64,000 nucleotides of DNA from contig NZ_CM001398.1 in NCBI RefSeq assembly GCF_000241055.1, positions 248,001 to 312,000 on the forward strand, in the 5' to 3' direction. Below, piece by piece: positions 1 through 64,000 of the stretch. Position numbers and translations under genes: made by a program. Source of the DNA: Oenococcus kitaharae DSM 17330. Its GTDB lineage: Bacteria; Bacillota; Bacilli; Lactobacillales; Lactobacillaceae. A model generated the notes under the pieces. That model worked only from the letters and a program-made list of their open reading frames with translations. It made no database searches and was not told where the DNA came from. Positions within the stretch are counted from its first letter, which is position 1, and the number at the start of each line of letters is the position of its first letter.

Positions 1-567
1 ATCAAAGGAACCGATAATGCCAAAAGCGATGCCTATCAAAATTAGGTTGCTCGTTCCTAATCCGGATACAAAAGTAGTAAGCCAGTGGATAAAAGCTACC
101 ACCCACCCAGTCACCGCAAAATTCATAATCATAGCGCCCGATAAGGCTGCAATACACGGAATGACAATGATACTGACTAATGCAGAAAAATTCTTAGGTA
201 CTTTGATTTTTTTCAAAAACATAATCACAATGCCGCAGAACAGTCCAGCAAATACGCCACCTAAAAACCCAGCACCGCTATCCTGTGCTAATTGCCCAAC
301 AATAAAACCTGGCGCAATAGCTGCCTTATCGGCAATGGAAAAACCAATATATGCAGCAATCACAGGAGCCATTAAGTTCAGTCCTGTCTTTCCCAGTGTG
401 AACAAAAAAGCCGGAAAACTGCCCAAATCCTTATATACAGTCGGCCCACCAAAAGCAACACCAAGACCAGTCATAATACCACCAACTACGACTACGGGAA
501 TTAAGTAAGAAACTCCCGCTAAGAGGTGCTTTCTCAAGTGCTGGAAAACATCAATAAAATCATGCAT
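1..567 (-). CDS. PTS fructose-family permease, EIIC domain (N-terminal part, cut by window edge)
   Basis: 189 codons are visible from an ATG at 567, preceded by the Shine-Dalgarno AGGAG at 576-580 (minus strand); the stop lies left of the window. The protein starts MHDFIDVFQHLRKHLLAGVS and continues as a string of hydrophobic membrane segments with the EIIC-type patches SYLIPVVVVGGI and PVIAAYIGFSIADKAAIAPG, as in fructose-specific EIIC proteins. EIIC forms the membrane channel that takes up and phosphorylates the sugar together with EIIA/EIIB, which would lie downstream, outside the window. A perfect catabolite-responsive element sits about 100 bp upstream, and an RpiR-type regulator is divergent, so control by CcpA and by that regulator is likely. 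The exact sugar is an inference. Confidence 0.85.
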   Translation of the reverse strand, partial: MHDFIDVFQHLRKHLLAGVSYLIPVVVVGGIMTGLGVAFGGPTVYKDLGSFPAFLFTLGKTGLNLMAPVIAAYIGFSIADKAAIAPGFIVGQLAQDSGAGFLGGVFAGLFCGIVIMFLKKIKVPKNFSALVSIIVIPCIAALSGAMIMNFAVTGWVVAFIHWLTTFVSGLGTSNLILIGIAFGIIGSFD

Positions 568-668
568 CTTATCATCTCCTGTCCTTTTAAGACAATCGCG
601 CAATCCAATCGTTCGAAGTTCGCAATTGATCACCTTCACAAACTCATTACAGCAGATAATTATCTCAA

Positions 669-682
669 TGTAAACGCTTTCA
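669..682. promoter_or_regulatory. cre site (CcpA operator)
   Basis: TGTAAACGCTTTCA fits the cre consensus TGWNANCGNTNWCA at every position. It lies in the divergent region between the PTS permease gene (start 567, minus) and the RpiR regulator gene (start 836, plus), so it most likely mediates glucose repression of the PTS gene. Confidence 0.8.
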
Positions 683-835
683 TTTTACTTTGTAAATTTG
701 TTCCGTAAACGCGTATTTTACAGCTCATTATTTGAACATTGTGCCAAACATGACCAAATACGATATTTACTTTTAGATATTTTTAGTTCAAAGTACAAAA
801 AGAAATACCTTGATTTTTGAAGCAAAGGAGTAAAC

Positions 836-1693
836 ATGAATATTGTCCAAGAACTGGAAAAACATCGCCACTTCAATAACTCAGAAATTACGATTGCAAA
901 TTATGTCTTACAGAATAAAGACAAGGTATTGGATATGTCAATCCAAGAACTCGCCAAGGCAACTTACACCTCAACATCAACAATTGTCAGGTTATGTCGA
1001 AAAATAGGTTTAAAAGGTTACCAGCAGTTCAAAATCACGTTATCTGCTAATTTACAAGACAAATTTGAAGAAATAGCTAGTGTCAATGCTGATTTTCCTT
1101 TTACAAATCAGGATTCTAACTTAGATATTTCAAAAAAAATCTTGGAATTATCTCGCGAATCCATGGAAAGTACCTATCAACTGCTTTCAAACGAGGCTTT
1201 GGCAAATACTGTGCAGATGATTCTTCAAGGGAAAAGAGTGGCAATATTTGCATCCGGTGATACCTATATCGATGCACTGGCTTTTCAGAATGACTTAATG
1301 AAAATACATCTAAATATGTTAATGTCCACAATACCCTCTGAAGATTTGCAACTTGCTTTAACTTTAGATAAAAACGATTGTGCCATCATTATTTCGTATA
1401 GTGGGGAAAATAAAAATTTGGTGCGTTTAATCAAGATACTCAAAAGCAGCGCCTCGAAAATAATCGCAATTAGTGCCAAACGCGACTCGTCTATCGCAAA
1501 GCTGAGCGATATTGTTCTACCGATATTTAAAAAAGAAGATCCATCTATCAAATTTTCTACTTTTTCATCACAAGTAGCCATTAAATATGTTCTGAGCGTT
1601 TTGTTTTCCTGTATTTTTGCAAGTAATTTTGAAGAAAATAGCCGACAAAGAATTAAAACAGAAACAATTCTGTTAGACACTCGGTTTAGATAA
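836..1693 (+). CDS. RpiR/MurR-family transcriptional regulator
   Basis: 285 aa. The N-terminal 75 or so residues form an RpiR-type helix-turn-helix (SIQELAKATYTSTSTIVRLC, then RKIGLKGYQQFK). The rest is a SIS sugar-phosphate-binding domain with the patches FASGDTYIDALAFQNDLMKI and IIISYSGENKNLVRLIKIL. Such regulators sense phosphosugars and usually control the neighbouring sugar genes, here the divergent PTS permease. A good SD (AAAGGAG) precedes the ATG. No clear terminator follows before the convergent methyltransferase gene. The ligand cannot be read from sequence. Confidence 0.85.
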   Translation: MNIVQELEKHRHFNNSEITIANYVLQNKDKVLDMSIQELAKATYTSTSTIVRLCRKIGLKGYQQFKITLSANLQDKFEEIASVNADFPFTNQDSNLDISKKILELSRESMESTYQLLSNEALANTVQMILQGKRVAIFASGDTYIDALAFQNDLMKIHLNMLMSTIPSEDLQLALTLDKNDCAIIISYSGENKNLVRLIKILKSSASKIIAISAKRDSSIAKLSDIVLPIFKKEDPSIKFSTFSSQVAIKYVLSVLFSCIFASNFEENSRQRIKTETILLDTRFR

Positions 1694-1750
1694 AAAAATC
1701 TCACTCGGCTTGACTCACTGTTGAACTAGCATTACAACTATTGATGAAAA

Positions 1751-3127
1751 TTAGACTCGTGTCATCAACAGCACGCACTCCACATGCATGGTCTGCGGGA
1801 ACTGATCAATCGGCTGTACAGGTTTGGCCACTTGATAACCTTGCTGCCTAAGCAAAACGACATCGCGTACCAAAGTGGCCGGGTTGCAGGAAACATAGAC
1901 AAATTTTTTCGGCTGCATCTGGCCAACGGCCTCGATCAGTTCTGGTGAAAGGCCCTTTCTTGGCGGGTCAACAAAGACCACATCCGGGCGAATACCGGCC
2001 TGTGCCCATTTAACAAATTGTTCGGGCGCATCAGCCGCGATGTACTCGGCGTTTTGAATATGATTGGCCTGCATGTTTTTCTTGGCATCAGCGACAGCCG
2101 GTGCAACAACTTCCACACCAATGACTTTTTTCACTTGGCTGGAGATATACAAGCCAATTGTGCCGATTCCCGAATAGGCATCAATGGCTAATTCATCACC
2201 GGCAAGATCTGCCATCTCAGCAGCTTTCTGATATAAAACGGCTGTCGTCTGCGGATTAACTTGATAAAAAGAATTCACGCCAATCTCAAAATCCAAGCCC
2301 AGTAGTGTGTCATGAATCACGGGGCTGCCATAGAGAACACGATTATCCAGACCCAACTGGACATTAGTTTGCTTGGGATTGTAATTTAAAATCAGACTGG
2401 TCAAATCCGGTAAAGTTTTTTTAATCGCAGCAACAACCGCTTTTTCCTGCGGCAATTTTTTGCCAGTTGCAACGATCGCCAGCATCATTTGACCCGTGAC
2501 GTAGCCACGGCGCACCATTAAATAACGCAGCAAGCCTTCCCGTGTGATTTCGTCATAAGCGGAGACACCAAAACGATTCAGCACATCACGTGCAATTCCG
2601 ACAGCAGCATCAATTTTCGGATCGTTTAAATAATAGTCATTGATTGGCACGAGCTTGTGCGACCCGCGGCGATAAAAACCCGTCGTCAGACGTCCCTGCT
2701 GAAACTTAATCGGTACGACCGTCTTATTGCGGTAATGAGTCGGGTTGGCCATGCCAATGGTCGGCAGCACCTCAACCTGATCGAGACCCGCTTTATGAAA
2801 CAGCTGACGGACTTGTTCTCTTTTAAAAGCCAGCTGTGCCGGATAAGCGAGATTTACAAGCGGTGCGATGCCACTGGCAATCATGTCGGCATGCTCGCTA
2901 ATCACGCGGTCCGGTGAAGTGGTCAGTCGTTTTAGCACACGAGCAAAGGCATAAGAATTTAAAACACGCGTAATTGCAAAAGAGATTTTCTCGCCTGGCA
3001 GGCTGTCGGAAACAAAAATCGGAAAGTCATCAATTTTGACGACCCCGAGCCCTTCGTAGGTCAAATCGATGACATCCCCGACTAATTCTTGATTTTTAAC
3101 CAAATTAGGACGATTATTTTTACTCAC
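1751..3127 (-). CDS. rlmCD: 23S rRNA (uracil-5-)-methyltransferase, RlmCD/TrmA family
   Basis: 458 aa. An N-terminal TRAM domain (ELVGDVIDLTYEGLGVVKID) is followed by the SAM-dependent methyltransferase core with AIDAYSGIGTIGLYIS, VFVDPPRKG and the catalytic-cysteine motif YVSCNPATL. Family members make m5U in 23S rRNA (U747/U1939). In E. coli RlmD an Fe-S cluster is held by cysteines just before the Y-x-x-QL-x-K stretch; here that place reads IASGIAPLVNLAYPAQLAFK with no cysteine, so the cluster is absent, as I recall for other LAB homologues. The ATG overlaps the end of dgkB by 4 nt, so the two genes are co-transcribed. Confidence 0.9.
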   Translation of the reverse strand: MSKNNRPNLVKNQELVGDVIDLTYEGLGVVKIDDFPIFVSDSLPGEKISFAITRVLNSYAFARVLKRLTTSPDRVISEHADMIASGIAPLVNLAYPAQLAFKREQVRQLFHKAGLDQVEVLPTIGMANPTHYRNKTVVPIKFQQGRLTTGFYRRGSHKLVPINDYYLNDPKIDAAVGIARDVLNRFGVSAYDEITREGLLRYLMVRRGYVTGQMMLAIVATGKKLPQEKAVVAAIKKTLPDLTSLILNYNPKQTNVQLGLDNRVLYGSPVIHDTLLGLDFEIGVNSFYQVNPQTTAVLYQKAAEMADLAGDELAIDAYSGIGTIGLYISSQVKKVIGVEVVAPAVADAKKNMQANHIQNAEYIAADAPEQFVKWAQAGIRPDVVFVDPPRKGLSPELIEAVGQMQPKKFVYVSCNPATLVRDVVLLRQQGYQVAKPVQPIDQFPQTMHVECVLLMTRV

Positions 3128-4161
3128 TTACTGCCTTCCTTGTGCTTTTTGACCAATTTTGAGGCCGTTTTAAATTCTTCCTCAGCCCGCTTAACCATCA
3201 CTTCATTGGCTGTCTGAGCCCGCATACGAGACCCGGGACGCATTTTGGAAGTCTCGGCAACAAATTCAATATGCTGCTGGAGATTTTCAAAAGCCATTGG
3301 CGCCACACCACCAAACTCGCCATCTAAATTCACTTTCATCTGGTCATTAGATAAAGGCGCAACGGCTACTTTGCTCGTCTTGATATAAGTGATCAGCTTA
3401 TCTTTGATATGCGAGCCATTATTCAGCGCCTTGGTAATCAAGTTAAACAGCTGAACAATATTGGACTTTTCAACAATCAGCAAAGAAAATTTGCCATCAT
3501 CCAGCTTGGCATCGGGGACAATTTTTTCAAAACCGCCGACTGAATTGGTTAGGGCCAACAATACCAGGCTAACTTCACCTTCATAAACGCCATCATCATA
3601 GCTGATGCGGACTGGCACTGATTTAATCCGCGTAATCAGCTCGGCACCTTTTGTAATATAAGCCAAATAACCGTACAACGACTTCAGCATGGATGGCACT
3701 TCATAAGTCAATTCAGACAAAGTACCCAAGGCGCCGATATTCATAAAGTAGTCCAGGCGTGATTTGCCATCGGTGATTTTGCCGATATCCATTTTGATCG
3801 TTTCGTGCTTATTGATTGCTTTGGCTGCTTCGACTAAATCATCGCGCGGAATTTTTAAGGCACGCGCATAATCGTTGGTAGTCCCAGAAGGAATAACGGC
3901 CATTAAAGGGCGTTTGTCTAAACCTGAAATGCCATTGACGACTTCATTAACTGTCCCATCTCCACCGGCAGCCACAACTAAATCAAACCCATCTTGAGCT
4001 GCTCGTGCTGCTTCATCGCGCGCGGAAAAAGCCTTAGGTGTTGTTTCAAATACAGATGTCTCATAACCAGCCTTCTCGTAAACTTTCATGATTTCGACTA
4101 AATCTCTTTGAATGGCTTCACGTCCAGAGGAAGGGTTATAAATTATACGTGCTCGTTTCAT
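3124..4161 (-). CDS. dgkB: Diacylglycerol kinase (DgkB-like lipid kinase)
   Basis: 345 aa. The N-terminal nucleotide-binding half has IIYNPSSGREAI and the catalytic motif VVAAGGDGTVNEVVNGISG, then VIPSGTTNDYARAL; the C-terminal half is the beta-sandwich of the DAGK/YegS family ending with the GEFGG patch. DgkB phosphorylates diacylglycerol released by lipoteichoic acid synthesis back to phosphatidic acid. It lies upstream of and overlaps rlmCD by 4 nt and follows the gatCAB terminator, the common Firmicute order gatCAB-dgkB-rlmCD. Confidence 0.9.
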   Translation of the reverse strand: MKRARIIYNPSSGREAIQRDLVEIMKVYEKAGYETSVFETTPKAFSARDEAARAAQDGFDLVVAAGGDGTVNEVVNGISGLDKRPLMAVIPSGTTNDYARALKIPRDDLVEAAKAINKHETIKMDIGKITDGKSRLDYFMNIGALGTLSELTYEVPSMLKSLYGYLAYITKGAELITRIKSVPVRISYDDGVYEGEVSLVLLALTNSVGGFEKIVPDAKLDDGKFSLLIVEKSNIVQLFNLITKALNNGSHIKDKLITYIKTSKVAVAPLSNDQMKVNLDGEFGGVAPMAFENLQQHIEFVAETSKMRPGSRMRAQTANEVMVKRAEEEFKTASKLVKKHKEGSK

Positions 4162-4200
4162 ATAAAAACAATTATAGAGGATAACGGGACGGCCTTGGAC

Positions 4201-4227
4201 AAAAAAAGACCGCTAGAGAGGCGGTCT
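4201..4227 (-). terminator. Rho-independent terminator after gatB
   Basis: Read on the minus strand, GACCGC-CTCTCTA-GCGGTC is followed by a run of seven T. It lies 18 nt past the gatB stop, separating gatCAB from dgkB-rlmCD. Confidence 0.85.
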
Positions 4228-4244
4228 TAGAAGTGATATGCAAT

Positions 4245-5678
4245 TTAGCGCTTGCTCAATTCAGCCAGCAGCAGTTCATGAACCACTTTAGGATTGGCAT
4301 TGCCATGCGTACTTTTCATTACTTGGCCAGTCAAATAACCAATCGCACGATCTTTACCGCCCTTAAAGTCATCAACAGATTGCTGGTTATTATCCAGAAT
4401 CTGACTAATCATCGGCGTCAATTTTGATGGATCGGATAATTGTACAAGACCATTTTCCGTGACATAAGCCTTGGGGTCTTTACCTTCGGTAATTGCAGTG
4501 AAGACTTTTTTGGCTTGCTTCGTCGAAATTGTACCATCATCAATCAGCTTGATCAATTCAGCTAAATTAACTGCCGTCAATTTGGTGTTTTGAAGATCTA
4601 ATTGCGTCTCGTTCAGATAGGCATTAACATCCCCGATCAAATAGTTGGCAGCCCGCTTTGGATCAGCACCGTTGGCAACTGTCTGATCAAAGAAGTTGGC
4701 CATTTCGAGTGTCTGCGTCAGTACAGCAGCATCTTTATCCGAGAGGCCGAACTCAGTCATATAACGGTGGACGCGAGTAGCAGCAGCTTCCGGCAAACGC
4801 GACCTGACTTCATCAATCCAAGCATCGGAAACGTGAATTGGCGGCAAATCAGGTTCTGGGAAATAACGGTAATCATCGGCCCCCTCTTTGACACGCATTA
4901 GGATCGTTGACTTGGTCGGCTCATCAAAACGACGCGTCTCTTGACCAATTGTGTGACCGGCCATTAATTCTTCGCGTTGGCGTTCCTCTTCATAAATCAA
5001 TGTGTTGCGAGCATATTGAAACGAGTTGACGTTTTTAATTTCGACTTTGGTACCAAACTTCGCGGCCCCGATCGGACGAACGGAAATATTGATATCAACA
5101 CGCATCGAGCCTTCCTGCATCTTCACATCAGAAATACCCGTGAATTGGATCAGCTGACGCAGTTTCTCCAAATAAAGGTAGGCTTCTTCAGGGCTGGTAA
5201 TATCTGGCTGGGAAACAATTTCTACCAATGGCGTCCCTTGACGATTCAAATCGACCAAGGAATAGCCCTTGCCAGAATGCGAGTTTTTGCCGGCATCCTC
5301 TTCGACATGCAGTTCTTTAATTCCAATACGCTTAGTCTGACCATCAGGCATCTGAATTTCCACATAACCATCATGTCCGATCGGCGTCTGCTGTTGAGTC
5401 ACTTGATATGATTTCGGGTTATCAGGATAAACATAATTTTTTCGATCCCAATGTACATCGCGCGAAATCTGTGCATTCAGTGCCAAAGCGGCCATCATAC
5501 CGCCTTCTAGAGCGGCTTTGTTAGCAGAAGGCAGAACGCCAGGATAGCCCCAATCAATCACGTTCGTATTTTCATTAGCCGGATCACCAAAATTAACCGG
5601 CGAAGGTGAAAAGGCTTTGGATTTTGTTTTTAATTCAATATGGACTTCCAGCCCAATTGTTGTTTCAAAACTCGACAT
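4245..5678 (-). CDS. gatB: Asp-tRNA(Asn)/Glu-tRNA(Gln) amidotransferase subunit B
   Basis: 477 aa, normal family length. The protein starts [20 protein letters not shown] and contains the GatB catalytic-domain patches [39 protein letters not shown] and [17 protein letters not shown]; the C-terminal YqeY-like tail domain ends [17 protein letters not shown]. GatB binds the misacylated tRNA and phosphorylates the Glu/Asp before amidation by GatA-derived ammonia. Its ATG overlaps the gatA stop by 1 nt (TAATG), as expected for a coupled operon. Confidence 0.97.
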
Positions 5679-7141
5679 TAGAAACTCACCTCCGGATGCT
5701 GTTCATATAGTTTTGTCGCCTGTTCAAAGGCATAGGCTGCGCGGTAAATCGTGCTTTCATCAAAAGGACGGCCAATAATCTGCAGACCGACCGGCAGATG
5801 ATTAGCAAAACCGGCATTAATCGACATACCTGGCAGACCAGCCAAATTCACAGGAATTGTCAGCAAATCATTCATATACATTTTGACTGGATCATCATCT
5901 TCAGAGCCAAGGTCAAAGGCTGTCGAAGTCGTCGTTGGGCCCAAAATCAAATCATGATCCTGAAAAACTTTAGTAAAATCAGACACAATCAAAGTCCGGA
6001 CCTGAGCGGCCTTTTTAAAGTAGGCATCATAGAATCCGGCTGATAAGGCGAATGTTCCTAACATAATTCGCCGTTTTACTTCTGGACCAAAGCCTTCAGA
6101 ACGTGTCTTGACATACAAATCTTCTAGAGTCTGGCCTTCTTGACGTGCTGAATAACCGTAACGAATACCATCAAAACGCTGCAGATTCGAAGAAGCCTCA
6201 GACGAAGCTAGAATATAGTAGGCGGCAATGCCGTAGCGAGAATGCGGCAGGGAAACTTCATCAACGACGGCACCTAATTCCTCAAATTTAGCAATCGCTT
6301 TTTTGATGGTTGCTTTGACGTCGTCGTCGATACCCTTAGCAAAATATTCCTTAGGCACGCCCACACGTAAGCCCTTAACACCGCCTTCAATGTTGGCTAA
6401 AAAGTCCGGTACCGGGCTGTCTTCGCTTGTCGTATCACGAGGGTCTTTGCCAGCAATCACTGACAAAACACGTGCATTATCTTTAACAGTCCGTGTCAAA
6501 GGACCAATCTGATCCAAGCTGGAACCAAAGGCAATCAGTCCCCAGCGTGAGACACGGCCGTACGTTGGTTTCAAACCAACAATGCCGTTAAAAGCAGCCG
6601 GCTGACGAATCGAACCGCCTGTATCAGAACCCAATGCAAATGGGATCAGGCCGGAAGCAACAGCTGCTGCCGATCCGCCCGAAGAACCGCCGGGAACCTT
6701 TGTGTGATCCCAAGCGTTTGCCGTCTTGCCAAAGAACGAGGTCTCAGTCGAACCGCCCATGGCAAACTCATCCATGTTCGTTTTGCCAATCACAACCAAT
6801 CCCAGTTTGTTCAGCTTTTCCATGACGGCTGCATCATAAATTGGGACAAAGTTGTCCAAAATATGCGAAGCAGCTGTTGTCCGAAGCCCCTTGGTGACAA
6901 TGTTATCTTTGACAGCCAAAGGAATGCCGGAAAAAATATTGTCAGCGTCAATGCCGGCAGCGTCGATTTCAGCAGCGCGTTTTAAAGCACCTTGACGGTC
7001 CAAAGTGATATAGGCATTGACGTCTTTTTGGGCATGTTCAGCTTTATCTAAAGCTGCCTTTGCCAAGTCAACAGCGGTAATTTCCTTATTGACTAATTTT
7101 TTGTGCAAACTAACTAAATCTTCCTGAAAAAAATCAGTCAT
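5678..7141 (-). CDS. gatA: Asp-tRNA(Asn)/Glu-tRNA(Gln) amidotransferase subunit A
   Basis: 487 aa from the ATG at 7141. The frame stays open to 7204, but the chosen start has SD GAGGAGAGC and gives the standard GatA N-terminus ([20 protein letters not shown]). Amidase-signature residues are visible: the Lys in [20 protein letters not shown], the Ser of [20 protein letters not shown] and the Ser of [16 protein letters not shown], forming the Ser-cisSer-Lys triad. GatA hydrolyses glutamine and delivers ammonia to GatB. It begins 1 nt after the gatC stop. Confidence 0.97.
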
Positions 7142-7142
7142 C

Positions 7143-7445
7143 TCAGCTCTCCTCATCAATAATCGCGGGAACTTTAATCTGCCCGTCCTGCGTTTCCGGC
7201 GCATTGGCCAATAAAGCAGCCTTTTGTCCTGACTTGACAGCCAAGTCTTCTCTTAATACATTGACATTATTTGAAACAGTATAGGTCGGCTCAACACCTT
7301 CCGTATCGACCTCGTTTAATGTCTCGACAAGGTCTAAAATACTGGCTAATTGACCGGTCAGAACATCTAATTGCTGATCGGAGAAATGCAGCTTGGCGAG
7401 TTGTGCGACATGGGCCGCATCTTCGCGTGGTAATGAATTTGACAT
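7143..7445 (-). CDS. gatC: Asp-tRNA(Asn)/Glu-tRNA(Gln) amidotransferase subunit C
   Basis: 100 aa, typical size. The N-terminus reads [20 protein letters not shown] and the C-terminal part has [18 protein letters not shown], the GatC pattern of wrapping around GatA. It is the first gene of gatCAB, with SD AAGGGGG 6-7 nt before the ATG. A terminator belonging to the upstream gene lies at 7485-7516, so the operon promoter must sit in the short AT-rich gap 7446-7484. Confidence 0.95.
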
Positions 7446-7484
7446 AGTGCCCCCTTGCTAAAATTTTAACAGTTTGCGGCTTGG

Positions 7485-7516
7485 ACAAAAAGAAAAAGCG
7501 GAATTGAATTCCGCTT
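7485..7516 (-). terminator. Rho-independent terminator after ntdP
   Basis: On the minus strand AGCGGAATT-C-AATTCCGCT is followed by TTTTCTTTTT. It is 9 nt beyond the stop of the DUF402 gene and separates it from gatCAB. Confidence 0.85.
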
Positions 7517-7524
7517 ACGACTTA

Positions 7525-8079
7525 TCACATCTTATGTTTTACAAGTGTCTTATAACGCGAATACCAAAGATCAACATAACCCTGTGAAAAAGGTCCGGCA
7601 TGTGTGTTAATCATGTTAATCAAAATCTTTGTGTGTGCCCGGAGGATTTCGTCAATCTCAGGCGGATAATGCCACAATTGACTATGCGCAACATATTCAT
7701 CTGCATCAAGCAGATGTTTTGTGCCGTTTGTTAGTACTTTAATATCAAGGTCATAGTCGATGTACTTCAGCGCCTCTTTGTCCATGACGTAAGGACTTGC
7801 CAAATTGCAGTAGTAACTTACGCCGTCGCTGCGCATCATCGCAATAATGTTAAACCAGTATTTATTATGAAAATAGACAAGCGCCGGTTCGTGTGTGACC
7901 CAACGCCGGCCATCATCCTCTGTCACGAGCGTGTGGTCATTCAATCCGATAATGGCATTTTCACTGGTCTTTAGAACCATCGTATCGCGCCAGGTGCGAT
8001 GCAGGTGGCCATCGTGCTTGTAACTTTTGATCGTGATAAAGTCGCCTTCCCGCGGATTGCGAGCTGCGTCTTTAGCCAT
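7525..8079 (-). CDS. ntdP: DUF402/UPF0374 nucleoside tri-/diphosphate phosphatase
   Basis: 184 aa. The family hallmarks are visible: [20 protein letters not shown] at the N-terminus, then [15 protein letters not shown], and the acidic metal-binding stretch [11 protein letters not shown] followed by [20 protein letters not shown]. Characterised staphylococcal members hydrolyse nucleoside tri- and diphosphates; the in vivo role is unsettled. SD TTGAGGTAAG precedes the ATG. It follows the Nudix gene by 56 bp and ends at its own terminator. Confidence 0.85.
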
Positions 8080-8135
8080 AATCTTACCTCAAGACATTCC
8101 GTCTTCGTTTAAAGTTTAGCACAGTGGCTCCTTTT

Positions 8136-8708
8136 TCAGATGACGGCTAAACTTTCCGGATGCAGCTTTAACCATTGATAAGCAATAATGCCGGGCGCAG
8201 TCGTGACTTTGCCAGACAAAATCAATTGTTCCAATTCATCAAAAGTGACAAAGAGCGTTTTGACAAACTCACTGGGATCAAAATGTTTATCACTTTTGCC
8301 GATCAGCCCAGAAAGCAGCATTAAATGAGTCGCTTCATTTGTAAATCCTTCACTAGTGCTGATTAGAAAAATCTCCTTGGCATCTCGATAGGACAAGCCT
8401 AATTCTTCTCGTGCTTCACGAAGCGCAGCTGTCTTGGGATCTTCGCCTGGATTAATCAGGCCGGCTGGAAAACTGGTCCTTTCGGCGTTCAAGCCGGCAC
8501 GATACTCGCGGCCTAAAGCTAATTTAATGCCGCCATCTATGCGTATTGGTGCGACAAAAGCCACAGCATCCCCATGCAAAACGACTTGTCGATCAACGGT
8601 CAGCCCATCAGGTGTGTGAATCTTTCGATCCACAACATCGAAGATCTGGCCATGAAATTCTTTTGTTTCCTTTAAAATTTTCCCTTTTTCAGTCACCTTG
8701 TTCCCCAA
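8136..8708 (-). CDS. nudF: Nudix hydrolase, ADP-ribose pyrophosphatase
   Basis: 190 aa. The Nudix box is intact: GLINPGEDPKTAALREAREE followed by LGL (G-x5-E-x7-REUxEExGU). The upstream part (FDVVDRKIHTPDGLTVDRQV, then FVAPIRIDGGIKLALGREYR) is the ADP-ribose pyrophosphatase pattern of YqkG/NudF proteins, which split ADP-ribose into AMP and ribose 5-phosphate. The start overlaps the end of recX by 20 nt on the same strand, so the two are transcribed together. Confidence 0.88.
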   Translation of the reverse strand: MGNKVTEKGKILKETKEFHGQIFDVVDRKIHTPDGLTVDRQVVLHGDAVAFVAPIRIDGGIKLALGREYRAGLNAERTSFPAGLINPGEDPKTAALREAREELGLSYRDAKEIFLISTSEGFTNEATHLMLLSGLIGKSDKHFDPSEFVKTLFVTFDELEQLILSGKVTTAPGIIAYQWLKLHPESLAVI

Positions 8709-9480
8709 TCACTTTATCAATCAACTCGGCAGAAAACCCTTTTCCATATAGATACTGACGGGCTTTGTAGGGACGTTCTCGGCCATATTTGCTATAACGC
8801 GGCCAAATTCGCGCCAGCACGCGGCGAGCGTTTTCTAATTGCACATCCGGATCTTCGCTAAAGTCTAATTTCTCTAAAACAGTTTTAATCAAATCAGCAT
8901 CATAACCTTTGCCGTACAGAGCCTGATTAATTTTCTGTCTTTGAATCATGGCCGGATTTTTCGCATAATGTTTTTGAAATTTTTCCGCCAAAGCCAAGGC
9001 ATTCTCCGCCTGATTATCAGTTTTATAATCCTGCATGGCAGCTTGTATATCGACCGGCGCAATGCCAAGAGCCTGTAGTTTTCTGCTGATAACTAGCGGG
9101 CCGACGGATAAAAGACGCGCCTGCGTGTGGACAAAATTCTCAGCATAAATCCGATCATCAATATATTTTTCTTCTTTTAAATGCGTGACTGCACTATCAA
9201 TTGCCTCGGCATCGAAATGCTGTGAACGCAGTTTATCACGAAGTTCCTTTTCGGTGCGAAGATGGTGAGACAAAAAAGTCAGTCCGCGCGAAAGCGCACG
9301 AGCCGACTCTTCAAACTTTTTAATCGTTGAAACTTCTTGATCATCCAATTCGCGATTTTTGGCCAAACCGAACTTAATCAGCGTCATTTCCGTGATGCCA
9401 AAAGCGAACTTGCCATCCAGCTCAAGATTATAACGGCCGTGAATTTTCTGAGCCGATATTTTTGTAATCTTTTTCGTCAT
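8689..9480 (-). CDS. recX: Regulatory protein RecX
   Basis: 263 aa, the long form usual in lactobacilli. The protein shows the three-helix repeats of RecX: SHHLRTEKELRDKLRSQHFD, LKEEKYIDDRIYAENFVHTQ and, later, INQALYGKGYDADLIKTVLE and RPYKARQYLYGKGFSAELID. RecX binds RecA filaments and limits recombinase activity. Here it sits in a small housekeeping cluster with map and nudF, not next to recA. Confidence 0.9.
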   Translation of the reverse strand: MTKKITKISAQKIHGRYNLELDGKFAFGITEMTLIKFGLAKNRELDDQEVSTIKKFEESARALSRGLTFLSHHLRTEKELRDKLRSQHFDAEAIDSAVTHLKEEKYIDDRIYAENFVHTQARLLSVGPLVISRKLQALGIAPVDIQAAMQDYKTDNQAENALALAEKFQKHYAKNPAMIQRQKINQALYGKGYDADLIKTVLEKLDFSEDPDVQLENARRVLARIWPRYSKYGRERPYKARQYLYGKGFSAELIDKVIGEQGD

Positions 9481-9504
9481 TAATTAAATCATACGAAGTC
9501 TTAA

Positions 9505-10317
9505 TTAGATTTTAAAGTTGTCCCAATCCTTAATCAGATATTTGTCATCAATATCCGGATCTTGCGAGGTCAGAATCTTCGGCCCGTCGTGGGTAATCAC
9601 AAGCGTATGCTCAAACTGCGCCGACCAGCCGCCGTCTTTTGTTGAAACGGTCCAGCCATCTCCAGCATAATCAGTTTTAACTTCCCAAGTGCCTGTGTTG
9701 ACCATCGGCTCAATCGTAATTGTCATGCCGGGCCGCAAACGCAAACCGTGACCGGCAACACCAAAATGCGGCACCTGCGGATCTTCATGCATAGTTGGGC
9801 CGATGCCATGCCCGATATACTCGCGCACGTTGCCAAAATGATTCTCGTCAGTCACATAGTGGTCAATTGCAGCGCCAATATCACCAATACGGTTACCGAC
9901 AACGGCCTGGTCAATACCAATATATAGGGCCTTATGAGCAACTTCATACAGACGTTCGATTTCCGGGCTGACAGTTCCAACGCGATAAGTCCAAGCAGAA
10001 TCTGCAAGGCCGTGATTCTTTTCGACAACTGTGTCGACCTTGACTAAGTCGCCGTTTTCCAAAATCAGGCCCTTACGAGGAAAGGCGTGGGCCACTTCAT
10101 CATTGACTGAAACAGTCACAGCATATTTAAAACCATCAAAACCGATTTGACTCGCAATAGCACCGTGCCCTTCAATATAGGCACGTGATTTTTCTTCGAT
10201 TTCCCAGGTATCCAATCCAGGCTTGATCAAACTGCGCAGCATGTGATGCATACCGCTAATCACATCACCAGCAGTATCCATCTCTTTTATTTCGTTAACA
10301 CTCTTTAATGTAATCAT
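9505..10317 (-). CDS. map: Methionine aminopeptidase, type I
   Basis: 270 aa. Metal ligands of the pita-bread fold are in place: the Asp in NGDLVKVDTVVEKNHGLADS (aligned with DIV/DxxxxxxGxxxD of the family), the His in VREYIGHGIGPTMHEDPQVP, the Glu in MTITIEPMVNTG and the Glu in QFEHTLVIT. It removes the initiator methionine from nascent proteins. It follows the glycosyltransferase gene by 27 bp and precedes recX by 24 bp. Confidence 0.93.
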   Translation of the reverse strand: MITLKSVNEIKEMDTAGDVISGMHHMLRSLIKPGLDTWEIEEKSRAYIEGHGAIASQIGFDGFKYAVTVSVNDEVAHAFPRKGLILENGDLVKVDTVVEKNHGLADSAWTYRVGTVSPEIERLYEVAHKALYIGIDQAVVGNRIGDIGAAIDHYVTDENHFGNVREYIGHGIGPTMHEDPQVPHFGVAGHGLRLRPGMTITIEPMVNTGTWEVKTDYAGDGWTVSTKDGGWSAQFEHTLVITHDGPKILTSQDPDIDDKYLIKDWDNFKI

Positions 10318-10344
10318 ACCTTCGATTATATGCCTTCTATTTTT

Positions 10345-11319
10345 TTACTTATGTTCTTTCTCAATATAGATTGGGCGCCGCTTAGACTCCAAGAAAATGG
10401 CCGCAATATAACGGCCGACAATCCCGAGACTGGCCATTTGCAGACCGCCAAAAAACATAATAATCACGGTAATCGTCGTCCAGCCGCCAATTGCAATTGC
10501 TGGATCCAACAGCTTTCTGACAATCACAAAAATGCCGCCAATCAAAGCTAGAAGGGTCGTCACAGAACCCAAAACGGTCACAAAAGTCAGCGGTGCCGTC
10601 GAAAAAGAAATGATCCCGCTAATCGCATATTTGAAAAGTTTCCAAAAACCCCACTTGCTGCGGCCTTTTTCTCTTTCGATATTTTCATAACTGATGTACT
10701 CGGTATTAAAACCGATCCAGGTGAACAAGCCCTTTGAAAAACGCTGATTTTCCGGCATGGCCAACAAAGCCTGAACCATCTGCCGGCTCATAATCCGATA
10801 GTCGCGGGCACCTTTCACTAATTTCGTCGAAGAAATCTTAGAAATGAAATGATAAAACAAATCAGAACAAAAACTGACAATAACCTTTTCGCCTTTACGA
10901 TTCGACCGCCTTGTTGCCACGCTGTCTAGGTGCTCTGTCACTAATTTTTTCAGCATTTTTGGCAATAAAGCAGGCGGATCTTGCAGATCCACATCCATGA
11001 TAACTGCAAAATCATAGTGCTGTGCATAAGACAATCCCGCATAGATTGCAGCTTCTTTACCAAAATTCCGGGAAAAAGACACAAAATGTATATGACTGTC
11101 CTGAGCCGATAGGGCCTTTATCTGTGCTAAAGTCCCATCGCTTGACCCATCGTCAATGTACCAGATATCATAACTCAGTTGATTTAAAGGCCCGGGCAAA
11201 GCAGCCAAACTTTCTCGGGTTAAATCCCGCCTGAGGGCATGATAAAAAAGTGGAATATTCTCTTCTTCATTTGTGACCGGCACAATAATTGCGAGTGTGG
11301 GACTAACGGAATTCGGCAT
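10345..11319 (-). CDS. Glycosyltransferase family 2, bactoprenol-glycosyltransferase (GtrB/CsbB) type
   Basis: 324 aa. N-terminal GT-A domain with LAIIVPVTNEEENIPLFY, WYIDDGSSDGTLAQI, FSRNFGKEAAIYAGL and the DxD-like site VIMDVDLQDPPALLPKML. Two hydrophobic segments lie at the C-terminus (AISGIISFSTAPLTFVTVLG and ITVIIMFFGGLQMASLGIVG). This architecture belongs to enzymes that load a sugar onto undecaprenyl phosphate for cell-wall or teichoic-acid decoration. The gene starts 2 nt after the upstream permease gene stops, so translation is probably coupled. Confidence 0.85.
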   Translation of the reverse strand: MPNSVSPTLAIIVPVTNEEENIPLFYHALRRDLTRESLAALPGPLNQLSYDIWYIDDGSSDGTLAQIKALSAQDSHIHFVSFSRNFGKEAAIYAGLSYAQHYDFAVIMDVDLQDPPALLPKMLKKLVTEHLDSVATRRSNRKGEKVIVSFCSDLFYHFISKISSTKLVKGARDYRIMSRQMVQALLAMPENQRFSKGLFTWIGFNTEYISYENIEREKGRSKWGFWKLFKYAISGIISFSTAPLTFVTVLGSVTTLLALIGGIFVIVRKLLDPAIAIGGWTTITVIIMFFGGLQMASLGIVGRYIAAIFLESKRRPIYIEKEHK

Positions 11320-11321
11320 AC

Positions 11322-12698
11322 TTATAGTTTATAGATTTTTTTGGCGTAATAAAGCGGGACACCCAGGGCAACAATCAAAAGAGAGACGATAATGCCAAAA
11401 AGCTGCTGCCCTGTGGGGTCAGTAAAGGCATTCACGATTGTCGAAATTTCAATGAACAAAGTACCCGCGATTGCTAATGTCGGGAATAAGGGGTGCAGAG
11501 GCGCTGAAAAATGCGGTTTTCTCTGCAGGTGGTGACGCATAATAAACACTGCCACAAAAGTCAGCAGATAAAATAGGAAGCTCACAAAAACCAGCCAATC
11601 GGATAAATCTTGTGAAGATGAAAAAGCATTCAATAACAAAGCTGCGATCACGATTTCAAAAATAGTAGCATAGTTAGGCGTTTTGGAATGTTTACCTAAA
11701 GTATGAAAGAATCCAGAAAAAGGCAGCTGCCCTTTGTCGGCCATTTCAAAAACAACTCTAGGAAAACTGAGAATTTTAGAATTCAAGGTGCCAATCACAG
11801 AAATCATGACACCAATGTCCATCAAGCGGCCACCAATCGGACCAAAAGCACCGGACAAAATATGAAAAGGTGCCTGATCACCCAAAGCAATGATTTCTTT
11901 AGCCGGCAGCGACTTGAAAACGCCAAAAGAGACACCCATGTAGGCCAGCAGCACGATAAAAATGCCAGTCGTCACAGCTCTTGGCAGTGTCTTTTGAGCG
12001 TTTTTAATCTCGCCGCCCAAATTAGAGATCACGACCCAGCCATCGTAAGCAAACAGCGTCGATAAGACGGCCACGCCGAAGTTGCCTTGCCCGATTTGAT
12101 TGGCAAACAGGTTGACCAGACTGCTCGTTGCGCCAGCGTGACCGAAGAAAAGACCAAAAATAATCAAGGCAAAAATAGGGATCATTTTGATACTGGTTGT
12201 CATAATCGCAAACACACGGCTGACACGGTTTTCCAGCATATTCATTAGTGCAATTAGAATACAAGCTGCTACGGCAATACAAAAAACACTGCCTAGACTA
12301 AAAATCCCAAAATTAATTTTTGCCGGTAAATGAAAAAAAGTCACAAAAAGGGTCGAAAAAAAGTAGGAAACTGAAGCGATTAAAGCCGGCCCATAAAAAG
12401 AGATCTGCATCCATCCAGCTAAAAATCCCCAGAACTTGCCGAAAATCTTACTAATATAGATATAAATGCCGCCCGTCTGAGGCATTTCGGACCCGAGTTC
12501 GGCGACAGACATGGCTGACGCCAAAGTCACGATCCCGCCGACGAACCAAGCCAATAAGGCCATCGATGTCGATCCGGCTTCTTGAAGTACCCGCCCCTGT
12601 TTAAAAAAGATCCCTGATCCGATAACCGTACCAATGACAAGTGATAAAGTACCGAAAAATCCAAAATTTCGTTTGAGTTGCTGCTCGTTTTCAATCAT
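11322..12698 (-). CDS. APC-family amino acid permease, SteT-like serine/threonine exchanger
   Basis: 458 aa from the ATG at 12698 (MIENEQQLKRNFGFFGTLSL). The frame is open further up to 12761, but a good promoter lies at 12710-12738, so upstream starts would not be transcribed from it. About 12 membrane segments; the first carries the APC motif LVIGTVIGSGIFFKQG, followed by PQTGGIYIYISKIFGKFWGF as in Bacillus SteT. Such carriers exchange serine and threonine or related amino acids; the specificity is inferred. It is followed without a gap by the glycosyltransferase gene and is divergent from trxA. Confidence 0.82.
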   Translation of the reverse strand: MIENEQQLKRNFGFFGTLSLVIGTVIGSGIFFKQGRVLQEAGSTSMALLAWFVGGIVTLASAMSVAELGSEMPQTGGIYIYISKIFGKFWGFLAGWMQISFYGPALIASVSYFFSTLFVTFFHLPAKINFGIFSLGSVFCIAVAACILIALMNMLENRVSRVFAIMTTSIKMIPIFALIIFGLFFGHAGATSSLVNLFANQIGQGNFGVAVLSTLFAYDGWVVISNLGGEIKNAQKTLPRAVTTGIFIVLLAYMGVSFGVFKSLPAKEIIALGDQAPFHILSGAFGPIGGRLMDIGVMISVIGTLNSKILSFPRVVFEMADKGQLPFSGFFHTLGKHSKTPNYATIFEIVIAALLLNAFSSSQDLSDWLVFVSFLFYLLTFVAVFIMRHHLQRKPHFSAPLHPLFPTLAIAGTLFIEISTIVNAFTDPTGQQLFGIIVSLLIVALGVPLYYAKKIYKL

Positions 12699-12709
12699 AA
12701 GTTTGTCCC

Positions 12710-12738
12710 AGTATAATGGGCAGAAAACTTTAAAGCAA
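12710..12738 (-). promoter_or_regulatory. Promoter of the SteT-like permease gene
   Basis: On the minus strand TTGCTT (12733-12738), a 17-nt spacer and TATACT (12710-12715) make a near-consensus sigma-70 promoter. The predicted RNA start is only about 4-6 nt before the ATG at 12698, giving an almost leaderless message. Confidence 0.65.
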
Positions 12739-12755
12739 GTTTTTTTTAAACTTTT

Positions 12756-12784
12756 TTGCATTACTTATTGAAAGTAAGTACAAT
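12756..12784 (+). promoter_or_regulatory. Promoter of trxA
   Basis: TTGCAT (12756-12761), a 17-nt spacer and TACAAT (12779-12784), 18 bp before the trxA start with SD AAAGGAG in between. Confidence 0.65.
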
Positions 12785-12802
12785 ATAGGAAAGGAGATCA
12801 TC

Positions 12803-13117
12803 ATGGCAATTTCAGTATTAGATTCCGCTTCGTTTGAGCCGGAAACAAAATCAGGCGTGACTGTCACTGATTTTTGGGCAACTTGGTGCACACCCTGCAA
12901 AATTCAAGCACCGATTCTTGAGAAAATCTCTGAGACAATGACTGACGTCAAATTCAGCAAGATCGATGTTGACCAGAATCAGGAGACAGCTTCCGGATTG
13001 GGCATCCAGGCTATCCCAACTCTGATCATTAAAAAGGACGGTCAGGTTGTTGACCGCGTGGTTGGCGTGCATAATCAAAAACAATTGAACGAAATTATCA
13101 ACAAATATCGTTCTTAA
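12803..13117 (+). CDS. trxA: Thioredoxin
   Basis: 104 aa, normal length. The active-site region reads TDFWATWCTPCKIQAPILEK, giving a CTPC redox motif where most thioredoxins have CGPC; the cis-proline is in GIQAIPTLIIKKDGQVVD. Thioredoxin reduces protein disulphides with electrons from thioredoxin reductase. SD AAAGGAG lies 7 nt before the ATG; the gene has its own promoter and terminator, so it is a single-gene unit. Confidence 0.93.
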   Translation: MAISVLDSASFEPETKSGVTVTDFWATWCTPCKIQAPILEKISETMTDVKFSKIDVDQNQETASGLGIQAIPTLIIKKDGQVVDRVVGVHNQKQLNEIINKYRS

Positions 13118-13146
13118 GTGTTGTGAAATTTTATACTTTTATTTCG

Positions 13147-13180
13147 AAAACCTGCATGATAGCGGGTTTTTATTTTTATT
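13147..13180 (+). terminator. Rho-independent terminator after trxA
   Basis: AAAACCTGC-ATGATA-GCGGGTTTT followed by TATTTTTATT, 30 nt past the trxA stop. Confidence 0.8.
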
Positions 13181-13229
13181 CTAAATTCACAAGTGATAGA
13201 ATACAAACGAAGAAAAGAAGAGGTATTTA

Positions 13230-14912
13230 ATGGCGGAAAACAAACGTTTTGGGGCCGATCTTGTACTCGAGTCCCTTTCGAATCATGAAGTTAAGTATAT
13301 TTTTGGTATTCCCGGTGCCAAGATTGATCGGCTTTTTGAAGCAATTGCCCACACACCCGGTGCACCAAAATTAGTAATTACTAAACACGAACAGAATGCA
13401 GCTTTTATGGCCCAAGCAGTCGGCCGTTTGACAGGAAAACCCGGCGTGGTTCTTGTCACATCCGGCCCTGGTGCATCTAACTTGGCGACAGGAATTTTAA
13501 CCGCACAGACTGAAAATGACCCGGTAGTCGCAATTGCTGGCCAGGTGCCGCGTAATGATTTGTACCGGCGGACTCACCAGTCAACGCCTTCGGTACTGCT
13601 GTTCAACGGTATTACGAAATTTACGACAGAAATTCAGGATGCTGAAAATATTTCCGAAGTAATTGCAAACGCTTTTGATGCCGCTACCAAAGCACCACAG
13701 GGTGCATCCTTTATCAGCCTGCCGCAAGATGTTGACGACAGTCCTGTCACAAGCAAAGCACTGGCAAAAGTCCAGACCATCACGGCCGGCCCAGCTGATT
13801 TAGACGGCATTAAATCCTTGGCAGATAAGGTTCGTCAAGCCAAACTGCCTGTCATTCTCGTCGGCCAAAGAGGCTCAGACGAAAAAGTCGTTGCAGCCCT
13901 GCATGCCTTTTTGCACGGGGTTAAATTACCAGTTGTTGAAACATTCCAAGGCGCCGGCGTGATTGATCACAGCCTGCTGCAGCAATCATTCTTCGGACGT
14001 GTCGGCCTGTTTGCCAACCAAGCCGGTGATCAGTTATTGAAAGCTGCTGATCTGGTGATCACAGTGGGTTATGATGCCGTCGAATACGAACCTCGTGTCT
14101 GGAACAAGGAAAACCGTTTGCAAATCGTCACGATCGATTCGACCGATGCGCAAATTGACGCACACTATAACCCAGCCTTCCAATTGGTCGGCAATATTGC
14201 TCAAACATTGAATTTGCTGGCTGATGAATTGCAGGATTACACAGTCAGCGACGCTGTTGAACAACGCCTGACAGCTTTTCGTGATCAGCTGCAGACAGAA
14301 CCCGGCGGACCTAAATTCCAGCCTGCTGACGGCCTCTCGCATCCCTTGGATGTCGTTCATGCGATTCAAAAACAAGTCACAGATGACATGACCGTGACTT
14401 TGGATGTCGGATCTGTCTATATTTGGATGAGCCGTTTCTTCCGCTCCTACCGTCCGCGCCATTTCCTGATTTCTGATGGCATGCAGACTTTGGGTGTGGC
14501 ACTGCCTTGGGCGATCGCCGCTTCCTTGGTCCGTCCTGATGAAAAAATCGTCAGTGTCTCCGGTGATGGCGGCTTTATGTTTTCCAGTGCAGAATTGGAA
14601 ACGGCTGTTCGTTTGCACGCAAACATTGTCCACATTATTTTTAACGACCAAGGCCACTACGACATGGTCAAATTCCAAGAAGAAATGAAATATGGTCAGT
14701 CAGCCGGTGTTGATTTCGGCAAGATTGATTTCGTTAAATATGCAGAATCCTTTGGTGCCAAGGGCCTGCGCGTGGATAATCCCGATCAGATTGACTCAGT
14801 TCTTAGCGAAGCCTTTAATTGGAACAAAGGTCCGGTTGTTGTGGATGTTCCAGTCGATTACTCGCACAACACGGAGCTGTATGCTGATTTGATCCAAGGA
14901 GCGACAGACTAA
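13230..14912 (+). CDS. alsS: Catabolic alpha-acetolactate synthase
   Basis: 560 aa. A ThDP-dependent enzyme of the AlsS type: YIFGIPGAKIDRLFEAI with the catalytic Glu in TKHEQNAAFMAQAVGRLTGK, and the ThDP/metal motif VSGDGGFMFSSAELETAV with IIFNDQGHYDMVKFQEEM. It condenses two pyruvates to alpha-acetolactate, the first step of the acetoin/diacetyl route; no ilvN-like regulatory subunit is near, and alsD follows with a TAATG overlap. In oenococci this pathway removes excess pyruvate when citrate is used. SD AGAGG precedes the ATG. Confidence 0.96.
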   Translation: MAENKRFGADLVLESLSNHEVKYIFGIPGAKIDRLFEAIAHTPGAPKLVITKHEQNAAFMAQAVGRLTGKPGVVLVTSGPGASNLATGILTAQTENDPVVAIAGQVPRNDLYRRTHQSTPSVLLFNGITKFTTEIQDAENISEVIANAFDAATKAPQGASFISLPQDVDDSPVTSKALAKVQTITAGPADLDGIKSLADKVRQAKLPVILVGQRGSDEKVVAALHAFLHGVKLPVVETFQGAGVIDHSLLQQSFFGRVGLFANQAGDQLLKAADLVITVGYDAVEYEPRVWNKENRLQIVTIDSTDAQIDAHYNPAFQLVGNIAQTLNLLADELQDYTVSDAVEQRLTAFRDQLQTEPGGPKFQPADGLSHPLDVVHAIQKQVTDDMTVTLDVGSVYIWMSRFFRSYRPRHFLISDGMQTLGVALPWAIAASLVRPDEKIVSVSGDGGFMFSSAELETAVRLHANIVHIIFNDQGHYDMVKFQEEMKYGQSAGVDFGKIDFVKYAESFGAKGLRVDNPDQIDSVLSEAFNWNKGPVVVDVPVDYSHNTELYADLIQGATD

Positions 14913-15628
14913 TGGCTGACTTTTCAAAAATTTACCAGCACGGTATCCTAGCACAAATCATGGATGGCCAATATGACGGTACGACAACAGTTGGTGATCT
15001 GTTGACTCATGGCGACTTTGGCATTGGCACCACCACCGGTATCGGTGTGGAATTAATCGTTCTAGACGGAAAGGCCTATGGCGTCCCAAGCAGCGGCAAA
15101 GTCCGTTTGCTGGATTTGCAGACTGAAAAAGTGCCTTTTGCAACTGTGAACTTTTTTGACAAACAGCTGCCTAAAGAAACTTTGACCGACATGACTTCAG
15201 CCGCCTTTGAAAAACACGCCGTTGAACACGGCGCTTTGCAAAATGTCTTTACAGCTGTCCGCCTGCATGGTGAGTTTACAGATGTCCTAGCGCGCTCTGC
15301 TGATCAGCAGCAAAAACCTTATCCGCCCTTTGCAACAGTTGCTGCCTCTCAGCATGAATTTCACGCCGATAAGCTGCAGGCGACCATCTTGGGTTACTAC
15401 ACACCTTCAGTATATGAAGGGGCTGCTGCTGCCGGATTTCACCTGCACATCTTAGCTGATGATCATTCCTTCGGCGGCCATCTGCTGCATTTTCATATCA
15501 AACAAGCTGATTTACAGCTGCAAGTATTTGATGATTTCCAACTGCATCTACCAACCAGCAACAAGATTTTCCGTGACCGCCAATTAGACCTACCGACTTT
15601 AAAAGCGGCCATGCGGAAAACCGAATAA
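14912..15628 (+). CDS. alsD: Alpha-acetolactate decarboxylase
   Basis: 238 aa. The family zinc ligands appear in AGFHLHILADDHSFGGHLLH (three His) and the upstream patches GDFGIGTTTGIGVELIVLDG and VPFATVNFFD match AlsD. It converts acetolactate to acetoin, which also limits diacetyl formation. The start overlaps the alsS stop by 1 nt. The last 17 codons and the terminator belong to a 98-bp segment that is repeated at 17563-17660, on the far side of an inserted ABC transporter gene. Confidence 0.96.
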   Translation: MADFSKIYQHGILAQIMDGQYDGTTTVGDLLTHGDFGIGTTTGIGVELIVLDGKAYGVPSSGKVRLLDLQTEKVPFATVNFFDKQLPKETLTDMTSAAFEKHAVEHGALQNVFTAVRLHGEFTDVLARSADQQQKPYPPFATVAASQHEFHADKLQATILGYYTPSVYEGAAAAGFHLHILADDHSFGGHLLHFHIKQADLQLQVFDDFQLHLPTSNKIFRDRQLDLPTLKAAMRKTE

Positions 15629-15675
15629 AATATTATTACTCTTTATGCCAGGCTTAGTTGCCTGGCTTTTTTATT
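15578..15675 (+). repeat. Direct repeat copy 1: alsD 3' end plus terminator
   Basis: 98 bp, matching 17563-17660 at 93 of 98 positions without gaps. It covers the last 17 alsD codons with the stop and the hairpin GCCAGGC-TTAGTT-GCCTGGC with its T run. The insert between the copies is 1,887 bp and contains one ABC exporter gene. Confidence 0.95.
15647..15675 (+). terminator. Terminator of alsSD
   Basis: GCCAGGC (15647-15653), loop TTAGTT, GCCTGGC (15660-15666), then six T. A duplicate lies at 17632-17660. Confidence 0.9.
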
Positions 15676-15680
15676 CGCTT

Positions 15681-17477
15681 TCATAACATTTGTTCAGCAA
15701 CGTAACGGGCATAGGTCTTATGATTGGCTAAAAGCTGAGTCTTATGATTGGCTAAAAGCTGAGAATGTGTACCAGAGCCAGTAATAGTACCGTCCTCCAA
15801 AAAGTAAATATTATCTGCCGATTTAATTGTTGAAAGCCGATGTGCAATCGCAATCACAATATGTTTTTCAGCCAGTTCTTCCATGATCTGCTTAACTTTC
15901 ATCTCCGAATCTGCATCCAAGTTAGCCGTGGACTCGTCAAATATATAAATCCCAGCCTCTTTCAAAATAGCTTGGGCAATCGCTAAGCGCTGAAGCTGGC
16001 CGCCGGAAATATTATTGCCATCCTCTAAAAGCTTGTCATCCAGATGCCCATTAAATGCTTCCAAAAGGCCTACTTTTCCAAGCACATCTTTGATCTGATT
16101 ATCTGAATAGTTTTCCTTCCTGCCGAAAGATAAATAATCCCTCAAACTGCTACCTAATAAATCAGCTTTCTGAGAGATATAGCCGATACTTTGGCGCCAA
16201 GAGAACAAGGAAAATTGTGTAATATCGCTTGTCCCAGACAGAATTACGCCACTGTTAGCGGCATAGAATTGTTCAATGAGAGAAACGATCGTTGTCTTGC
16301 CAGCACCACTAGGGCCGACAATTGCTGTCATTGTATTGGGCTTAAAAACCATATTAATATCATCCAGCGTGATAGTCTTAGCATCATCATAGGCGAAATT
16401 AACATCTTTAAATACCAAATCACTTTGAGAGTCTCTTGGCAAAGCACAACCGCCCTGTCGTTCGTTTTGGCTGTTGTCTCTTAGCTGCATTAAAACATTC
16501 ATGGCCGTTTTTGCGCCAACATAACCATGGAAAAATTCGCTGAAACTGCCTAAGGGCACCATAATCTGAATGACATATAACAAAAAGGCGATCAAAACAC
16601 CATTTGTAATGCTGCCATTGTTCAGCAGATAACCACCATAACCAAAAATTCCCAGCATAATCAGCATCATCACAGCACCTATTAAAGGATTAATAAGCGC
16701 ATTGATACGAGCCAAACGTCTGCCTGACTCAAATAATACCTTCATATCATCGGCGTCATCTTTTTGAACGATTTTTTCAGCTGCATTTGCTTTAATCATC
16801 TTGACCAAACGGAAAAATTTGGAGGTATGTGTTGCGAATAAAGATTTTTGATCTTGAAAATCTGCGATTCTGTTGGCTAATGGTGCACCTAATAAGCCGA
16901 ATACGCCCACCATTAATAGAACACCAAACAAGGTTACAATCGTTAAAGCCCAATTCAAAGACAAGAGAACAACAGCAATCCCAACAATAGTCAAAACACC
17001 ACTGATCATTTCGGGCAGGCTGTTTGTAAATAAAGTCCGTAGTAAATCAATGTTATTATAAATTTTATTCGCCAAATTGGTTGATTCTTGCTCCTCAAAC
17101 CATCCGACACGGTGCTGAAGTACCTGGTTAAAAGTTCCTTGTTGGTAGTTTTTAGTAGCGATAGCGCCGATCAGGGCAAATAAATACAGTCCAAGTGCGT
17201 TAAACAACAACTGCATAACAAAAATAGCGGCTAAAAAGATGATCTGCCGATAATCAATACCTCGCTCGTAGGAATCAATTAATCTCTGCACAATCAAGGG
17301 CACCATAATCGTGCATAAAGCGGATAACATTTGGCAGCTTGTAGCTAAAACAATAAGCGCTTTTTGGTAATTTGTCAGAGCAATTTCCTTAAAAATACCT
17401 CTGATCGAAACCTTGGCTCTCAGTGCCGACTCTGGTATTGTATCGTCTACTACATCATTTCTTATTATTTGCAACAT
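15681..17477 (-). CDS. ABC exporter, fused membrane and ATPase domains
   Basis: 598 aa. N-terminal exporter transmembrane domain with about six helices (to residue 330), then a nucleotide-binding domain with Walker A GPSGAGKTT near residue 393, signature ISGGQLQRLAIAQ near 492, Walker B IYIFDESTANLD and H-loop IAIAHRLSTIKSAD. All catalytic residues are present, so a homodimer could work. Substrate unknown; drug or peptide export is likely. SD GAGGAAATT precedes the ATG. The gene sits alone, antisense to its neighbours, between two copies of the alsD 3' end, and looks more AT-rich than they do, suggesting insertion. Near the C-terminus the eight residues QLLANHKT occur twice in tandem. Confidence 0.88.
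   Translation of the reverse strand: MLQIIRNDVVDDTIPESALRAKVSIRGIFKEIALTNYQKALIVLATSCQMLSALCTIMVPLIVQRLIDSYERGIDYRQIIFLAAIFVMQLLFNALGLYLFALIGAIATKNYQQGTFNQVLQHRVGWFEEQESTNLANKIYNNIDLLRTLFTNSLPEMISGVLTIVGIAVVLLSLNWALTIVTLFGVLLMVGVFGLLGAPLANRIADFQDQKSLFATHTSKFFRLVKMIKANAAEKIVQKDDADDMKVLFESGRRLARINALINPLIGAVMMLIMLGIFGYGGYLLNNGSITNGVLIAFLLYVIQIMVPLGSFSEFFHGYVGAKTAMNVLMQLRDNSQNERQGGCALPRDSQSDLVFKDVNFAYDDAKTITLDDINMVFKPNTMTAIVGPSGAGKTTIVSLIEQFYAANSGVILSGTSDITQFSLFSWRQSIGYISQKADLLGSSLRDYLSFGRKENYSDNQIKDVLGKVGLLEAFNGHLDDKLLEDGNNISGGQLQRLAIAQAILKEAGIYIFDESTANLDADSEMKVKQIMEELAEKHIVIAIAHRLSTIKSADNIYFLEDGTITGSGTHSQLLANHKTQLLANHKTYARYVAEQML
15716..15763 (-). repeat. In-frame 24-bp tandem duplication in the ABC exporter gene
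   Basis: The 24-bp unit at 15716-15739 is repeated exactly at 15740-15763, adding eight residues (QLLANHKT) just before the C-terminus YARYVAEQML. The two units are identical, so the duplication is recent or slipping. Confidence 0.95.
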
Positions 17478-17562
17478 AATAATTTCCTCAAAAAATATTT
17501 ATTAAACGATATGATATCACTAAAAACGCACATAAGACTTGCCCTCCCCAAAGCTCGATAAT

Positions 17563-17660
17563 CGTCAATTAGACCTGCCGACCCTAAAAGCGGCCATGCG
17601 GAAAACCGAATAAAAAATTATTACTCTTTATGCCAGGCTTAGTTGCCTGGCTTTTTTATT
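17563..17660 (+). repeat. Direct repeat copy 2: detached alsD 3' end plus terminator
   Basis: Copy of 15578-15675 with five substitutions. Positions 17563-17613 still read as the last 16 AlsD codons plus stop (RQLDLPTLKAAMRKTE), and all four substitutions in that part are synonymous; the fifth is in the intergenic part. The terminator hairpin (17632-17660) is identical. It is a gene remnant with no start, not an expressed gene. Confidence 0.93.
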
Positions 17661-17729
17661 GACAAAAAGTCCATTTTACAATGTGGCATAACTTCCAAAA
17701 GACCAGATTTTTCCCTTGACTCACCTTTA

Positions 17730-17743
17730 TGAAAGCGCTACCG
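17730..17743 (+). promoter_or_regulatory. Candidate cre site upstream of fructokinase
   Basis: TGAAAGCGCTACCG fits the cre consensus at 12 of 14 positions. A TTGACT lies just before it (17716-17721) without a convincing -10. The 219-bp leader before the fructokinase gene also holds an inverted pair AATGTGA/TCACATT with a long loop; nothing else is recognised there. Confidence 0.4.
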
Positions 17744-17879
17744 TAGATAGCGATGGGGAATGTGAGCGAACGGGTAAAAAACCAGTCATACCGGCACTTT
17801 TGGCTGTCACATTTTTCATGAAAAGCATAAAAAACGACCTGTAATCGTAAACTAAAAAAATTATCCAAGGAGGCAGCAC

Positions 17880-18755
17880 GTGTTACTAGGAAGCATTGAA
17901 GCAGGCGGCACAAAATTCGTCTGTGCCGTCGGAAATGAAGATTACCGAACCAAAGATATTGTTCGTTTTCCAACCACAACACCAGAAGAAACACTAACCA
18001 AATGTATTGATTATTTCAAAAAATTTGATGACTTAAAAGCGATTGGTATTTCTTCTTTTGGCCCGATCGAGTTAAGGAAAAATTCACCCAAATATGGTTT
18101 CATTACCAATACACCCAAGCCGGGCTGGTCTGATGTCGACTTTGTCGGCCGGATCAAAAAGGCCTTTAATATTCCGATCCATTGGACGACTGATGTGAAT
18201 GGGTCGGCCTATGGCGAATATGTCATTTCGACATTGTTCAACGAACATATCAATTCATTGGTTTATTACACGATTGGCACCGGTGTTGGCGCCGGCGCAA
18301 TTGTCAACGGCCAATTCATCGGCGATCTCGGCCATCCAGAAATGGGCCATGTACGTGTTAAGCGCCACCCGGACGATCTTGATTTCCCAGGCATCTGCCC
18401 CTTTCATGGTGATTGCTTGGAGGGATTAGTTTCCGGTCCAACTTTTGAAGCCCGCACTGGCAAAAAAGGACAAGACATTCCCCTGACAGACCACGTCTGG
18501 GATATCATGGCTTACTATGTCGCCCAAGCTGCTTTGCAAACGACTTTGACTTTACGGCCTGCCAAGATTGTCTTTGGCGGCGGCGTGATCAGTGAGGAAT
18601 TCTTAAAGAAAGTCCGCGTACAGTTTAAAGACTTAATGAATGATTACATTGACGTCGGCAAGCTGGAAGATTATCTTGTGATGCCGGCAATCAAGGAAAA
18701 CGGTTCAGCAACACTAGGCGACTTTGCCTTGGCCTTGCTTGAATACCGCAAATAA
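17880..18755 (+). CDS. scrK: ROK-family fructokinase
   Basis: 291 aa with a GTG start at 17880 behind SD AAGGAGG. The ATP-binding start LLGSIEAGGTKFVCAVGNED, the DVNGSAYGEY patch and the ROK zinc site in HPEMGHVRVKRHPDDLDFPG with CPFHGDCLEG identify a fructokinase that makes fructose 6-phosphate for the phosphoketolase/hexose pathway. The mannitol dehydrogenase gene follows, so fructose can be used both as carbon source (this enzyme) and as electron acceptor (next gene). A separate promoter for the next gene is possible because 97 bp separate them. Confidence 0.88.
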   Translation: MLLGSIEAGGTKFVCAVGNEDYRTKDIVRFPTTTPEETLTKCIDYFKKFDDLKAIGISSFGPIELRKNSPKYGFITNTPKPGWSDVDFVGRIKKAFNIPIHWTTDVNGSAYGEYVISTLFNEHINSLVYYTIGTGVGAGAIVNGQFIGDLGHPEMGHVRVKRHPDDLDFPGICPFHGDCLEGLVSGPTFEARTGKKGQDIPLTDHVWDIMAYYVAQAALQTTLTLRPAKIVFGGGVISEEFLKKVRVQFKDLMNDYIDVGKLEDYLVMPAIKENGSATLGDFALALLEYRK

Positions 18756-18852
18756 ATCGGTACGGATCGTCAAAGAACTTCCTCACCGCAAGCTTTTTTG
18801 GCGGTCAAAAATTGGTAAAATATTGAGAATATAAGGAAGGATTAAATTTATT

Positions 18853-19854
18853 ATGGATGCTTTAGTATTAACTGCTGTTAAGCAAATGGAAGTACAGGAG
18901 ACTAAAAAGCCGACACCAAAGGCCAACGAAGTCTTAATTGAAAGCAAGTACGCTGGAATCTGTGGAACCGATCACGCTTTGTATAACGGATTACCAGGTT
19001 CAGCAGCTGCTGTACCACCAATCGTATTGGGACACGAAAACTCAGGCATTGTTGCTGAAGTTGGTGCTGACGTTGTTGATTTTAAAGTTGGCGATCGTGT
19101 CACGGTCGATCCTAATATCTATTGCGGCAAGTGTTTTTACTGCCGTACCGGCCGTCCAGAACTCTGCGACAATTTATCAGCTATCGGTGTCACCCGCAAT
19201 GGCGGATTGGAGCAGTACTTCACAGCTCCTGAGACACAAGTCTACAAGGTGCCGGATAATGTTTCCTTAAAAGCTGCCGCTACGACTGAACCAATTTCAT
19301 GTGCTGTCCATGGCGTGAAATTATTGAAATTGACGCCTTATCAGAAAGCTTTGGTAATTGGAGACGGCTTTATGGGCCAGCTCTTCGTACAATTATTGCG
19401 TGCCTATGGTGTGCACCAAGTGGATTTTGCCGGTATTATCGATGAAAAACTGGCCTTGAATAAAGAAAAGTTCGGCGTAACCAATACCTTCAATACCACA
19501 CGCGACCAGATTCCGGCTGACTATGATGTTGTTATTGAAGCTGTCGGCTTGCCTCAGACACAAGAACAGGCTGTGAATGCAACTGTCAAAGGTGCTCAGG
19601 TCTTGATGTTTGGTGTCGGTAAACCAAATCAGGAATTCAAGATGAATACCTATGAAGTTTACCAAAAGCAGCTGACTATCCAAGGATCCTTCATCAACCC
19701 CAACGCTTTTGAAGATTCTCTTGCCTTATTGTCGAGCGGCAAACTGGATGTTTTGCCATTGATCAGTAACGAGCCTTCTCTCAAAGATGTGCCTGATTAT
19801 CTAGACGGTACAATTAAAGACGTTAGCAAGGCCGTTGTGAAAGTCGGAGAATGA
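18853..19854 (+). CDS. mdh: Mannitol 2-dehydrogenase (zinc-dependent MDR family)
   Basis: 333 aa. Catalytic zinc site GICGTDHALYNGLPGSAAAV with GHENSGIVAEVG, structural zinc cysteines in DPNIYCGKCFYCRTGRPELC, and the coenzyme-binding stretch ALVIGDGFMGQLFVQLLRAY. The sequence closely resembles what I recall of Leuconostoc mannitol dehydrogenase, including VTRNGG and the QGSFINPNAFEDSLALLSSG patch. The enzyme reduces fructose to mannitol with NADH, reoxidising cofactors in heterofermentative LAB. SD AAGGAAGG is about 12 nt from the ATG. Other polyol dehydrogenases are the alternative. Confidence 0.82.
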   Translation: MDALVLTAVKQMEVQETKKPTPKANEVLIESKYAGICGTDHALYNGLPGSAAAVPPIVLGHENSGIVAEVGADVVDFKVGDRVTVDPNIYCGKCFYCRTGRPELCDNLSAIGVTRNGGLEQYFTAPETQVYKVPDNVSLKAAATTEPISCAVHGVKLLKLTPYQKALVIGDGFMGQLFVQLLRAYGVHQVDFAGIIDEKLALNKEKFGVTNTFNTTRDQIPADYDVVIEAVGLPQTQEQAVNATVKGAQVLMFGVGKPNQEFKMNTYEVYQKQLTIQGSFINPNAFEDSLALLSSGKLDVLPLISNEPSLKDVPDYLDGTIKDVSKAVVKVGE

Positions 19855-20633
19855 CCCGGCCGGGTGTACCTCGCCCGCAAAACAAACCAGACGCCGCAAG
19901 TGCCAGTTTTCATACAACTTCCACCACGGCTTCTACAGCCAGTTTAATTGCCTACTTTGCAATCTCGATTGTGATTAATTCAGCCGGAAACGTCTTGACC
20001 TTGGTCACAAGTGCCAAGATCCATCCTTCCTACCTCGGAGCTGCCTATTGGACAGCTGCGACAGCCAATTTCGGTAATGCTTTGCATTGGAATCTATTTT
20101 GGTCATTTATCATCATCGGATTGATGACAATTGTCCTAAACGCCCTGTTAGTCGGGCATTGGTCTTGGCAGCGCGCCTTGGGAAATTTGTTATTTATGTT
20201 GCCCTTTTCCGCATTAATCCAAGTATTCGCTGACTTTTTCAACGGCGTCTATCCCTTTTTTGCAGGACTGCCCGCAGCGCATAGTCCAGCCATGATCATT
20301 TTTTACATCTGCCTGAATTTCTTCGGTGATGCTTTGATCGGGATTGCGATTTCTATTTATCAGCGTGTGAATTTGATTCTCCATCCTGCTGACGACTTAA
20401 TGCAGATCCTGCGTTTTAAATATCTTAAAGGGCATGCTGCCACTGCGATGTGGGTTTCATACCTGCCGCCAACTATTCTGACGGTGATCGCTTTGATCAT
20501 TTCGCATCAATTTACGAATTTCGGTCTGGGAACAATTTTTGCCTTGTTATTCCAGGGCGGTATTACAGGCGCGGCCGATAAAATCGTCTTCCCAAGACTT
20601 CATCACCGTGCCATTCACGTTTCCCAAAATTAG
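19851..20633 (+). CDS. Multi-pass membrane protein, YczE/YitT-like
   Basis: 260 aa. After a Ser/Thr/Ala-rich cytoplasmic start of about 30 residues come five to six hydrophobic segments (for instance ASLIAYFAISIVINSAGNVL and FWSFIIIGLMTIVLNALLVG). The general look recalls YczE/YitT integral membrane proteins of unknown function; I do not recognise a transporter motif. The start overlaps the mannitol dehydrogenase stop by 4 nt (ATGA), so it is co-translated with that gene, hinting at a role in sugar or polyol traffic, which is only inference. Confidence 0.6.
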   Translation: MTRPGVPRPQNKPDAASASFHTTSTTASTASLIAYFAISIVINSAGNVLTLVTSAKIHPSYLGAAYWTAATANFGNALHWNLFWSFIIIGLMTIVLNALLVGHWSWQRALGNLLFMLPFSALIQVFADFFNGVYPFFAGLPAAHSPAMIIFYICLNFFGDALIGIAISIYQRVNLILHPADDLMQILRFKYLKGHAATAMWVSYLPPTILTVIALIISHQFTNFGLGTIFALLFQGGITGAADKIVFPRLHHRAIHVSQN

Positions 20634-20647
20634 GAGGTTTTATTAAT

Positions 20648-21037
20648 ATGGCTTTGAGTAATTATTTTACGGGTATTCAGCACGTCGGCATCCCTGCCGC
20701 TAATTTGGATGAGACAGTCAGTTTCTATAAATCACTGGGATTCGAAGAAGCCGGTCTTTTCGAAAACGGCAGCAGTCATTGTGCCTTCATGCGTTTTGGC
20801 AATCTAACCATTGAGACTTGGGATGGCGATCCAACAGCTCAAAAAGCTGGTGCCATCAATCACATCTCGATGAATACAACTGATGTTGACAAAGCTTTTG
20901 CTGCTGCAAAAGCACAAGGTCTTCATCTCGTCGATAAAGAAATTCAATCGATTCCATCATTTTGGGACAACGGTATTCGTTTCTTCAATATTCTAGGACC
21001 AAATAAAGAAACAATTGAATTCTGCCAGATTCTCTGA
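20648..21037 (+). CDS. VOC-family (glyoxalase/bleomycin-resistance fold) protein
   Basis: 129 aa, one complete VOC unit: FTGIQHVGIPAANLDETVSF YKSLGF style first half (metal His in QHVGIP), HISMNTTDVDKAFAAAK second His, and the C-terminal metal Glu in NKETIEFCQIL. The substrate cannot be predicted; family members include lactoylglutathione lyases and dioxygenases. SD GGAGG lies before the ATG, 14 nt after the previous gene, and a strong terminator follows. Confidence 0.8.
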   Translation: MALSNYFTGIQHVGIPAANLDETVSFYKSLGFEEAGLFENGSSHCAFMRFGNLTIETWDGDPTAQKAGAINHISMNTTDVDKAFAAAKAQGLHLVDKEIQSIPSFWDNGIRFFNILGPNKETIEFCQIL

Positions 21038-21057
21038 AATTAAATCATGACATTTGA

Positions 21058-21088
21058 AAAGCACAGCTTTAATGGCTGTGCTTTTTTG
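21058..21088 (+). terminator. Rho-independent terminator after the VOC gene
   Basis: AAAGCACAGC-TTTAATG-GCTGTGCTTT followed by TTT, 20 nt past the stop; it closes the mdh-membrane protein-VOC unit. Confidence 0.85.
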
Positions 21089-21101
21089 TACGCGGTAAAA
21101 T

Positions 21102-21254
21102 TTATTCAGATTTATTTTTCAGTGCTTCTTTGATTTCAGTCAAAAGTTTGACAATTTGGCGCAAACAATAAAGAACATACACAACCACCGCTATTAATAG
21201 AACATAAAACAAGAGATTAATAAACATAGCAAAGCCAAAATACATCATCGTCAT
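21102..21254 (-). CDS. Small single-span membrane protein (50 aa)
   Basis: A 50-codon frame starts at an ATG at 21254 with SD AAAGGAC 6 nt upstream (minus strand). The protein has a hydrophobic span of about 25 residues (MFINLLFYVLLIAVVVYVLY) and a charged C-terminal tail (LRQIVKLLTEIKEALKNKSE) that would form an amphipathic cytoplasmic helix. No family recognised. It sits between the VOC gene and the D-2-hydroxyacid dehydrogenase gene, 43 bp downstream of the latter on the same strand. Support is the SD, the clean membrane pattern and the lack of other content in the gap. Confidence 0.6.
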   Translation of the reverse strand: MTMMYFGFAMFINLLFYVLLIAVVVYVLYCLRQIVKLLTEIKEALKNKSE

Positions 21255-21297
21255 CAAGTCCTTTTTCAGTTAGTCCGTCTCTTCAATCAATTATAAT

Positions 21298-22287
21298 TTA
21301 ATCAAAGATCTCGTTTTCGATTTTCTGGCCATTAGCCAAAGCGACAGCATCATGCAAAGAAATCCTGACCATATTTTTAATGGCTAAATCCGTATAAAAG
21401 GCAACATGCGGAGAAAGCAGCACATTATCCATGGCCATCAATGCTTGTGCATCGGCCGGAATTATTTTCGGATCAGAGACAGCGCTCATGAATTCATTTT
21501 CGTTGGGCAAGACATCCAAGGCTGCGCCGGCCAGCTTGTCACTCCTTAAATTAGCCAGCAAGGCATCGGTTACCACGAGGCCGCCGCGAGCAAAATTCAA
21601 GAAGTAACTACCTGCCTTCATTTTGTCAAAGAAAGCCGAATCAGCCATCCCCGCAGTCTCGTCATTCAAAGGTGTGTGGAAAGTCACCACATCAGCTTGT
21701 GCTAAGGCCTGATCTAGATCAACATAATCCAAAAAAGCTTCATTTTGAGCATGATAAACTGGGTCAACTGCCAAAACTTTGGCTCCCAGGGCATGCAGCA
21801 TCTCAGCCAAAGCAGAACCAATCCGCCCAGCACCAATCACAGCAATAGTGAGATCGTGAATTTCGCGTCCTTGAGGCGCAGCCGACCACTGCCAATCGCC
21901 ACTCGTCGTTGCCCGATAATAGCGTTTGTTGTTGCGGATTAAGTTCATCAATTGCGTCAGCGTATATTCAGCAATAGCTCTTGGCGAATAGGCAGCAACA
22001 TTGGAAGCTCTCAAGCCGGCTTGATGAATGGCTGGTAAATCCAAAATATCGTAACCGACTTGGCGAATTGTAATCTGCTTGATACCAAATTCGGCTAATT
22101 GCTGATAGACAGAATCAGGAATCGCAACCGTCTGCTGAGTCACGATTGCATCATAGCCCTTAGCCAGGCTGACATTTTTTTCTGAGAGATAGTCAGTCAG
22201 CTGGTCGACTTGATGGCCAGTCTGCTGGCAGAATTCTTTAATATAGGGTTTTTCGTCGCCTAAAACGGCATACATCAGTATTTTCAT
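21298..22287 (-). CDS. D-2-hydroxyacid dehydrogenase (D-lactate dehydrogenase-like)
   Basis: 329 aa. NAD-binding motif VIGAGRIGSALAEMLHALGA followed by VLAVD; catalytic Arg in FLNFARGGLVVTD, the Glu region DVLPNENEF and the catalytic His in LLSPHVAFYT. The N- and C-terminal parts match the D-LDH/D-hydroxyisocaproate dehydrogenase branch (for instance SNVAAYSPRAIAEYTLTQLM). It would reduce pyruvate or a branched 2-oxoacid to the D-hydroxy acid. Oenococci and leuconostocs make D-lactate, but which paralogue is the main D-LDH cannot be told here. Confidence 0.85.
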   Translation of the reverse strand: MKILMYAVLGDEKPYIKEFCQQTGHQVDQLTDYLSEKNVSLAKGYDAIVTQQTVAIPDSVYQQLAEFGIKQITIRQVGYDILDLPAIHQAGLRASNVAAYSPRAIAEYTLTQLMNLIRNNKRYYRATTSGDWQWSAAPQGREIHDLTIAVIGAGRIGSALAEMLHALGAKVLAVDPVYHAQNEAFLDYVDLDQALAQADVVTFHTPLNDETAGMADSAFFDKMKAGSYFLNFARGGLVVTDALLANLRSDKLAGAALDVLPNENEFMSAVSDPKIIPADAQALMAMDNVLLSPHVAFYTDLAIKNMVRISLHDAVALANGQKIENEIFD

Positions 22288-22342
22288 ATTGCTACAATCC
22301 TAGCAAAAAAGGGCATCGATAACAAATTTAATTGGCTTCTTC

Positions 22343-22371
22343 TTGACAAGTTCGTCAGCAGCGCATAAAAT
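22343..22371 (+). promoter_or_regulatory. Promoter of the TetR-ABC exporter operon
   Basis: TTGACA (22343-22348), 17-nt spacer, TAAAAT (22366-22371). The predicted RNA start (about 22378-22380) means the regulator must start at the ATG at 22405 and not at the in-frame TTG at 22378. Confidence 0.75.
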
Positions 22372-22400
22372 GACATATTGTCACATGACAGATCGTCACA
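22371..22400. promoter_or_regulatory. Candidate TetR operator (alternating TGACA/TGTCA)
   Basis: Half sites TGACA (22371-22375), TGTCA (22379-22383) and TGACA (22386-22390) form two overlapping inverted repeats directly at the -10/start region, with a further TCACA at 22396-22400. Binding there would block the promoter, the usual autoregulation of TetR proteins. Confidence 0.6.
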
Positions 22401-22404
22401 TTTT

Positions 22405-23049
22405 ATGCCAAAAGAAACTTTTTACAATTTAAGCGAAGAGAAACGTCAGCGGATTCTGCGAGCAGCTCAAAACGAGTTTTCTCGTGTGCCCTTAGCGGAA
22501 GCCAAAGTTGCCAGAATTGTCTTGGATGCCGGGATTCCTCGCGGAAGTTTTTATCAATATTTTGATGATATCAGCGATCTTTATCACTATTTTTTTAAAA
22601 ACAAGGCCCGCAGTTTTCAGGAAAATTTCAAGAAAGCTGTCCTAACACACGATGGCGACCTGATTGAAGCTTGGCGTTTTATGGATAAGCAGCTCATAGG
22701 CACAATCATTAAAAGCCGCAATTCGGTTCTTTTCGAAAATGCTTTATTAGGGCTGGATATTCAACGCAGTCAAAAAATGCTCCGGCATTTTTCTCATTTT
22801 GATGATCCGGCTATTCAATCTTTAGATGATCTTTCTTACATCGACTTTTCCGAATTGAGAATCGACAGCCTGGATGATTTCAAAGCGCTGGAAAAAATTT
22901 TTTCAGGTTTCGTGCTGCAAGCCGTCAGCAGTTATTTTGCAAAAAAACGCGCCGGCGAGGCTGTTGGCTTAGATCAGATTCTGGCACAGACTGATAAAGA
23001 AATTAATTGGCTGAAATACGGTATCAAGAAGGAGACAGAACATGATTAA
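22405..23049 (+). CDS. TetR-family regulator of the ABC exporter operon
   Basis: 214 aa from ATG 22405 (MPKETFYNLSEEKRQRILRA). The N-terminal HTH shows AKVARIVLDAGIPRGSFYQY FDD style recognition helix typical of TetR; the C-terminal ligand domain is variable. The leader is short and lacks a clear SD. Its stop overlaps the first ABC gene by 8 nt, so the regulator and exporter are expressed from the same promoter, which carries TGACA-type operator half sites. Substrates of the pump probably act as inducers. Confidence 0.85.
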   Translation: MPKETFYNLSEEKRQRILRAAQNEFSRVPLAEAKVARIVLDAGIPRGSFYQYFDDISDLYHYFFKNKARSFQENFKKAVLTHDGDLIEAWRFMDKQLIGTIIKSRNSVLFENALLGLDIQRSQKMLRHFSHFDDPAIQSLDDLSYIDFSELRIDSLDDFKALEKIFSGFVLQAVSSYFAKKRAGEAVGLDQILAQTDKEINWLKYGIKKETEHD

Positions 23050-24766
23050 ACTTTCCAAAGGACGCATGAGTGCTTGGATTGTCGCACTATCGGTCCTATT
23101 TATGATCATCCAGGTCTATACAATGCTGCGTTTGCCGGATCTGACTTCCGATCTGATCAATAACGGTGTTGCTAGGGGAAACATTACATATATCTATCAC
23201 ACAGGTGCTTGGATGGCGTTTTATTCTCTGCTTTCCGTCCTATTCGGCGTGGCCAATACCTACACATCATCGGTGGCTTCCCAGAAACTGGGCATGCGCC
23301 TTCGACGCGATATCTACGATAAGGTCATGGGCTACTCTAATGAAGAGTTTGATAAAATCGGCACTTCTTCTTTAATTACACGAACAAGCAACGACGTGGT
23401 TCAAATTCAAAATGTTGTCATGATGTTTTTGCGTTTGATGATTATGTCGCCGATTATGCTGATCGCAGCCAGTGTCTTAGCTTACGGCAAATCCGCCCGT
23501 TTGACAGAGATCTTTCTCGTCGCCATCCCAGTATTGATCCTCATCATCGGCGTTGCCATGTATTATGCCGTGCCTTTATTTAAAGCCATGCAGAAGAAAA
23601 CAGATCGTATCAATCTGGTCTTTCGCGAAGGTTTGACCGGCGTCCGTGTGATTCGAGCTTTTGGCCGCGACCAATTCGAACAGGACCGTTTTAAAGAGGC
23701 CAATCAGGACTTCACGCAAAACGCGGTCAAAGTCTTTTCAATCATGTCCGTGATTTTCCCGCTGGTCACTTTGGTCATGTCCGGCACAAATGTTGGTATC
23801 ACCTGGTTCGGCGGACATTTGATTGCTGATCAAGCCATGCAGGTCGGTGATCTGGTCGCTTTTATGACTTACGCCATGCAAGTGCTGCTGAGTTTTATGA
23901 TGCTGGCCATGATTTTCGTGATGGTACCCAGAGCCCAGGCCTCAGCTGATCGGATCAACGAACTTTTACAAGCACAATCCACGATCAAAGACCCCGCAGC
24001 ATCAGCCAGCGCGTCTCAAACAGCTTCTCTAGTTTTTAAAAATGTCGGATTTAAATACACAGGTGCAGAGGATCCAGCTCTATCCGGCGTAACTTTTTCT
24101 GCCAAATCCGGCCAAACAGTCGCAATTATTGGCGGCACGGGTTCCGGAAAATCGACACTGATTAATTTAATTCCGCGCTTTTACGATGTGACGACCGGCA
24201 GTATCCAAGTAAACAGCCAAAATATTTCTGATTACAAGCAGGAAAATTTACGCGATTTGATTGCTTTGACGCCGCAAAAAGCCATCTTGTTTACCGGGAC
24301 GATTCGTGAAAATCTGAAATACGGTAATCCACAGGCGACTGATATGGAACTTTGGCATGCCTTAGACGTTGCGCAAGCCAGTGATTTCGTCAAGGAATTG
24401 GTTGATGGCCTGGATGCTCACGTCGAACAAGGCGGCGATAATTTTTCCGGTGGTCAAAAACAACGTTTGGCCATTGCGCGAGCTTTGGTGAAAAAAGCGG
24501 CGATTTATATTTTCGATGATAGTTTTTCGGCCTTGGATTTTAAAACCGACGCCAAACTGCGGGCAGCATTAAAAACAGATCCTGAAATCCAAAAAGCCGT
24601 CGTCGTGATTGTCGCTCAGCGTATTTCGACAGTTGTTGATGCTGACACAATCCTCGTCTTAGAAGACGGCCGCATGACGGGTGCTGGTACCCATGCCGAA
24701 CTTAAAAAGAGCAATCAGGCATACCAGGAAATCATCGACTCGCAAATTCGTAAAGGAGATCAATAA
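23042..24766 (+). CDS. Heterodimeric ABC exporter subunit A (LmrC/BmrC-like, degenerate ATP site)
   Basis: 574 aa. Six-helix exporter domain then an NBD with Walker A IGGTGSGKST near residue 364 and signature FSGGQKQRLAIARAL. The Walker B end is IYIFDDSFSALD, with Asp where the catalytic Glu belongs, and the H-loop is VIVAQRISTV, with Gln for His. These are the hallmarks of the non-catalytic half of heterodimeric multidrug exporters such as LmrCD and BmrCD. It pairs with the next gene (1-nt overlap). Confidence 0.9.
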   Translation: MIKLSKGRMSAWIVALSVLFMIIQVYTMLRLPDLTSDLINNGVARGNITYIYHTGAWMAFYSLLSVLFGVANTYTSSVASQKLGMRLRRDIYDKVMGYSNEEFDKIGTSSLITRTSNDVVQIQNVVMMFLRLMIMSPIMLIAASVLAYGKSARLTEIFLVAIPVLILIIGVAMYYAVPLFKAMQKKTDRINLVFREGLTGVRVIRAFGRDQFEQDRFKEANQDFTQNAVKVFSIMSVIFPLVTLVMSGTNVGITWFGGHLIADQAMQVGDLVAFMTYAMQVLLSFMMLAMIFVMVPRAQASADRINELLQAQSTIKDPAASASASQTASLVFKNVGFKYTGAEDPALSGVTFSAKSGQTVAIIGGTGSGKSTLINLIPRFYDVTTGSIQVNSQNISDYKQENLRDLIALTPQKAILFTGTIRENLKYGNPQATDMELWHALDVAQASDFVKELVDGLDAHVEQGGDNFSGGQKQRLAIARALVKKAAIYIFDDSFSALDFKTDAKLRAALKTDPEIQKAVVVIVAQRISTVVDADTILVLEDGRMTGAGTHAELKKSNQAYQEIIDSQIRKGDQ

Positions 24767-26643
24767 TGGCTGAAAGCAAAAACACAAAACAGTCGCACGG
24801 CAGCGGTTCTTTTGGTCCTAGCATGGGCCGTCCCGTGCAAAAAGCCAAACATTTCTGGCCAACCAGCAAGCGGCTGTTTGCTTATATGAAAAGACAATGG
24901 CTGGCCGTCACTTTTGTGATTCTCTTTGCGATCGGGTCAGCGATTTTCCAGACACAAACACCGAAAATACTCGGCCGGGCAACAACGGAAATTTTTAAAG
25001 GTGTCATGACGGGAGGAGCACAAATTAAAGCTGGCATCCCCATCTCGACTTTTCCAATTAACTGGCAAAAAATTGCCGGCATTATTCTGGAAGTAATTAT
25101 CCTCTACGTCCTCGCGGCACTACTGTCTTTTATCCAGCAGTATATGATGACGCGTGTCTCGCAAAAAACTGTCTTTGATTTGCGGCGTGACTTGAAAGCC
25201 AAAATGGCCCGCCTGCCGATTAATTACTATGATACGCATACAAATGGAGATGTCATGTCGCGGGCAACCAACGACATGGATAACATTTCATCAACTTTAC
25301 AGCAGAATTTGACGCAATTAATTACCTCCTTTGTGACCTTCTTTTCGATTCTATGGATGATGCTGTCCATTTCTTTGCAGCTGACTTTATGGGTCTTGAT
25401 TATTGTGCCGGTCTCGATTGTTATCATCGGCATCGTGGCACCACGTTCACAAAAATTCTTTTCCGCCCAGCAGAAATCGCTTGGCCTGTTAAACAACCAA
25501 ATCGAGGAAAGCTACGCTGGGTATACGATCGTGCGTGCCTATAACCATGAAGATAGCGAACGGAAAACTTTTGCCGAAGAAAATGAGCGTTTGTATAAGG
25601 CCAGCTGGAAAGCACAATTCGTTTCCGGCATGATTATGCCCTTAATGACTTTCATTAATAATTTAGGTTACATCGGCATTGCCATCATCGGCGGCATCAA
25701 AGTCGCTAATGGCCAAGTGACCATCGGCAATATTCAAGCTTTCTTACAGTATACGAATGAGTTCAGCCAGCCAATTACACAAATCACGAATTTGACCAAT
25801 CAAATTCAGTCAACAATCGCCTCGGCGGAACGTGTTTTTCAGGTACTGGATGAAGATGAGATGCTGGATAACCATCAGAATCTGCCAGTAGTCAAAGAAT
25901 CTGAAATTATCAATTTCGACCATGTTCAGTTTGCCTACGGCGATAATAAAGAACTGCTGATGACCGATTATAATTTACCAGTCAAACAAGGTGAAATGGT
26001 CGCAATCGTCGGACCGACAGGTGCCGGCAAGACAACGATGATCAACTTATTGGAACGCTTTTATGACATTCGCGGCGGCTCCATCCGCTTTAGAGGACGA
26101 GATACGCGCGACTTGGACCGTGCAGATCTGCGCAGTCATTTTGCTATGGTGCTCCAGGACACCTGGCTGTTTTCCGGATCAATTCACGATAATATCGCCT
26201 ATGGCCGTGAGAATGCCAGTGAAGCCGACATTCTAGCAGCGGCCAAGGCCGCTCATGTTGATAGTTTTGTCAGGCAGCTGCCTAAGGGTTATGAGACACT
26301 CTTAAATGAGGAAGCTTCCAACATTTCGCAAGGACAGCGGCAATTAATCACGATCGCCCGTGCATTTCTAGCTAATCCAGAAATTCTGATTTTAGATGAA
26401 GCGACTTCGTCAGTCGACAGTCGGACAGAAATCCAGATTCAGCACGCCATGCAGAATCTATTAAAAGACCGGACAAGTTTCGTCGTGGCTCATCGTCTGT
26501 CCACGATTCGCGATGCCCAGCATATCGTTGTCATGAATCACGGTTCGATTGTTGAAACAGGCAGCCATGATTCTCTGATGGCAAAAAATGGTTTTTACGC
26601 TGACCTCTACAATAGCCAGTTTTCCGGAAAGGCGGTAATCTAA
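24766..26643 (+). CDS. Heterodimeric ABC exporter subunit B (LmrD/BmrD-like, catalytic)
   Basis: 625 aa. A 35-residue polar N-terminal extension, a six-helix membrane domain with an extra loop, and an NBD with Walker A VGPTGAGKTT near residue 415, intact Walker B ILILDEATSSVD and H-loop VVAHRLSTI. Its signature is degenerate (NISQGQRQLITIARA), so the partner subunit A supplies the good signature opposite this catalytic Walker site, giving one functional ATP site per dimer. Together they should expel hydrophobic drugs or bile-like compounds. Confidence 0.9.
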   Translation: MAESKNTKQSHGSGSFGPSMGRPVQKAKHFWPTSKRLFAYMKRQWLAVTFVILFAIGSAIFQTQTPKILGRATTEIFKGVMTGGAQIKAGIPISTFPINWQKIAGIILEVIILYVLAALLSFIQQYMMTRVSQKTVFDLRRDLKAKMARLPINYYDTHTNGDVMSRATNDMDNISSTLQQNLTQLITSFVTFFSILWMMLSISLQLTLWVLIIVPVSIVIIGIVAPRSQKFFSAQQKSLGLLNNQIEESYAGYTIVRAYNHEDSERKTFAEENERLYKASWKAQFVSGMIMPLMTFINNLGYIGIAIIGGIKVANGQVTIGNIQAFLQYTNEFSQPITQITNLTNQIQSTIASAERVFQVLDEDEMLDNHQNLPVVKESEIINFDHVQFAYGDNKELLMTDYNLPVKQGEMVAIVGPTGAGKTTMINLLERFYDIRGGSIRFRGRDTRDLDRADLRSHFAMVLQDTWLFSGSIHDNIAYGRENASEADILAAAKAAHVDSFVRQLPKGYETLLNEEASNISQGQRQLITIARAFLANPEILILDEATSSVDSRTEIQIQHAMQNLLKDRTSFVVAHRLSTIRDAQHIVVMNHGSIVETGSHDSLMAKNGFYADLYNSQFSGKAVI

Positions 26644-26644
26644 T

Positions 26645-27505
26645 ATGAAAAAGAAAAGTCGTCTTGTCATAACAATATCGGCGCTTCTGGTCATTATAGC
26701 TGCCGGCACGCTACTGTTTGTTTTCCGTCCGGCACAGTTGTCGACGACACACAATCATTACCGAATCAGCGGGATGTCTGCTAACATTCGCGGTACGGCC
26801 AGCCCCGCCAAACAAATTCAATATCGAGTCGGTAACGGTACAAAAAGAACGATAGCAGTCCGGTCAGGCAGTTTTGCCATTAATCTGCCTGCTTCCGACC
26901 ACAAACAGATTGTCACGATTTATAATCACGGGCGTTCAAAAAAAGTCACTGTTTCTGCTGCAACAGCTTTAGCAGACTACCAGCGTTTCGCCGGAATCTA
27001 TAATCAAGCATTAATTGCCAGCCGTTTGCCCAAACATCTCCAGCAGATAGCTAAAAATCCGGCTGCCGATCCCGCAAAAAGCCAGCAGCAAGCAGCAGAA
27101 CTAGCTGCCGCAATGGCCAAAATTCAAAAAAACAGCCAAAAAGAACTGCTGCCAGTGCAGCTAAATAACACGATCCGCAGCCTGCCTGCCCAGCACAGCT
27201 ACCAGCTAAGAATCAATGTCCGGCATCAGCAGCTGATCGGTATAACGCTTATCTCGCCTTTAGCCAGCCTGAGAAATCAAAAAGCACAACAAACAACAGG
27301 TTCTTTTGTCACTGTCTTAGCCCTGATTGCACAAGCCAGCGGTGCAGATCCCAGCCAAGTACTCAAGGATTTTGGCAAAACAGCTCGTCAGGCAAACAAT
27401 GCCAAAACGACATCGCTGCGTCCTATTCGCTCTAAAGGCGTCCAGTTCGATCTGGGTGTTTCAACACAAAATTTGTATGTTTATGTTGGCAAATACGATC
27501 ATTAA
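26645..27505 (+). CDS. Membrane-anchored extracellular protein in the exporter operon
   Basis: 286 aa; I do not recognise the family. An N-terminal span (LVITISALLVIIAAGTLLFV) with no signal-peptidase cysteine anchors the protein, and the rest is outside. Residues 40-95 look like a small beta domain (ISGMSANIRGTASPAKQIQY and a VTVSAATAL edge), the middle is Ala/Gln/Lys-rich and helical (KSQQQAAELAAAMAKIQKNS). It starts 1 nt after the exporter stop and is therefore the fourth gene of the TetR operon; a role as exporter accessory or envelope protection factor is a guess. Confidence 0.7.
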   Translation: MKKKSRLVITISALLVIIAAGTLLFVFRPAQLSTTHNHYRISGMSANIRGTASPAKQIQYRVGNGTKRTIAVRSGSFAINLPASDHKQIVTIYNHGRSKKVTVSAATALADYQRFAGIYNQALIASRLPKHLQQIAKNPAADPAKSQQQAAELAAAMAKIQKNSQKELLPVQLNNTIRSLPAQHSYQLRINVRHQQLIGITLISPLASLRNQKAQQTTGSFVTVLALIAQASGADPSQVLKDFGKTARQANNAKTTSLRPIRSKGVQFDLGVSTQNLYVYVGKYDH

Positions 27506-27523
27506 TCAGCCTTTTTGTGATAC

Positions 27524-27552
27524 TTGAAATCGTTTTCCTTTTGTTGGATAAT
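27524..27552 (+). promoter_or_regulatory. Promoter of the GlcU-like gene
   Basis: TTGAAA (27524-27529), 17-nt spacer, GATAAT (27547-27552), 54 bp before the start codon. The -35 hexamer is overlapped by a cre-like box. Confidence 0.6.
27525..27538. promoter_or_regulatory. Candidate cre site 1 at the GlcU-like gene
   Basis: TGAAATCGTTTTCC fits the cre consensus at 13 of 14 positions and overlaps the -35 hexamer. Confidence 0.55.
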
Positions 27553-27563
27553 GGAAAAGTTAC

Positions 27564-27577
27564 GTAAAACGCTTTAC
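27564..27577. promoter_or_regulatory. Candidate cre site 2 at the GlcU-like gene
   Basis: GTAAAACGCTTTAC is a near-perfect palindrome with a cre-like centre, about 12-25 bp past the -10 box, where bound CcpA would block elongation. The spacing differs slightly from the standard cre. Confidence 0.45.
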
Positions 27578-27606
27578 ACAACGTCTACCAATACAGAAAG
27601 GTTTTT

Positions 27607-28554
27607 ATGGGAATTTTATTTGCACTAATCCCGGCCCTCACTTGGGGTTCGACGGGATTAATTAATACAAAAATGGGTGGTTCGGCCGCTCAACAGACAT
27701 TAGGTATGACCTTTGGTGCTCTGATCTTTGGCCTCGCTACGATGTTTATCTTCGTGATTCCTCAAGGAATCTCCGTCGATTATCATATTTGGGTAGTCGG
27801 CTTGCTGTCAGGCTTGTTCTGGGCTGTAGGAACGGCTGGACAATTTGTCGCTTATAAGGATATGGGCGTGTCTTCAGCCTTTCCAATTTCAACTGCTGGA
27901 CAGATCATCTCAAATGCCTTGATGGCTGCAATCGTCTTAGCTGAATGGCGGACTGTTAACATGTGGATCTTCGGTGTGATTGCCGTTGCCTTGGTAACGG
28001 TTGGTGCATTGCTTACCGCTGCTCGTTCCCGTGCTGCAAAACAGAATAATACGGCGCGGCCAGCTTCATATACGCACGGCCTGATTGCCATTCTGCTTTC
28101 AACAATTGGCTACATGTTCTACTTTGTTTTTCCGAATTTGATGTTTAAGACCGGCTTTATCAGCCCAGCGGTTCATGATGCGCACAATGGCGTTGATTAC
28201 ATGACTGCTATCGTTGGCCCGCAATCAATCGGACAAGTGCTGGGTGCCTTTTTGATCGTCTTATTCGTCTTCCATGAAGGCAATAGGATGTTTGAAAAAC
28301 CAACTTGGAAGAACATTCTGACTGGTCTTAGCTGGGGTATTGGTAACTTATTCATGTTTATTTCCACTGCCAATCCGGCAATTGGACAAGCTACTGCTAC
28401 CACGCTGTCACAGATGGGCGTGATCGTCGGTACCTTTGGCGGTATCTATCTCTTGCACGAAAAGAAGACACCAGATCAAATGGTCAAAATTGTCATTGGT
28501 GCCCTGCTGGTTGTTCTCGGTGGTGTACTGATTTCCAACTTGAATCATTTGTAA
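27607..28554 (+). CDS. GRP-family sugar transporter (GlcU/RbsU-like)
   Basis: 315 aa, ten hydrophobic segments of the drug/metabolite superfamily. The start MGILFALIPALTWGSTGLIN, the patch FVAYKDMGVSSAFPISTAGQ and the C-terminal GTFGGIYLLHEKKTPDQMV are characteristic of glucose/ribose uptake proteins of Firmicutes, which work as proton-coupled sugar importers independent of the PTS. Two cre-like boxes near the promoter suggest carbon-catabolite control. SD GAAAGG lies before the ATG. Confidence 0.85.
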   Translation: MGILFALIPALTWGSTGLINTKMGGSAAQQTLGMTFGALIFGLATMFIFVIPQGISVDYHIWVVGLLSGLFWAVGTAGQFVAYKDMGVSSAFPISTAGQIISNALMAAIVLAEWRTVNMWIFGVIAVALVTVGALLTAARSRAAKQNNTARPASYTHGLIAILLSTIGYMFYFVFPNLMFKTGFISPAVHDAHNGVDYMTAIVGPQSIGQVLGAFLIVLFVFHEGNRMFEKPTWKNILTGLSWGIGNLFMFISTANPAIGQATATTLSQMGVIVGTFGGIYLLHEKKTPDQMVKIVIGALLVVLGGVLISNLNHL

Positions 28555-28573
28555 TCCATCTCTAAAAGATATT

Positions 28574-28602
28574 AAAAAAACAGGCAAATGCCTGTTTTTT
28601 TG
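28574..28602. terminator. Bidirectional terminator between the GlcU-like gene and oleate hydratase
   Basis: AAAAAACAGGCA-AA-TGCCTGTTTTTT, symmetric, 20 nt after the transporter stop and 2 nt after the oppositely oriented oleate hydratase stop. Confidence 0.9.
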
Positions 28603-28603
28603 T

Positions 28604-30277
28604 TTAACGGAACATTGTTTTTAAGGCTTTTGCCATGACCACAGGATTTTTTTCATAATGATGCAGTTTGGTCAGCCTAGTTTCAGGGATGCCCAAGAAA
28701 TGATAGACGGCCGTCTGAGCGGCGCGTATTGAATATTGTTCCGTGAAGACCATATCGAAAGGCATCTCGGAAAACTGGCTGATGAAGGCCAAATTTTTAG
28801 ATCCTTTCGGAACGACTTTTGGCCGGTCGCCGACTGCCCGTCGGTTAAATAGTGCACTGGCATAAGGCATATAGACAGGGATTACGTTTACAATCGAATC
28901 CCAGATCTCATCTAAGTGGTTAGCTAATTTATCCTGACTATCATCAACTTCATTCAAATGACCAAGCAGCTCAGTCAGAATCTCGCGGCCAGTCATGTCA
29001 ATAAAAGGCTTATCGACATAATCGCCATTAACTCTAGGAAACATCGCATAGCCCCAAAAGATCGTCTCATTTTCCTTTTGTGTTTTAAAATGCGGCTGGT
29101 GATGCACAACAATCGAAAGCAGATTACTGGAATCAACCCAAGTGTTCAAGGCGTTTCCGGGCTGCTGCTGCGTAATACGCGTAATTTGATTCAGTAGAAA
29201 ATGATTATTCGTCGTGACTGTAAAACTCATCCATTCCGATTGCGGCCTGTCATTGAAAAACTTATCCGGCTGCCCTAAGGAGTAAAAGTGTTCAGTCGCT
29301 TGTTTCCACAGAGCTGCTGACGGCGCGTATTCGTCATTTTCGACAATCGGTGTATCGAGGTCGCCGATGCTGGCTGAATCCGTGATCGCACCGTTCGTAT
29401 CAAAGACCAGATCGTCTTCTGCTAGGGCGATCGTGGACTTTTCACCAGCAGGCTGCTGCTCGATTTGCAGACCTTTGACGATAATATCATCACGAAAAGG
29501 CGTATCAGCAAAATCAAAAGCTGTCACTTTCACATCGTTAACGAATTTAGCGCCCTGATCAATTAAATATTGACGCATGGGCAGAATCAAGGATTCATAT
29601 TGGTTATAGGGCGTTCGTGTGACCCCTTCCAGTGTGTTAATGCGGGAAAACTCCAAAATCATCCGGTTCATATAACGCCGCAGTTCCATAGCAGAAGACT
29701 CTTTTTTAAAGGCAAAAGTCGTTTCCCACATGTACCAGAAATTAGTTGTGAAAATATGTGGACTATTTTTGAACCAATCGGCGATCGACACATCGTTTAG
29801 CTGCTGCTCATCCTTTTCCGGGATCATCATCAATTTCGAAAGCAAAGTGCGGTCTTTCATATTAAACTGCATCTTGTTGTAATCATTCTTGCCGCGAATC
29901 CGCAAACCATCTGTCTTATCCATCAGCCTTGCAACATCGTGAGTCGGATGCTGATGATCAAAATTCAAAATATCATCAGTTACAGATTGGCCCGGGTTGT
30001 CTAAAGAAGGCACACTTTTTAACAGATCCCACAAATTTTCGTAGGTTTCTTCGTTCAACATACGGCCGCCCTCGGCTAAAAAGCCGGCTGTATTGGATAA
30101 TTTAGGACCCTTATATTCTTTTGTGTAAGCTTCGACTTTGTCACCATCATTTGCACCATGGGAATTTAGGCCATAGAAAGTGATTTGATCGCCTGACCAA
30201 TGGCCATCTCGGATCAAATACAGGCCGGCTGCCAAATTGCCGATGCCGCTTCCGATCATATACGCATGCTGTGTCAT
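28604..30277 (-). CDS. ohyA: Oleate hydratase (myosin-cross-reactive antigen family)
   Basis: 557 aa. FAD-binding N-terminus MIGSGIGNLAAGLYLIRDGH and the family blocks ILNFDHQHPTHDVARLMDKT, MWETTFAFKKESSAMELRRY MNRM and EQYSIRAAQTAVYHFLGIPE. The enzyme adds water to the cis-9 double bond of oleate and linoleate to give 10-hydroxy fatty acids, detoxifying free unsaturated acids at the membrane. Monocistronic: a terminator follows and the T-box leader of the methionine genes lies divergently upstream. SD AAAAGGAGC precedes the ATG. Confidence 0.94.
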   Translation of the reverse strand: MTQHAYMIGSGIGNLAAGLYLIRDGHWSGDQITFYGLNSHGANDGDKVEAYTKEYKGPKLSNTAGFLAEGGRMLNEETYENLWDLLKSVPSLDNPGQSVTDDILNFDHQHPTHDVARLMDKTDGLRIRGKNDYNKMQFNMKDRTLLSKLMMIPEKDEQQLNDVSIADWFKNSPHIFTTNFWYMWETTFAFKKESSAMELRRYMNRMILEFSRINTLEGVTRTPYNQYESLILPMRQYLIDQGAKFVNDVKVTAFDFADTPFRDDIIVKGLQIEQQPAGEKSTIALAEDDLVFDTNGAITDSASIGDLDTPIVENDEYAPSAALWKQATEHFYSLGQPDKFFNDRPQSEWMSFTVTTNNHFLLNQITRITQQQPGNALNTWVDSSNLLSIVVHHQPHFKTQKENETIFWGYAMFPRVNGDYVDKPFIDMTGREILTELLGHLNEVDDSQDKLANHLDEIWDSIVNVIPVYMPYASALFNRRAVGDRPKVVPKGSKNLAFISQFSEMPFDMVFTEQYSIRAAQTAVYHFLGIPETRLTKLHHYEKNPVVMAKALKTMFR

Positions 30278-30372
30278 AAAATGCTCCTTTTTAGATTTAC
30301 AAGATTATTGTGACACGAAACAGGCAGTGGCAGAAGCAAGGGTGGGATTTTGTAATATGACGTTGTAGATGT

Positions 30373-30400
30373 TTGACAAACGCGCCAGCTATGTTATATT
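30373..30400 (+). promoter_or_regulatory. Promoter of the methionine T-box operon
   Basis: TTGACA (30373-30378), 16-nt spacer, TATATT (30395-30400), about 20-30 bp before the first conserved T-box element. Confidence 0.7.
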
Positions 30401-30419
30401 TGTAGACATAGATTTCAAA

Positions 30420-30697
30420 CGACTTGATCCGGAGAGTAGTTTTGAACCAAAGCAGAGAAAGTTGGCGTTTGATGCAAGCCAACGTGCGGGGAGAGATGAA
30501 CATGGCCGGTGATTGGCTGGTGCGAACCGTTTACGGAAAACACCAGACGGAATGGCCCTCGTTACCGGGCACGCCATTAGAGGCAGCTCATACGCTTTGC
30601 TTTAGATGGTTGGCAAGACTTGTGTTTGGCAACAAAACAAGTAAAGCAGGATGGTAACGCGTTAATCGCTTCTGTATTTCAGGAGCGATTTTTTTAT
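30420..30697 (+). ncRNA. T-box riboswitch, specifier AUG (methionine)
   Basis: The leader fills most of the 458-bp gap before metQ. Stem I shows the GAGAGTAG (loop E/K-turn) element at 30432-30439, a distal hairpin, and on its 3' side GAAC-ATG-G with the Met specifier at 30502-30504. The conserved T-box AGGATGGTAACGCG is at 30648-30661. A terminator hairpin AATCGCT (30664-30670) / AGCGATT (30684-30690) with a T run follows directly. Uncharged tRNA-Met should pair with the specifier and T-box and allow transcription of the downstream genes. No SAM (S-box) features were seen. Confidence 0.9.
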
Positions 30698-30747
30698 ACC
30701 TTTGTTTCCGGATTGAAATCGTTTAAGAAAATGGGATGGTCTATTAC

Positions 30748-31626
30748 ATGGAAAACACACTCAAGAAAACTGCATACGTTTCACTCACGGTCTTAGCCGC
30801 CAGCGGATTGGCCTTCATTGCGCCAGCCGTATCTCAAACTAACACTGCCGATGCCAAAGCTAAGGCGATCACGATCAAAGTCGGCGTCATGACGATGAAC
30901 GACGAGGACAAGGCCGAGTGGAAAGTCATCAGCCAATATGCTAAAAAACATGGCAATGTCAAACTTCGTTTTGTCCAATTCACTGATTACAGTCAGCCTA
31001 ACCGTGCCTTAGCAGACGGCGACATCGATATCAACGCCTTCCAGCATTATTACTTTTTGGATAATTGGAACAAAGAAAATAACGCTAATTTAAAGCCGAT
31101 TGCTAAAACAGTTATCGCGCCGCTACGTCTTTATACGAAAAAGAATTACAAAAGCGTCAAAGATTTACCAAAGAACGCCCAGATTGCGATTCCTAACGAT
31201 GCGACTAACGAAGGCCGCTCGCTTGTCGCTTTGCAGACGGCCGGCTTAATTAAATTAAAGAAGGGCGTCAAACTGGCAACGCCGTCTGACATTACCAGCA
31301 ATCCCAAGAACATCAAAATTGTGCTTGTGGAAGCTTCGCAAACGGCCCGTTCGTTGGGTTCTGTTGATGCCGCTTTCGTTAATAACACCTTCGTTCCGGC
31401 TGCTGGATTAAAATTCAATTCAGCCATCTATGTGGAGCCGGTTAACAAGGCTTCCCGTAAATGGATCAACGTGATTGCAGCTCGTCCGAATTACAAACAA
31501 AATAAGAGCAAATACGCTGCTTATAAAGAAATTATCAAGGGTTATCACGAAAAGAAAATCAAGCGTTTGATCAAAAAATACTCAGGCGGAACTTCGCTGG
31601 CAGCCTGGGATATCAAGCTGAAGTAA
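30748..31626 (+). CDS. metQ: Methionine-binding protein of the MetNIQ transporter (NlpA family)
   Basis: 292 aa from ATG 30748 (MENTLKKTAYVSLTVLAASG); an in-frame ATG at 30736 is possible. An N-terminal signal peptide is followed by the NlpA fold: ITIKVGVMTMNDEDKAEW, FTDYSQPNRALADGDIDINA FQHYYFL and IPNDATNEGRSLVALQTAGL. It captures methionine outside the cell for MetI/MetN, encoded four genes downstream. Odd point: the export signal contains no cysteine, so the usual lipoprotein anchor is missing; the protein must be released, or held by its uncleaved signal. Confidence 0.88.
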   Translation: MENTLKKTAYVSLTVLAASGLAFIAPAVSQTNTADAKAKAITIKVGVMTMNDEDKAEWKVISQYAKKHGNVKLRFVQFTDYSQPNRALADGDIDINAFQHYYFLDNWNKENNANLKPIAKTVIAPLRLYTKKNYKSVKDLPKNAQIAIPNDATNEGRSLVALQTAGLIKLKKGVKLATPSDITSNPKNIKIVLVEASQTARSLGSVDAAFVNNTFVPAAGLKFNSAIYVEPVNKASRKWINVIAARPNYKQNKSKYAAYKEIIKGYHEKKIKRLIKKYSGGTSLAAWDIKLK

Positions 31627-31656
31627 GCCAGCACTTAAAAAGCAGAGGACAAAATC

Positions 31657-32796
31657 ATGTCAGAAAATACAGATACAGTTACATTAGTTAAGCCGCCTTT
31701 TAGAGCCGATATTGTCGGCAGCCTGCTGCGGCCGCGAGATTTAAAGGACGCACATGCACAATTAGCAGCCGGTCAGATTGATCAAGCCCAGTTGTTAGAA
31801 GTTCAGCATAAAGAAATCAAGCGCATCGTTGATGAACAAGTCCAACTCGGATTAAAAGATGTGACTGACGGCGAATTTTCACGCAGCTGGTGGCATTTGG
31901 ATTTTCTCTGGGGACTGAATGGTGTCGGTAAATATGATTATGAAAAAAGTTATAAGTTTCACGGCAGCAAGACGCGTACAGATAACGCCGAACTAATTGG
32001 AAAAATTGCTTTTAATCCTGATCATCCCTTCTTTGCCGCCTTCGGCTACTTGAAATCAATCACGCCTAAGGGTGTTCTGCCTAAGCAGACAATTCCATCT
32101 CCCAGTCTGCTCTTCCGCGACAACCGTAGTGATAACTGGCATCAGTTTTACGATAATTGGCAGGATTATTTGTCCGATATTGTCACTGCCTATCGTCAGA
32201 CCATCTTGCATTTTTATGAATTGGGCGCACGTTACGTTCAATTAGACGATACGACTTGGGCCTTTTTGATCAGCAGTTTAAATGCCAGCAAAGATGATCC
32301 GGACAAACACGCTGCTTTTGAAAAAATTGCGACTGACTCTGTTCAGATTATCAACCAAATTCTGGATGGTCTGCCTGAAGACTTAACTGTCACAACACAT
32401 ATCTGTCGTGGTAACTTTCAGTCAACTTACTTGTTCTCTGGCAGCTATGACACGATTGCCGACTATCTTGGTCAGTTAAATTACGACGGTCTCTTCTTGG
32501 AATACGACAGTGACCGTTCCGGTGGTTTCGCGCCCCTAACCAAGATTTGGAATCAAGATAAAAATAAAAGAATCGTCCTTGGGATCGTGACATCGAAGTT
32601 TCCTGAATTAGAGAGTCAAGAATTATTAGTTGATCGTATTAAAGAGGCTTCAACTTACGTACCCCTTTCTAATTTGGCCATCAGCACCCAATGTGGGTTT
32701 GCGTCCACTGAAGAAGGCAACAAGTTAACCGAAGCTCAGCAATGGGATAAGTTAAAACTCGTGATCCAGACTGCCAAAACTGTTTGGCCTGAATAA
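31657..32796 (+). CDS. Cobalamin-independent methionine synthase-like methyltransferase (YxjG/YxjH type)
   Basis: 379 aa, matching only the C-terminal catalytic half of MetE (full MetE is about 750 aa). Patches FRADIVGSLLRPRDLKDAHA, DGEFSRSWWHLDFLWGLNG, YVQLDDTTWAFLIS and the zinc-ligand region THICRGNFQSTY with CGFAS near the C-terminus are visible. It likely methylates homocysteine, though the methyl donor of this short family is uncertain. It lies second in the operon behind the Met T-box, which supports a role in methionine supply. Confidence 0.87.
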   Translation: MSENTDTVTLVKPPFRADIVGSLLRPRDLKDAHAQLAAGQIDQAQLLEVQHKEIKRIVDEQVQLGLKDVTDGEFSRSWWHLDFLWGLNGVGKYDYEKSYKFHGSKTRTDNAELIGKIAFNPDHPFFAAFGYLKSITPKGVLPKQTIPSPSLLFRDNRSDNWHQFYDNWQDYLSDIVTAYRQTILHFYELGARYVQLDDTTWAFLISSLNASKDDPDKHAAFEKIATDSVQIINQILDGLPEDLTVTTHICRGNFQSTYLFSGSYDTIADYLGQLNYDGLFLEYDSDRSGGFAPLTKIWNQDKNKRIVLGIVTSKFPELESQELLVDRIKEASTYVPLSNLAISTQCGFASTEEGNKLTEAQQWDKLKLVIQTAKTVWPE

Positions 32797-32825
32797 GTTT
32801 CAAAGCGCACAAAGCGCTTGGTTCT

Positions 32826-32897
32826 AGTGATGTCGAGCAGCGGCCACTCAATTGCTTCATAAGCAATGTTATGCAGGTTCGACTCCTGCCGTCACGT
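32826..32897 (+). tRNA. Atypical tRNA-like element, CAU anticodon
   Basis: A 72-nt cloverleaf can be drawn: acceptor arms 32827-32832/32890-32895 pair (one G-U) but position 1-72 is an A-G mismatch; D-arm has only three pairs (GAG/CTC) with the loop AGCGGCC; the anticodon stem ATTGC/GCAAT is perfect around TTCATAA (anticodon CAT, 32858-32860); the T-arm GCAGG-TTCGACT-CCTGC is canonical. No CCA is encoded. It lies in the 179-bp gap between the methionine synthase-like gene and ybaK, inside the Met operon. It may be a divergent tRNA-Met or Ile, a decaying tRNA, or a tRNA mimic in the mRNA. Confidence 0.5.
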
Positions 32898-32975
32898 TCG
32901 GATCCTATAAGATCCCTCACGAAAAATCCGAAAGCATAAACTTGTGCTTCAAATAAAGTTTAAAAGGAGCAGCAT

Positions 32976-33437
32976 ATGTCAGTTGCAAAAGTGGCAGATT
33001 ATTTTCAACAATACGGACTGGCTGACAGAATCCATGTTTTCCAAAAATTGACTGCGACTGTGCAAGAGGCAGCCGAGACATTAGGCATTCAAGCCGACCA
33101 AATCGCTAAGACTTTGGCTTTTGACTTGGATGGCAGCCCGTTAGTCGTCGTCACCAGCGGATTGACACGTGTCTCCAATCAAAAATTCAAGGCCAGTTTT
33201 GGAAAACGACCGACCATGATCGCCAACGATAAATTGGAACAAATAGTCGGTTACGTGGCCGGCGCTGTCTGTCCTTTCGCCTTGAATCCCGGCGTCCGTG
33301 TTTATCTGGACCGTTCATTAGAAAAACACGACCTCTATTATCCAGCCGCCGGAGATGTGAACGCAGCGATTAGATTGTCCCTACAGGAATTGGAAAAATA
33401 CTCGCACCCGGCCGCCTGGGTCGATGTTGCTAAATAA
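32976..33437 (+). CDS. YbaK/EbsC-family aminoacyl-tRNA deacylase
   Basis: 153 aa, the size of a free-standing YbaK. Visible family features are the Lys in QADQIAKTLAFDLDGSPLVV (substrate-binding lysine) and the Gly-rich end VGYVAGAVCPFALNPGVRVY LD. These proteins hydrolyse mischarged Cys-tRNA(Pro) or related misacylated tRNAs. SD AAAAGGAGC precedes the ATG. It follows the tRNA-like element by 78 bp and precedes the peptidase gene by 20 bp on the same strand. Confidence 0.85.
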   Translation: MSVAKVADYFQQYGLADRIHVFQKLTATVQEAAETLGIQADQIAKTLAFDLDGSPLVVVTSGLTRVSNQKFKASFGKRPTMIANDKLEQIVGYVAGAVCPFALNPGVRVYLDRSLEKHDLYYPAAGDVNAAIRLSLQELEKYSHPAAWVDVAK

Positions 33438-33457
33438 CAAATTTAAAAGGAGAAAAA

Positions 33458-34804
33458 ATGCCTGAAAAAACAGAAATTAGACAAGAATATTTGGATAAAC
33501 TCGCTGACTTGATCAAGATTCCCAGCGTTTCAGCGAAGAAAACCGGTTTAAAAGAAGCTAGTCAGCTGATCAGCGGCTACTTCCAGCAATTAAAGGCCGA
33601 TCAGGTCGCCATCGATGATGAATTTGAATTCCCGCTCGTGATTGCCAAATTCAAAGCAGCAAAAGCAGGTGCAAAGACCATCTTGATTTACAACCATTAT
33701 GACGTCCAGCCGGCCGAACCTTTTGATCTTTGGCACAGTGATCCTTGGACTTTAACCCAGCGCGATGGTAAACTTTTCGGCCGCGGCGTTGATGATGACA
33801 AAGGCAATTTATTGGCGCGTTTAACTGCTTTAGCTGAATACTTGGACGCCCACGATCATCAATTACCAGTCAACATTGATTTTGTCGTCGAAGGTTCTGA
33901 AGAAACGGCTTCACGCGGCCTTTCCGACTATCTGATCAAACACGCAGCCGAACTGCAGAATGATTTGGTTATTTGGGAATCCGGCGGCTATAATAGCAAA
34001 GATCAGCAAGAAATTAACGGCGGCACTAAGGGTATTGTGACTTTTGATTTAGTTGCCAAGACGGCTGATCGTGATTTACATTCCAGTTTGGCACCTGTTA
34101 TCGATTCAGCTGCTTGGCAATTATTAGAGGCGATTAATTCCCTGCGTAATCCGGACGGCACGATCGCAGTCAAGGGTGTTTATGACACAGTCCGCCCAGC
34201 TAGCACGCGTGAACAGGATCTGGTCGAAAAATACTCAACCATTGATCAGCATTTATTAGTCAACGATTTCAAACTAACAGCGCCGCTTTTAAACAGCAGC
34301 ACCCGCGAGGAATTATTAAAAGCCCTCTACTTCTCGCCGGCTTTGAACATCGAAGGCATCAGCAGTGGTTATGAAGAGGCCGGTGTGAAAACTGTTTTGC
34401 CTGCCCAAGCTGTGGCCAAACTTGAAATTCGCTTGGTTCCGGACCAAGATCCGCATGATATTTTTGATAAAGTCGCAGCTCACTTGAAGGAAAAAGGCTT
34501 TACAAATGTCAAAGCCGTCTATACTTTAGGCGAAAAACCCTATCGCTCTGACCTCTCAGCTGACGAAATCCAGCGTGTGATTGCGATTACGAAGCATATT
34601 TATGGTGATGATATTTCCTTGCTGCCGACTTCGCCAGGAACCGGCCCGGCGGCTTATTTTTACGACAACTTTAAATCGCCGATCGCAGCTGTTGGTATTG
34701 GCTATGCTGCTTCAGCGGATCATGCACCGGATGAAAATGTCCGTTTGAAAGATTATGATGATCATATCGAATTTATTAAGGAACTAATTAGCAGTTATGA
34801 GTGA
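33458..34804 (+). CDS. M20-family metallopeptidase (dipeptidase-like)
   Basis: 448 aa. Metal-site motifs are intact: LIYNHYDVQPAEPFDLWHSD, GRGVDDDKGNLLARL and the catalytic/ligand Glu pair in FVVEGSEETASRGLSD; the lid/dimer domain lies in the middle and the last His in ASADHAPDENV. Such enzymes release amino acids from dipeptides or N-acyl amino acids. Its position inside the methionine operon (8-nt overlap with metN) suggests freeing methionine from peptides or acylated forms, which is inference. SD AAAAGGAG precedes the ATG. Confidence 0.85.
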   Translation: MPEKTEIRQEYLDKLADLIKIPSVSAKKTGLKEASQLISGYFQQLKADQVAIDDEFEFPLVIAKFKAAKAGAKTILIYNHYDVQPAEPFDLWHSDPWTLTQRDGKLFGRGVDDDKGNLLARLTALAEYLDAHDHQLPVNIDFVVEGSEETASRGLSDYLIKHAAELQNDLVIWESGGYNSKDQQEINGGTKGIVTFDLVAKTADRDLHSSLAPVIDSAAWQLLEAINSLRNPDGTIAVKGVYDTVRPASTREQDLVEKYSTIDQHLLVNDFKLTAPLLNSSTREELLKALYFSPALNIEGISSGYEEAGVKTVLPAQAVAKLEIRLVPDQDPHDIFDKVAAHLKEKGFTNVKAVYTLGEKPYRSDLSADEIQRVIAITKHIYGDDISLLPTSPGTGPAAYFYDNFKSPIAAVGIGYAASADHAPDENVRLKDYDDHIEFIKELISSYE

Positions 34805-35861
34805 TCCAATCATCGATTTTAAAGATGTCAGCGTCCATTTTCAAAACGGCAGCGAGGCCGTAGATGCGGTTAAAAACATCAATTTACAGATTAAAGCTGG
34901 CGAGATTTTTGGCATCGTCGGTTATTCTGGTGCCGGTAAATCAACACTGGTTCGCTTGATTAATCTGCTGCATAGCCCGACATTGGGTGATATTTCTGTT
35001 GCCCACGTTCACAGCGTGGCGAACGGGCAAGTCTTAATCAAGGGCAAGGCTCTGCGGCAGTTGAGGCAAAAAATCGGCATGATTTTTCAGCATTTTAATC
35101 TGTTAGATCAGTCGACCGTTTTGCAAAACGTGCTTTTTGCCTTGAAACATTCTGGTCTTAACAAAACAGCACGCATCGCCAAGGCCAAAAAATTGATTGA
35201 CCAGGTCGGGCTAACAGACCGGATTGATAACTATCCAGCTCAATTATCCGGCGGCCAAAAGCAGCGTGTCGCGATTGCCAGAGCCTTGGCTAATGATCCG
35301 GAGATCCTGATTTCTGATGAAGCAACCAGTGCCTTGGATCCAAAAACGACCAAGCAGATTCTCCAGCTATTAGCGGATCTGAATAAGAAGACCGGTGTCA
35401 CGATTGTCTTGATTACGCATGAAATGCAGGTGGTAAAAAACATCGCCGACCGTGTTGCCGTCATGAAAAACGGTGAAATTATCGAGCAAAATGCGACTTA
35501 TGATATTTTTGCCAATCCGCAAAAAGCTTTAACCAAAGAATTCATCGAGACAGCTTCCGGCAGTCAAGAAGCGCTGGAAAAGGTCTTGCAGCAGCCTGAA
35601 GTCAAACAGCTTCCCAGTAATGCACTTCTTGTCGAACTATCATTTAGCGGCAGTACGACTGGTGAACCAGTGATCTCCCTTTTGGCAAAAAAGTTTGATG
35701 TGACCGCTGATATTTTATACGGCAACGTTGAAAGCATCCAGGGGATCGCCATCGGCACGCTGATTGTGGTTCTGCAAGGCAGCAAGGCAAACATTCAAAA
35801 AGCCTTAGCAGAAATTAAAGACAGGAAAATCGGTTTGCAGACGATCAAGGAGGGAAAATGA
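34797..35861 (+). CDS. metN: Methionine ABC transporter ATP-binding protein
   Basis: 354 aa. NBD with Walker A GYSGAGKSTLVRLINLLHSP, Q-loop IGMIFQHFNLL, signature LSGGQKQRVAIARAL, Walker B ILISDEATSALDP and H-loop VLITHEMQVV; the C-terminal 100 residues are the NIL domain that binds methionine and shuts the transporter (trans-inhibition). A roughly ten-residue insertion in the region after the P-loop (HVHSVANGQ) is slightly unusual. It overlaps the peptidase by 8 nt and metI by 4 nt. Confidence 0.95.
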   Translation: MSDPIIDFKDVSVHFQNGSEAVDAVKNINLQIKAGEIFGIVGYSGAGKSTLVRLINLLHSPTLGDISVAHVHSVANGQVLIKGKALRQLRQKIGMIFQHFNLLDQSTVLQNVLFALKHSGLNKTARIAKAKKLIDQVGLTDRIDNYPAQLSGGQKQRVAIARALANDPEILISDEATSALDPKTTKQILQLLADLNKKTGVTIVLITHEMQVVKNIADRVAVMKNGEIIEQNATYDIFANPQKALTKEFIETASGSQEALEKVLQQPEVKQLPSNALLVELSFSGSTTGEPVISLLAKKFDVTADILYGNVESIQGIAIGTLIVVLQGSKANIQKALAEIKDRKIGLQTIKEGK

Positions 35862-36550
35862 TTAACTGGTTAAATAAAATCATGCCCAATGTGATCTCAA
35901 TGGGCTGGGGCGGCGACTACGGCTGGTGGCAATCTATCTATCAGACTTTGTTTATGACGCTTTTTTCAGCCCTGATTGGCGGTTTAATCGGGCTGATTTT
36001 TGCCATCATTCTTGTCCTAACAGATAACGACGGCATTTTGCCTAACCGGCCGGTATTCTGGCTGGCCGATAAAATCGTTTCCGTCTTCCGCGCAGTCCCT
36101 TTTATCATTCTGCTATTCGTTATCTCACCCTTTACACACCTGCTGATTGGCACCACCTTAGGCGCAACAGCTGCCTTGGTTCCCTTGAGCCTATCCGTCG
36201 CACCTTTTTATGCTCGCCAGATTCAAGTCGTTTTGAAAGCTGTTGACCCAGGCAAAATTGAAGCTTCTCAGGCACTTGGCGCCAACAATTGGGATTTGCT
36301 CGTAATTTATATGAAAGAAAGCCTGCCGGAAATGATCCGTGTGTCGACTGTGACTTTGATTAGCCTGATCGGGCTAACAGCCATGGCTGGTGCGATTGGC
36401 TCTGGCGGCTTAGGCAACACGGTCGTCACCTTCGGCCAGCAGTCCAAATACGATGTGGTCTGGGTTGGTACGATTCTGCTGCTTCTATTAATTTTCGGTA
36501 TCCAAGCAATTGGTGATTGGTGGGCCAAACACAGCAATCACGCCGTATAG
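35858..36550 (+). CDS. metI: Methionine ABC transporter permease
   Basis: 230 aa with five membrane segments. The coupling-helix motif EASQALGANNWDLLVIYMKE matches the EAA loop of MetI permeases, and the end ESLPEMIRVSTVTLISLIGL with GAIGSGGLGNTVVTFG is typical. It forms the membrane channel with MetN as motor and MetQ as receptor. It ends the T-box operon; a bidirectional terminator follows at once. Confidence 0.95.
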   Translation: MINWLNKIMPNVISMGWGGDYGWWQSIYQTLFMTLFSALIGGLIGLIFAIILVLTDNDGILPNRPVFWLADKIVSVFRAVPFIILLFVISPFTHLLIGTTLGATAALVPLSLSVAPFYARQIQVVLKAVDPGKIEASQALGANNWDLLVIYMKESLPEMIRVSTVTLISLIGLTAMAGAIGSGGLGNTVVTFGQQSKYDVVWVGTILLLLLIFGIQAIGDWWAKHSNHAV

Positions 36551-36553
36551 CCA

Positions 36554-36586
36554 TAAAAAAACACCCCACAATTGAGGTGTTTTTAT
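36554..36586. terminator. Bidirectional terminator between metI and nagR
   Basis: AAAAAACACC-CCACAATTGA-GGTGTTTTT, between the convergent metI and nagR stops. Confidence 0.88.
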
Positions 36587-36603
36587 TTGTCCAAGTATGA
36601 TCG

Positions 36604-37314
36604 TCACTCACGCTGCAAATAAACGCGATAACGGTCACCAGCGTAGTAGGTTTGTACGAATTCAAAAGGTTTACCATCGGTTAGATAAGAAGTCTGCCTT
36701 AAGAAAAGCGCTGCCTGGCCGTTGGTTAAATCAAGGCGTTTACAAATATTGACATTCGGAACCAACGCAGAAAATTCCTGAATTGCCTTGCCAAAACGAA
36801 AACCCTTTTCTTCCAAGTATTGATACAAACCGCCCGCCATCTCATTTCGCGTGATGTTGCCAACTAAGGCAACAGGAACGGTCGTAATTTCATAGGCAAT
36901 TGGTTCATCATCACCGTAACGCACACGTTCCATCGTAATCACATCTTGATCACGGCTGATTTCCAAATTCGAGGCCTCAATTAAAGACGGCTGATGGCGT
37001 TTTAAAAAAATAAATTTCGTCTTAGCTGTCTTACCTTGCGAACGCATAATTTGTGTAAAACTGGTCACGCCCTTTAAATTTTCTGAGACTTCATTATTTT
37101 GTGCTGACACATAAGTGCCTGACCCCGGTTTGCGCAGCAATTTGCCTTGGTTAACCAATAGTGTCGTTGCTTGGCGCAGCGTCATGCGCGATACTTTATA
37201 TTCTTGGGCTAGTAAACGCTCTGATGGCAGCCGGCTGCCGCTTTCAAATTGCTGTTTGTCGATTCTTTTTGCTAAATCATCTCGGATGCGAAGAAACACT
37301 GGCACACTACTCAT
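36604..37314 (-). CDS. nagR: GntR/HutC-type regulator of N-acetylglucosamine use
   Basis: 236 aa. N-terminal winged HTH (SRLPSERLLAQEYKVSRMTL RQATTLL) and C-terminal UTRA effector domain (TMERVRYGDDEPIAYEITTV PVALV). YvoA/NagR proteins bind glucosamine- or GlcNAc-6-phosphate and repress nag genes. The ATG overlaps the nagA stop by 4 nt, so nagA and nagR are one unit, and a NagR-like operator lies before nagA, consistent with autoregulation. Confidence 0.85.
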   Translation of the reverse strand: MSSVPVFLRIRDDLAKRIDKQQFESGSRLPSERLLAQEYKVSRMTLRQATTLLVNQGKLLRKPGSGTYVSAQNNEVSENLKGVTSFTQIMRSQGKTAKTKFIFLKRHQPSLIEASNLEISRDQDVITMERVRYGDDEPIAYEITTVPVALVGNITRNEMAGGLYQYLEEKGFRFGKAIQEFSALVPNVNICKRLDLTNGQAALFLRQTSYLTDGKPFEFVQTYYAGDRYRVYLQRE

Positions 37315-38465
37315 AAGGCTGCAGCGGCTTTTAAGCCATCTCCATCCACAAAATTGTCCAACAGATCCTGCTGGTCATTTAAAATGTTAAAGTTCGCCCG
37401 TTTGCCGGCTTCCAGCGTACCAACATCAGACAGACCGAACTCACGCGCCTGATTCACAGAGGTCATCTGGACAGCATCTTCGATACCGGCACCTGTAAAT
37501 TTCTGGACATTCTTAAATCCAAGAATATATTTCAGAACAGATCCAGCAAGGTGGCCATTTTCTAAACGTGCAGCGCCATCTTTGATAATCACTTTCTGAC
37601 CGCCTAATTCAGAAACTTCGTTTTCCTTTTGTCCCTTGGCGCGCATCGAATCGGTGACAATTTCAATCTCGTGCGGGCCCTTCAGCAGATAAGCCAACTT
37701 CACCATTTCACCCGACACATGAACGCCATCCGTAATTAATTCCACTTTCACGGAAGGCGTCAAAACACCATAACCCGTCACACCGGGCTCGCGGCCTTCC
37801 AGCTGCGACTGACGATTGTACAAATGCGTCACATGCGTCGCTAAAGTCTGGCCTTTATTCATCTTGAAATAAGACTGATCCGTATGCCCGGCGGACAATA
37901 CCACGCCCATATTATGCAGGCCGGCTTCAAAATCCGAACCGGCTTCTTCTGGTGCATATGTCAGTAATTTGATCAAGCCATTAGCCGATTGCTGCCATTG
38001 CCTAAACAATTCCAAATCTGGTTTGATCACATATTGTGCCGGCTGAGCACCATTCATTTCCGCATTAATAAAGGGGCCTTCCAAATGAATACCGCGAATC
38101 ATCGAATTATGTTCAGCGGCTTGGGCAATCGACTTTAAAGCTGCATCGATATGCTCTTTAGTCTGTGTGATCGTCGTCGGAAAAACAGTCGTGATCCCTT
38201 CTTGGCGCAAATGCTGCGTGAAACGGTTCAAACCGTCAACATCGGCATCCATCGTATCAAAACCATAGCCACCATGCGTATGGACATCGATAAAGCCCGG
38301 CACCAGGATACTGCCGGCTGTCGTTTGAACAAGCTCATCATCAGCTTCCGGCGTGAACTCAGCCATACTGCCAAGCGCTTCAATTGTATTAGAAAAGCGC
38401 AGAAAGCCATTTTTCAAGACTCCTGCGCCAGTATAGATATCAACATTCTTAATTAATTTAGCCAT
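37311..38465 (-). CDS. nagA: N-acetylglucosamine-6-phosphate deacetylase
   Basis: 384 aa from ATG 38465 (MAKLIKNVDIYTG), chosen over the upstream frame because GGAG lies 4-5 nt before it and the upstream part contains the promoter. Amidohydrolase metal sites: VPGFIDVHTHGGYGFDTMDA, the Glu in RGIHLEGPFINAEMNGAQPA, SAGHTD, ATHVTHLYN and the catalytic Asp in VTDSMRAKG. It deacetylates GlcNAc-6-phosphate from cell-wall turnover or external GlcNAc. It is followed by nagR; nagB is not in the window. Confidence 0.93.
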   Translation of the reverse strand: MAKLIKNVDIYTGAGVLKNGFLRFSNTIEALGSMAEFTPEADDELVQTTAGSILVPGFIDVHTHGGYGFDTMDADVDGLNRFTQHLRQEGITTVFPTTITQTKEHIDAALKSIAQAAEHNSMIRGIHLEGPFINAEMNGAQPAQYVIKPDLELFRQWQQSANGLIKLLTYAPEEAGSDFEAGLHNMGVVLSAGHTDQSYFKMNKGQTLATHVTHLYNRQSQLEGREPGVTGYGVLTPSVKVELITDGVHVSGEMVKLAYLLKGPHEIEIVTDSMRAKGQKENEVSELGGQKVIIKDGAARLENGHLAGSVLKYILGFKNVQKFTGAGIEDAVQMTSVNQAREFGLSDVGTLEAGKRANFNILNDQQDLLDNFVDGDGLKAAAAL

Positions 38466-38471
38466 AGCTCC

Positions 38472-38499
38472 ATTATATATTGGTCTATCCCAATTAAAC
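38472..38499 (-). promoter_or_regulatory. Promoter region and NagR-type operator of nagA
   Basis: The plus-strand sequence TGGTCTATCCCA at 38481-38492 matches the dre/NagR operator core TGGTCTAGACCA at 10 of 12 positions. A minus-strand TATAAT lies at 38472-38477 with TTGTTT 18 nt upstream, so the operator fills the spacer. The -10 is so close to the nagA ATG that the transcript would be leaderless or the real -10 is elsewhere. Confidence 0.55.
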
Positions 38500-38504
38500 A
38501 AGCA

Positions 38505-39761
38505 TTATGAAGCTAAAGCTTTTTTGGAAGCTGCAATCATCTTTGGCTGAGACTTGCCATCGACAGCTGCTTTGGTGACGGTCACCTGTGTAATTTCAGG
38601 TTTTGACGGAATCTCGTACATGGTTTCTTTCATCGTCGCTTCCATAATTGACCGCAGGCCACGCGCACCGGATTTCTTCGTGATCGCAATTTTAGCCATT
38701 TCTTTTAAGGCACTGGGCTCAAATTCAAGCTTGACGCCGTCTAAAGCGAACAAAGCTTGGTACTGTTTGACCAAGGCATTTTTCGGCTTCGTCAAGATTT
38801 GGACCAAATCATCTTCATACAGAGGATCCAAGACAGAAATAATTGGCAAACGACCCAAGAATTCCGGAATCAGCCCGAACTTGATAATGTCTTGATCGGT
38901 CAGCTGAGTCAAAGGATTCTCTTTGTTAAATTCCTGCTTGGCTTGCTGGTCTTCGTGACCGAAGCCGATCATTGATTCGCCAAGACGATCGCGAATTACC
39001 CCATCGACACCGTCAAAGGCGCCACCGACGATAAAGAGAATGTTCGTGGTATCGACTTGAATGTATTCTTGCTGGGGGTGCTTGCGGCCACCTTGTGGTG
39101 GTACCGAAGCAATCGTGCCTTCCAGCAGCTTTAGCAAAGCCTGCTGGACACCTTCGCCGGAAACGTCACGCGTGATGCTGACATTTTCGGATTTCTTAGC
39201 AATTTTATCGATTTCATCGATATAAATAATGCCGCGCTGGGCTTTTTCAACATCAAAATCGGCTGCCTGCAAAAGCTTTAAGACAACATTTTCAACATCT
39301 TCGCCCACATAACCAGCTTCAGTCAAGGTCGTTGCGTCAGCAATGGCGAAAGGCACATCCAGCATCTTGGCCAAAGACTGTGCTAGATAGGTCTTACCTG
39401 AACCAGTCGGCCCGACCATCAAAATATTTGACTTCTGCAGTTCGACATCACTTTTGTGTTCCAAAGATTCATTGACACGCTTGTAATGGTTGTAAACTGC
39501 GACAGCCAAAGTCTTTTTAGCCTCCGTCTGTCCAATCACGTAATCATTTAAGCGATTGACGATTTCTTTTGGTGTTGGTAAATCATCAAGAATGAGTGTC
39601 TGCTGCTCGTTGGCCAATTCCTGATCAATGATCTGCTGAGCCAAAGCCACACATTCATCACAAATATAAACACCGGGACCAGCGATTAATTTTTTCACCT
39701 GATCCTGCCGCTTGCCGCAAAAAGAGCAAGCGATCGTTGATTGCATCGATTCTACGTCCAT
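38505..39761 (-). CDS. clpX: ATP-dependent Clp protease ATP-binding subunit ClpX
   Basis: 418 aa, normal length. N-terminal zinc finger [14 protein letters not shown] with [17 protein letters not shown]+ core with Walker [21 protein letters not shown], Walker [13 protein letters not shown], pore loop AGYVGEDVE and the ClpP-docking region containing GFG ([11 protein letters not shown]). ClpX unfolds substrates for ClpP. It lies between tig and nagA; a terminator separates it from tig, the usual partner gene. Confidence 0.97.
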
Positions 39762-39812
39762 AGCGTCTATTATATCAAAGTTTGCATATTACAAATAGTT
39801 ATGAAAGCAAAT

Positions 39813-39836
39813 AAAAAAACGCTTAATGCGTTTTTA
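39813..39836 (-). terminator. Terminator between tig and clpX
   Basis: On the minus strand AAAAACGC-ATTAA-GCGTTTTTT with a T-rich tail, 4 nt after the tig stop. Confidence 0.8.
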
Positions 39837-39840
39837 ATGA

Positions 39841-41160
39841 TTACTTCTTTGCAACTGCTTTAGCGTTGCTGACAATGATGTCAACGGCTTTTTGAATCTT
39901 CAAATCGTGGCTCAGAAGACCGGCAGAAATTGATTTTTCAACTTCAGCTTCTTTGATATTGTACTCAGTAGCCAAGCTCTTAACCTGGGCATTGATCTCA
40001 TCGGCAGTTGGCTGCACCTTCTCGGCACGGGCAACGGCTTCAAGCACCAAATTAGTCTTGACACGGTTAGGCGCACCTTCTGTCATCTGCTGAGTCAGCT
40101 GTTCTTGGCTTGTACCAGTGATCTGGAAATACATCTGCGGCTGGATGCCTTGAGAAGCCAAATTATTGAAAAAGTTCTGAGTCTGACGAGAAATGTCGTC
40201 CTGCAATAATTCATCAGGCAACTTGTCAGGATCCAAGCTTGAAGCGTCAACCACTTTTTGGATGGCGGCGTCTTCGAATTGGTCCTGGCTCTTGTCAGCT
40301 TTGTCTTTAGCGAGCTTTTCCTTCGTCTTGGCCTTCAATTCCTCAAGAGAAGAAACAGTATCGTCAACATCTTTGGCAAATTCATTGTCCAAAGCAGGTG
40401 TTTCGAGCTTCTTCAATTCGTGGATTTTAACGGCAAAAACGGCTTCCTTACCAGCCAAATCCTTGGCCTGGTATTCCTTAGGGAACGTTACTTTGACATC
40501 GACATCGTCACCAGCCTGGTGTCCGACCAATTGGTCTTCAAATCCAGGGATGAATTGTCCTGAACCCAAGCTTAAGCTGAAGTTCTCAGACTTGCCGCCG
40601 TCAAAATGATTGCCATCGACAGCACCATCAAAATCAATCACAACCGTGTCGCCGTTCTCGGCTTTGTCGCCTTCTTTAGCAGGCACCAACTCAGCTTCGC
40701 CTTTTTGCAAACGAGCTAATTCAGCGTTCAATTCATCATCGCTGACTTCATCGGACTCTTTTTCGACTTCGATGCCCTTGTAATCACCCAACTTAACGGC
40801 TGGTGCCAAAACAACTTCAGCATGAATCTTCCAAGGACCGCCATGCTTTAAATCATCAGGAATGATCTGCGGACGGCCAACGACCGTGATGTCGGCATCA
40901 GTCACAGCCTGATCATAAACGTCTGGCAGAATCGCATTGAGAGCATCTTCATATAGTGCTTCTTCACCAAAACGTGCCAAAAACATGTCTTTGGATACAT
41001 GCCCCTTTCTAAAACCAGGGATGTTGATTTTATCTTTTTGCTGATTAAAAGCTTCGTCCAAGCCACCGTTAATTTGTGCGGCCGGAATTTCGAAACTAAG
41101 AGTGCCTTTGTTGCCTTCGCCGGCTTTGAAAACGGCATTGGTCTTAATAATATCTACCAT
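39841..41160 (-). CDS. tig: Trigger factor
   Basis: 439 aa. The ribosome-binding signature lies in the N-terminal domain (NIPGFRKGHVSKDMFLARFG), the FKBP-type prolyl isomerase domain in the middle (ENGDTVVIDFDGAVDGNHFD, then FIPGFEDQLVGHQAGDDVDV), and the C-terminal helical chaperone arms follow. It binds nascent chains at the ribosome exit. SD GGAGG lies before the ATG. The 190-bp gap upstream holds a plausible -10 (TATAAT near 41190, minus strand) and otherwise no feature. Confidence 0.96.
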   Translation of the reverse strand: MVDIIKTNAVFKAGEGNKGTLSFEIPAAQINGGLDEAFNQQKDKINIPGFRKGHVSKDMFLARFGEEALYEDALNAILPDVYDQAVTDADITVVGRPQIIPDDLKHGGPWKIHAEVVLAPAVKLGDYKGIEVEKESDEVSDDELNAELARLQKGEAELVPAKEGDKAENGDTVVIDFDGAVDGNHFDGGKSENFSLSLGSGQFIPGFEDQLVGHQAGDDVDVKVTFPKEYQAKDLAGKEAVFAVKIHELKKLETPALDNEFAKDVDDTVSSLEELKAKTKEKLAKDKADKSQDQFEDAAIQKVVDASSLDPDKLPDELLQDDISRQTQNFFNNLASQGIQPQMYFQITGTSQEQLTQQMTEGAPNRVKTNLVLEAVARAEKVQPTADEINAQVKSLATEYNIKEAEVEKSISAGLLSHDLKIQKAVDIIVSNAKAVAKK

Positions 41161-41353
41161 TATTCCTCCAGATACGTACCTATAAAATTATATCACTCGA
41201 AAGATTGCCTTCATTTATTACCTTTATATTGGTAGGAAAGAAGACCTGTTTTGCAAAAACGAACATAGATTAAGCCTGTTTAAGTGTCTATATCCTTTGA
41301 TAATTGCATTTTTCAGCATAACAAAAAAAGACCAAAAGGTTTTACAAAATACA

Positions 41354-41866
41354 CTATTTATCCAAAGGTTTTCCCACCGCAACACCAATATCTTGACAGA
41401 TGATTTTCAATAAATCGTCAGGGCTGACTGTCTCATCGATGATTCTTTCCTGAGCAAGCCCGAGCACATCATGTGGAATGAACCAAGCGGCCATTTCCTT
41501 TTCGCCAAATGTCGCTCCCTGCTTGCTCTGATGCCTTTTTAAAGTCTCTTGGAAAGGCAGATCATAATAGTAAGCAAAGACATTGTCCTCCGGCAATAGA
41601 GTCTGCCGCAGCATCTGGCCATATTTGCTGCTAGGCAGGATACCCTCTAAAATGACGCAATCACAGTGTTCCTGACCATAAATCAGCATATTTTGAATTA
41701 AGCCGATTGCTAAATTATGCGGCTTGTCGGCTACCTTCAGCATGCCGCGGCGCACAAGGTCTTGTGATATCAGCAAATTGCCGGCTCCTAATAAAGCATG
41801 CAAACGGTTAGCGACAGTCGTCTTGCCGCTGCCAGAATTTCCGCGAATCACAATCGTTTTTGCCAT
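41354..41866 (-). CDS. P-loop kinase-like protein
   Basis: 170 aa. The N-terminus carries a clear Walker A (TIVIRGNSGSGKTTVANRLH) and later CDCVILEGILPSSKYG and the arginine-containing lid region ETLKRHQSKQG. The pattern resembles small-molecule kinases and uridine/gluconate-kinase-like proteins as well as zeta-type kinases; the substrate is unknown. It sits alone between tig and the bacteriocin ABC gene, which start on the same strand; a 67-bp gap separates it from the latter. Confidence 0.65.
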   Translation of the reverse strand: MAKTIVIRGNSGSGKTTVANRLHALLGAGNLLISQDLVRRGMLKVADKPHNLAIGLIQNMLIYGQEHCDCVILEGILPSSKYGQMLRQTLLPEDNVFAYYYDLPFQETLKRHQSKQGATFGEKEMAAWFIPHDVLGLAQERIIDETVSPDDLLKIICQDIGVAVGKPLDK

Positions 41867-41933
41867 CTGTCCTCCTGCATGGAGATTATTCTATGGCAGA
41901 ACACGACAGAAAAACGGTGCTTTAGCCAGATCT

Positions 41934-42578
41934 TCACACAATTTCAATCACACGGTCAGTCTGTTTAGCAACATCGGGATCGTGAGTCACAATAATCACA
42001 GTCTTACCTTGTTTGTGCATAGCAGTCAAAAGGCTCAGCACCTCATCGCGATTTTCATGGTCCAATGACCCAGTCGGTTCATCAGCCAGCACAAGATCAC
42101 CTGGCTTAATCAAAGCCCGCGCAATGGCGACTCTTTGCTGTTCACCACCCGAGAGCTCGAAAATTTTCCCTTGGCTGTACCCTGATAAGCCCACTTTATC
42201 AAGCGTGGCAGCAATCAAAGCTTTTTTCTGTGCCTTGCTGGCTTTATAATATTTCAGCGCCAGCATCAGATTATCCTCGGCTGTCTCAGTCTCAATCAAA
42301 GCAAAATTTTGAAACAGATAATTGATTTTATCGCGGATCATGATTTGTGCTAAACGCGAATTGGCTTTAATATTCTTTTTCCCAAAAAACAAATATTCAC
42401 CGGCATCAAAATTCTCAATCAATCCCAGGATATTCAATAAGGTCGATTTCCCCGAACCGCTCGGCCCTGTAATCGCCAGCAATTCACCAGCTTGAATCGT
42501 CAAATCAAAATGATGAAAAACGGTTTTCTTGCCAAAACTTTTTTGTAAGTGCCTCATTTCGATGATCGTGTCAGTCAT
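41934..42578 (-). CDS. Bacteriocin-cluster ABC transporter ATP-binding protein
   Basis: 214 aa, a lone NBD of the MacB/LolD class: Walker A ITGPSGSGKSTLLNILGLIE, signature LSGGEQQRVAIARALI, Walker B LVLADEPTGSLDHENRDEVL and H-loop VIIVTHDPDVAKQT. It overlaps the upstream DUF1430-type membrane protein gene by 4 nt, and both lie downstream of a lactococcin 972-like peptide gene. In that class this ABC pair accompanies the bacteriocin gene and is thought to provide immunity or export. Confidence 0.88.
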   Translation of the reverse strand: MTDTIIEMRHLQKSFGKKTVFHHFDLTIQAGELLAITGPSGSGKSTLLNILGLIENFDAGEYLFFGKKNIKANSRLAQIMIRDKINYLFQNFALIETETAEDNLMLALKYYKASKAQKKALIAATLDKVGLSGYSQGKIFELSGGEQQRVAIARALIKPGDLVLADEPTGSLDHENRDEVLSLLTAMHKQGKTVIIVTHDPDVAKQTDRVIEIV

Positions 42579-44728
42579 GATTGTTCCCCTTTCAATGTCA
42601 GTGCTAGACTACTTTTCTCTCTAATTAGAATGAAGGCAACCGATATAGCGGCATCTAGCGCGATCAGCAGCAGGACAAAGGGAAGCAGCAGCATGGAACG
42701 CCCAAATATCATGATGGCCGCTAGCTGAATAATATATGAAGCGGCAAAACTGATAATCTCTGTCCGGTAGCGGTCAAATAATTTAATTCCTAATAAACGC
42801 TCAACGGCCAAACGATTAGCCTTGCTTTGGATAATGCAGGCTAGTAGGAAGATTGAAGAGACAAGGCTTAGGAAAAAGACAGCCAAGGTTACTGCTGATG
42901 AACGGTTAATTACTTCTGTATCAGTGGATGCCTGATCGGCCAGTAACGAATTATCTGTGACAAATTGCAGCTGCAGAGGCCTAAAGAAATTAGAATGGCT
43001 AATTGTCTTGATATTGCTGCGATTAGCAGCAGTATTTTGGATTTTGATCGGATTGTTAATCCCGTTGTTGGTTAATATGATTTTTTCAAAAAAAGTCGCA
43101 TTATTGTCGTCGAAAATCTGAAAAATAGGTTGAGCAAAATTATCTTTAGTATCAGCGCTGTATGGGAAAACCGAGAGCTGAGGGTCATCGTAGTAATCAA
43201 TCTGCACCGGAATATCAGTCAGATTAGTCCGCTTTTCTTCAGCCGAAGATAAATCACTGAAAATAAGATTTTGACACAGGTACTTAGTCTTAGCCGCTTG
43301 TTTTTTATAGGAAGCAGGTACTATGAACTGGCGGATATTACTTGGATTTTTTCTTAATTCCAGCTGTCGATTATGAAAATGCTTAAAATAATTTTTGTTG
43401 ACCGTCATGGCTGGAAACTTGCTGCGTGCGAAATATAAGGATTGATTTTCTTTCTTTTGCGCGCCGCCCGTAGCGTATGGTTTAGTCATCTCACCATTTA
43501 TGTATACGGCATCAGTTGACCTTTCTAGTTTTTTAAATAACACAAATAATTTGTCCGACGTTTGGTGTCCTCCTAACAAACTATCCTGAAATTCACTATT
43601 TGATTCGTGATACTGATTGAGCGTCAGGACTCGACCGTTTTTTTGCCAGCTGCGATTAAACGCATTCTGCTGCATCAGCGCATGTACATTATTGCCAATA
43701 AAAATCAGTAAGGCAGTAACCAACAACATCATGACGCCTTTCATGATCAGGCAAAGAACATTCCCCAGTCGAAAATTAAGAAAATTCTTCAATAATTTGC
43801 TAATTGTCACTTGCTTGATCGTTAGATAGACAAAAGCATTTAGGATAAGAAACAGAAGCAGAATGAATAATTGCGACATAAGTAGAGAAAGGAAAAAGCC
43901 ACTGGGCCGATAACGGAAATAAAACCAAGCTGTCGCATCAATTAACATAGATACTAGGATAATGACGCATATGTTCGTTTTAATAAAATCCCAAAAAATC
44001 GACCTGTTGCTAATACCATTAAGTTTCTTAATCCCGATCTCTTTGATTTGTGCCAGGGGCGTGTAGATGATCACAATAGCCAAAACTAATATAGTCATCA
44101 CAATAATTAGGACAAACAGCATCAGTGAAATATTGATAAAGCTAGTGCCGCTGCCATAGCTGGACGTTAACAGCACCTTGGGACTAACGGCAAAAAACTG
44201 ACTCAATTTATTGACAACGGCCGTCTTATTAATTGATTGAGTCGAGGAAACTGTATAAGTGCCATTGAGCGACTTGTCATCTTGGCGATAATAGCGGGCC
44301 ATTGTCTGAAGCTGCACTTTATTAGCTGACCAAAAGACGGGGATAGACCCCGCTTGATAGCGGCTGTCAGTTTTAAAACTTGTGTAGATACTTTGGCCAT
44401 TTTTAAATAAGTTGTGCGGACGAAGATGGAATTGTTGAAAAGGAAAACTGCTTTTTTCAAAAACAACCGACTTTAAGACAACATCACTATTCTGTCCTTT
44501 TGTATCTGTCCTAAAAATTGAGACTTTTTCTTTATCGGCTAATTGCCTGAAAAAGGCCAGTTCTTGTCGGGCAGTTCTATTTGTATTCGAAATATAAAAC
44601 TGGAAAGAGGATGGCGTCTGCCCCAGATTATTAACAGTGATATAGTCTCTAGTCTCGTAAATATTGATGACAAGAAAACTGGCAAATATAAGCGCAATCA
44701 GCAAGCACAATGACGTAATTTTTTTCAT
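42575..44728 (-). CDS. Bacteriocin-associated integral membrane protein (DUF1430-like)
   Basis: 717 aa. An N-terminal span (SLCLLIALIFASFLVINIYE), a large extracellular domain, then membrane segments around residues 190-330 (LMLFVLIIVMTILVLAIVII) with a KEIGIKKLNG motif like FtsX-type permeases, a second external domain, and three to four C-terminal spans (SIFLLACIIQSK, then LLPFVLLLIALDAAISVAFI). The same architecture and size mark the membrane partner of lactococcin 972-type clusters. It is coupled to the ATPase gene by a 4-nt overlap. Confidence 0.8.
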   Translation of the reverse strand: MKKITSLCLLIALIFASFLVINIYETRDYITVNNLGQTPSSFQFYISNTNRTARQELAFFRQLADKEKVSIFRTDTKGQNSDVVLKSVVFEKSSFPFQQFHLRPHNLFKNGQSIYTSFKTDSRYQAGSIPVFWSANKVQLQTMARYYRQDDKSLNGTYTVSSTQSINKTAVVNKLSQFFAVSPKVLLTSSYGSGTSFINISLMLFVLIIVMTILVLAIVIIYTPLAQIKEIGIKKLNGISNRSIFWDFIKTNICVIILVSMLIDATAWFYFRYRPSGFFLSLLMSQLFILLLFLILNAFVYLTIKQVTISKLLKNFLNFRLGNVLCLIMKGVMMLLVTALLIFIGNNVHALMQQNAFNRSWQKNGRVLTLNQYHESNSEFQDSLLGGHQTSDKLFVLFKKLERSTDAVYINGEMTKPYATGGAQKKENQSLYFARSKFPAMTVNKNYFKHFHNRQLELRKNPSNIRQFIVPASYKKQAAKTKYLCQNLIFSDLSSAEEKRTNLTDIPVQIDYYDDPQLSVFPYSADTKDNFAQPIFQIFDDNNATFFEKIILTNNGINNPIKIQNTAANRSNIKTISHSNFFRPLQLQFVTDNSLLADQASTDTEVINRSSAVTLAVFFLSLVSSIFLLACIIQSKANRLAVERLLGIKLFDRYRTEIISFAASYIIQLAAIMIFGRSMLLLPFVLLLIALDAAISVAFILIREKSSLALTLKGEQS

Positions 44729-44761
44729 GGCAAGAACCCTCTAAATGACCAAAAAGTCCAT

Positions 44762-44794
44762 AATAACTGTACCACTTATTGTAGTACAGTTATT
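44762..44794. repeat. Inverted repeat between bacteriocin gene and DUF1430 gene
   Basis: AATAACTGTAC (44762-44772) and GTACAGTTATT (44784-44794), perfect 11-bp arms with an 11-nt loop, 34-66 bp upstream of the membrane-protein start. No T run follows, so it is more likely an operator or an RNA processing/stability hairpin than a terminator. Confidence 0.7.
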
Positions 44795-44800
44795 GAAAAT

Positions 44801-44828
44801 AAACAGATTATTTTGAAATAACCTGTTT
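44801..44828 (-). terminator. Weak terminator-like hairpin after the bacteriocin gene
   Basis: AAACAG-A-TTATTT-TG-AAATAA-C-CTGTTT, a 12-bp AT-rich hairpin 30 nt after the lactococcin 972-like stop (minus strand), followed by ATTTTC. It could allow partial read-through so that the peptide is made in excess over its ABC transporter. Confidence 0.5.
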
Positions 44829-44858
44829 GTTCTGGATGAATTATTTGTTCATACCAAT

Positions 44859-45152
44859 CTAAAACCCATAATAATAACTCATTCTAGTTGGGGGAAAGTG
44901 TTGGATACTGGCTTTAGACCAGTGGCCAGCTGCTCCTGTGCTTGTATTTGTTTCCGACCCTCTAACAACTTTTGACCAGTGCGACCTGCTACCATGATAA
45001 TAGTTCGAATAACCATAGTCACCATTCCACCCCACGCCATAGTTCCAGGTGCCTCCACTAACATTTGCAGCAAGAGCAATCGTGGAAAAACCAAAAGTAC
45101 CAACAGTCAAAGTCACAATGACAATTTTTTTAATTTTGCTTCCAAAAGTCAT
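44859..45152 (-). CDS. Lactococcin 972-like bacteriocin precursor
   Basis: 97 aa from ATG 45152 (MTFGSKIKKIVIVTLTVGTF), behind SD GGAG about 10 nt upstream; a longer frame to 45191 lacks a site. A Sec signal peptide ends ...STIALA before ANVSGGTWNYG. The mature part of about 69 residues has the family pattern: SGGTWNYGVG, YSNYYHGSRSHWSKVV, AGHWSKASI and a C-terminal MSYYYGF, compared with the remembered lactococcin 972 features YSNYHHGSKTH and SFYYNFW. Lcn972 binds lipid II and blocks septum formation. The ABC pair follows on the same strand; an Rgg regulator lies upstream. Confidence 0.82.
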   Translation of the reverse strand: MTFGSKIKKIVIVTLTVGTFGFSTIALAANVSGGTWNYGVGWNGDYGYSNYYHGSRSHWSKVVRGSETNTSTGAAGHWSKASIQHFPPTRMSYYYGF

Positions 45153-45212
45153 ATTTAAGTATCTCCAATCATAATGATCAATAAACAACAAAAGTTCATA
45201 ACTAATTAGATC

Positions 45213-45241
45213 AAGGTATCGCGCACTAAGTTCGATACCTT
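45213..45241. promoter_or_regulatory. Inverted repeat upstream of the bacteriocin gene
   Basis: AAGGTATCG (45213-45221) and CGATACCTT (45233-45241), perfect 9-bp arms 60-90 bp upstream of the bacteriocin start. No T run, so it is a candidate operator for a regulator such as the adjacent Rgg protein. The rest of the 200-bp gap shows nothing recognisable. Confidence 0.5.
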
Positions 45242-45349
45242 AGCTTCTTTATACAGCGATCTGTTAAGCACAGATCAAAATTATCAGATACTATCAAAAA
45301 GCACTTTTTAAATCTTTTTTTAGTAGCAAAAAACGAGTTCTTCACAAAT

Positions 45350-46222
45350 TTAAAAAGGGTGTTCTTGGAGAAATTTTTCTTGATATTCTTCATAAGAGGA
45401 CGCTAATTGCTTAGAGCCAATAATTCTTAACGTATGAATAAGCGAACTATTATCTTGTAATGCATCAGAATTTTTAGATAAAAGATTTTTGAAAAAAGCC
45501 AACTTGATTCGAATCACGCTTGCTTCTTGACTCAATTGAGCATTCTCAAAAAATCTCACTAATTGTTGTGCCCCGGCTAAATCGTTTCGATTTAACAACA
45601 CTTCTACAGCATTTACAATTGCCGTAAGAGCATACTCTTGATTATCATGCACATGAGCCATCTTGCTGATCTTAAAAGCAAGCTCCTTCATGATCGAATG
45701 AATCATTTGAGAACTTAAAATGGTCAGACAATTATTAAATATACTAATTTGAAAATTGCCCCAGTTTTCAACTGCCATCAAATAATCAAATAGCTGATTA
45801 TTAATCTCGGGTTCTACAACAAAATTAGGATCCAGATCTTTAATCAAAGCAACCACCACCGCTTGTATCAATATGCCAAAATTACTTTCCTCGTTTTGAT
45901 ATCGTTTAGCAACATCATCCAGAGCCTCCCTTAGGCTTCTGATATCTTTATGAACATAATCTTGGTAGATTTTGTTTATTAAATCCTGGTAGCTGCGGCC
46001 AAAATCTGGTTCAATTAACTGAATAAACTCATCAGCGCTTATATGTAGCCTATCGAGGAGCATTATTACTTTCGCAAACGAAAGGTTGAGATCACCTTTC
46101 TCAAATTTGTTCAATGACGAAATAGAAGTAATACCAGCAACGAGGTCAGGCCCCTTATATTTCTCTTCTTTCCTCAATTGCCTAAAAGTTTCACCGATTT
46201 TTTTTGCTTCTAATTTCACCAT
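45350..46222 (-). CDS. Rgg/GadR/MutR-family regulator 1
   Basis: 290 aa from ATG 46222 (MVKLEAKKIGETFRQLRKEE), chosen because a promoter lies just upstream (46237-46265) inside the longer open frame to 46288. An N-terminal XRE-type HTH (VAGITSISSLNKFEKGDLNL) is followed by the helical-repeat C-terminal domain that in Rgg proteins binds peptide pheromones. It is a paralogue of the regulator at 46495-47367 (shared NCLTI-SS and LGSKQLA/IGSKQLA patches). Divergent to it is a 40-codon hydrophobic peptide gene, the standard Rgg-SHP layout; the bacteriocin gene lies downstream on the same strand. Confidence 0.87.
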   Translation of the reverse strand: MVKLEAKKIGETFRQLRKEEKYKGPDLVAGITSISSLNKFEKGDLNLSFAKVIMLLDRLHISADEFIQLIEPDFGRSYQDLINKIYQDYVHKDIRSLREALDDVAKRYQNEESNFGILIQAVVVALIKDLDPNFVVEPEINNQLFDYLMAVENWGNFQISIFNNCLTILSSQMIHSIMKELAFKISKMAHVHDNQEYALTAIVNAVEVLLNRNDLAGAQQLVRFFENAQLSQEASVIRIKLAFFKNLLSKNSDALQDNSSLIHTLRIIGSKQLASSYEEYQEKFLQEHPF

Positions 46223-46236
46223 AACTCTAGAATAAT

Positions 46237-46265
46237 ATAATAATAAGGTGAGTGCTGGATTACAA
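46237..46265 (-). promoter_or_regulatory. Promoter of rgg 1, overlapping the divergent peptide promoter
   Basis: Minus strand TTGTAA (46260-46265), 17-nt spacer, TATTAT (46237-46242). On the plus strand TATAAT (46236-46241) with a poor -35 (TTTCAC at 46214-46219) could serve the peptide gene, so the two promoters lie on top of each other. Confidence 0.6.
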
Positions 46266-46305
46266 AAATAAAAAATTGAATCCCGCACGACGAGGCAGAA
46301 TCAAA

Positions 46306-46428
46306 ATGAAAAAAGCGAGTTCTTTAATTTTGCTCATTTTTGGCGTAATTATTGTAATCGGCGGCAGCCTTCAAGCGGAACATAAATCTAAGCCAATCGT
46401 GTCCGCTCAGCAATATCTCCAAAAATAA
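46306..46428 (+). CDS. SHP-like short hydrophobic peptide 1 (candidate pheromone precursor, 40 aa)
   Basis: 40 codons from ATG 46306 with GAGG about 10 nt upstream. The protein begins MKKASSLILLIFGVIIVIGG and ends in a polar tail (SLQAEHKSKPIVSAQQYLQK). The N-terminal Lys pair, hydrophobic stretch and the core GVIIVIGG resemble streptococcal SHP pheromones, whose active form is like DIIIIVGG. Unlike classical SHPs, which end at the GG, it carries a 20-residue extension. It is divergent from rgg 1 with 83 bp between starts. Too short for standard gene callers. Confidence 0.6.
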   Translation: MKKASSLILLIFGVIIVIGGSLQAEHKSKPIVSAQQYLQK

Positions 46429-46494
46429 AAATCTATGTCTTGGAAGTATATTGAAAGTTCGATCCGTCTGAAGTGGTTTTGTTGTACCCTAAAA

Positions 46495-47367
46495 TCAATT
46501 ATTCTGACTATAAAACTCATTCATATAAGCCTGGTAAGCAGCAGCTAATTGTTTGGAGCCGAGCCGATCAAGTGAAAGGAGTAAGGCACCATTACTTTTC
46601 TTGGCCTCCTCAGCGTCTAAGAGTAGAAGATTTTTTAAAAAAATGAGTTTGAACCGTGCCAATAGAGAAATCTCTGGGATATCCATTGACTCGATATCGT
46701 TCACCAATTCCTTAGCATAGATGAAATCTTTTCGGTCAATCATGGCATCAATCGTGTTGACTAAAGCTAATAATAAATATTCTGAATTTTTTGAGTTTAA
46801 CCTATGCTCCTCGTGCTGAGTAATCATCTCTTTAGCCATGATCTCAATCACGCGTGAGCTGATAATCGTCAAGCAATTGCCAAAAACCGTGATTTGAAAA
46901 TTCTGCCAGCCACCAACTCTCAACAAATAGTTGGTCAAGTCCGAAACAAGTGCTTGATTAACTGGATAGTTGTGATTCAAATTCTTCAATAAAGCCATCG
47001 TTGTGGCAGCACATACGAGATCAAAATGGTCTTTATTAGACTGATACTGATGCAAATGAGATATAAAAATGTCCTCTAAATCAACCAGCTTATTCTCGCT
47101 ATATAAAACATTCATCTGATTCAAAAAAATTTGATACTCATTATTGAAATTAGAATCTGTGATTTGAACGAAATCATCCAAATCAACATGCATTTTTTCC
47201 AGTAATTGAACCACTTTGATAAAAGACAAATTCACATCATTTTCTTCAAATTTATAAAGAGTCGAGACAGACAAAATACCATCTGCCACGGTGCTTGCAG
47301 AATATCCCCGCTCTTTTCTGATGGTTTTAAATTGTGTGCCTAGTGAGTGAGTTCGAGGATCATACAT
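46495..47367 (-). CDS. Rgg/GadR/MutR-family regulator 2
   Basis: 290 aa (MYDPRTHSLGTQFKTIRKER). HTH around ILSVSTLYKFEENDVNLSFI KVVQLL; C-terminal helical repeats with QITVFGNCLTIISSRVIEIM and DRLGSKQLAAAYQAY. Clear paralogue of rgg 1 over its whole length, presumably from a tandem duplication. A divergent 36-codon hydrophobic peptide gene begins 48 bp upstream, and the DUF2712/ABC operon ends beyond it. The expected mode is peptide-dependent activation or repression of nearby promoters. Confidence 0.87.
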   Translation of the reverse strand: MYDPRTHSLGTQFKTIRKERGYSASTVADGILSVSTLYKFEENDVNLSFIKVVQLLEKMHVDLDDFVQITDSNFNNEYQIFLNQMNVLYSENKLVDLEDIFISHLHQYQSNKDHFDLVCAATTMALLKNLNHNYPVNQALVSDLTNYLLRVGGWQNFQITVFGNCLTIISSRVIEIMAKEMITQHEEHRLNSKNSEYLLLALVNTIDAMIDRKDFIYAKELVNDIESMDIPEISLLARFKLIFLKNLLLLDAEEAKKSNGALLLSLDRLGSKQLAAAYQAYMNEFYSQNN

Positions 47368-47372
47368 AGCTC

Positions 47373-47378
47373 TATAAT
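47373..47378 (+). promoter_or_regulatory. -10 box of the SHP-like peptide 2 gene
   Basis: TATAAT at 47373-47378, 38 bp before the start at 47416, with no recognisable -35; its upstream part lies inside the rgg 2 coding start. A missing -35 fits a promoter that needs an activator such as Rgg. Confidence 0.45.
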
Positions 47379-47415
47379 AGACGAAAATGAGTAGCTTAAA
47401 ATGAAAGGATTGCTT

Positions 47416-47526
47416 ATGAGGAAATTCAGCGAAATTTTGAAAATGTTAGTCGGCATTGTTATTATTGTTGGTACTAATCGTATTATTAATGGTCTTCAGG
47501 TATTTTACGAGTTACCTCAACAGTGA
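47416..47526 (+). CDS. SHP-like short hydrophobic peptide 2 (candidate pheromone precursor, 36 aa)
   Basis: 36 codons from ATG 47416 with SD AAAGGA 6 nt upstream (an in-frame ATG at 47401 has none). Sequence begins MRKFSEILKMLVGIVIIVGT and ends NRIINGLQVFYELPQQ. The hydrophobic core GIVIIVGT parallels GVIIVIGG of peptide 1 and the SHP core. Divergent from rgg 2; a strong terminator follows 5 nt after the stop. The two peptides differ enough that the two Rgg proteins could be specific. Confidence 0.6.
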   Translation: MRKFSEILKMLVGIVIIVGTNRIINGLQVFYELPQQ

Positions 47527-47530
47527 GTGC

Positions 47531-47569
47531 AAAAAAGCAAGGGACTATGCATCCCTTGCTTTTTCAAAA
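47531..47569. terminator. Bidirectional terminator between peptide 2 and the DUF2712/ABC operon
   Basis: AAAAAGCAAGGGA-CTATGCA-TCCCTTGCTTTTT, 13-bp stem with A and T flanks; it ends the plus-strand peptide gene and the minus-strand operon that stops at 47590. Confidence 0.9.
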
Positions 47570-47589
47570 CATCATTTTGTCAACACAAA

Positions 47590-48366
47590 TTACTTTTTAA
47601 TAGGTGTCAAAAGAATTTTTAGATTTGGATCAATGACATTTGTCATACTGACTCGTATAAGGCGATTTTTTTGGACTCTCAAGAGCCCTTCTTTCATTCC
47701 TGCATCGTGTTTACTTGGTCCTTTATAGAGTCCCACAAGGAAATGATCTTTTTCGACACTTTGCATGACTGTAGAACCATCATACTTTGTTAACTCTAGG
47801 CTTAAATTTGTACCTGGCTTACCATCTGTAGCATGTGGCTCCTGCACAGACATCTTGCCTTCATACGTGACATGATAACTGCCCACCGGAATTTGAACGT
47901 CGGGTAAGTAATTACCCGGATTAGTAATGACATAACTATCGCCTTGTTTCTTTAAGGGACTAAATTTCGTCGGTGTTAATTGAATAGTTCTACCAGCTTC
48001 TAAACTAGTTGTTAAATTACCTATTAAGAGCAGTCCTTGCTCATCCAGCTGAGGTGTCAAACCATCCATGTTGAAATATTGTGTTGTCCCCCCAGTCAGG
48101 TGTGCATCATAAAAACCAGGAATTACTTTCATATCAGCGATCGTTTTGCTATCGATAGGCCCTGTCAGAGTTATGGCTTTGGCTGGATTCCTGTTTATAT
48201 AATTGTTTGATTGGCCTGCCTTACCGACTTTTTTAACCTTAGGCACATAATTTCTGGCAGCATTTTGGCTGATTCTTTGGCTCAAAAAATTGTAGCTTAA
48301 CAGCCCAAAGAGGCCAAGGACAATGATAATGAAAGCAATTAAAGAGGCTTTTTTACTGCTTCTCAT
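47590..48366 (-). CDS. Membrane-anchored extracellular protein of the DUF2712/ABC operon
   Basis: 258 aa, family not recognised. One N-terminal span (LIAFIIIVLGLFGLLSYNFL) without a lipobox cysteine, then an external domain that looks mostly beta (GLTPQLDEQGLLLIGNLTTS, DVQIPVGSYHVTYEGKMSV). It is the last gene of the operon and overlaps the ATPase gene by 4 nt. By position it could be the membrane-fusion or immunity component of the ABC system, which is inference. Confidence 0.65.
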   Translation of the reverse strand: MRSSKKASLIAFIIIVLGLFGLLSYNFLSQRISQNAARNYVPKVKKVGKAGQSNNYINRNPAKAITLTGPIDSKTIADMKVIPGFYDAHLTGGTTQYFNMDGLTPQLDEQGLLLIGNLTTSLEAGRTIQLTPTKFSPLKKQGDSYVITNPGNYLPDVQIPVGSYHVTYEGKMSVQEPHATDGKPGTNLSLELTKYDGSTVMQSVEKDHFLVGLYKGPSKHDAGMKEGLLRVQKNRLIRVSMTNVIDPNLKILLTPIKK

Positions 48367-48986
48367 ACTAATTTACCTTCTTCCATATTGAAGACCTGAT
48401 CTGCCAAGATGGACAAGTCTTCTGGATTATGACTTGCTAGAATAATCGTGGCACCGGCTTCCTTTTCCGCTTCAAAGATTCGGCGCATTTCTTTCACGCC
48501 CTCAATATCAATCGCATTAGTCGGTTCATCTAATAAAATCAATTTCGGTTTTTCAAACAGGGCTTGCGCAATCGCGGCCCGCTGCTTCATACCTAAAGAA
48601 TATTGACGCACCTTTCGCTTATCTGTAGGATCCAACCCCACGCGTTTGATTGTCGCATCAATCATTTCCGGACTAGCCACTTTGCGAATTTTAGCCAGTA
48701 AAAGGAGATTTTTTCTTAAAGTGAATTCCGGCAGAACATTATTGTTTTCAATGAGCAAACCAAGTTCAGACGGAAAATCAATATCTCGGTGCAGGACTTT
48801 CCCATCAATAGTAATACTGCCTGAGTCCAAACGGATTAAGCCGGCAATCGCTCGCAGCAGCATCGTTTTGCCAGCACCGTTTCGGCCTTTTAGCCCATAA
48901 ATTTTGCCAGTCTCGAAGGTCAAAGATAGATTGTCTAAGACCGTCTTATGGTTAATGGTTTTGATAATATTTTTAACTTCAATCAT
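48363..48986 (-). CDS. ABC transporter ATP-binding protein (second peptide-export module)
   Basis: 207 aa from ATG 48986 (MIEVKNIIKTINHKTVLDNL) with SD AAGGAG; the frame is open to 49055 but that part overlaps the permease gene. Walker A GLKGRNGAGKTMLLRAIAGL, signature YSLGMKQRAAIAQALF, Walker B LILLDEPTNAIDIEGVKEMR and H-loop IILASHNPEDL. The short length and SLGMKQR signature place it with ABC-2 type bacteriocin/antibiotic exporters. It powers the three membrane subunits encoded upstream. Confidence 0.88.
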   Translation of the reverse strand: MIEVKNIIKTINHKTVLDNLSLTFETGKIYGLKGRNGAGKTMLLRAIAGLIRLDSGSITIDGKVLHRDIDFPSELGLLIENNNVLPEFTLRKNLLLLAKIRKVASPEMIDATIKRVGLDPTDKRKVRQYSLGMKQRAAIAQALFEKPKLILLDEPTNAIDIEGVKEMRRIFEAEKEAGATIILASHNPEDLSILADQVFNMEEGKLV

Positions 48987-48996
48987 ATGTATCTCC

Positions 48997-49626
48997 TTAG
49001 TGTGATCCAAAAAATTCTTTGCGTTGCAAAAAGAGGGCCGAGATGCACAAAACACATATGGTTGCTACACAAAGACCCAAGTAGCTCCATATCGGCACAG
49101 CGATGTGATTAATCAAAAAGAAGGCGGCCAGTCCAGCTGGTAATCGAAAAACTAATAAAGCTGTTAATAAAATCGCGCTAATAATCAGTAAGGCTGGGCC
49201 CGGTGAAAATAGCAGTTCAAATAACATATATAGACTGGTAAAAAAAATGTAGCCCATAATTAATGAAAAAAATTGTGGCCACAGGGCATTTTTTTCAAAA
49301 ATGAAAAAGTCAGCCAACAGAATAAGCAGAGGATTAATAATTAAAATCATGACATTTCGTAAGTAGGTCTTCACGAGTAAATGCCAACGTGCCTTATAAC
49401 GAATCAATTGATTCAGCGTGGCACCCGTCTCCCACTCTTTGACACTACCAACAATTGGCAAAAAACTAGTTAGTAACAAACCAAAAAAGAAGATGCGAGT
49501 AACAAGACTAACGTGCATATAATCAAAAAAATAGACAGCTTGGTGGCCTCGGCTCTGCATCAAAAAGGTTAGTAAGACCATCACGCTCAAGATAGCAAAG
49601 CGTAATCCATAGTTTACTTTATCCAT
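48997..49626 (-). CDS. ABC-type membrane subunit (third permease gene)
   Basis: 209 aa, about six hydrophobic segments (for example LRFAILSVMVLLTFLMQSRG, IFFFGLLLTSFLPIVGSVK and VATICVLCISALFLQ). No family recognised. The loop EWETGATLNQLIRYKARWHL resembles the cytoplasmic coupling region of ABC-2 permeases. It overlaps the previous permease gene by 13 nt and precedes the ATPase start by 10 nt. Confidence 0.7.
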   Translation of the reverse strand: MDKVNYGLRFAILSVMVLLTFLMQSRGHQAVYFFDYMHVSLVTRIFFFGLLLTSFLPIVGSVKEWETGATLNQLIRYKARWHLLVKTYLRNVMILIINPLLILLADFFIFEKNALWPQFFSLIMGYIFFTSLYMLFELLFSPGPALLIISAILLTALLVFRLPAGLAAFFLINHIAVPIWSYLGLCVATICVLCISALFLQRKEFFGSH

Positions 49627-50315
49627 TCGCGTCTCCGAATACTGTTTTGAAAAAAAATGTATAAACAGAAAAGAATAACTATATAAATAAATAAACCAAA
49701 AGTAGCGTAGCTAATTCCCGCTCCTAAAGCGTGAGGCGCGGCAAAAAGGGTTACTTGGGTTTGAGAAAAAATCGAATTGTTCAAAAGAGGCAGAGGAAGA
49801 TAGGCAATCACAGCCATCACAGTATTGATAATTAGTCCTATTAGTATAGAAGACCAAGAAGTATAATTCATCACAATTTGTACAAGAGAGATAATGATTA
49901 ATGTCCAGCCCAGAGATAAGGCGACCTGTAACGTCCATAGAACTAAAAAAGTCACCAATTCTGCACTACTTGGATTAAATTGAAAAATACGAGTCCAAGG
50001 TAACAGCCAATAGATTAAGGCAAACACAAAAGTGAGCTTCAGTGTCTTAATCATATACATACGGGAAAGTAGACTGCTTTTTTGTAGACGTACAACAGTC
50101 TGCACCGGAACCGCAATATTGATCGACCAATAAATAAGGAAAATAACTGAAAAAACCGTCTGCCAGTTAAGCCGGTAAAAGTAGATACCACCAGCTTCAG
50201 ATGTTAACCAATCTCGATAAGTAATGGCCGACCAAGAGATACCAAAGACATAGCAGATGACCAAGAACAGAATCATCAGGAGAGTCGAGAACAAAAAGCG
50301 TGGATTTTTAATCAT
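49614..50315 (-). CDS. ABC-type membrane subunit (second permease gene)
   Basis: 233 aa from ATG 50315 (MIKNPRFLFSTLLMILFLVI) with SD GGAG; the ATG overlaps the previous stop as ATGA. Six hydrophobic segments, such as VFALIYWLLPWTRIF and YATFGLFIYIVILFCLYIFF. No family recognised beyond ABC-2-like membrane proteins. Position between two other permease genes indicates one complex. Confidence 0.7.
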   Translation of the reverse strand: MIKNPRFLFSTLLMILFLVICYVFGISWSAITYRDWLTSEAGGIYFYRLNWQTVFSVIFLIYWSINIAVPVQTVVRLQKSSLLSRMYMIKTLKLTFVFALIYWLLPWTRIFQFNPSSAELVTFLVLWTLQVALSLGWTLIIISLVQIVMNYTSWSSILIGLIINTVMAVIAYLPLPLLNNSIFSQTQVTLFAAPHALGAGISYATFGLFIYIVILFCLYIFFQNSIRRREWIK

Positions 50316-51115
50316 TCCAGTTCTCCTCGTTTGCGCCAAAAATAAATTGCCAAACTAAAAATCGCCAAGATGGCAAGAAGGTCTATCCAAGCATTCGCCC
50401 AATCTCGAACAAGTACCAAAGGTGCAAAGGTCTGAACCAAGGTCCCTATATTGAAAATTTGGCTACCTAACAAGACAGTAGCTAAGACTGTAACGGTTAA
50501 GACTTGATAAAAGCGATTCAGGATCAAACTAAAAGAAATCATCAACATGCCGACTAGAAAAGCGGCCAACAAAAACAAAGCTAGATAAAGCCAAAAGGTT
50601 GCCGCAGGATGCCGAAATTGCCAGAGTAAAAAATCATATTTAGGTATTTTTGGTGCAGACTGGAACATTTGTGCTTGACCATCCCATCTCGTAAAAGGAA
50701 ATAATCTCAAAATATAAATGAGCAGGGCGTTCCATAATAAAGGCACAGCGAATAAAATCACACTGCTAATACCAGCACCGATATAATGGCCGCGCAGAAA
50801 CTTGGCCACACCTACCCGACTCGCCACGTTATAAGCTTGGCCGGACTCAAAATCATTTAGCAAAGCAAAACCAGATCCCAACAAAATCCAGACGGGAAAT
50901 AAACCAATCGTGAAAGCAATCAATAAATGACCGATATATGCCGCAACCAAACTGCTAGCCATAAAAGTTGAGAGCCAAGCAATTTTTGTGAAAGATTGTC
51001 CACTTGCCATTACGACATGTTGGATCGCATCAACGCTAGTTATGACAGTTAACACAAACAAAACGCCCCAAAAGCGTTTTGTCCAAATAATACGTTCTAA
51101 GCTATATCTAATCAT
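50312..51115 (-). CDS. ABC-type membrane subunit (first permease gene)
   Basis: 267 aa with about six spans (VLFVLTVITSVDAIQHVVMA, LVAAYIGHLLIAFTIGLFPV, YLALFLLAAFLVGMLMISFS). The loop LLNDFESGQAYNVASRVGVA KFL again looks like a coupling region of bacitracin/lantibiotic-type permeases. It starts 9 nt after the DUF2712-like gene stops. Confidence 0.7.
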   Translation of the reverse strand: MIRYSLERIIWTKRFWGVLFVLTVITSVDAIQHVVMASGQSFTKIAWLSTFMASSLVAAYIGHLLIAFTIGLFPVWILLGSGFALLNDFESGQAYNVASRVGVAKFLRGHYIGAGISSVILFAVPLLWNALLIYILRLFPFTRWDGQAQMFQSAPKIPKYDFLLWQFRHPAATFWLYLALFLLAAFLVGMLMISFSLILNRFYQVLTVTVLATVLLGSQIFNIGTLVQTFAPLVLVRDWANAWIDLLAILAIFSLAIYFWRKRGELE

Positions 51116-51124
51116 AATTAATAG

Positions 51125-51556
51125 TTACCAAGTCTCCTCATCCCATGCACCAGTGATATAAAATACAGATGGTGTCCAAGTAGGATTGAATACTGCCATG
51201 CGGACATTCTGTTGACTTGCGTTAGAATAGGCTCCGCTATATACATACGGATAAGCTGGACCGGTATAGGCATTTTTGGTCGGCGAAGCAAGTGCTCCAT
51301 TCTGCGATCCGTATAAATGAGCCGAATAGTAAGAGCCATTGCCTTCAGTTGAAGTATACACACCAACTTTCCATGGATTCGCCGTGGACTTCGTTTGTCT
51401 ATAGCGCCAGCCTGTTGTTGATTCCTCCTGATAAGATTGGATTGTAAAAGCAAATCCAATATTGTTGTCAGACGCAAAAGTCGGTAAAGCGACACCGGCA
51501 ACCAGTGAAAAAGCTAATACAAATAATGCAATATACTGCTTACTTATGTTTTTCAT
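51125..51556 (-). CDS. Secreted DUF2712-like protein
   Basis: 143 aa from ATG 51556 (MKNISKQYIALFVLAFSLVA) with SD AAGG; a TTG at 51577 is less likely. A signal peptide ends ...LPTFA before SDNNIGFAFTIQS. The mature part of about 120 residues has YRQTKSTANPWKVGVYTSTE, YSGAYSNASQQNVRMAV and a C-terminal TGAWDEETW, which match my memory of DUF2712 proteins of Bacillus and lactobacilli. It heads the operon with three membrane subunits and an ATPase, so it may be the exported effector or a sensor of it. Function unknown. Confidence 0.65.
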   Translation of the reverse strand: MKNISKQYIALFVLAFSLVAGVALPTFASDNNIGFAFTIQSYQEESTTGWRYRQTKSTANPWKVGVYTSTEGNGSYYSAHLYGSQNGALASPTKNAYTGPAYPYVYSGAYSNASQQNVRMAVFNPTWTPSVFYITGAWDEETW

Positions 51557-51570
51557 AAAGCCTTCATTTT

Positions 51571-51599
51571 TTCTCAAAAAATATAATTTATTTTGAGAA
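51571..51599. promoter_or_regulatory. Inverted repeat in the leader of the DUF2712-like gene
   Basis: TTCTCAAAA (51571-51579) and TTTTGAGAA (51591-51599), perfect 9-bp arms, ending 14 bp upstream of the start codon with the SD just outside. Candidate operator, or a hairpin that protects or regulates the mRNA. Confidence 0.5.
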
Positions 51600-51621
51600 A
51601 TTTTCTCCTTTTTTAAAATTC

Positions 51622-51642
51622 GGCACTTTATTTACAGGTGCC
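51622..51642 (-). terminator. Weak hairpin between small membrane protein and DUF2712-like gene
   Basis: GGCAC-CTGTAAATAAA-GTGCC followed on the minus strand by GAATTTTA; a weak terminator or attenuator of the upstream 55-codon gene. On the plus strand it is followed by TTGTTTTTATT. Confidence 0.35.
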
Positions 51643-51724
51643 TTGTTTTTATTTATACCACGGCTTTTTTATTTTGGGAGAACTTAGCAGGATATTGATA
51701 AAAATCGAGCATTTTTTCAATCAT

Positions 51725-51892
51725 TTATTCTTTTTTACTAAAATGCTCGCCAATCACACTCACAGCGATGCAAATAATCACGAGAGCCACATCAATAACT
51801 TGAGCGTTAGGCACGCGATAGAATTGCAGCAGCAACACGGCGGCTAACAAAATAACGATCGGCAATACTTTAAAGAGAAAACTTTTCTTCAC
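51725..51892 (-). CDS. Small two-span membrane protein (55 aa)
   Basis: From a GTG at 51892 with SD AAGGAAG at ideal spacing; a frame open to 52012 has no start signal. Sequence MKKSFLFKVLPIVILLAAVL then LLQFYRVPNAQVIDVALVIICIAV style second span and a charged end GEHFSKKE: two hydrophobic helices with a short loop. The layout just upstream of the DUF2712/ABC operon suggests a small immunity or accessory protein; no family recognised. Confidence 0.55.
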   Translation of the reverse strand: MKKSFLFKVLPIVILLAAVLLLQFYRVPNAQVIDVALVIICIAVSVIGEHFSKKE

Positions 51893-52087
51893 GAGAGACT
51901 TCCTTATACGATATGAGACATTCCGACTAATTCCTGCCGATGTTTCATCATCTTGCATTAATGATACCGCTTTCAGTATTACCTCACCGTTCACCCTACG
52001 CATGGGTCTCAATTATAAATGACAGCATTTTATCGACTTCTTAAGCAGCCGGCCATCTTTGAGAGAAAATGAGAACAGGTATTTAAA

Positions 52088-52507
52088 ATGAACAAAGAAA
52101 TTGTACAAGAACAAGCGTTATTTGACCAGGTGAAGCAGAATTTAGAAGCACATTATCCAACAGGCTGGGGTGGTTCCGCTGGTGTTTTACTGGAAGATGG
52201 TTCAATTTTGACCAGTATATCACCGGATTTTCCCAACGCCGCTTCGTCCGTCTGCATGGAATTGGGTTCTTATCTGCAAGCGGCCAATTTGAACAAAAAA
52301 ATAACTCACAGTCTGTGTTTGGTCCGGGAAAACGAGAAATCAGCTTTCCAAGTATTGACGCCTTGCGGTATTTGCCAAGAACGACTTAACTTTTGGGGCG
52401 ACCAGGTTCTTTGTGCGGTTGAGATTGACAAACATCATTCAGTCCAATATCTTCCTTTAAAAGAACTCCAGCCGCATCATTGGCTGAATGTGTATCGGGA
52501 ACAGTAG
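52088..52507 (+). CDS. Cytidine deaminase-like zinc protein
   Basis: 139 aa. The zinc/catalytic pattern is ASSVCMELGSYLQAANLNKK ... LTPCGICQERLNFWGD, that is C-x-E and P-C-x-x-C, in the order of the cytidine deaminase superfamily. The usual second residue Ala of (H/C)AE is Met here. Substrate could be cytidine/deoxycytidine or a blasticidin-type nucleoside. It stands alone, plus strand, with a start 10 nt behind AACAGG; a weak hairpin with T4 at 52553-52573 may terminate it. Confidence 0.75.
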   Translation: MNKEIVQEQALFDQVKQNLEAHYPTGWGGSAGVLLEDGSILTSISPDFPNAASSVCMELGSYLQAANLNKKITHSLCLVRENEKSAFQVLTPCGICQERLNFWGDQVLCAVEIDKHHSVQYLPLKELQPHHWLNVYREQ

Positions 52508-52650
52508 AAAAAACCAATAATTTTGTGTTACTAATCCGTGGCGCAACACCAACGCAACAAATTGTTGTGCTTTTGATGTACTAAGCCAGTGTTCACATGT
52601 TACATTAAAACTAATCCAAAATAGGAAGAAACAGAACTATTAATATTTAT

Positions 52651-52917
52651 ATGAAAAACTTAAAACAACTAACAAAATCAGCTTTAGCTTACGTTCTGTT
52701 GTTCGTTATCTTAGATTTGCTTATCATCTTTGGCTTGCGAGGCGTGATCGATCTGATTGCTGGACGAGGATATCGCTTCTCCAACTATTTACAGCATAGT
52801 TGGATAGACAGCCTTCGCACCTTCATCTTCTTTTTCTTTTGGGGCTGGGTCGAATATTCGTATCGAAAACACCAGGCTAAAAAGCGAGCCAATGTCAGTA
52901 ACACTAATCCTAAATGA
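52651..52917 (+). CDS. Small membrane protein, 88 aa
   Basis: Two hydrophobic segments (YVLLFVILDLLIIFGLRGVI and FIFFFFWGWVEY) and a basic C-terminal tail (SYRKHQAKKRANVSNTNPK). The SD (AGGAAG) is about 20 nt from the ATG, longer than optimal, so the true start is uncertain. No family recognised; the neighbours are a deaminase-like gene and a broken gene. The 150-bp gap before it holds only a weak hairpin. Confidence 0.5.
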   Translation: MKNLKQLTKSALAYVLLFVILDLLIIFGLRGVIDLIAGRGYRFSNYLQHSWIDSLRTFIFFFFWGWVEYSYRKHQAKKRANVSNTNPK

Positions 52918-52968
52918 AAGCTGATAGAAGAATGATCCGGATGATCCTTTAACCATAGGAGCTGATTA

Positions 52969-53288
52969 TTGATCAGACAAGACAAACAAATTTTACAATC
53001 ACAGATCAACAACACAGAAACAGAGATTCAAGTGACTGGCCGCCTGGCTAAAAAGCTGAGTTGTTTAATGAAAGTCAAAGCGGCAACCTTGGAAAAATCA
53101 ATTATTCTCCTTCGACCAATATCAGCCTTGATCATCAACTGCGCCGAGTCCTCACTGAGGCCGGCATCTCCTTGCTGCAAGCTTATCGAGTTATTCGGTT
53201 GCTACCTGTTGATGTCCTGCTGCAGATTCTCAGAGCATATGACATCAGCGGAAAGCCAGATGGGCTTGTTTTGACAAGAAAATATTGA
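52969..53288 (+). pseudogene. Probable frameshifted small gene
   Basis: Reading from a TTG at 52969 (SD AGGAGC) gives about 30 sensible residues (MIRQDKQILQSQINNTETEI ... RLAKKLS), after which the same frame turns Cys/Ser-rich and odd. In the +1 frame from about 53061 a natural-looking protein continues (LFNESQSGNLGKINYSPSTN, then QLRRVLTEAGISLLQAYRVI, to a stop at 53288). A single-base change near 53058-53062 would join them into a 106-aa protein. No family recognised. Alternatively, two small genes overlap. Confidence 0.4.
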
Positions 53289-53296
53289 ACCAAGTC

Positions 53297-53409
53297 AGCA
53301 AGTAGCAAACAGCATAGACTTTTCCTGAAGCTCAGTTCGAGAGGCCTTAGAGGGTCGTAGCTATTGGTGACTTAGCTGTCTAAGGCAACATGAAGACCGG
53401 TGTTTTTTG
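53297..53409 (+). ncRNA. Structured RNA candidate upstream of mazEF
   Basis: GCCTTAGA (53344-53351) pairs perfectly with TCTAAGGC (53379-53386), enclosing a second stem AGCTA (53359-53363)/TAGCT (53373-53377). Then AACAT/GTGTT closes a small hairpin ending in six T (53403-53408), a possible terminator. No protein frame or promoter is clear, and no RNA family is recognised. It may be a small RNA, or the processed 3' end of the broken gene message. Confidence 0.4.
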
Positions 53410-53445
53410 CTTTTCAAACAGTCCTCGTATATACTTAATATATAC
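53407..53445 (+). promoter_or_regulatory. Promoter and palindromic operator of mazEF
   Basis: TTGCTT (53407-53412), 17-nt spacer, TATACT (53430-53435). The -10 lies inside the palindrome GTATATA-CTTAA-TATATAC (53427-53445), a fitting site for autorepression by the MazE-MazF complex. Confidence 0.7.
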
Positions 53446-53468
53446 AAAGACATACGGGGGTTAACGCA

Positions 53469-53708
53469 ATGATTGGTGCCACAGTTAAAATTAGAAAATC
53501 CGGCAACTCAAATATTCTGACACTGCCTAAAGAGATAAAGCCAACTGCCAAAGAGTTTACCGTTTTCCAGGGTCGTGATGGTGAAATTGTCTATACACCC
53601 AAGAAAACCAACCCTTTCAAAGATGAAAAATGGGTCCAAGCACACGAACACTTAACCCAAAAAGAAGCGTTTGGAGGTTCGGATTTTGACACCGAGTTCT
53701 CAGATTAA
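53469..53708 (+). CDS. mazE: MazE-like antitoxin (AbrB-type swapped hairpin)
   Basis: 79 aa. N-terminal DNA-binding domain with VKIRKSGNSNILTLPKEI (KxGNSxxxxIP-type pattern) and an acidic flexible C-terminus (GGSDFDTEFSD) as expected for the toxin-neutralising tail. It sits directly behind a palindromic promoter and overlaps the toxin gene by 23 nt. Together with MazF it forms a type II toxin-antitoxin module. Confidence 0.85.
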   Translation: MIGATVKIRKSGNSNILTLPKEIKPTAKEFTVFQGRDGEIVYTPKKTNPFKDEKWVQAHEHLTQKEAFGGSDFDTEFSD

Positions 53709-54042
53709 CTATATTCCGGATCAGCAGGATATTATCTATATTGACTTCAATCCCTCCGTCGGTGAAGAAATTAGAAAACGCCGTCCAGCTCTCGTTCTCA
53801 GCAGCCAAAATTATTCTCGCGTGACTGATTTAGCTGTCGTCTGTCCAATAACAAGTTCCGAAGATAATCGTTTGAAAGATTTTTTCATTCCTGTTTCTGG
53901 CGCTTCCACCGTCCACGGCTATATCAATCCACTGCAATTTCATACTTTCGATTACAAAAAGCGTCATGCACAAAAAGTCGGTCTGCTTCCCACCTCATCT
54001 TTTATTGAGGCTAAACAGACTATTTTGGATCTTCTTGAATAG
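53686..54042 (+). CDS. mazF: MazF-like endoribonuclease toxin
   Basis: 118 aa from a TTG at 53686, which has GGAGG at 53673-53677 with 8-nt spacing; another TTG at 53671 lies before the SD. Family motifs: DIIYIDFNPSVGEEIRKRRP ALVLS with the catalytic Arg region, VVCPITSSEDN and the conserved Thr/Ser loop. MazF cuts mRNA at short sequences when MazE is degraded. The SD of mazF is inside the mazE coding region, so translation is coupled. Confidence 0.87.
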   Translation: MTPSSQINYIPDQQDIIYIDFNPSVGEEIRKRRPALVLSSQNYSRVTDLAVVCPITSSEDNRLKDFFIPVSGASTVHGYINPLQFHTFDYKKRHAQKVGLLPTSSFIEAKQTILDLLE

Positions 54043-54050
54043 TGGTCATG

Positions 54051-54077
54051 AAAAGTTCCTAATTTAGGAACTTTTTT
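54051..54077 (+). terminator. Terminator of mazEF
   Basis: AAAAGTTCCT-AATTT-AGGAACTTTT followed by TT, 9 nt after the mazF stop. Confidence 0.9.
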
Positions 54078-54159
54078 CTGTCGAACAAACCCAGGAGACG
54101 AATTACTGCTTTTAGAAAAGCTTTTATGAGTTAAACGACTGCCGCGCTTTTTGTGTACA

Positions 54160-54215
54160 AACATACAAAAACAGCGTTATATCAAGCTTTCTTACACTTG
54201 ATATGACGCTGTTTT
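54160..54215 (-). terminator. Long hairpin terminator of the tRNA-Asn/tRNA-Thr unit
   Basis: 19-bp stem (54168-54186 with 54197-54215, one G-U pair) around a 10-nt loop; on the minus strand a TTTTTTGTATG tail follows. It lies 11 nt past the tRNA-Thr 3' end. Confidence 0.8.
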
Positions 54216-54225
54216 ATAAATATGC

Positions 54226-54298
54226 TGCCGACTGGCGGGTTCGAACCGCCGACCCCCGGTTTACGATACCGATGCTCTACCAACTGAGCTAAGTCGGC
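54226..54298 (-). tRNA. tRNA-Thr(CGU)
   Basis: 73 nt on the minus strand, full cloverleaf: acceptor GCCGACT/AGTCGGC, D-arm GCTCAGTTGGTAGAGC, anticodon stem TCGGT/ACCGG with loop ATCGTAA (anticodon CGT), T-arm GGCGG-TTCGAAC-CCGCC, discriminator A. CCA is not encoded. Confidence 0.95.
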
Positions 54299-54368
54299 TA
54301 GACTTATTAGAATCTGCCCAAGCATTTCCAATAAAAAACGGTTGGCTGTGAAATCAACCGACCGCAAA

Positions 54369-54441
54369 CTCCGACTGTCGGGCTCGAACCGACGACAACC
54401 TGATTAACAGTCAGGCGCTCTACCAACTGAGCTAAGTCGGA
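54369..54441 (-). tRNA. tRNA-Asn(GUU)
   Basis: 73 nt on the minus strand: acceptor TCCGACT/AGTCGGA, D-arm GCTCAGTTGGTAGAGC, anticodon stem CCTGA/TCAGG with loop CTGTTAA (anticodon GTT), T-arm GTCGG-TTCGAGC-CCGAC, discriminator G. CCA is not encoded. It is transcribed ahead of tRNA-Thr, 70 bp apart. Confidence 0.95.
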
Positions 54442-54563
54442 ATAATCATGTTGCTGAACAACCATTTAAGTTTAGGGCATTTTCAAACGCAGGTCAAGCA
54501 AATTAACCCAACAACTTATTCTACTATAATATTCAAAAACAGTGGCCATCCTCATGACGAAAA

Positions 54564-55214
54564 TCAGTTTTCATACAGGTCCTTTAACATTTCCTGCCGT
54601 TTATCATCATTGACATTCAGCAAACCAAAATAAAACAAATCAGTCAATTGTGTCACCCAGGTCTTCAGATCAATTCCCTGCGCCCAGCGGCTATTCTTCG
54701 GATCGGCAAAATAACTGGTCCAAATCTTAAAATACAGCATCAGCGATTGATCATTGATTCGCGAAGCGATATAGCCGCTGCTTCGGACCTGGGCGATCAT
54801 ATATTGCCAAAAAACGGTCAATTCCTGTTCATAATAGTCATAAATCTCGTGATCGCCATTTTGCCCTTGGTATTCGGCGACAACATCTTCAAAAAATACT
54901 TTGGAGAACTCCCGCGTCTCTTGTTGGGAAAACTGAATGACTTTTAAGAAATTTTGCGGCTGATCGACAGACAAATCAGATAGGGCTTGTTTCATATTTG
55001 CCAATTCACGCTGGATCAAATCTTTCAGTAAAGCCTTAAAAAGCAGCCGCTTGGAAGCAAAATACTTATATAAAGTCACTTGCGATACGTGAGCCGTCTG
55101 GGCAATCTGACTCACTTTGGCAGCTTGATAACCAATCTGATTGAAAACAGCATAAGCAGCTTGTAAAATTTTGTCCCGTTGCTGGGACTTATTTTTTTCG
55201 CGTTTTCCTGACAT
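54564..55214 (-). CDS. TetR-family regulator of the ABC-2 exporter
   Basis: 216 aa. HTH: GYQAAKVSQIAQTAHVSQVT LYKYFASKRLLF, the typical TetR recognition helix. The C-terminal ligand domain (ELTVFWQYMIAQVRSSGYIA) is of the small-molecule type. It is divergent from the ABC exporter genes at 55348, with 133 bp between, and should repress them. That gap has a TTGACT (55292-55297) with a weak -10 17 nt further. Confidence 0.85.
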   Translation of the reverse strand: MSGKREKNKSQQRDKILQAAYAVFNQIGYQAAKVSQIAQTAHVSQVTLYKYFASKRLLFKALLKDLIQRELANMKQALSDLSVDQPQNFLKVIQFSQQETREFSKVFFEDVVAEYQGQNGDHEIYDYYEQELTVFWQYMIAQVRSSGYIASRINDQSLMLYFKIWTSYFADPKNSRWAQGIDLKTWVTQLTDLFYFGLLNVNDDKRQEMLKDLYEN

Positions 55215-55347
55215 GACTGAACTTATTATATCGCTAAACTGAGCTATTTTTCTAAAAAGTGAACTTTAACAATAAAATATTTCATTTTTTATTGACTTTC
55301 TGCACAAAACAGTCCAAGATATTCTCGTCAGCGGAAAGGACAAGAAA

Positions 55348-56247
55348 ATGGAAACAGTTTTGCATATTAAACATCTACAAAAGAATTTTGGTAAAACGCA
55401 GGCTTTAAAAGACATTAGCTTCGATGTACATAAAGGCGAGGTCTTTGCTTTTATCGGCCCCAATGGTGCTGGAAAATCGACAACCATCCGAATTGCGTTG
55501 GGATTATTAAAAAAATCCGGCGGCGAAATCAGTTTGTTTGGCAAGGATGTCTTTAAAAACCCAGTCGAAATTCACAAGAATCTCGCCTATGTACCCGGAG
55601 ACGTCAGCTTGTGGCCGAATTTGACCGGTGGTCAGACGATTGATCTGCTTTTAAGGCTCGGAGGCCAAAAGCGTTCGCACAAGACGTGGGACTTAATCAA
55701 AGAATTTGATCTTGACCCTAGCAAAAGGAATCGTACCTATTCTAAAGGAAATCGGCAGAAGGTCGCCTTGATTGCGGCTTTCTCAGCTGATGTCGACTTC
55801 TATATTTTTGATGAACCGACCAGCGGCCTTGATCCCTTGCAGGAATTGAATTTCCAACAAGAAATTCTAAAGCTGAAAGCAGCTGGTAAGACAATCCTGC
55901 TCTCATCACACATCTTGTCGGAAATTGAAAAAATCGTTGACCGTTTGGCCATCATTCGACAGGGCAAAATCATCGAAGTCGGTGCTTTGGCCGATTTGAA
56001 ACATCTTTCTGCTTTGAATGTCAGCGCCCTCGTCAAAGAAAAAGCGGATAAACTGGCTGCAATGCCTGGGGTACGAGCTTTCAAACAAGATGGCAGCCGG
56101 ATTAATTTCACGATTGACCGCGAACACCTGTCAGAAATGATGCAGGTGCTGGCGGCTCTCTCCGTGACAGATTTACAGGTCACACCGCCAAGCCTAGAAG
56201 AATTATTCCTTCACTTTTATGATGGTGGCCAAAAGAAGGTGAGCTGA
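55348..56247 (+). CDS. ABC-2 type exporter ATP-binding protein
   Basis: 299 aa. NBD with Walker A FIGPNGAGKSTTIRIALGLL, signature YSKGNRQKVALIAAF, Walker B FYIFDEPTSGLDPLQELNFQ and H-loop ILLSSHILSEIEKIVDRLAI; the C-terminal 80 residues are the usual accessory domain. It works with the following permease (1-nt overlap). Such pairs export antibiotics or lipophilic drugs and are controlled by neighbouring TetR proteins. SD AAAGGAC precedes the ATG. Confidence 0.9.
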   Translation: METVLHIKHLQKNFGKTQALKDISFDVHKGEVFAFIGPNGAGKSTTIRIALGLLKKSGGEISLFGKDVFKNPVEIHKNLAYVPGDVSLWPNLTGGQTIDLLLRLGGQKRSHKTWDLIKEFDLDPSKRNRTYSKGNRQKVALIAAFSADVDFYIFDEPTSGLDPLQELNFQQEILKLKAAGKTILLSSHILSEIEKIVDRLAIIRQGKIIEVGALADLKHLSALNVSALVKEKADKLAAMPGVRAFKQDGSRINFTIDREHLSEMMQVLAALSVTDLQVTPPSLEELFLHFYDGGQKKVS

Positions 56248-57860
56248 TGTTTGCAAACATGTTTTCAAAAAACGGCTTAATCTTAAAAGCAGCACTCAAG
56301 CGAGACAGCACTTTTATCATCGTGTGGATCTTAGCAATTGCGGCCGCGCTTTTAGCCGGCGCCAGCAAATTTAACGGCATCTATGGCAATAGAAAAGCGA
56401 TCGCGTCTATCATTGTTACTTTAAAAACACCTGCCATGACATCCATTTTTGGTGTACCACCCACGGGCAGCGGCATTTCGACGGGTCAAATTTTTATCGC
56501 TATGATGCTTGTCTTCACAGGGATATTCACAGTGATCCCAAATATTTTATTGGCCGTTCGAACAACACGTGCCCAAGAAGATAAGGGTGTTACAGAAATC
56601 ATTCGCGCAACAGCTGTAGGCAGGCTGGCGCCCTTCTCAGCCGCTGTTTTAGAAATAATCATTTTTAATTTGATACTGATGATTATTTCTTACCTGTCCA
56701 TATGGGCTGCCAATATAACCGGTATGACCTCTGAAATGATTTCGCTTTTCTCCTTAGAGACGGTCTTAGTCGGCTTGATGTTTGGTGCAGCTGCCTTGTT
56801 GGCAGCTCAAATATTTAATAGTTCCCAAGCTGCCAATTCCGCCAGTTTTATCTTTTTCGCTATCTGCTACGCGGTCCGTATGGCGACCGATGTCAGCGCA
56901 GCCAAGTGGACTTGGTTATCCCTGTTCGGATGGGTCGAGTTAGGCAAAATAGGAACACAAAACGACCTGAAAGTTGTGTGGCTGATGCTCGCCTTAACCG
57001 TCGTATTTGCAGCACTGGCCTTCCAAATTGCTGGCCATCGTGATTTGAACGCCGCTTTAATCCAAAGTGGGCGCGGACCAGTAACTGCACCGCGTTTCTT
57101 ATCCAATCTCAATCGCCTTTCCTTCTACCTTCAAAAGTACATCGCTCTAATCTGGATTTTTGCCAATGTTGCTACCGCCGCCATGTATGCATCGATCTTC
57201 CCGCAAATCAGCGATCTACTAAAAATCAATCCCAGCATCGCTCAAATTATTGGCAGTGATCAGGTCAGACAAGTCAGCAGCCAGATCCTGCTGCAGTTCA
57301 TTGCCATGATCAGTTACTTCCTTATATTATTAGCGATCATCCCCGGCATCCAGATGATTGCAAAAATCAATTCCGACACGGCAAAAGGTCTTACGGAACT
57401 GGTTTACGCTAAGAAGACTTCTCGTGGCGGACTACTCCTGAGTTATGTCCTCCCCGCCTTGACCACGACCATCTTGGCTGATCTGGGTGCGGTATACACA
57501 ATGGCGTTGATAGGAAACGCCTTGTTAAAACACGGTCTTCCCATTAGCCATTTCAACGAATTGGCACTTGGCCTGATGCCGGGTATTTTGACCTTCTTGG
57601 CTCTGGCACTATTCTTAATTGCTTGGCTGCCTAGAATTGTGTCAGTCTTATATGCCTACTTAGGACTGTCTTTCTTCCTGCTTTATTTTCACAACATGCT
57701 AAAACTGCCGAACTGGGTTTTGACCATCACACCATTAGGCTGGATGCGTGATTTACCAGTGAAGAATATCGACTGGCCTCTTTGGTGGCTGCAATGGATC
57801 ATCATGATGATACTAGTCGTCATATCTGCTTGGGGTTTTTACCGTCGCGATCTAATTTAA
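56247..57860 (+). CDS. ABC-2 type exporter permease (polyketide/tetronasin exporter-like)
   Basis: 537 aa with about twelve hydrophobic segments (for example IVWILAIAAALLAGASKFNG, IFTVIPNILLAVRTTRAQED, FLALALFLIAWLPRIVSVLY). The patch AVRTTRAQEDKGVTEIIRAT resembles the cytoplasmic coupling loop of the double-length ABC-2 permeases described for tetronasin and polyketide export. It pairs with the ATPase; a strong terminator follows. Confidence 0.82.
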   Translation: MFANMFSKNGLILKAALKRDSTFIIVWILAIAAALLAGASKFNGIYGNRKAIASIIVTLKTPAMTSIFGVPPTGSGISTGQIFIAMMLVFTGIFTVIPNILLAVRTTRAQEDKGVTEIIRATAVGRLAPFSAAVLEIIIFNLILMIISYLSIWAANITGMTSEMISLFSLETVLVGLMFGAAALLAAQIFNSSQAANSASFIFFAICYAVRMATDVSAAKWTWLSLFGWVELGKIGTQNDLKVVWLMLALTVVFAALAFQIAGHRDLNAALIQSGRGPVTAPRFLSNLNRLSFYLQKYIALIWIFANVATAAMYASIFPQISDLLKINPSIAQIIGSDQVRQVSSQILLQFIAMISYFLILLAIIPGIQMIAKINSDTAKGLTELVYAKKTSRGGLLLSYVLPALTTTILADLGAVYTMALIGNALLKHGLPISHFNELALGLMPGILTFLALALFLIAWLPRIVSVLYAYLGLSFFLLYFHNMLKLPNWVLTITPLGWMRDLPVKNIDWPLWWLQWIIMMILVVISAWGFYRRDLI

Positions 57861-57890
57861 AAAGGCTCTGTTATCGCAGAGCCTTTTTAT
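57861..57890 (+). terminator. Terminator of the ABC-2 exporter operon
   Basis: AAAGGCTCTG-TTATCG-CAGAGCCTTT with TTAT tail, immediately after the permease stop. Confidence 0.9.
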
Positions 57891-57942
57891 TTATAATCAA
57901 AACAGCGACGCATACAGTGTACTAGTAAAGAAAGAAGGATCA

Positions 57943-59310
57943 ATGCCAAATTTATCAAATAAACACAAGAAATTTTTTATCAACTTATTATTAGCAACCA
58001 GTTTTACATTTTCGATCAGTCAGTCAGCTATGACAACCATTTACCCGACTTTAATGCAGCGTTTTTCTGTACCGATTGCAAGTGTCCAGTGGTTAACGAC
58101 AGGCTTTATGCTGATCATGGTCTTGATGATGCCTTTATCGCCTTGGTTTTTGAAAAATCTGCCCTTTAAAAATTTTTTGTTAGCTTTACAGCTTATTTTT
58201 ATGGTTGGCACCTTAATTGCAATCTACGCACCAAACTTTGATCTGCTGATGGTAGGCCGCTTATTAGAAGGCATCTCGGTCGGACTCTTATTTCCCAGTT
58301 TCCAGTCTGTGATTCTATCGATCACACCATCGGAGAATCGCGCCGCTCAAATGGGGGCAGTCGGATTGGTGATGGGTTCTGCGTTAGCTGTTGGACCAAT
58401 TGTCTCCGGTGTCATTTTGCAGGCTTTTAATTGGCAATCCGTTTTCGCTTTTTTCTTACTAGTCCTGCTGGTCTTATTTCTGCTGTCCCTCAAATATATC
58501 AGTAATGTCATGCCGAAAGAACCTTATCATTTCGACTGGATCTCATCTTTATCTTTAGTGGGGCTGTTAATGGTCTTATACGCTTTGCAAACATTATCTT
58601 CAGGTATCCGTGTCTGGCTGCTCATTTTATTAATTGCCGGTCTTCTACTAACTGCTTACTTTGTTTATCGGCAGCTGACAGTCAAAAATCCCCTCTTGGA
58701 TTTGCATGTACTAGCCAAGTCTGCTTTTCGGCTTGGCATGTTTCTGACGGCTGGATCCTATATCGGTTTAATCGTGACAACGGTTTTAATGCCGCTGTAT
58801 TTTCAAAGAATCCTGAATTTGAATAGTCTATGGTCAGGCCTTTTAATGGTGCCGGCGGCGTTAAGCTTAAGCATTTTGAACCGCCGCTCGGCCAAGGTCA
58901 TGGCACAATTTGGTCTGAAACGCACCATGCTGATTGGTGCGTCCATGATCTTTATTGGCTTCGCAGGTCTTTCATTAATCGTTGAACTGAAAAACTGGTT
59001 GTTTGCCGTCATCTTTGCCGCATTGGTTGAATCAGGAAACGCCTTTATGATGATGCCGGCCGTCACTTATGCAAACAACGCTTTAGATGATGACTTGATT
59101 CCCCACGGCACTGCTTTGATAACCACCGTTAGACAAGTAGCAGGCGTCATCGGTGTCTTAATTGTGAGTCAAGTGCTGTCCGTGGTTTCTCGTCCTAGAC
59201 AAGTCTCAATGATCGGGATGCTGGCTGCTTTGATCGTATGCAGCGTCTTTGCTGCGATTTTGTTGTATCTGGTCTTGCGGATTAAACGGCAAAAAACCAC
59301 TAATGTTTAA
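57943..59310 (+). CDS. MFS drug exporter, DHA2 (EmrB/QacA, LmrB-like) family
   Basis: 455 aa with about 14 membrane segments. Motif C-like sequence GSALAVGPIVSGVILQAFNW in the fifth segment and FMLIMVLMMPLSPWFLK are typical for DHA2 proton antiporters, which expel several toxic compounds. SD GAAGGATCA precedes the ATG. It is a single gene; the adjacent TetR/ABC-2 genes are separated by a terminator, so no dedicated regulator is visible. It is unrelated to the short minus-strand membrane gene that ends 3 nt beyond. Confidence 0.87.
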   Translation: MPNLSNKHKKFFINLLLATSFTFSISQSAMTTIYPTLMQRFSVPIASVQWLTTGFMLIMVLMMPLSPWFLKNLPFKNFLLALQLIFMVGTLIAIYAPNFDLLMVGRLLEGISVGLLFPSFQSVILSITPSENRAAQMGAVGLVMGSALAVGPIVSGVILQAFNWQSVFAFFLLVLLVLFLLSLKYISNVMPKEPYHFDWISSLSLVGLLMVLYALQTLSSGIRVWLLILLIAGLLLTAYFVYRQLTVKNPLLDLHVLAKSAFRLGMFLTAGSYIGLIVTTVLMPLYFQRILNLNSLWSGLLMVPAALSLSILNRRSAKVMAQFGLKRTMLIGASMIFIGFAGLSLIVELKNWLFAVIFAALVESGNAFMMMPAVTYANNALDDDLIPHGTALITTVRQVAGVIGVLIVSQVLSVVSRPRQVSMIGMLAALIVCSVFAAILLYLVLRIKRQKTTNV

Positions 59311-59313
59311 TCT

Positions 59314-59673
59314 TTATTTTGGATTATCAGCATTAATCTTTTTTGCAAGTTCATCTATCTTTTTCTCCAAGCGGTCGACTGTCACTTGCAAATCGGCTGT
59401 TTGTTTACGATGAGCACGAACATGTTTATGAACACTCGTGCCAACGCCAGCCGCAATGGCCGCACCTAAGGCCGACAGGACATTCGTATAATTGCCTAGA
59501 ATTAACTGGCTCGTATTCGATGGTTCAAGAAACTTGAGTTGCGGAATTAAACCCAAAATTCCGAAAATAACGAGATAAATAAATAAAAATAAGAAAATCG
59601 CGATCGATATCGGACTAGATAAAATCCGTGGAATGGCTTCTAAAAATTTATTAATTGTTGATTTCTTCTGCAT
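59314..59673 (-). CDS. Small membrane protein with C-terminal coiled coil
   Basis: 119 aa from ATG 59673 (MQKKSTINKFLEAIPRILSS); the frame is open to 59715 but that includes the lysS terminator. Two membrane segments (ISIAIFLFLFIYLVIFGILG and TNVLSALGAAIAAGVGT) and a C-terminal heptad-like helix (LQVTVDRLEKKIDELAKKI). No family recognised. It lies behind the lysS terminator, so needs read-through or its own promoter. Confidence 0.55.
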   Translation of the reverse strand: MQKKSTINKFLEAIPRILSSPISIAIFLFLFIYLVIFGILGLIPQLKFLEPSNTSQLILGNYTNVLSALGAAIAAGVGTSVHKHVRAHRKQTADLQVTVDRLEKKIDELAKKINADNPK

Positions 59674-59690
59674 GCAGCCTATTTTAGAAC

Positions 59691-59722
59691 AAAAACCTTG
59701 ATGAGGAATCATCAAGGTTTTT
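59691..59722 (-). terminator. Terminator of lysS
   Basis: On the minus strand AAACCTTGATGA-TTCC-TCATCAAGGTTT followed by TTT, 11 nt after the lysS stop. Confidence 0.88.
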
Positions 59723-59732
59723 AAATACTGTT

Positions 59733-61223
59733 TTAATTTCTCATTGTTGGGAACAGCAACACATCTCGAATTGAAGCCTGGTCAGTCAAAAGCATCACCA
59801 GACGATCAATACCAATCCCCAAACCACCCGTTGGTGCCATACCGTGTTCGAGGGCTTCAATATAATCTTCATCAATCGACTCAGCTTCGTCATTACCATT
59901 TTCACGTTCAGAAGCTTGGGCTTCAAAACGCTGCCGTTGATCAATCGGATCGTTCAGTTCCGTGAAAGCGTTGGCATACTCGTTACCGGCAATATAAAGC
60001 TCGAAACGTTGAACAAAATCCGGATTGTCATCTTCTTTTTTAGCCAATGGGCTGACTTCCAAAGGAAAATGATAGACAAAAGTTGGTTCAATCAAAGTCT
60101 TTTCGACAAAAGTATCGAAAAATTCAGAAATAATATGGCCGACACCCCAGAAGCTCTCATATTTAACATGATTATCATCAGCTAATTGACGGGCATCATC
60201 TAAATCCATCTTTTGATCAAAATCAATGCCGGTCTTTTCTTTGATCAAAGCAGTCATCGACTTTTTAGCAAAAGGTTTTGTGATATCTACCTGATGATCT
60301 TTATAAGTAATCAGACCATCTTCATTAACTGCCTGAGCAGCGGCGCGAATAATATTTTCTGTCTCGATCATCACATCTGACAAATCCCAATAAGCAGCAT
60401 AAGATTCAAGCGTGGTAAACTCAGGATTATGAGTTGTATCCATACCTTCGTTACGGAAAATCCGGCCAATCTCATAGACACGTTCCATACCGCCGACAAT
60501 CAATCGCTTTAAATACAGCTCTGTTGCAATTCGTAGGTACATATCAATATCCAAAGCGTTATGGTGTGTTACAAATGGACGAGCAGCGGCGCCACCAGCA
60601 GAGTTTTGCAGAATTGGTGTCTCAACTTCTATAAAGCCAACCGAATCCATATAATCGCGAATGGCTTTGACGATTTTCGACCGTTTGATAAAGATATCAA
60701 AAGAATCCGGATTTGCAATCAAATCCAAATAACGTTTGCGATAACGTGTATCAATGTCAGTTAAACCATGGAATTTATCAGGCAATGGCCGCAGTGCTTT
60801 TGACAGCCAAGTAATTTTGTCAACCAAAACTGTCGTCTCGCCAGCATCAGTCTTCATAACCTGACCAGAAAAACCCAGAATATCACCTAAATCAGCACGA
60901 CGCAGAAGACTATAGTTTTCGCCCAAGTCATCACGACGTGCGTAGATTTGAACTGTTCCGCTGACATCTCTGATGTCAGCAAAAATAACCTTGCCAGCAC
61001 CACGCTTGGCCATCATACGACCAGCAACAATGACATGTTTTTTGGCCTCATATAGTGATTCGCCGCTTTTATCATCTGCAAAATTATGAATATCTTTTGC
61101 ATATGTATCTCGTTCGAAACGATGGCCAAAAGGGTCGACACCCAGGTCATCTTTTAAAGCCTGCATTTTTTGCAAACGTACTCTGAGTTGATCATTTAAT
61201 TCTTTATCTGCTTTTTCTACCAT
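59733..61223 (-). CDS. lysS: Lysyl-tRNA synthetase, class II
   Basis: 496 aa, normal length. N-terminal anticodon-binding OB fold ([20 protein letters not shown]) and class II motifs: motif 1 region [20 protein letters not shown], motif 2 [17 protein letters not shown] and motif 3 [19 protein letters not shown]. It charges tRNA-Lys. It is followed by a strong terminator and preceded by hslO with 73 bp between, which may hold its promoter. Confidence 0.97.
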
Positions 61224-61296
61224 AAAATCCCTTAAATATACCTAGTCTAGTGTATCAGAAAGCCAGGCCCTTCCCCATGCTTGATTCCGTATTTCA

Positions 61297-62175
61297 TTAT
61301 TTTCCTGCTGCAAGAATCGCTTTCAATTCCTCTTCACTGAATTGATATTTGTGCCCATTAAAACGATCAACGATTTCAGCACCGTGGTCCTCAGCAATCA
61401 TGGCTGTTAATTCAGTTTTCGGTAATGTCCCCAAAGCGTCTGCATACCATTTTTTGGGTAAGGGTGCTGCCAAGGTGACCGGAATTTTATCCAAAATCGT
61501 CATCTTTGTCTGTCCAAAAAATTTAGCAAAAATCTGTTCCGCCTGCAAGCCTTCTGCTAGCATTGACGAAATATTAGGTAATCTGCCTAAATGCTGTTCC
61601 AATAAGTTCAATTCATTATCGCTGGCACCCGGCATGGTTTGGATCAAAAAACCACCTGCCCGCTCAACCAAATTCTTAGAGTTAACAAAAACAGAGACAC
61701 CGACTGCGCTTGGAATCTGCTCGGACTGCGCGAGATAATAGGTAAAATCATCACCAATTTCACCAGTTGTTAAAGCAACTTCGCCGGTATAAGGCTCCAA
61801 CCCAGGCTGCACTTTCGTTAACCGCAGGCTCCCATTCAAGCCGACAAGGACGGGCACATTGGGTTGGCCGTCCGCTCTTTTAGCAACAGATGCCTGAGGA
61901 TTAGTCACGTAGCCTCGCAGCTGCGCCTGGGCATTTGTCTCCGTAACAATTTGGCCAATCGGTCCACGGCCGTTGATAGCCACGTGGATCTGATCCGAAC
62001 CCTTTAAAAGAGACGTACCGGTCAGAGCCGTCGCAATCAGTGCACGCCCTAAAACCGTCGTCGCGTCTGGACTGCTATGATGTATTTCAGCTGCTTTTCT
62101 TACCAGATCTGACATATCCGTCAGATAGGCGCGAAAGTGCCCATTGTGTGTGACGCTTTTAATCAAATAATCCAT
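61297..62175 (-). CDS. hslO: Hsp33-family chaperone lacking all cysteines
   Basis: 292 aa, full length. The N-terminal core is typical (DATTVLGRALIATALTGTSL, HVAINGRGPIGQIVTE, SEQIPSAVGVSVFVN, GGFLIQTMPGAS). In normal Hsp33 two cysteine pairs near the C-terminus (C-x-C and C-x-x-C) bind zinc and form the redox switch. Here these sites read TLAAPLPKKWYADALGTLP and AEIVDRFNGHKYQF, and the whole protein has no cysteine, although the surrounding domain (TAMIAEDHGAE, YQFSEEELKAIL) is intact. It therefore cannot be activated by disulphide formation. It lies between ftsH and lysS, the usual LAB order. Confidence 0.93.
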   Translation of the reverse strand: MDYLIKSVTHNGHFRAYLTDMSDLVRKAAEIHHSSPDATTVLGRALIATALTGTSLLKGSDQIHVAINGRGPIGQIVTETNAQAQLRGYVTNPQASVAKRADGQPNVPVLVGLNGSLRLTKVQPGLEPYTGEVALTTGEIGDDFTYYLAQSEQIPSAVGVSVFVNSKNLVERAGGFLIQTMPGASDNELNLLEQHLGRLPNISSMLAEGLQAEQIFAKFFGQTKMTILDKIPVTLAAPLPKKWYADALGTLPKTELTAMIAEDHGAEIVDRFNGHKYQFSEEELKAILAAGK

Positions 62176-62185
62176 ATCAATTCAT

Positions 62186-62214
62186 AAAAACGCGGCTGTT
62201 TAAAGTCGCGTTTT
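62186..62214 (-). terminator. Terminator between ftsH and hslO
   Basis: On the minus strand AAAACGCG-ACTTTAAACAGC-CGCGTTTT, with a final T, 3 nt beyond the ftsH stop. The T run is short, so partial read-through into hslO is possible. Confidence 0.7.
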
Positions 62215-62216
62215 CC

Positions 62217-64000
62217 TTACTTTTCATCTTTATCTTTTGTATCTGTATCATCATCAGTCTTAACAGGCTTTTTAGGAGCAGCCTTACGGCGAGGACGCGG
62301 TGTCGTTGTACTTGTTGTCTTTTTAGCCCTTGGTTTTTTAACTACAGGTTTAGGATCAGCGGGTGCGTTGGCATCATCTTTATTATCCTCTGATTGGTCA
62401 TGTGAATTGTTCTTCTGTAATGCAGCTTTAGATTCTTCATATGACAGCGGTCGTGCATCAACATTTTTCGTTGCTGCCAAGTCGCTTGGAACTTCACCCG
62501 TCTCATACAATGACCTGATTTGTGCCTCATCCAAAGTCTCATATTTAAGCAGCGCCTCAGCAATCGCCCTATGCTGATCACGATGAGTTTGAATAATGTC
62601 GACAGCCTTTTGATAAGCCTCTCTAGTCAAACGACGCACTTCTTCATCAATCAATTCACTAGTCTTTTGCGAATACGGTGGGTTAGGATTATTCGGATCT
62701 CCGATAAATGCGTTAGCATTGCCTTCCAGCTGAACCATCCCTAATTTATCTGACATACCATATTGCGTAACCATTTCCCTGGCAATCTGTGTTGCCTGCT
62801 GGAAATCATTTGACGCACCGGAACTAGCTTGCTGATTAATAATCATTTCAGCAGCACGGCCGCCCATTAAGCCAGCCAATTCTTCTTTAGCGTCCTTTTC
62901 GGTCATCAAATACCGTTCATCTTTAGGCATCATCAAAGCGTATCCGCCAGCGCGCCCACGAGGGACAATCGTAACCTTACGGACAACTTGTGCATCATTT
63001 AGAACCAAGCCGACAATAGCATGCCCGGCTTCATGATAAGCAACGGTCTGTCGTTCAATTTCGGTCGTCTTGCGGTCTTTTTTAGCAGGACCGGCAATCA
63101 CACGATCTTCAGCTTCATCAATGTCGGCAGCTGTGACAGCTTTTTCACCATTTCGAGCAGCCAATAGAGCAGCCTCGTTCAAAAGGTTTTCCAAATCAGC
63201 ACCGACAAATCCAGGTGTCTGCTGGGCAATCACTTTCAAATCAACATCATCGGCCATCGGCTTATTCTTAGCGTGTACGCGTAGAATAGCTTCTCGGCCT
63301 TTAACATCCGGTGCACCCACCAAAATCTTCCGGTCAAAACGACCAGAACGGAGCAAAGCCGGATCCAAAACATCAGAACGGTTTGTAGAAGCCAGAACAA
63401 TGACGCCTTCATTACCTTCAAAACCATCCATCTCAATCAAAATCTGGTTCAGGGTCTGCTCACGTTCATCATTGCCGCCACCCATACCAGCACCACGGCG
63501 CCGGCCAACGGCATCAATTTCATCAATAAAGATAATCGATGGTGCAGCTTTTTTGGCATTTTCAAATAAATCACGAACTCGGCTGGCACCAACACCGACA
63601 AACATCTCCACAAAATCAGAACCGGAGATACTGAAGAATGGTACTGATGCTTCCCCGGCAACCGCTCTGGCTAGCAAAGTCTTTCCAGTTCCTGGAGGTC
63701 CTTCAAGCAAAACACCCTTTGGTATACGAGCGCCTAAACTAGTAAATTTCTTTGGATCCTTTAAGAATTCAACGATTTCAACCAATTCCTGCTTTTCTTC
63801 TTCTTCGCCTGCAACATCAGCAAAACGTACTTTATTCTGCTTCGGATCTGAAGGTTTAGCCTTGGAACGGCCAAAACTCATAATTCCGCCAGGTCCACCG
63901 CCAGAACCGCCTTGACCCCGCTGTCCGCCAAGCATCATCCAGTAAAGCAGCGCAAATAGAATCAGCGTTGGGACAATCATCGTCAGCATCGAGCCCCAGA
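62217..64000 (-). CDS. ftsH: ATP-dependent zinc metalloprotease FtsH (5' end cut by window edge)
   Basis: Over 590 residues are visible, the start lies beyond 64000. From the N-terminal side: the second membrane span ([20 protein letters not shown]), AAA core with Walker [21 protein letters not shown], Walker [15 protein letters not shown] region [20 protein letters not shown], then the zinc site [12 protein letters not shown] and the distal Asp region. The C-terminus has an unusually long Lys/Asp/Pro-rich tail ([20 protein letters not shown]). FtsH degrades membrane and misfolded proteins. Terminator follows. Confidence 0.97.

Follow-up and report, generated by a model that had tools for sequence, protein, structure and literature searches.

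A prophage-type tRNA(CAU) gene inside Met T-box transcripts of Oenococcus is a candidate regulator of the T-boxes

Here we describe a tRNA(CAU)-type element of Oenococcus kitaharae DSM 17330 and its relatives in the genus. All copies lie in transcripts led by a Met (AUG) T-box, in two non-orthologous operons, and their sequences are best explained if the element is a conserved tRNA-type gene for a functional small RNA. T-boxes sense tRNAs, and here a molecule of the sensed type appears to be under the control of the switch itself. In our main reading, to which we give a probability of about 0.38, the element would be a CAU tRNA that starvation induces and that is poorly charged; it would compete with the fMet/Met tRNA at Met T-boxes, damping their response by feedback. 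Tentatively, we propose a loop made only of RNA, in which the Met T-box would switch on a domesticated prophage initiator-type tRNA that binds back and tunes the Met T-boxes.

In the window, the whole 64-kb stretch of DNA that was analysed, the operon runs in the order T-box, metQ, metE-like, tRNA, ybaK, M20, metN, metI:

30373 to 30400, + strand: promoter-like site of the T-box transcript, TTGACA-16-TATATT (an 11/12 consensus match only)
30415 to 30676, + strand: Met T-box leader with an AUG(G) specifier and a UGGU bulge (Rfam T-box 77.5 bits, E 2.1e-16, short of the gathering score of 93)
30664 to 30690, + strand: intrinsic terminator of the T-box
30736 to 31626, + strand: metQ-type lipoprotein gene of a methionine ABC importer (Pfam Lipoprotein_9)
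31657 to 32796, + strand: MetE-type gene, cobalamin-independent synthase, catalytic domain (Pfam Meth_synt_2)
32826 to 32897, + strand: tRNA(CAU)-type element with A1.G72, A11-U24, a 7-nt D-loop and U73, and no encoded CCA
32976 to 33437, + strand: YbaK/aminoacyl-tRNA editing domain gene (Pfam tRNA_edit)
33458 to 34804, + strand: M20 peptidase (dipeptidase) gene
34797 to 35861, + strand: metN-type ABC ATPase gene (NIL domain)
35858 to 36550, + strand: metI-type permease gene

The original prediction had placed a CAU cloverleaf with a perfect anticodon stem, a canonical T-arm, a short D-arm and an A-G combination at 1-72 between two genes of this operon, and this was borne out, with the MetE-type gene upstream and the YbaK/tRNA_edit gene downstream. 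ARAGORN called the 72 nt as tRNA-Met(CAU), and in the covariance check proposed with that prediction the element passed the curated cut-off of the Rfam tRNA model RF00005 (41.9 bits against a gathering score of 29, E 1.7e-5 in the 64-kb window). The anticodon stem is fully paired (5/5, AUUGC/GCAAU), the T-arm reads GCAGG-UUCGACU-CCUGC, and U8, A14, G18-G19, U33 and a normal T-loop are all present. The D-stem has three pairs (G10-C25, A11-U24, G12-C23) and a C13.A22 mismatch, while the 7-nt D-loop retains A14, G18 and G19. The element departs from the bacterial standard at the acceptor end, where the A1.G72 mismatch is followed by U73, and at position 21; in all copies the standard 1-72 pair and A21 are replaced by A1.G72 and a pyrimidine.

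A genome census gave 44 tRNAs above the cut-off, among which the element scores lowest. Since 44 tRNAs have also been published for this strain (PMC3250461), it is very probably already annotated as a plain tRNA. The missing CCA was considered as a sign of a pseudogene and rejected, as almost no tRNA of the genome encodes CCA. The usual CAU tRNAs fMet, Met and Ile2 stand together in one cluster, making the element the fourth; a tRNA-Ile2 identity was rejected on account of the separate canonical Ile2 gene and of the grouping of the element with phage CAU tRNAs. For the window copy, the isolated cloverleaf was predicted at -17.3 kcal/mol and the minimum-energy fold at -20.8 kcal/mol. Thus, this strain's copy may be the weaker one, because 13-22 is C.A and the alternative fold is better by 3.5 kcal/mol. 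In the three sister copies the four-armed cloverleaf is the minimum-energy structure, with the D-stem extended in genomes G006 and G003, and one anticodon-stem pair missing in G003.

Searches of the genus found the element also in genomes G005, G006 and G003, the last two being from species other than O. kitaharae. These four copies represent only three independent lineages. The element was not found in the close relative G002, nor in the incomplete genomes G001 and G004. In G006 the element comes immediately after a Met T-box terminator and is followed by metY-azlCD, and in G003 it occupies the same position before azlCD. These two loci appear orthologous through azlCD, and the O. kitaharae locus is a different operon. 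The tRNA deacylase gene (YbaK) that the original prediction noted directly after the element is adjacent in neither species, the next gene being metY or azlC, and we rejected a partnership; the adjacency is specific to O. kitaharae and probably incidental.

By our own rough estimate, the probability of chance co-location in both operons is about 1e-5 or less, if Met T-box transcripts make up about 1% of the genome and the DNA no more than 250 nt from a Met T-box less than 0.1%. The genus T-box survey revealed no further case of a tRNA directly behind a T-box; at the tyrS T-boxes, a normal tRNA-Ala follows at a distance of over 1.4 kb. A pattern search of 395 Lactobacillales genomes, a sample with no other Oenococcus, matched only the window's own genome.

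Near-identical copies of the window's Met T-box leader were found elsewhere in the genus. Dispersed leaders (L133-L135 in G003, L114-L116 in G006, L148/L149 in G005) are identical over about 300 nt within G003, and nearly so within G006 and G005. They are only about 72% identical between species, a pattern of concerted evolution or recent duplication. The element-free genome G002 carries a Met T-box of the same class (L120, G002:C2:148057-148317) ahead of a 151-aa open reading frame, which we take to be GAF/free-methionine-sulfoxide-reductase-like.

We then compared the copies between species. The element copies of O. kitaharae and of G003/G006 share 76-80% identity, those of G003 and G006 85%. 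In the first of these comparisons, identity is 72% for the T-box and only 33-42% for the four-fold degenerate sites of metQ and metE, near saturation. Pairs in which both bases changed and pairing was preserved occur in the acceptor, D and T stems, answering the proposed check for compensatory pairs in relatives; 92.9% of cells are paired and four pairs carry double changes. In shuffle controls, which are weak with four sequences, 10 of 500 shuffles reached the observed pairing and covariation score and 152 of 500 the number of double-change pairs. The anticodon loop UCAUAA, the T-loop UUCGACU, A1.G72, A11-U24 and U73 are invariant in all copies. Because 76-85% identity and compensatory changes stand against near-saturated four-fold sites, the comparison indicates that the element is maintained as a tRNA fold, under a sequence constraint looser than that on translation tRNAs. 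Across thirteen ordinary tRNA kinds, identity has a median of 100% and a minimum of 97%; the much faster evolution of the element suggests a role outside mainstream decoding. With only three independent lineages, inheritance rather than selection may account for U73 and A1.G72.

The same comparison bears on whether the element is a prophage tRNA copy that is decaying or neutral, with a decaying copy among the options raised originally. Its low tRNA score, the mismatches at 1-72 and 13-22, the alternative fold of the window copy and the location of related tRNAs in prophages would all fit decay. However, the identity retained across three lineages where neutral sites are nearly saturated, the compensatory changes and the repeated placement in Met T-box transcripts led us to reject this already disfavoured explanation, which keeps only a slight probability. 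The divergent tRNA, another of those options, was supported instead.

Regarding its expression, the only strong (11/12) promoter-like site on the + strand between 30300 and 33600 is the one upstream of the T-box, and the only + strand terminator-like hairpin in the window operon is that of the T-box. A private tRNA promoter between T-box and tRNA was sought; G003 and G006 had none, and the window had only a weak 9/12 match in metE. Since no strong promoter-like site and no other terminator-like site lies between T-box and tRNA, the element most likely depends on readthrough of the T-box.

To trace its origin, a covariance model of the four copies was run against 397 Lactobacillaceae genomes, with ordinary tRNAs scoring about 44. 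The best matches outside Oenococcus were L050 (68 bits) and L051 (62 bits); next came two initiator tRNAs together with L054 and L055. L050, L051 and L054 flank genes for dUTPase, a late transcription activator, a terminase small subunit or a phage methyltransferase. CAU tRNAs with an initiator-like D-stem and a 7-nt D-loop were present on 29 IMG/VR contigs. In the tree, built on 72-nt sequences, the Oenococcus copies form one group (0.98), sister to L050/L051 (0.92). BLAST of the element copies and a prophage relative against phages and plasmids gave no match. With the caveat that the sequences have only 72 nt, the simplest reading of the 7-nt D-loop and the grouping with phage tRNAs is that the element probably descended from a prophage tRNA. 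In the phage CAU family (L050, L051, L054 and the IMG/VR tRNAs L188-L216), the D-stem is initiator-like, the D-loop short and the anticodon stem elongator-like, and L050 and L051 have a C1.A72 mismatch.

A 1-72 mismatch and A11-U24 are initiator/formylation features. The element has both traits, an unpaired 1-72 (A1.G72, not the usual C1.A72) and R11:Y24 (A11-U24), and lacks the consecutive G-C pairs that initiators carry at the bottom of the anticodon stem. Among the determinants of bacterial Met identity, the CAU anticodon is the main one for MetRS, and A73 is another (PMC9976931); the element has CAU, with U73 in place of A73 in all copies. Given U73 and A1.G72, it should be a poor MetRS substrate, although charging may be efficient, since MetRS depends mainly on the anticodon.

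As a T-box ligand, the element offers CAU to the AUG of the specifier region (GAACAUGG in the window operon) and an elbow with G19/C56. Antitermination depends on the NCCA:UGGN contact (PMC7583486, PMC4695836), and here U73 faces UGGU or UGGC in all Met T-boxes found in the genus; none has the UGGA bulge that would match U73. Because U73 would mispair with these bulges, the element should bind the Met T-box leader but support antitermination poorly. The genus initiator tRNA has an unusual anticodon arm, UCAGG-CCCAUAA-CCUGA (L226 in G000, L228 in G006, L229 in G002, L230 in G003, and G005:C1:535052-535078), in which C33 replaces the near-universal U33 and A29-U41 replaces G29-C41. In the other genera matched by the same initiator pattern, the sequence is CGGGCUCAUAACCCG. 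The Met T-box specifiers read AUGG, whose fourth base could pair with the initiator C33.

For the element we infer its transcription and processing, how far it is charged, its binding to T-boxes and the direction of its effect, and our model combines these as follows. Methionine operons of Oenococcus would have captured a prophage-type, initiator-like CAU tRNA, which would share the transcript that starts at the Met T-box promoter. It would be made mainly while uncharged methionine/initiator tRNA allows polymerase to read through the T-box terminator. Its release would take RNase P and a 3' cut of the RNase Z type, and then the addition of CCA. It would dock on the AUG specifier of the genome's Met T-boxes through CAU, the intact elbow (G18-G19, T-loop) and a free 3' end. 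U73 would remain unpaired with the UGGU bulge, and U73 and A1.G72 would make it a poor MetRS substrate. The net effect would be competition, induced by starvation, that damps the response of the Met T-boxes. Against this model, the close relative G002 lives without the element, the 13-22 pair is broken in the window copy, for which another fold is predicted to be better, and reliance of MetRS on the anticodon could allow efficient charging. A regulatory role on the T-box is plausible from sequence.

The main rival, somewhat less probable than the main reading, is a supplementary methionine-accepting tRNA, an elongator or backup initiator used in translation and co-induced with the genes for methionine uptake and synthesis. 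The complete tRNA fold, with U8, A14, G18-G19, U33 and normal T-loop, would suit such a tRNA, as would CAU as the main MetRS determinant (PMC9976931), the initiator-like 1-72 mismatch with A11-U24, and phage relatives that look like working tRNAs. However, the element has U73 rather than A73, evolves much faster than translation tRNAs (76-80% against 97-100%), lacks the G-C pairs of the initiator anticodon stem, and accompanies fMet, Met and Ile2 genes already in the genome.

The invariant CAU loop argues that AUG pairing is used, in translation or on the T-box specifier, and thus argues against a role in cleavage only. This makes improbable a processing signal, in which an RNase P/RNase Z cut would separate the leader or upstream genes from the downstream genes and leave the tRNA as a by-product: an RNase P-only role leaves the anticodon loop unexplained, cleavage would not need the equally invariant G18-G19, and the operon position varies between species, even if the element stands upstream of an open reading frame in a T-box transcript at all loci and its acceptor and T stems are conserved. 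Very improbable is a positive-feedback latch, by which the uncharged tRNA would keep Met T-boxes switched on once starvation is over. An anticodon that fits the AUG specifier, the intact elbow, a 3' end free after CCA addition and poor charging, which would leave the tRNA uncharged, are all compatible with a latch, but every Met T-box bulge found has U or C as its fourth base, with which U73 cannot pair.

The damping competitor that we favour would place a tRNA-type gene with the anticodon read by a T-box inside T-box transcripts, as a self-referential regulatory circuit and, if true, as a prophage tRNA turned host regulator. The literature searched contained no description of T-box-regulated tRNA genes, and with the element the function of divergent extra tRNAs could be tested by simple genetics. 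Its phage relatives in IMG/VR and at L050, L051 and L054 share the GAGC/GCTC-type D-stem, 7-nt D-loop, CAU and elongator-like anticodon stem. Unlike the element, they lie in phage regions, mostly have A73, often with C1.A72 or a paired 1-72, and none of those inspected adjoins a T-box. GOLLD RNA offers a looser parallel: the related CAU tRNA L055 adjoins a GOLLD match, whereas the window has no GOLLD match. The Staphylococcus aureus met T-box prefers the initiator tRNA (PMC3771891); it too precedes methionine genes and senses a tRNA with initiator features, as found in the element, but its ligand is the ordinary initiator tRNA, and the passages considered mention no operon tRNA gene. The Bacillus cereus pseudo-tRNA tRNAOther, reported to affect how a T-box regulates trpS1 (PMC3399842), is likewise an extra tRNA-like RNA, poorly suited to translation, whose anticodon matches the amino acid sensed by the T-box. 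In contrast to the element, which lies inside Met T-box transcripts, tRNAOther has a Trp (CCA) anticodon, flanks a pathogenicity island and is not described in that paper as part of a T-box operon.
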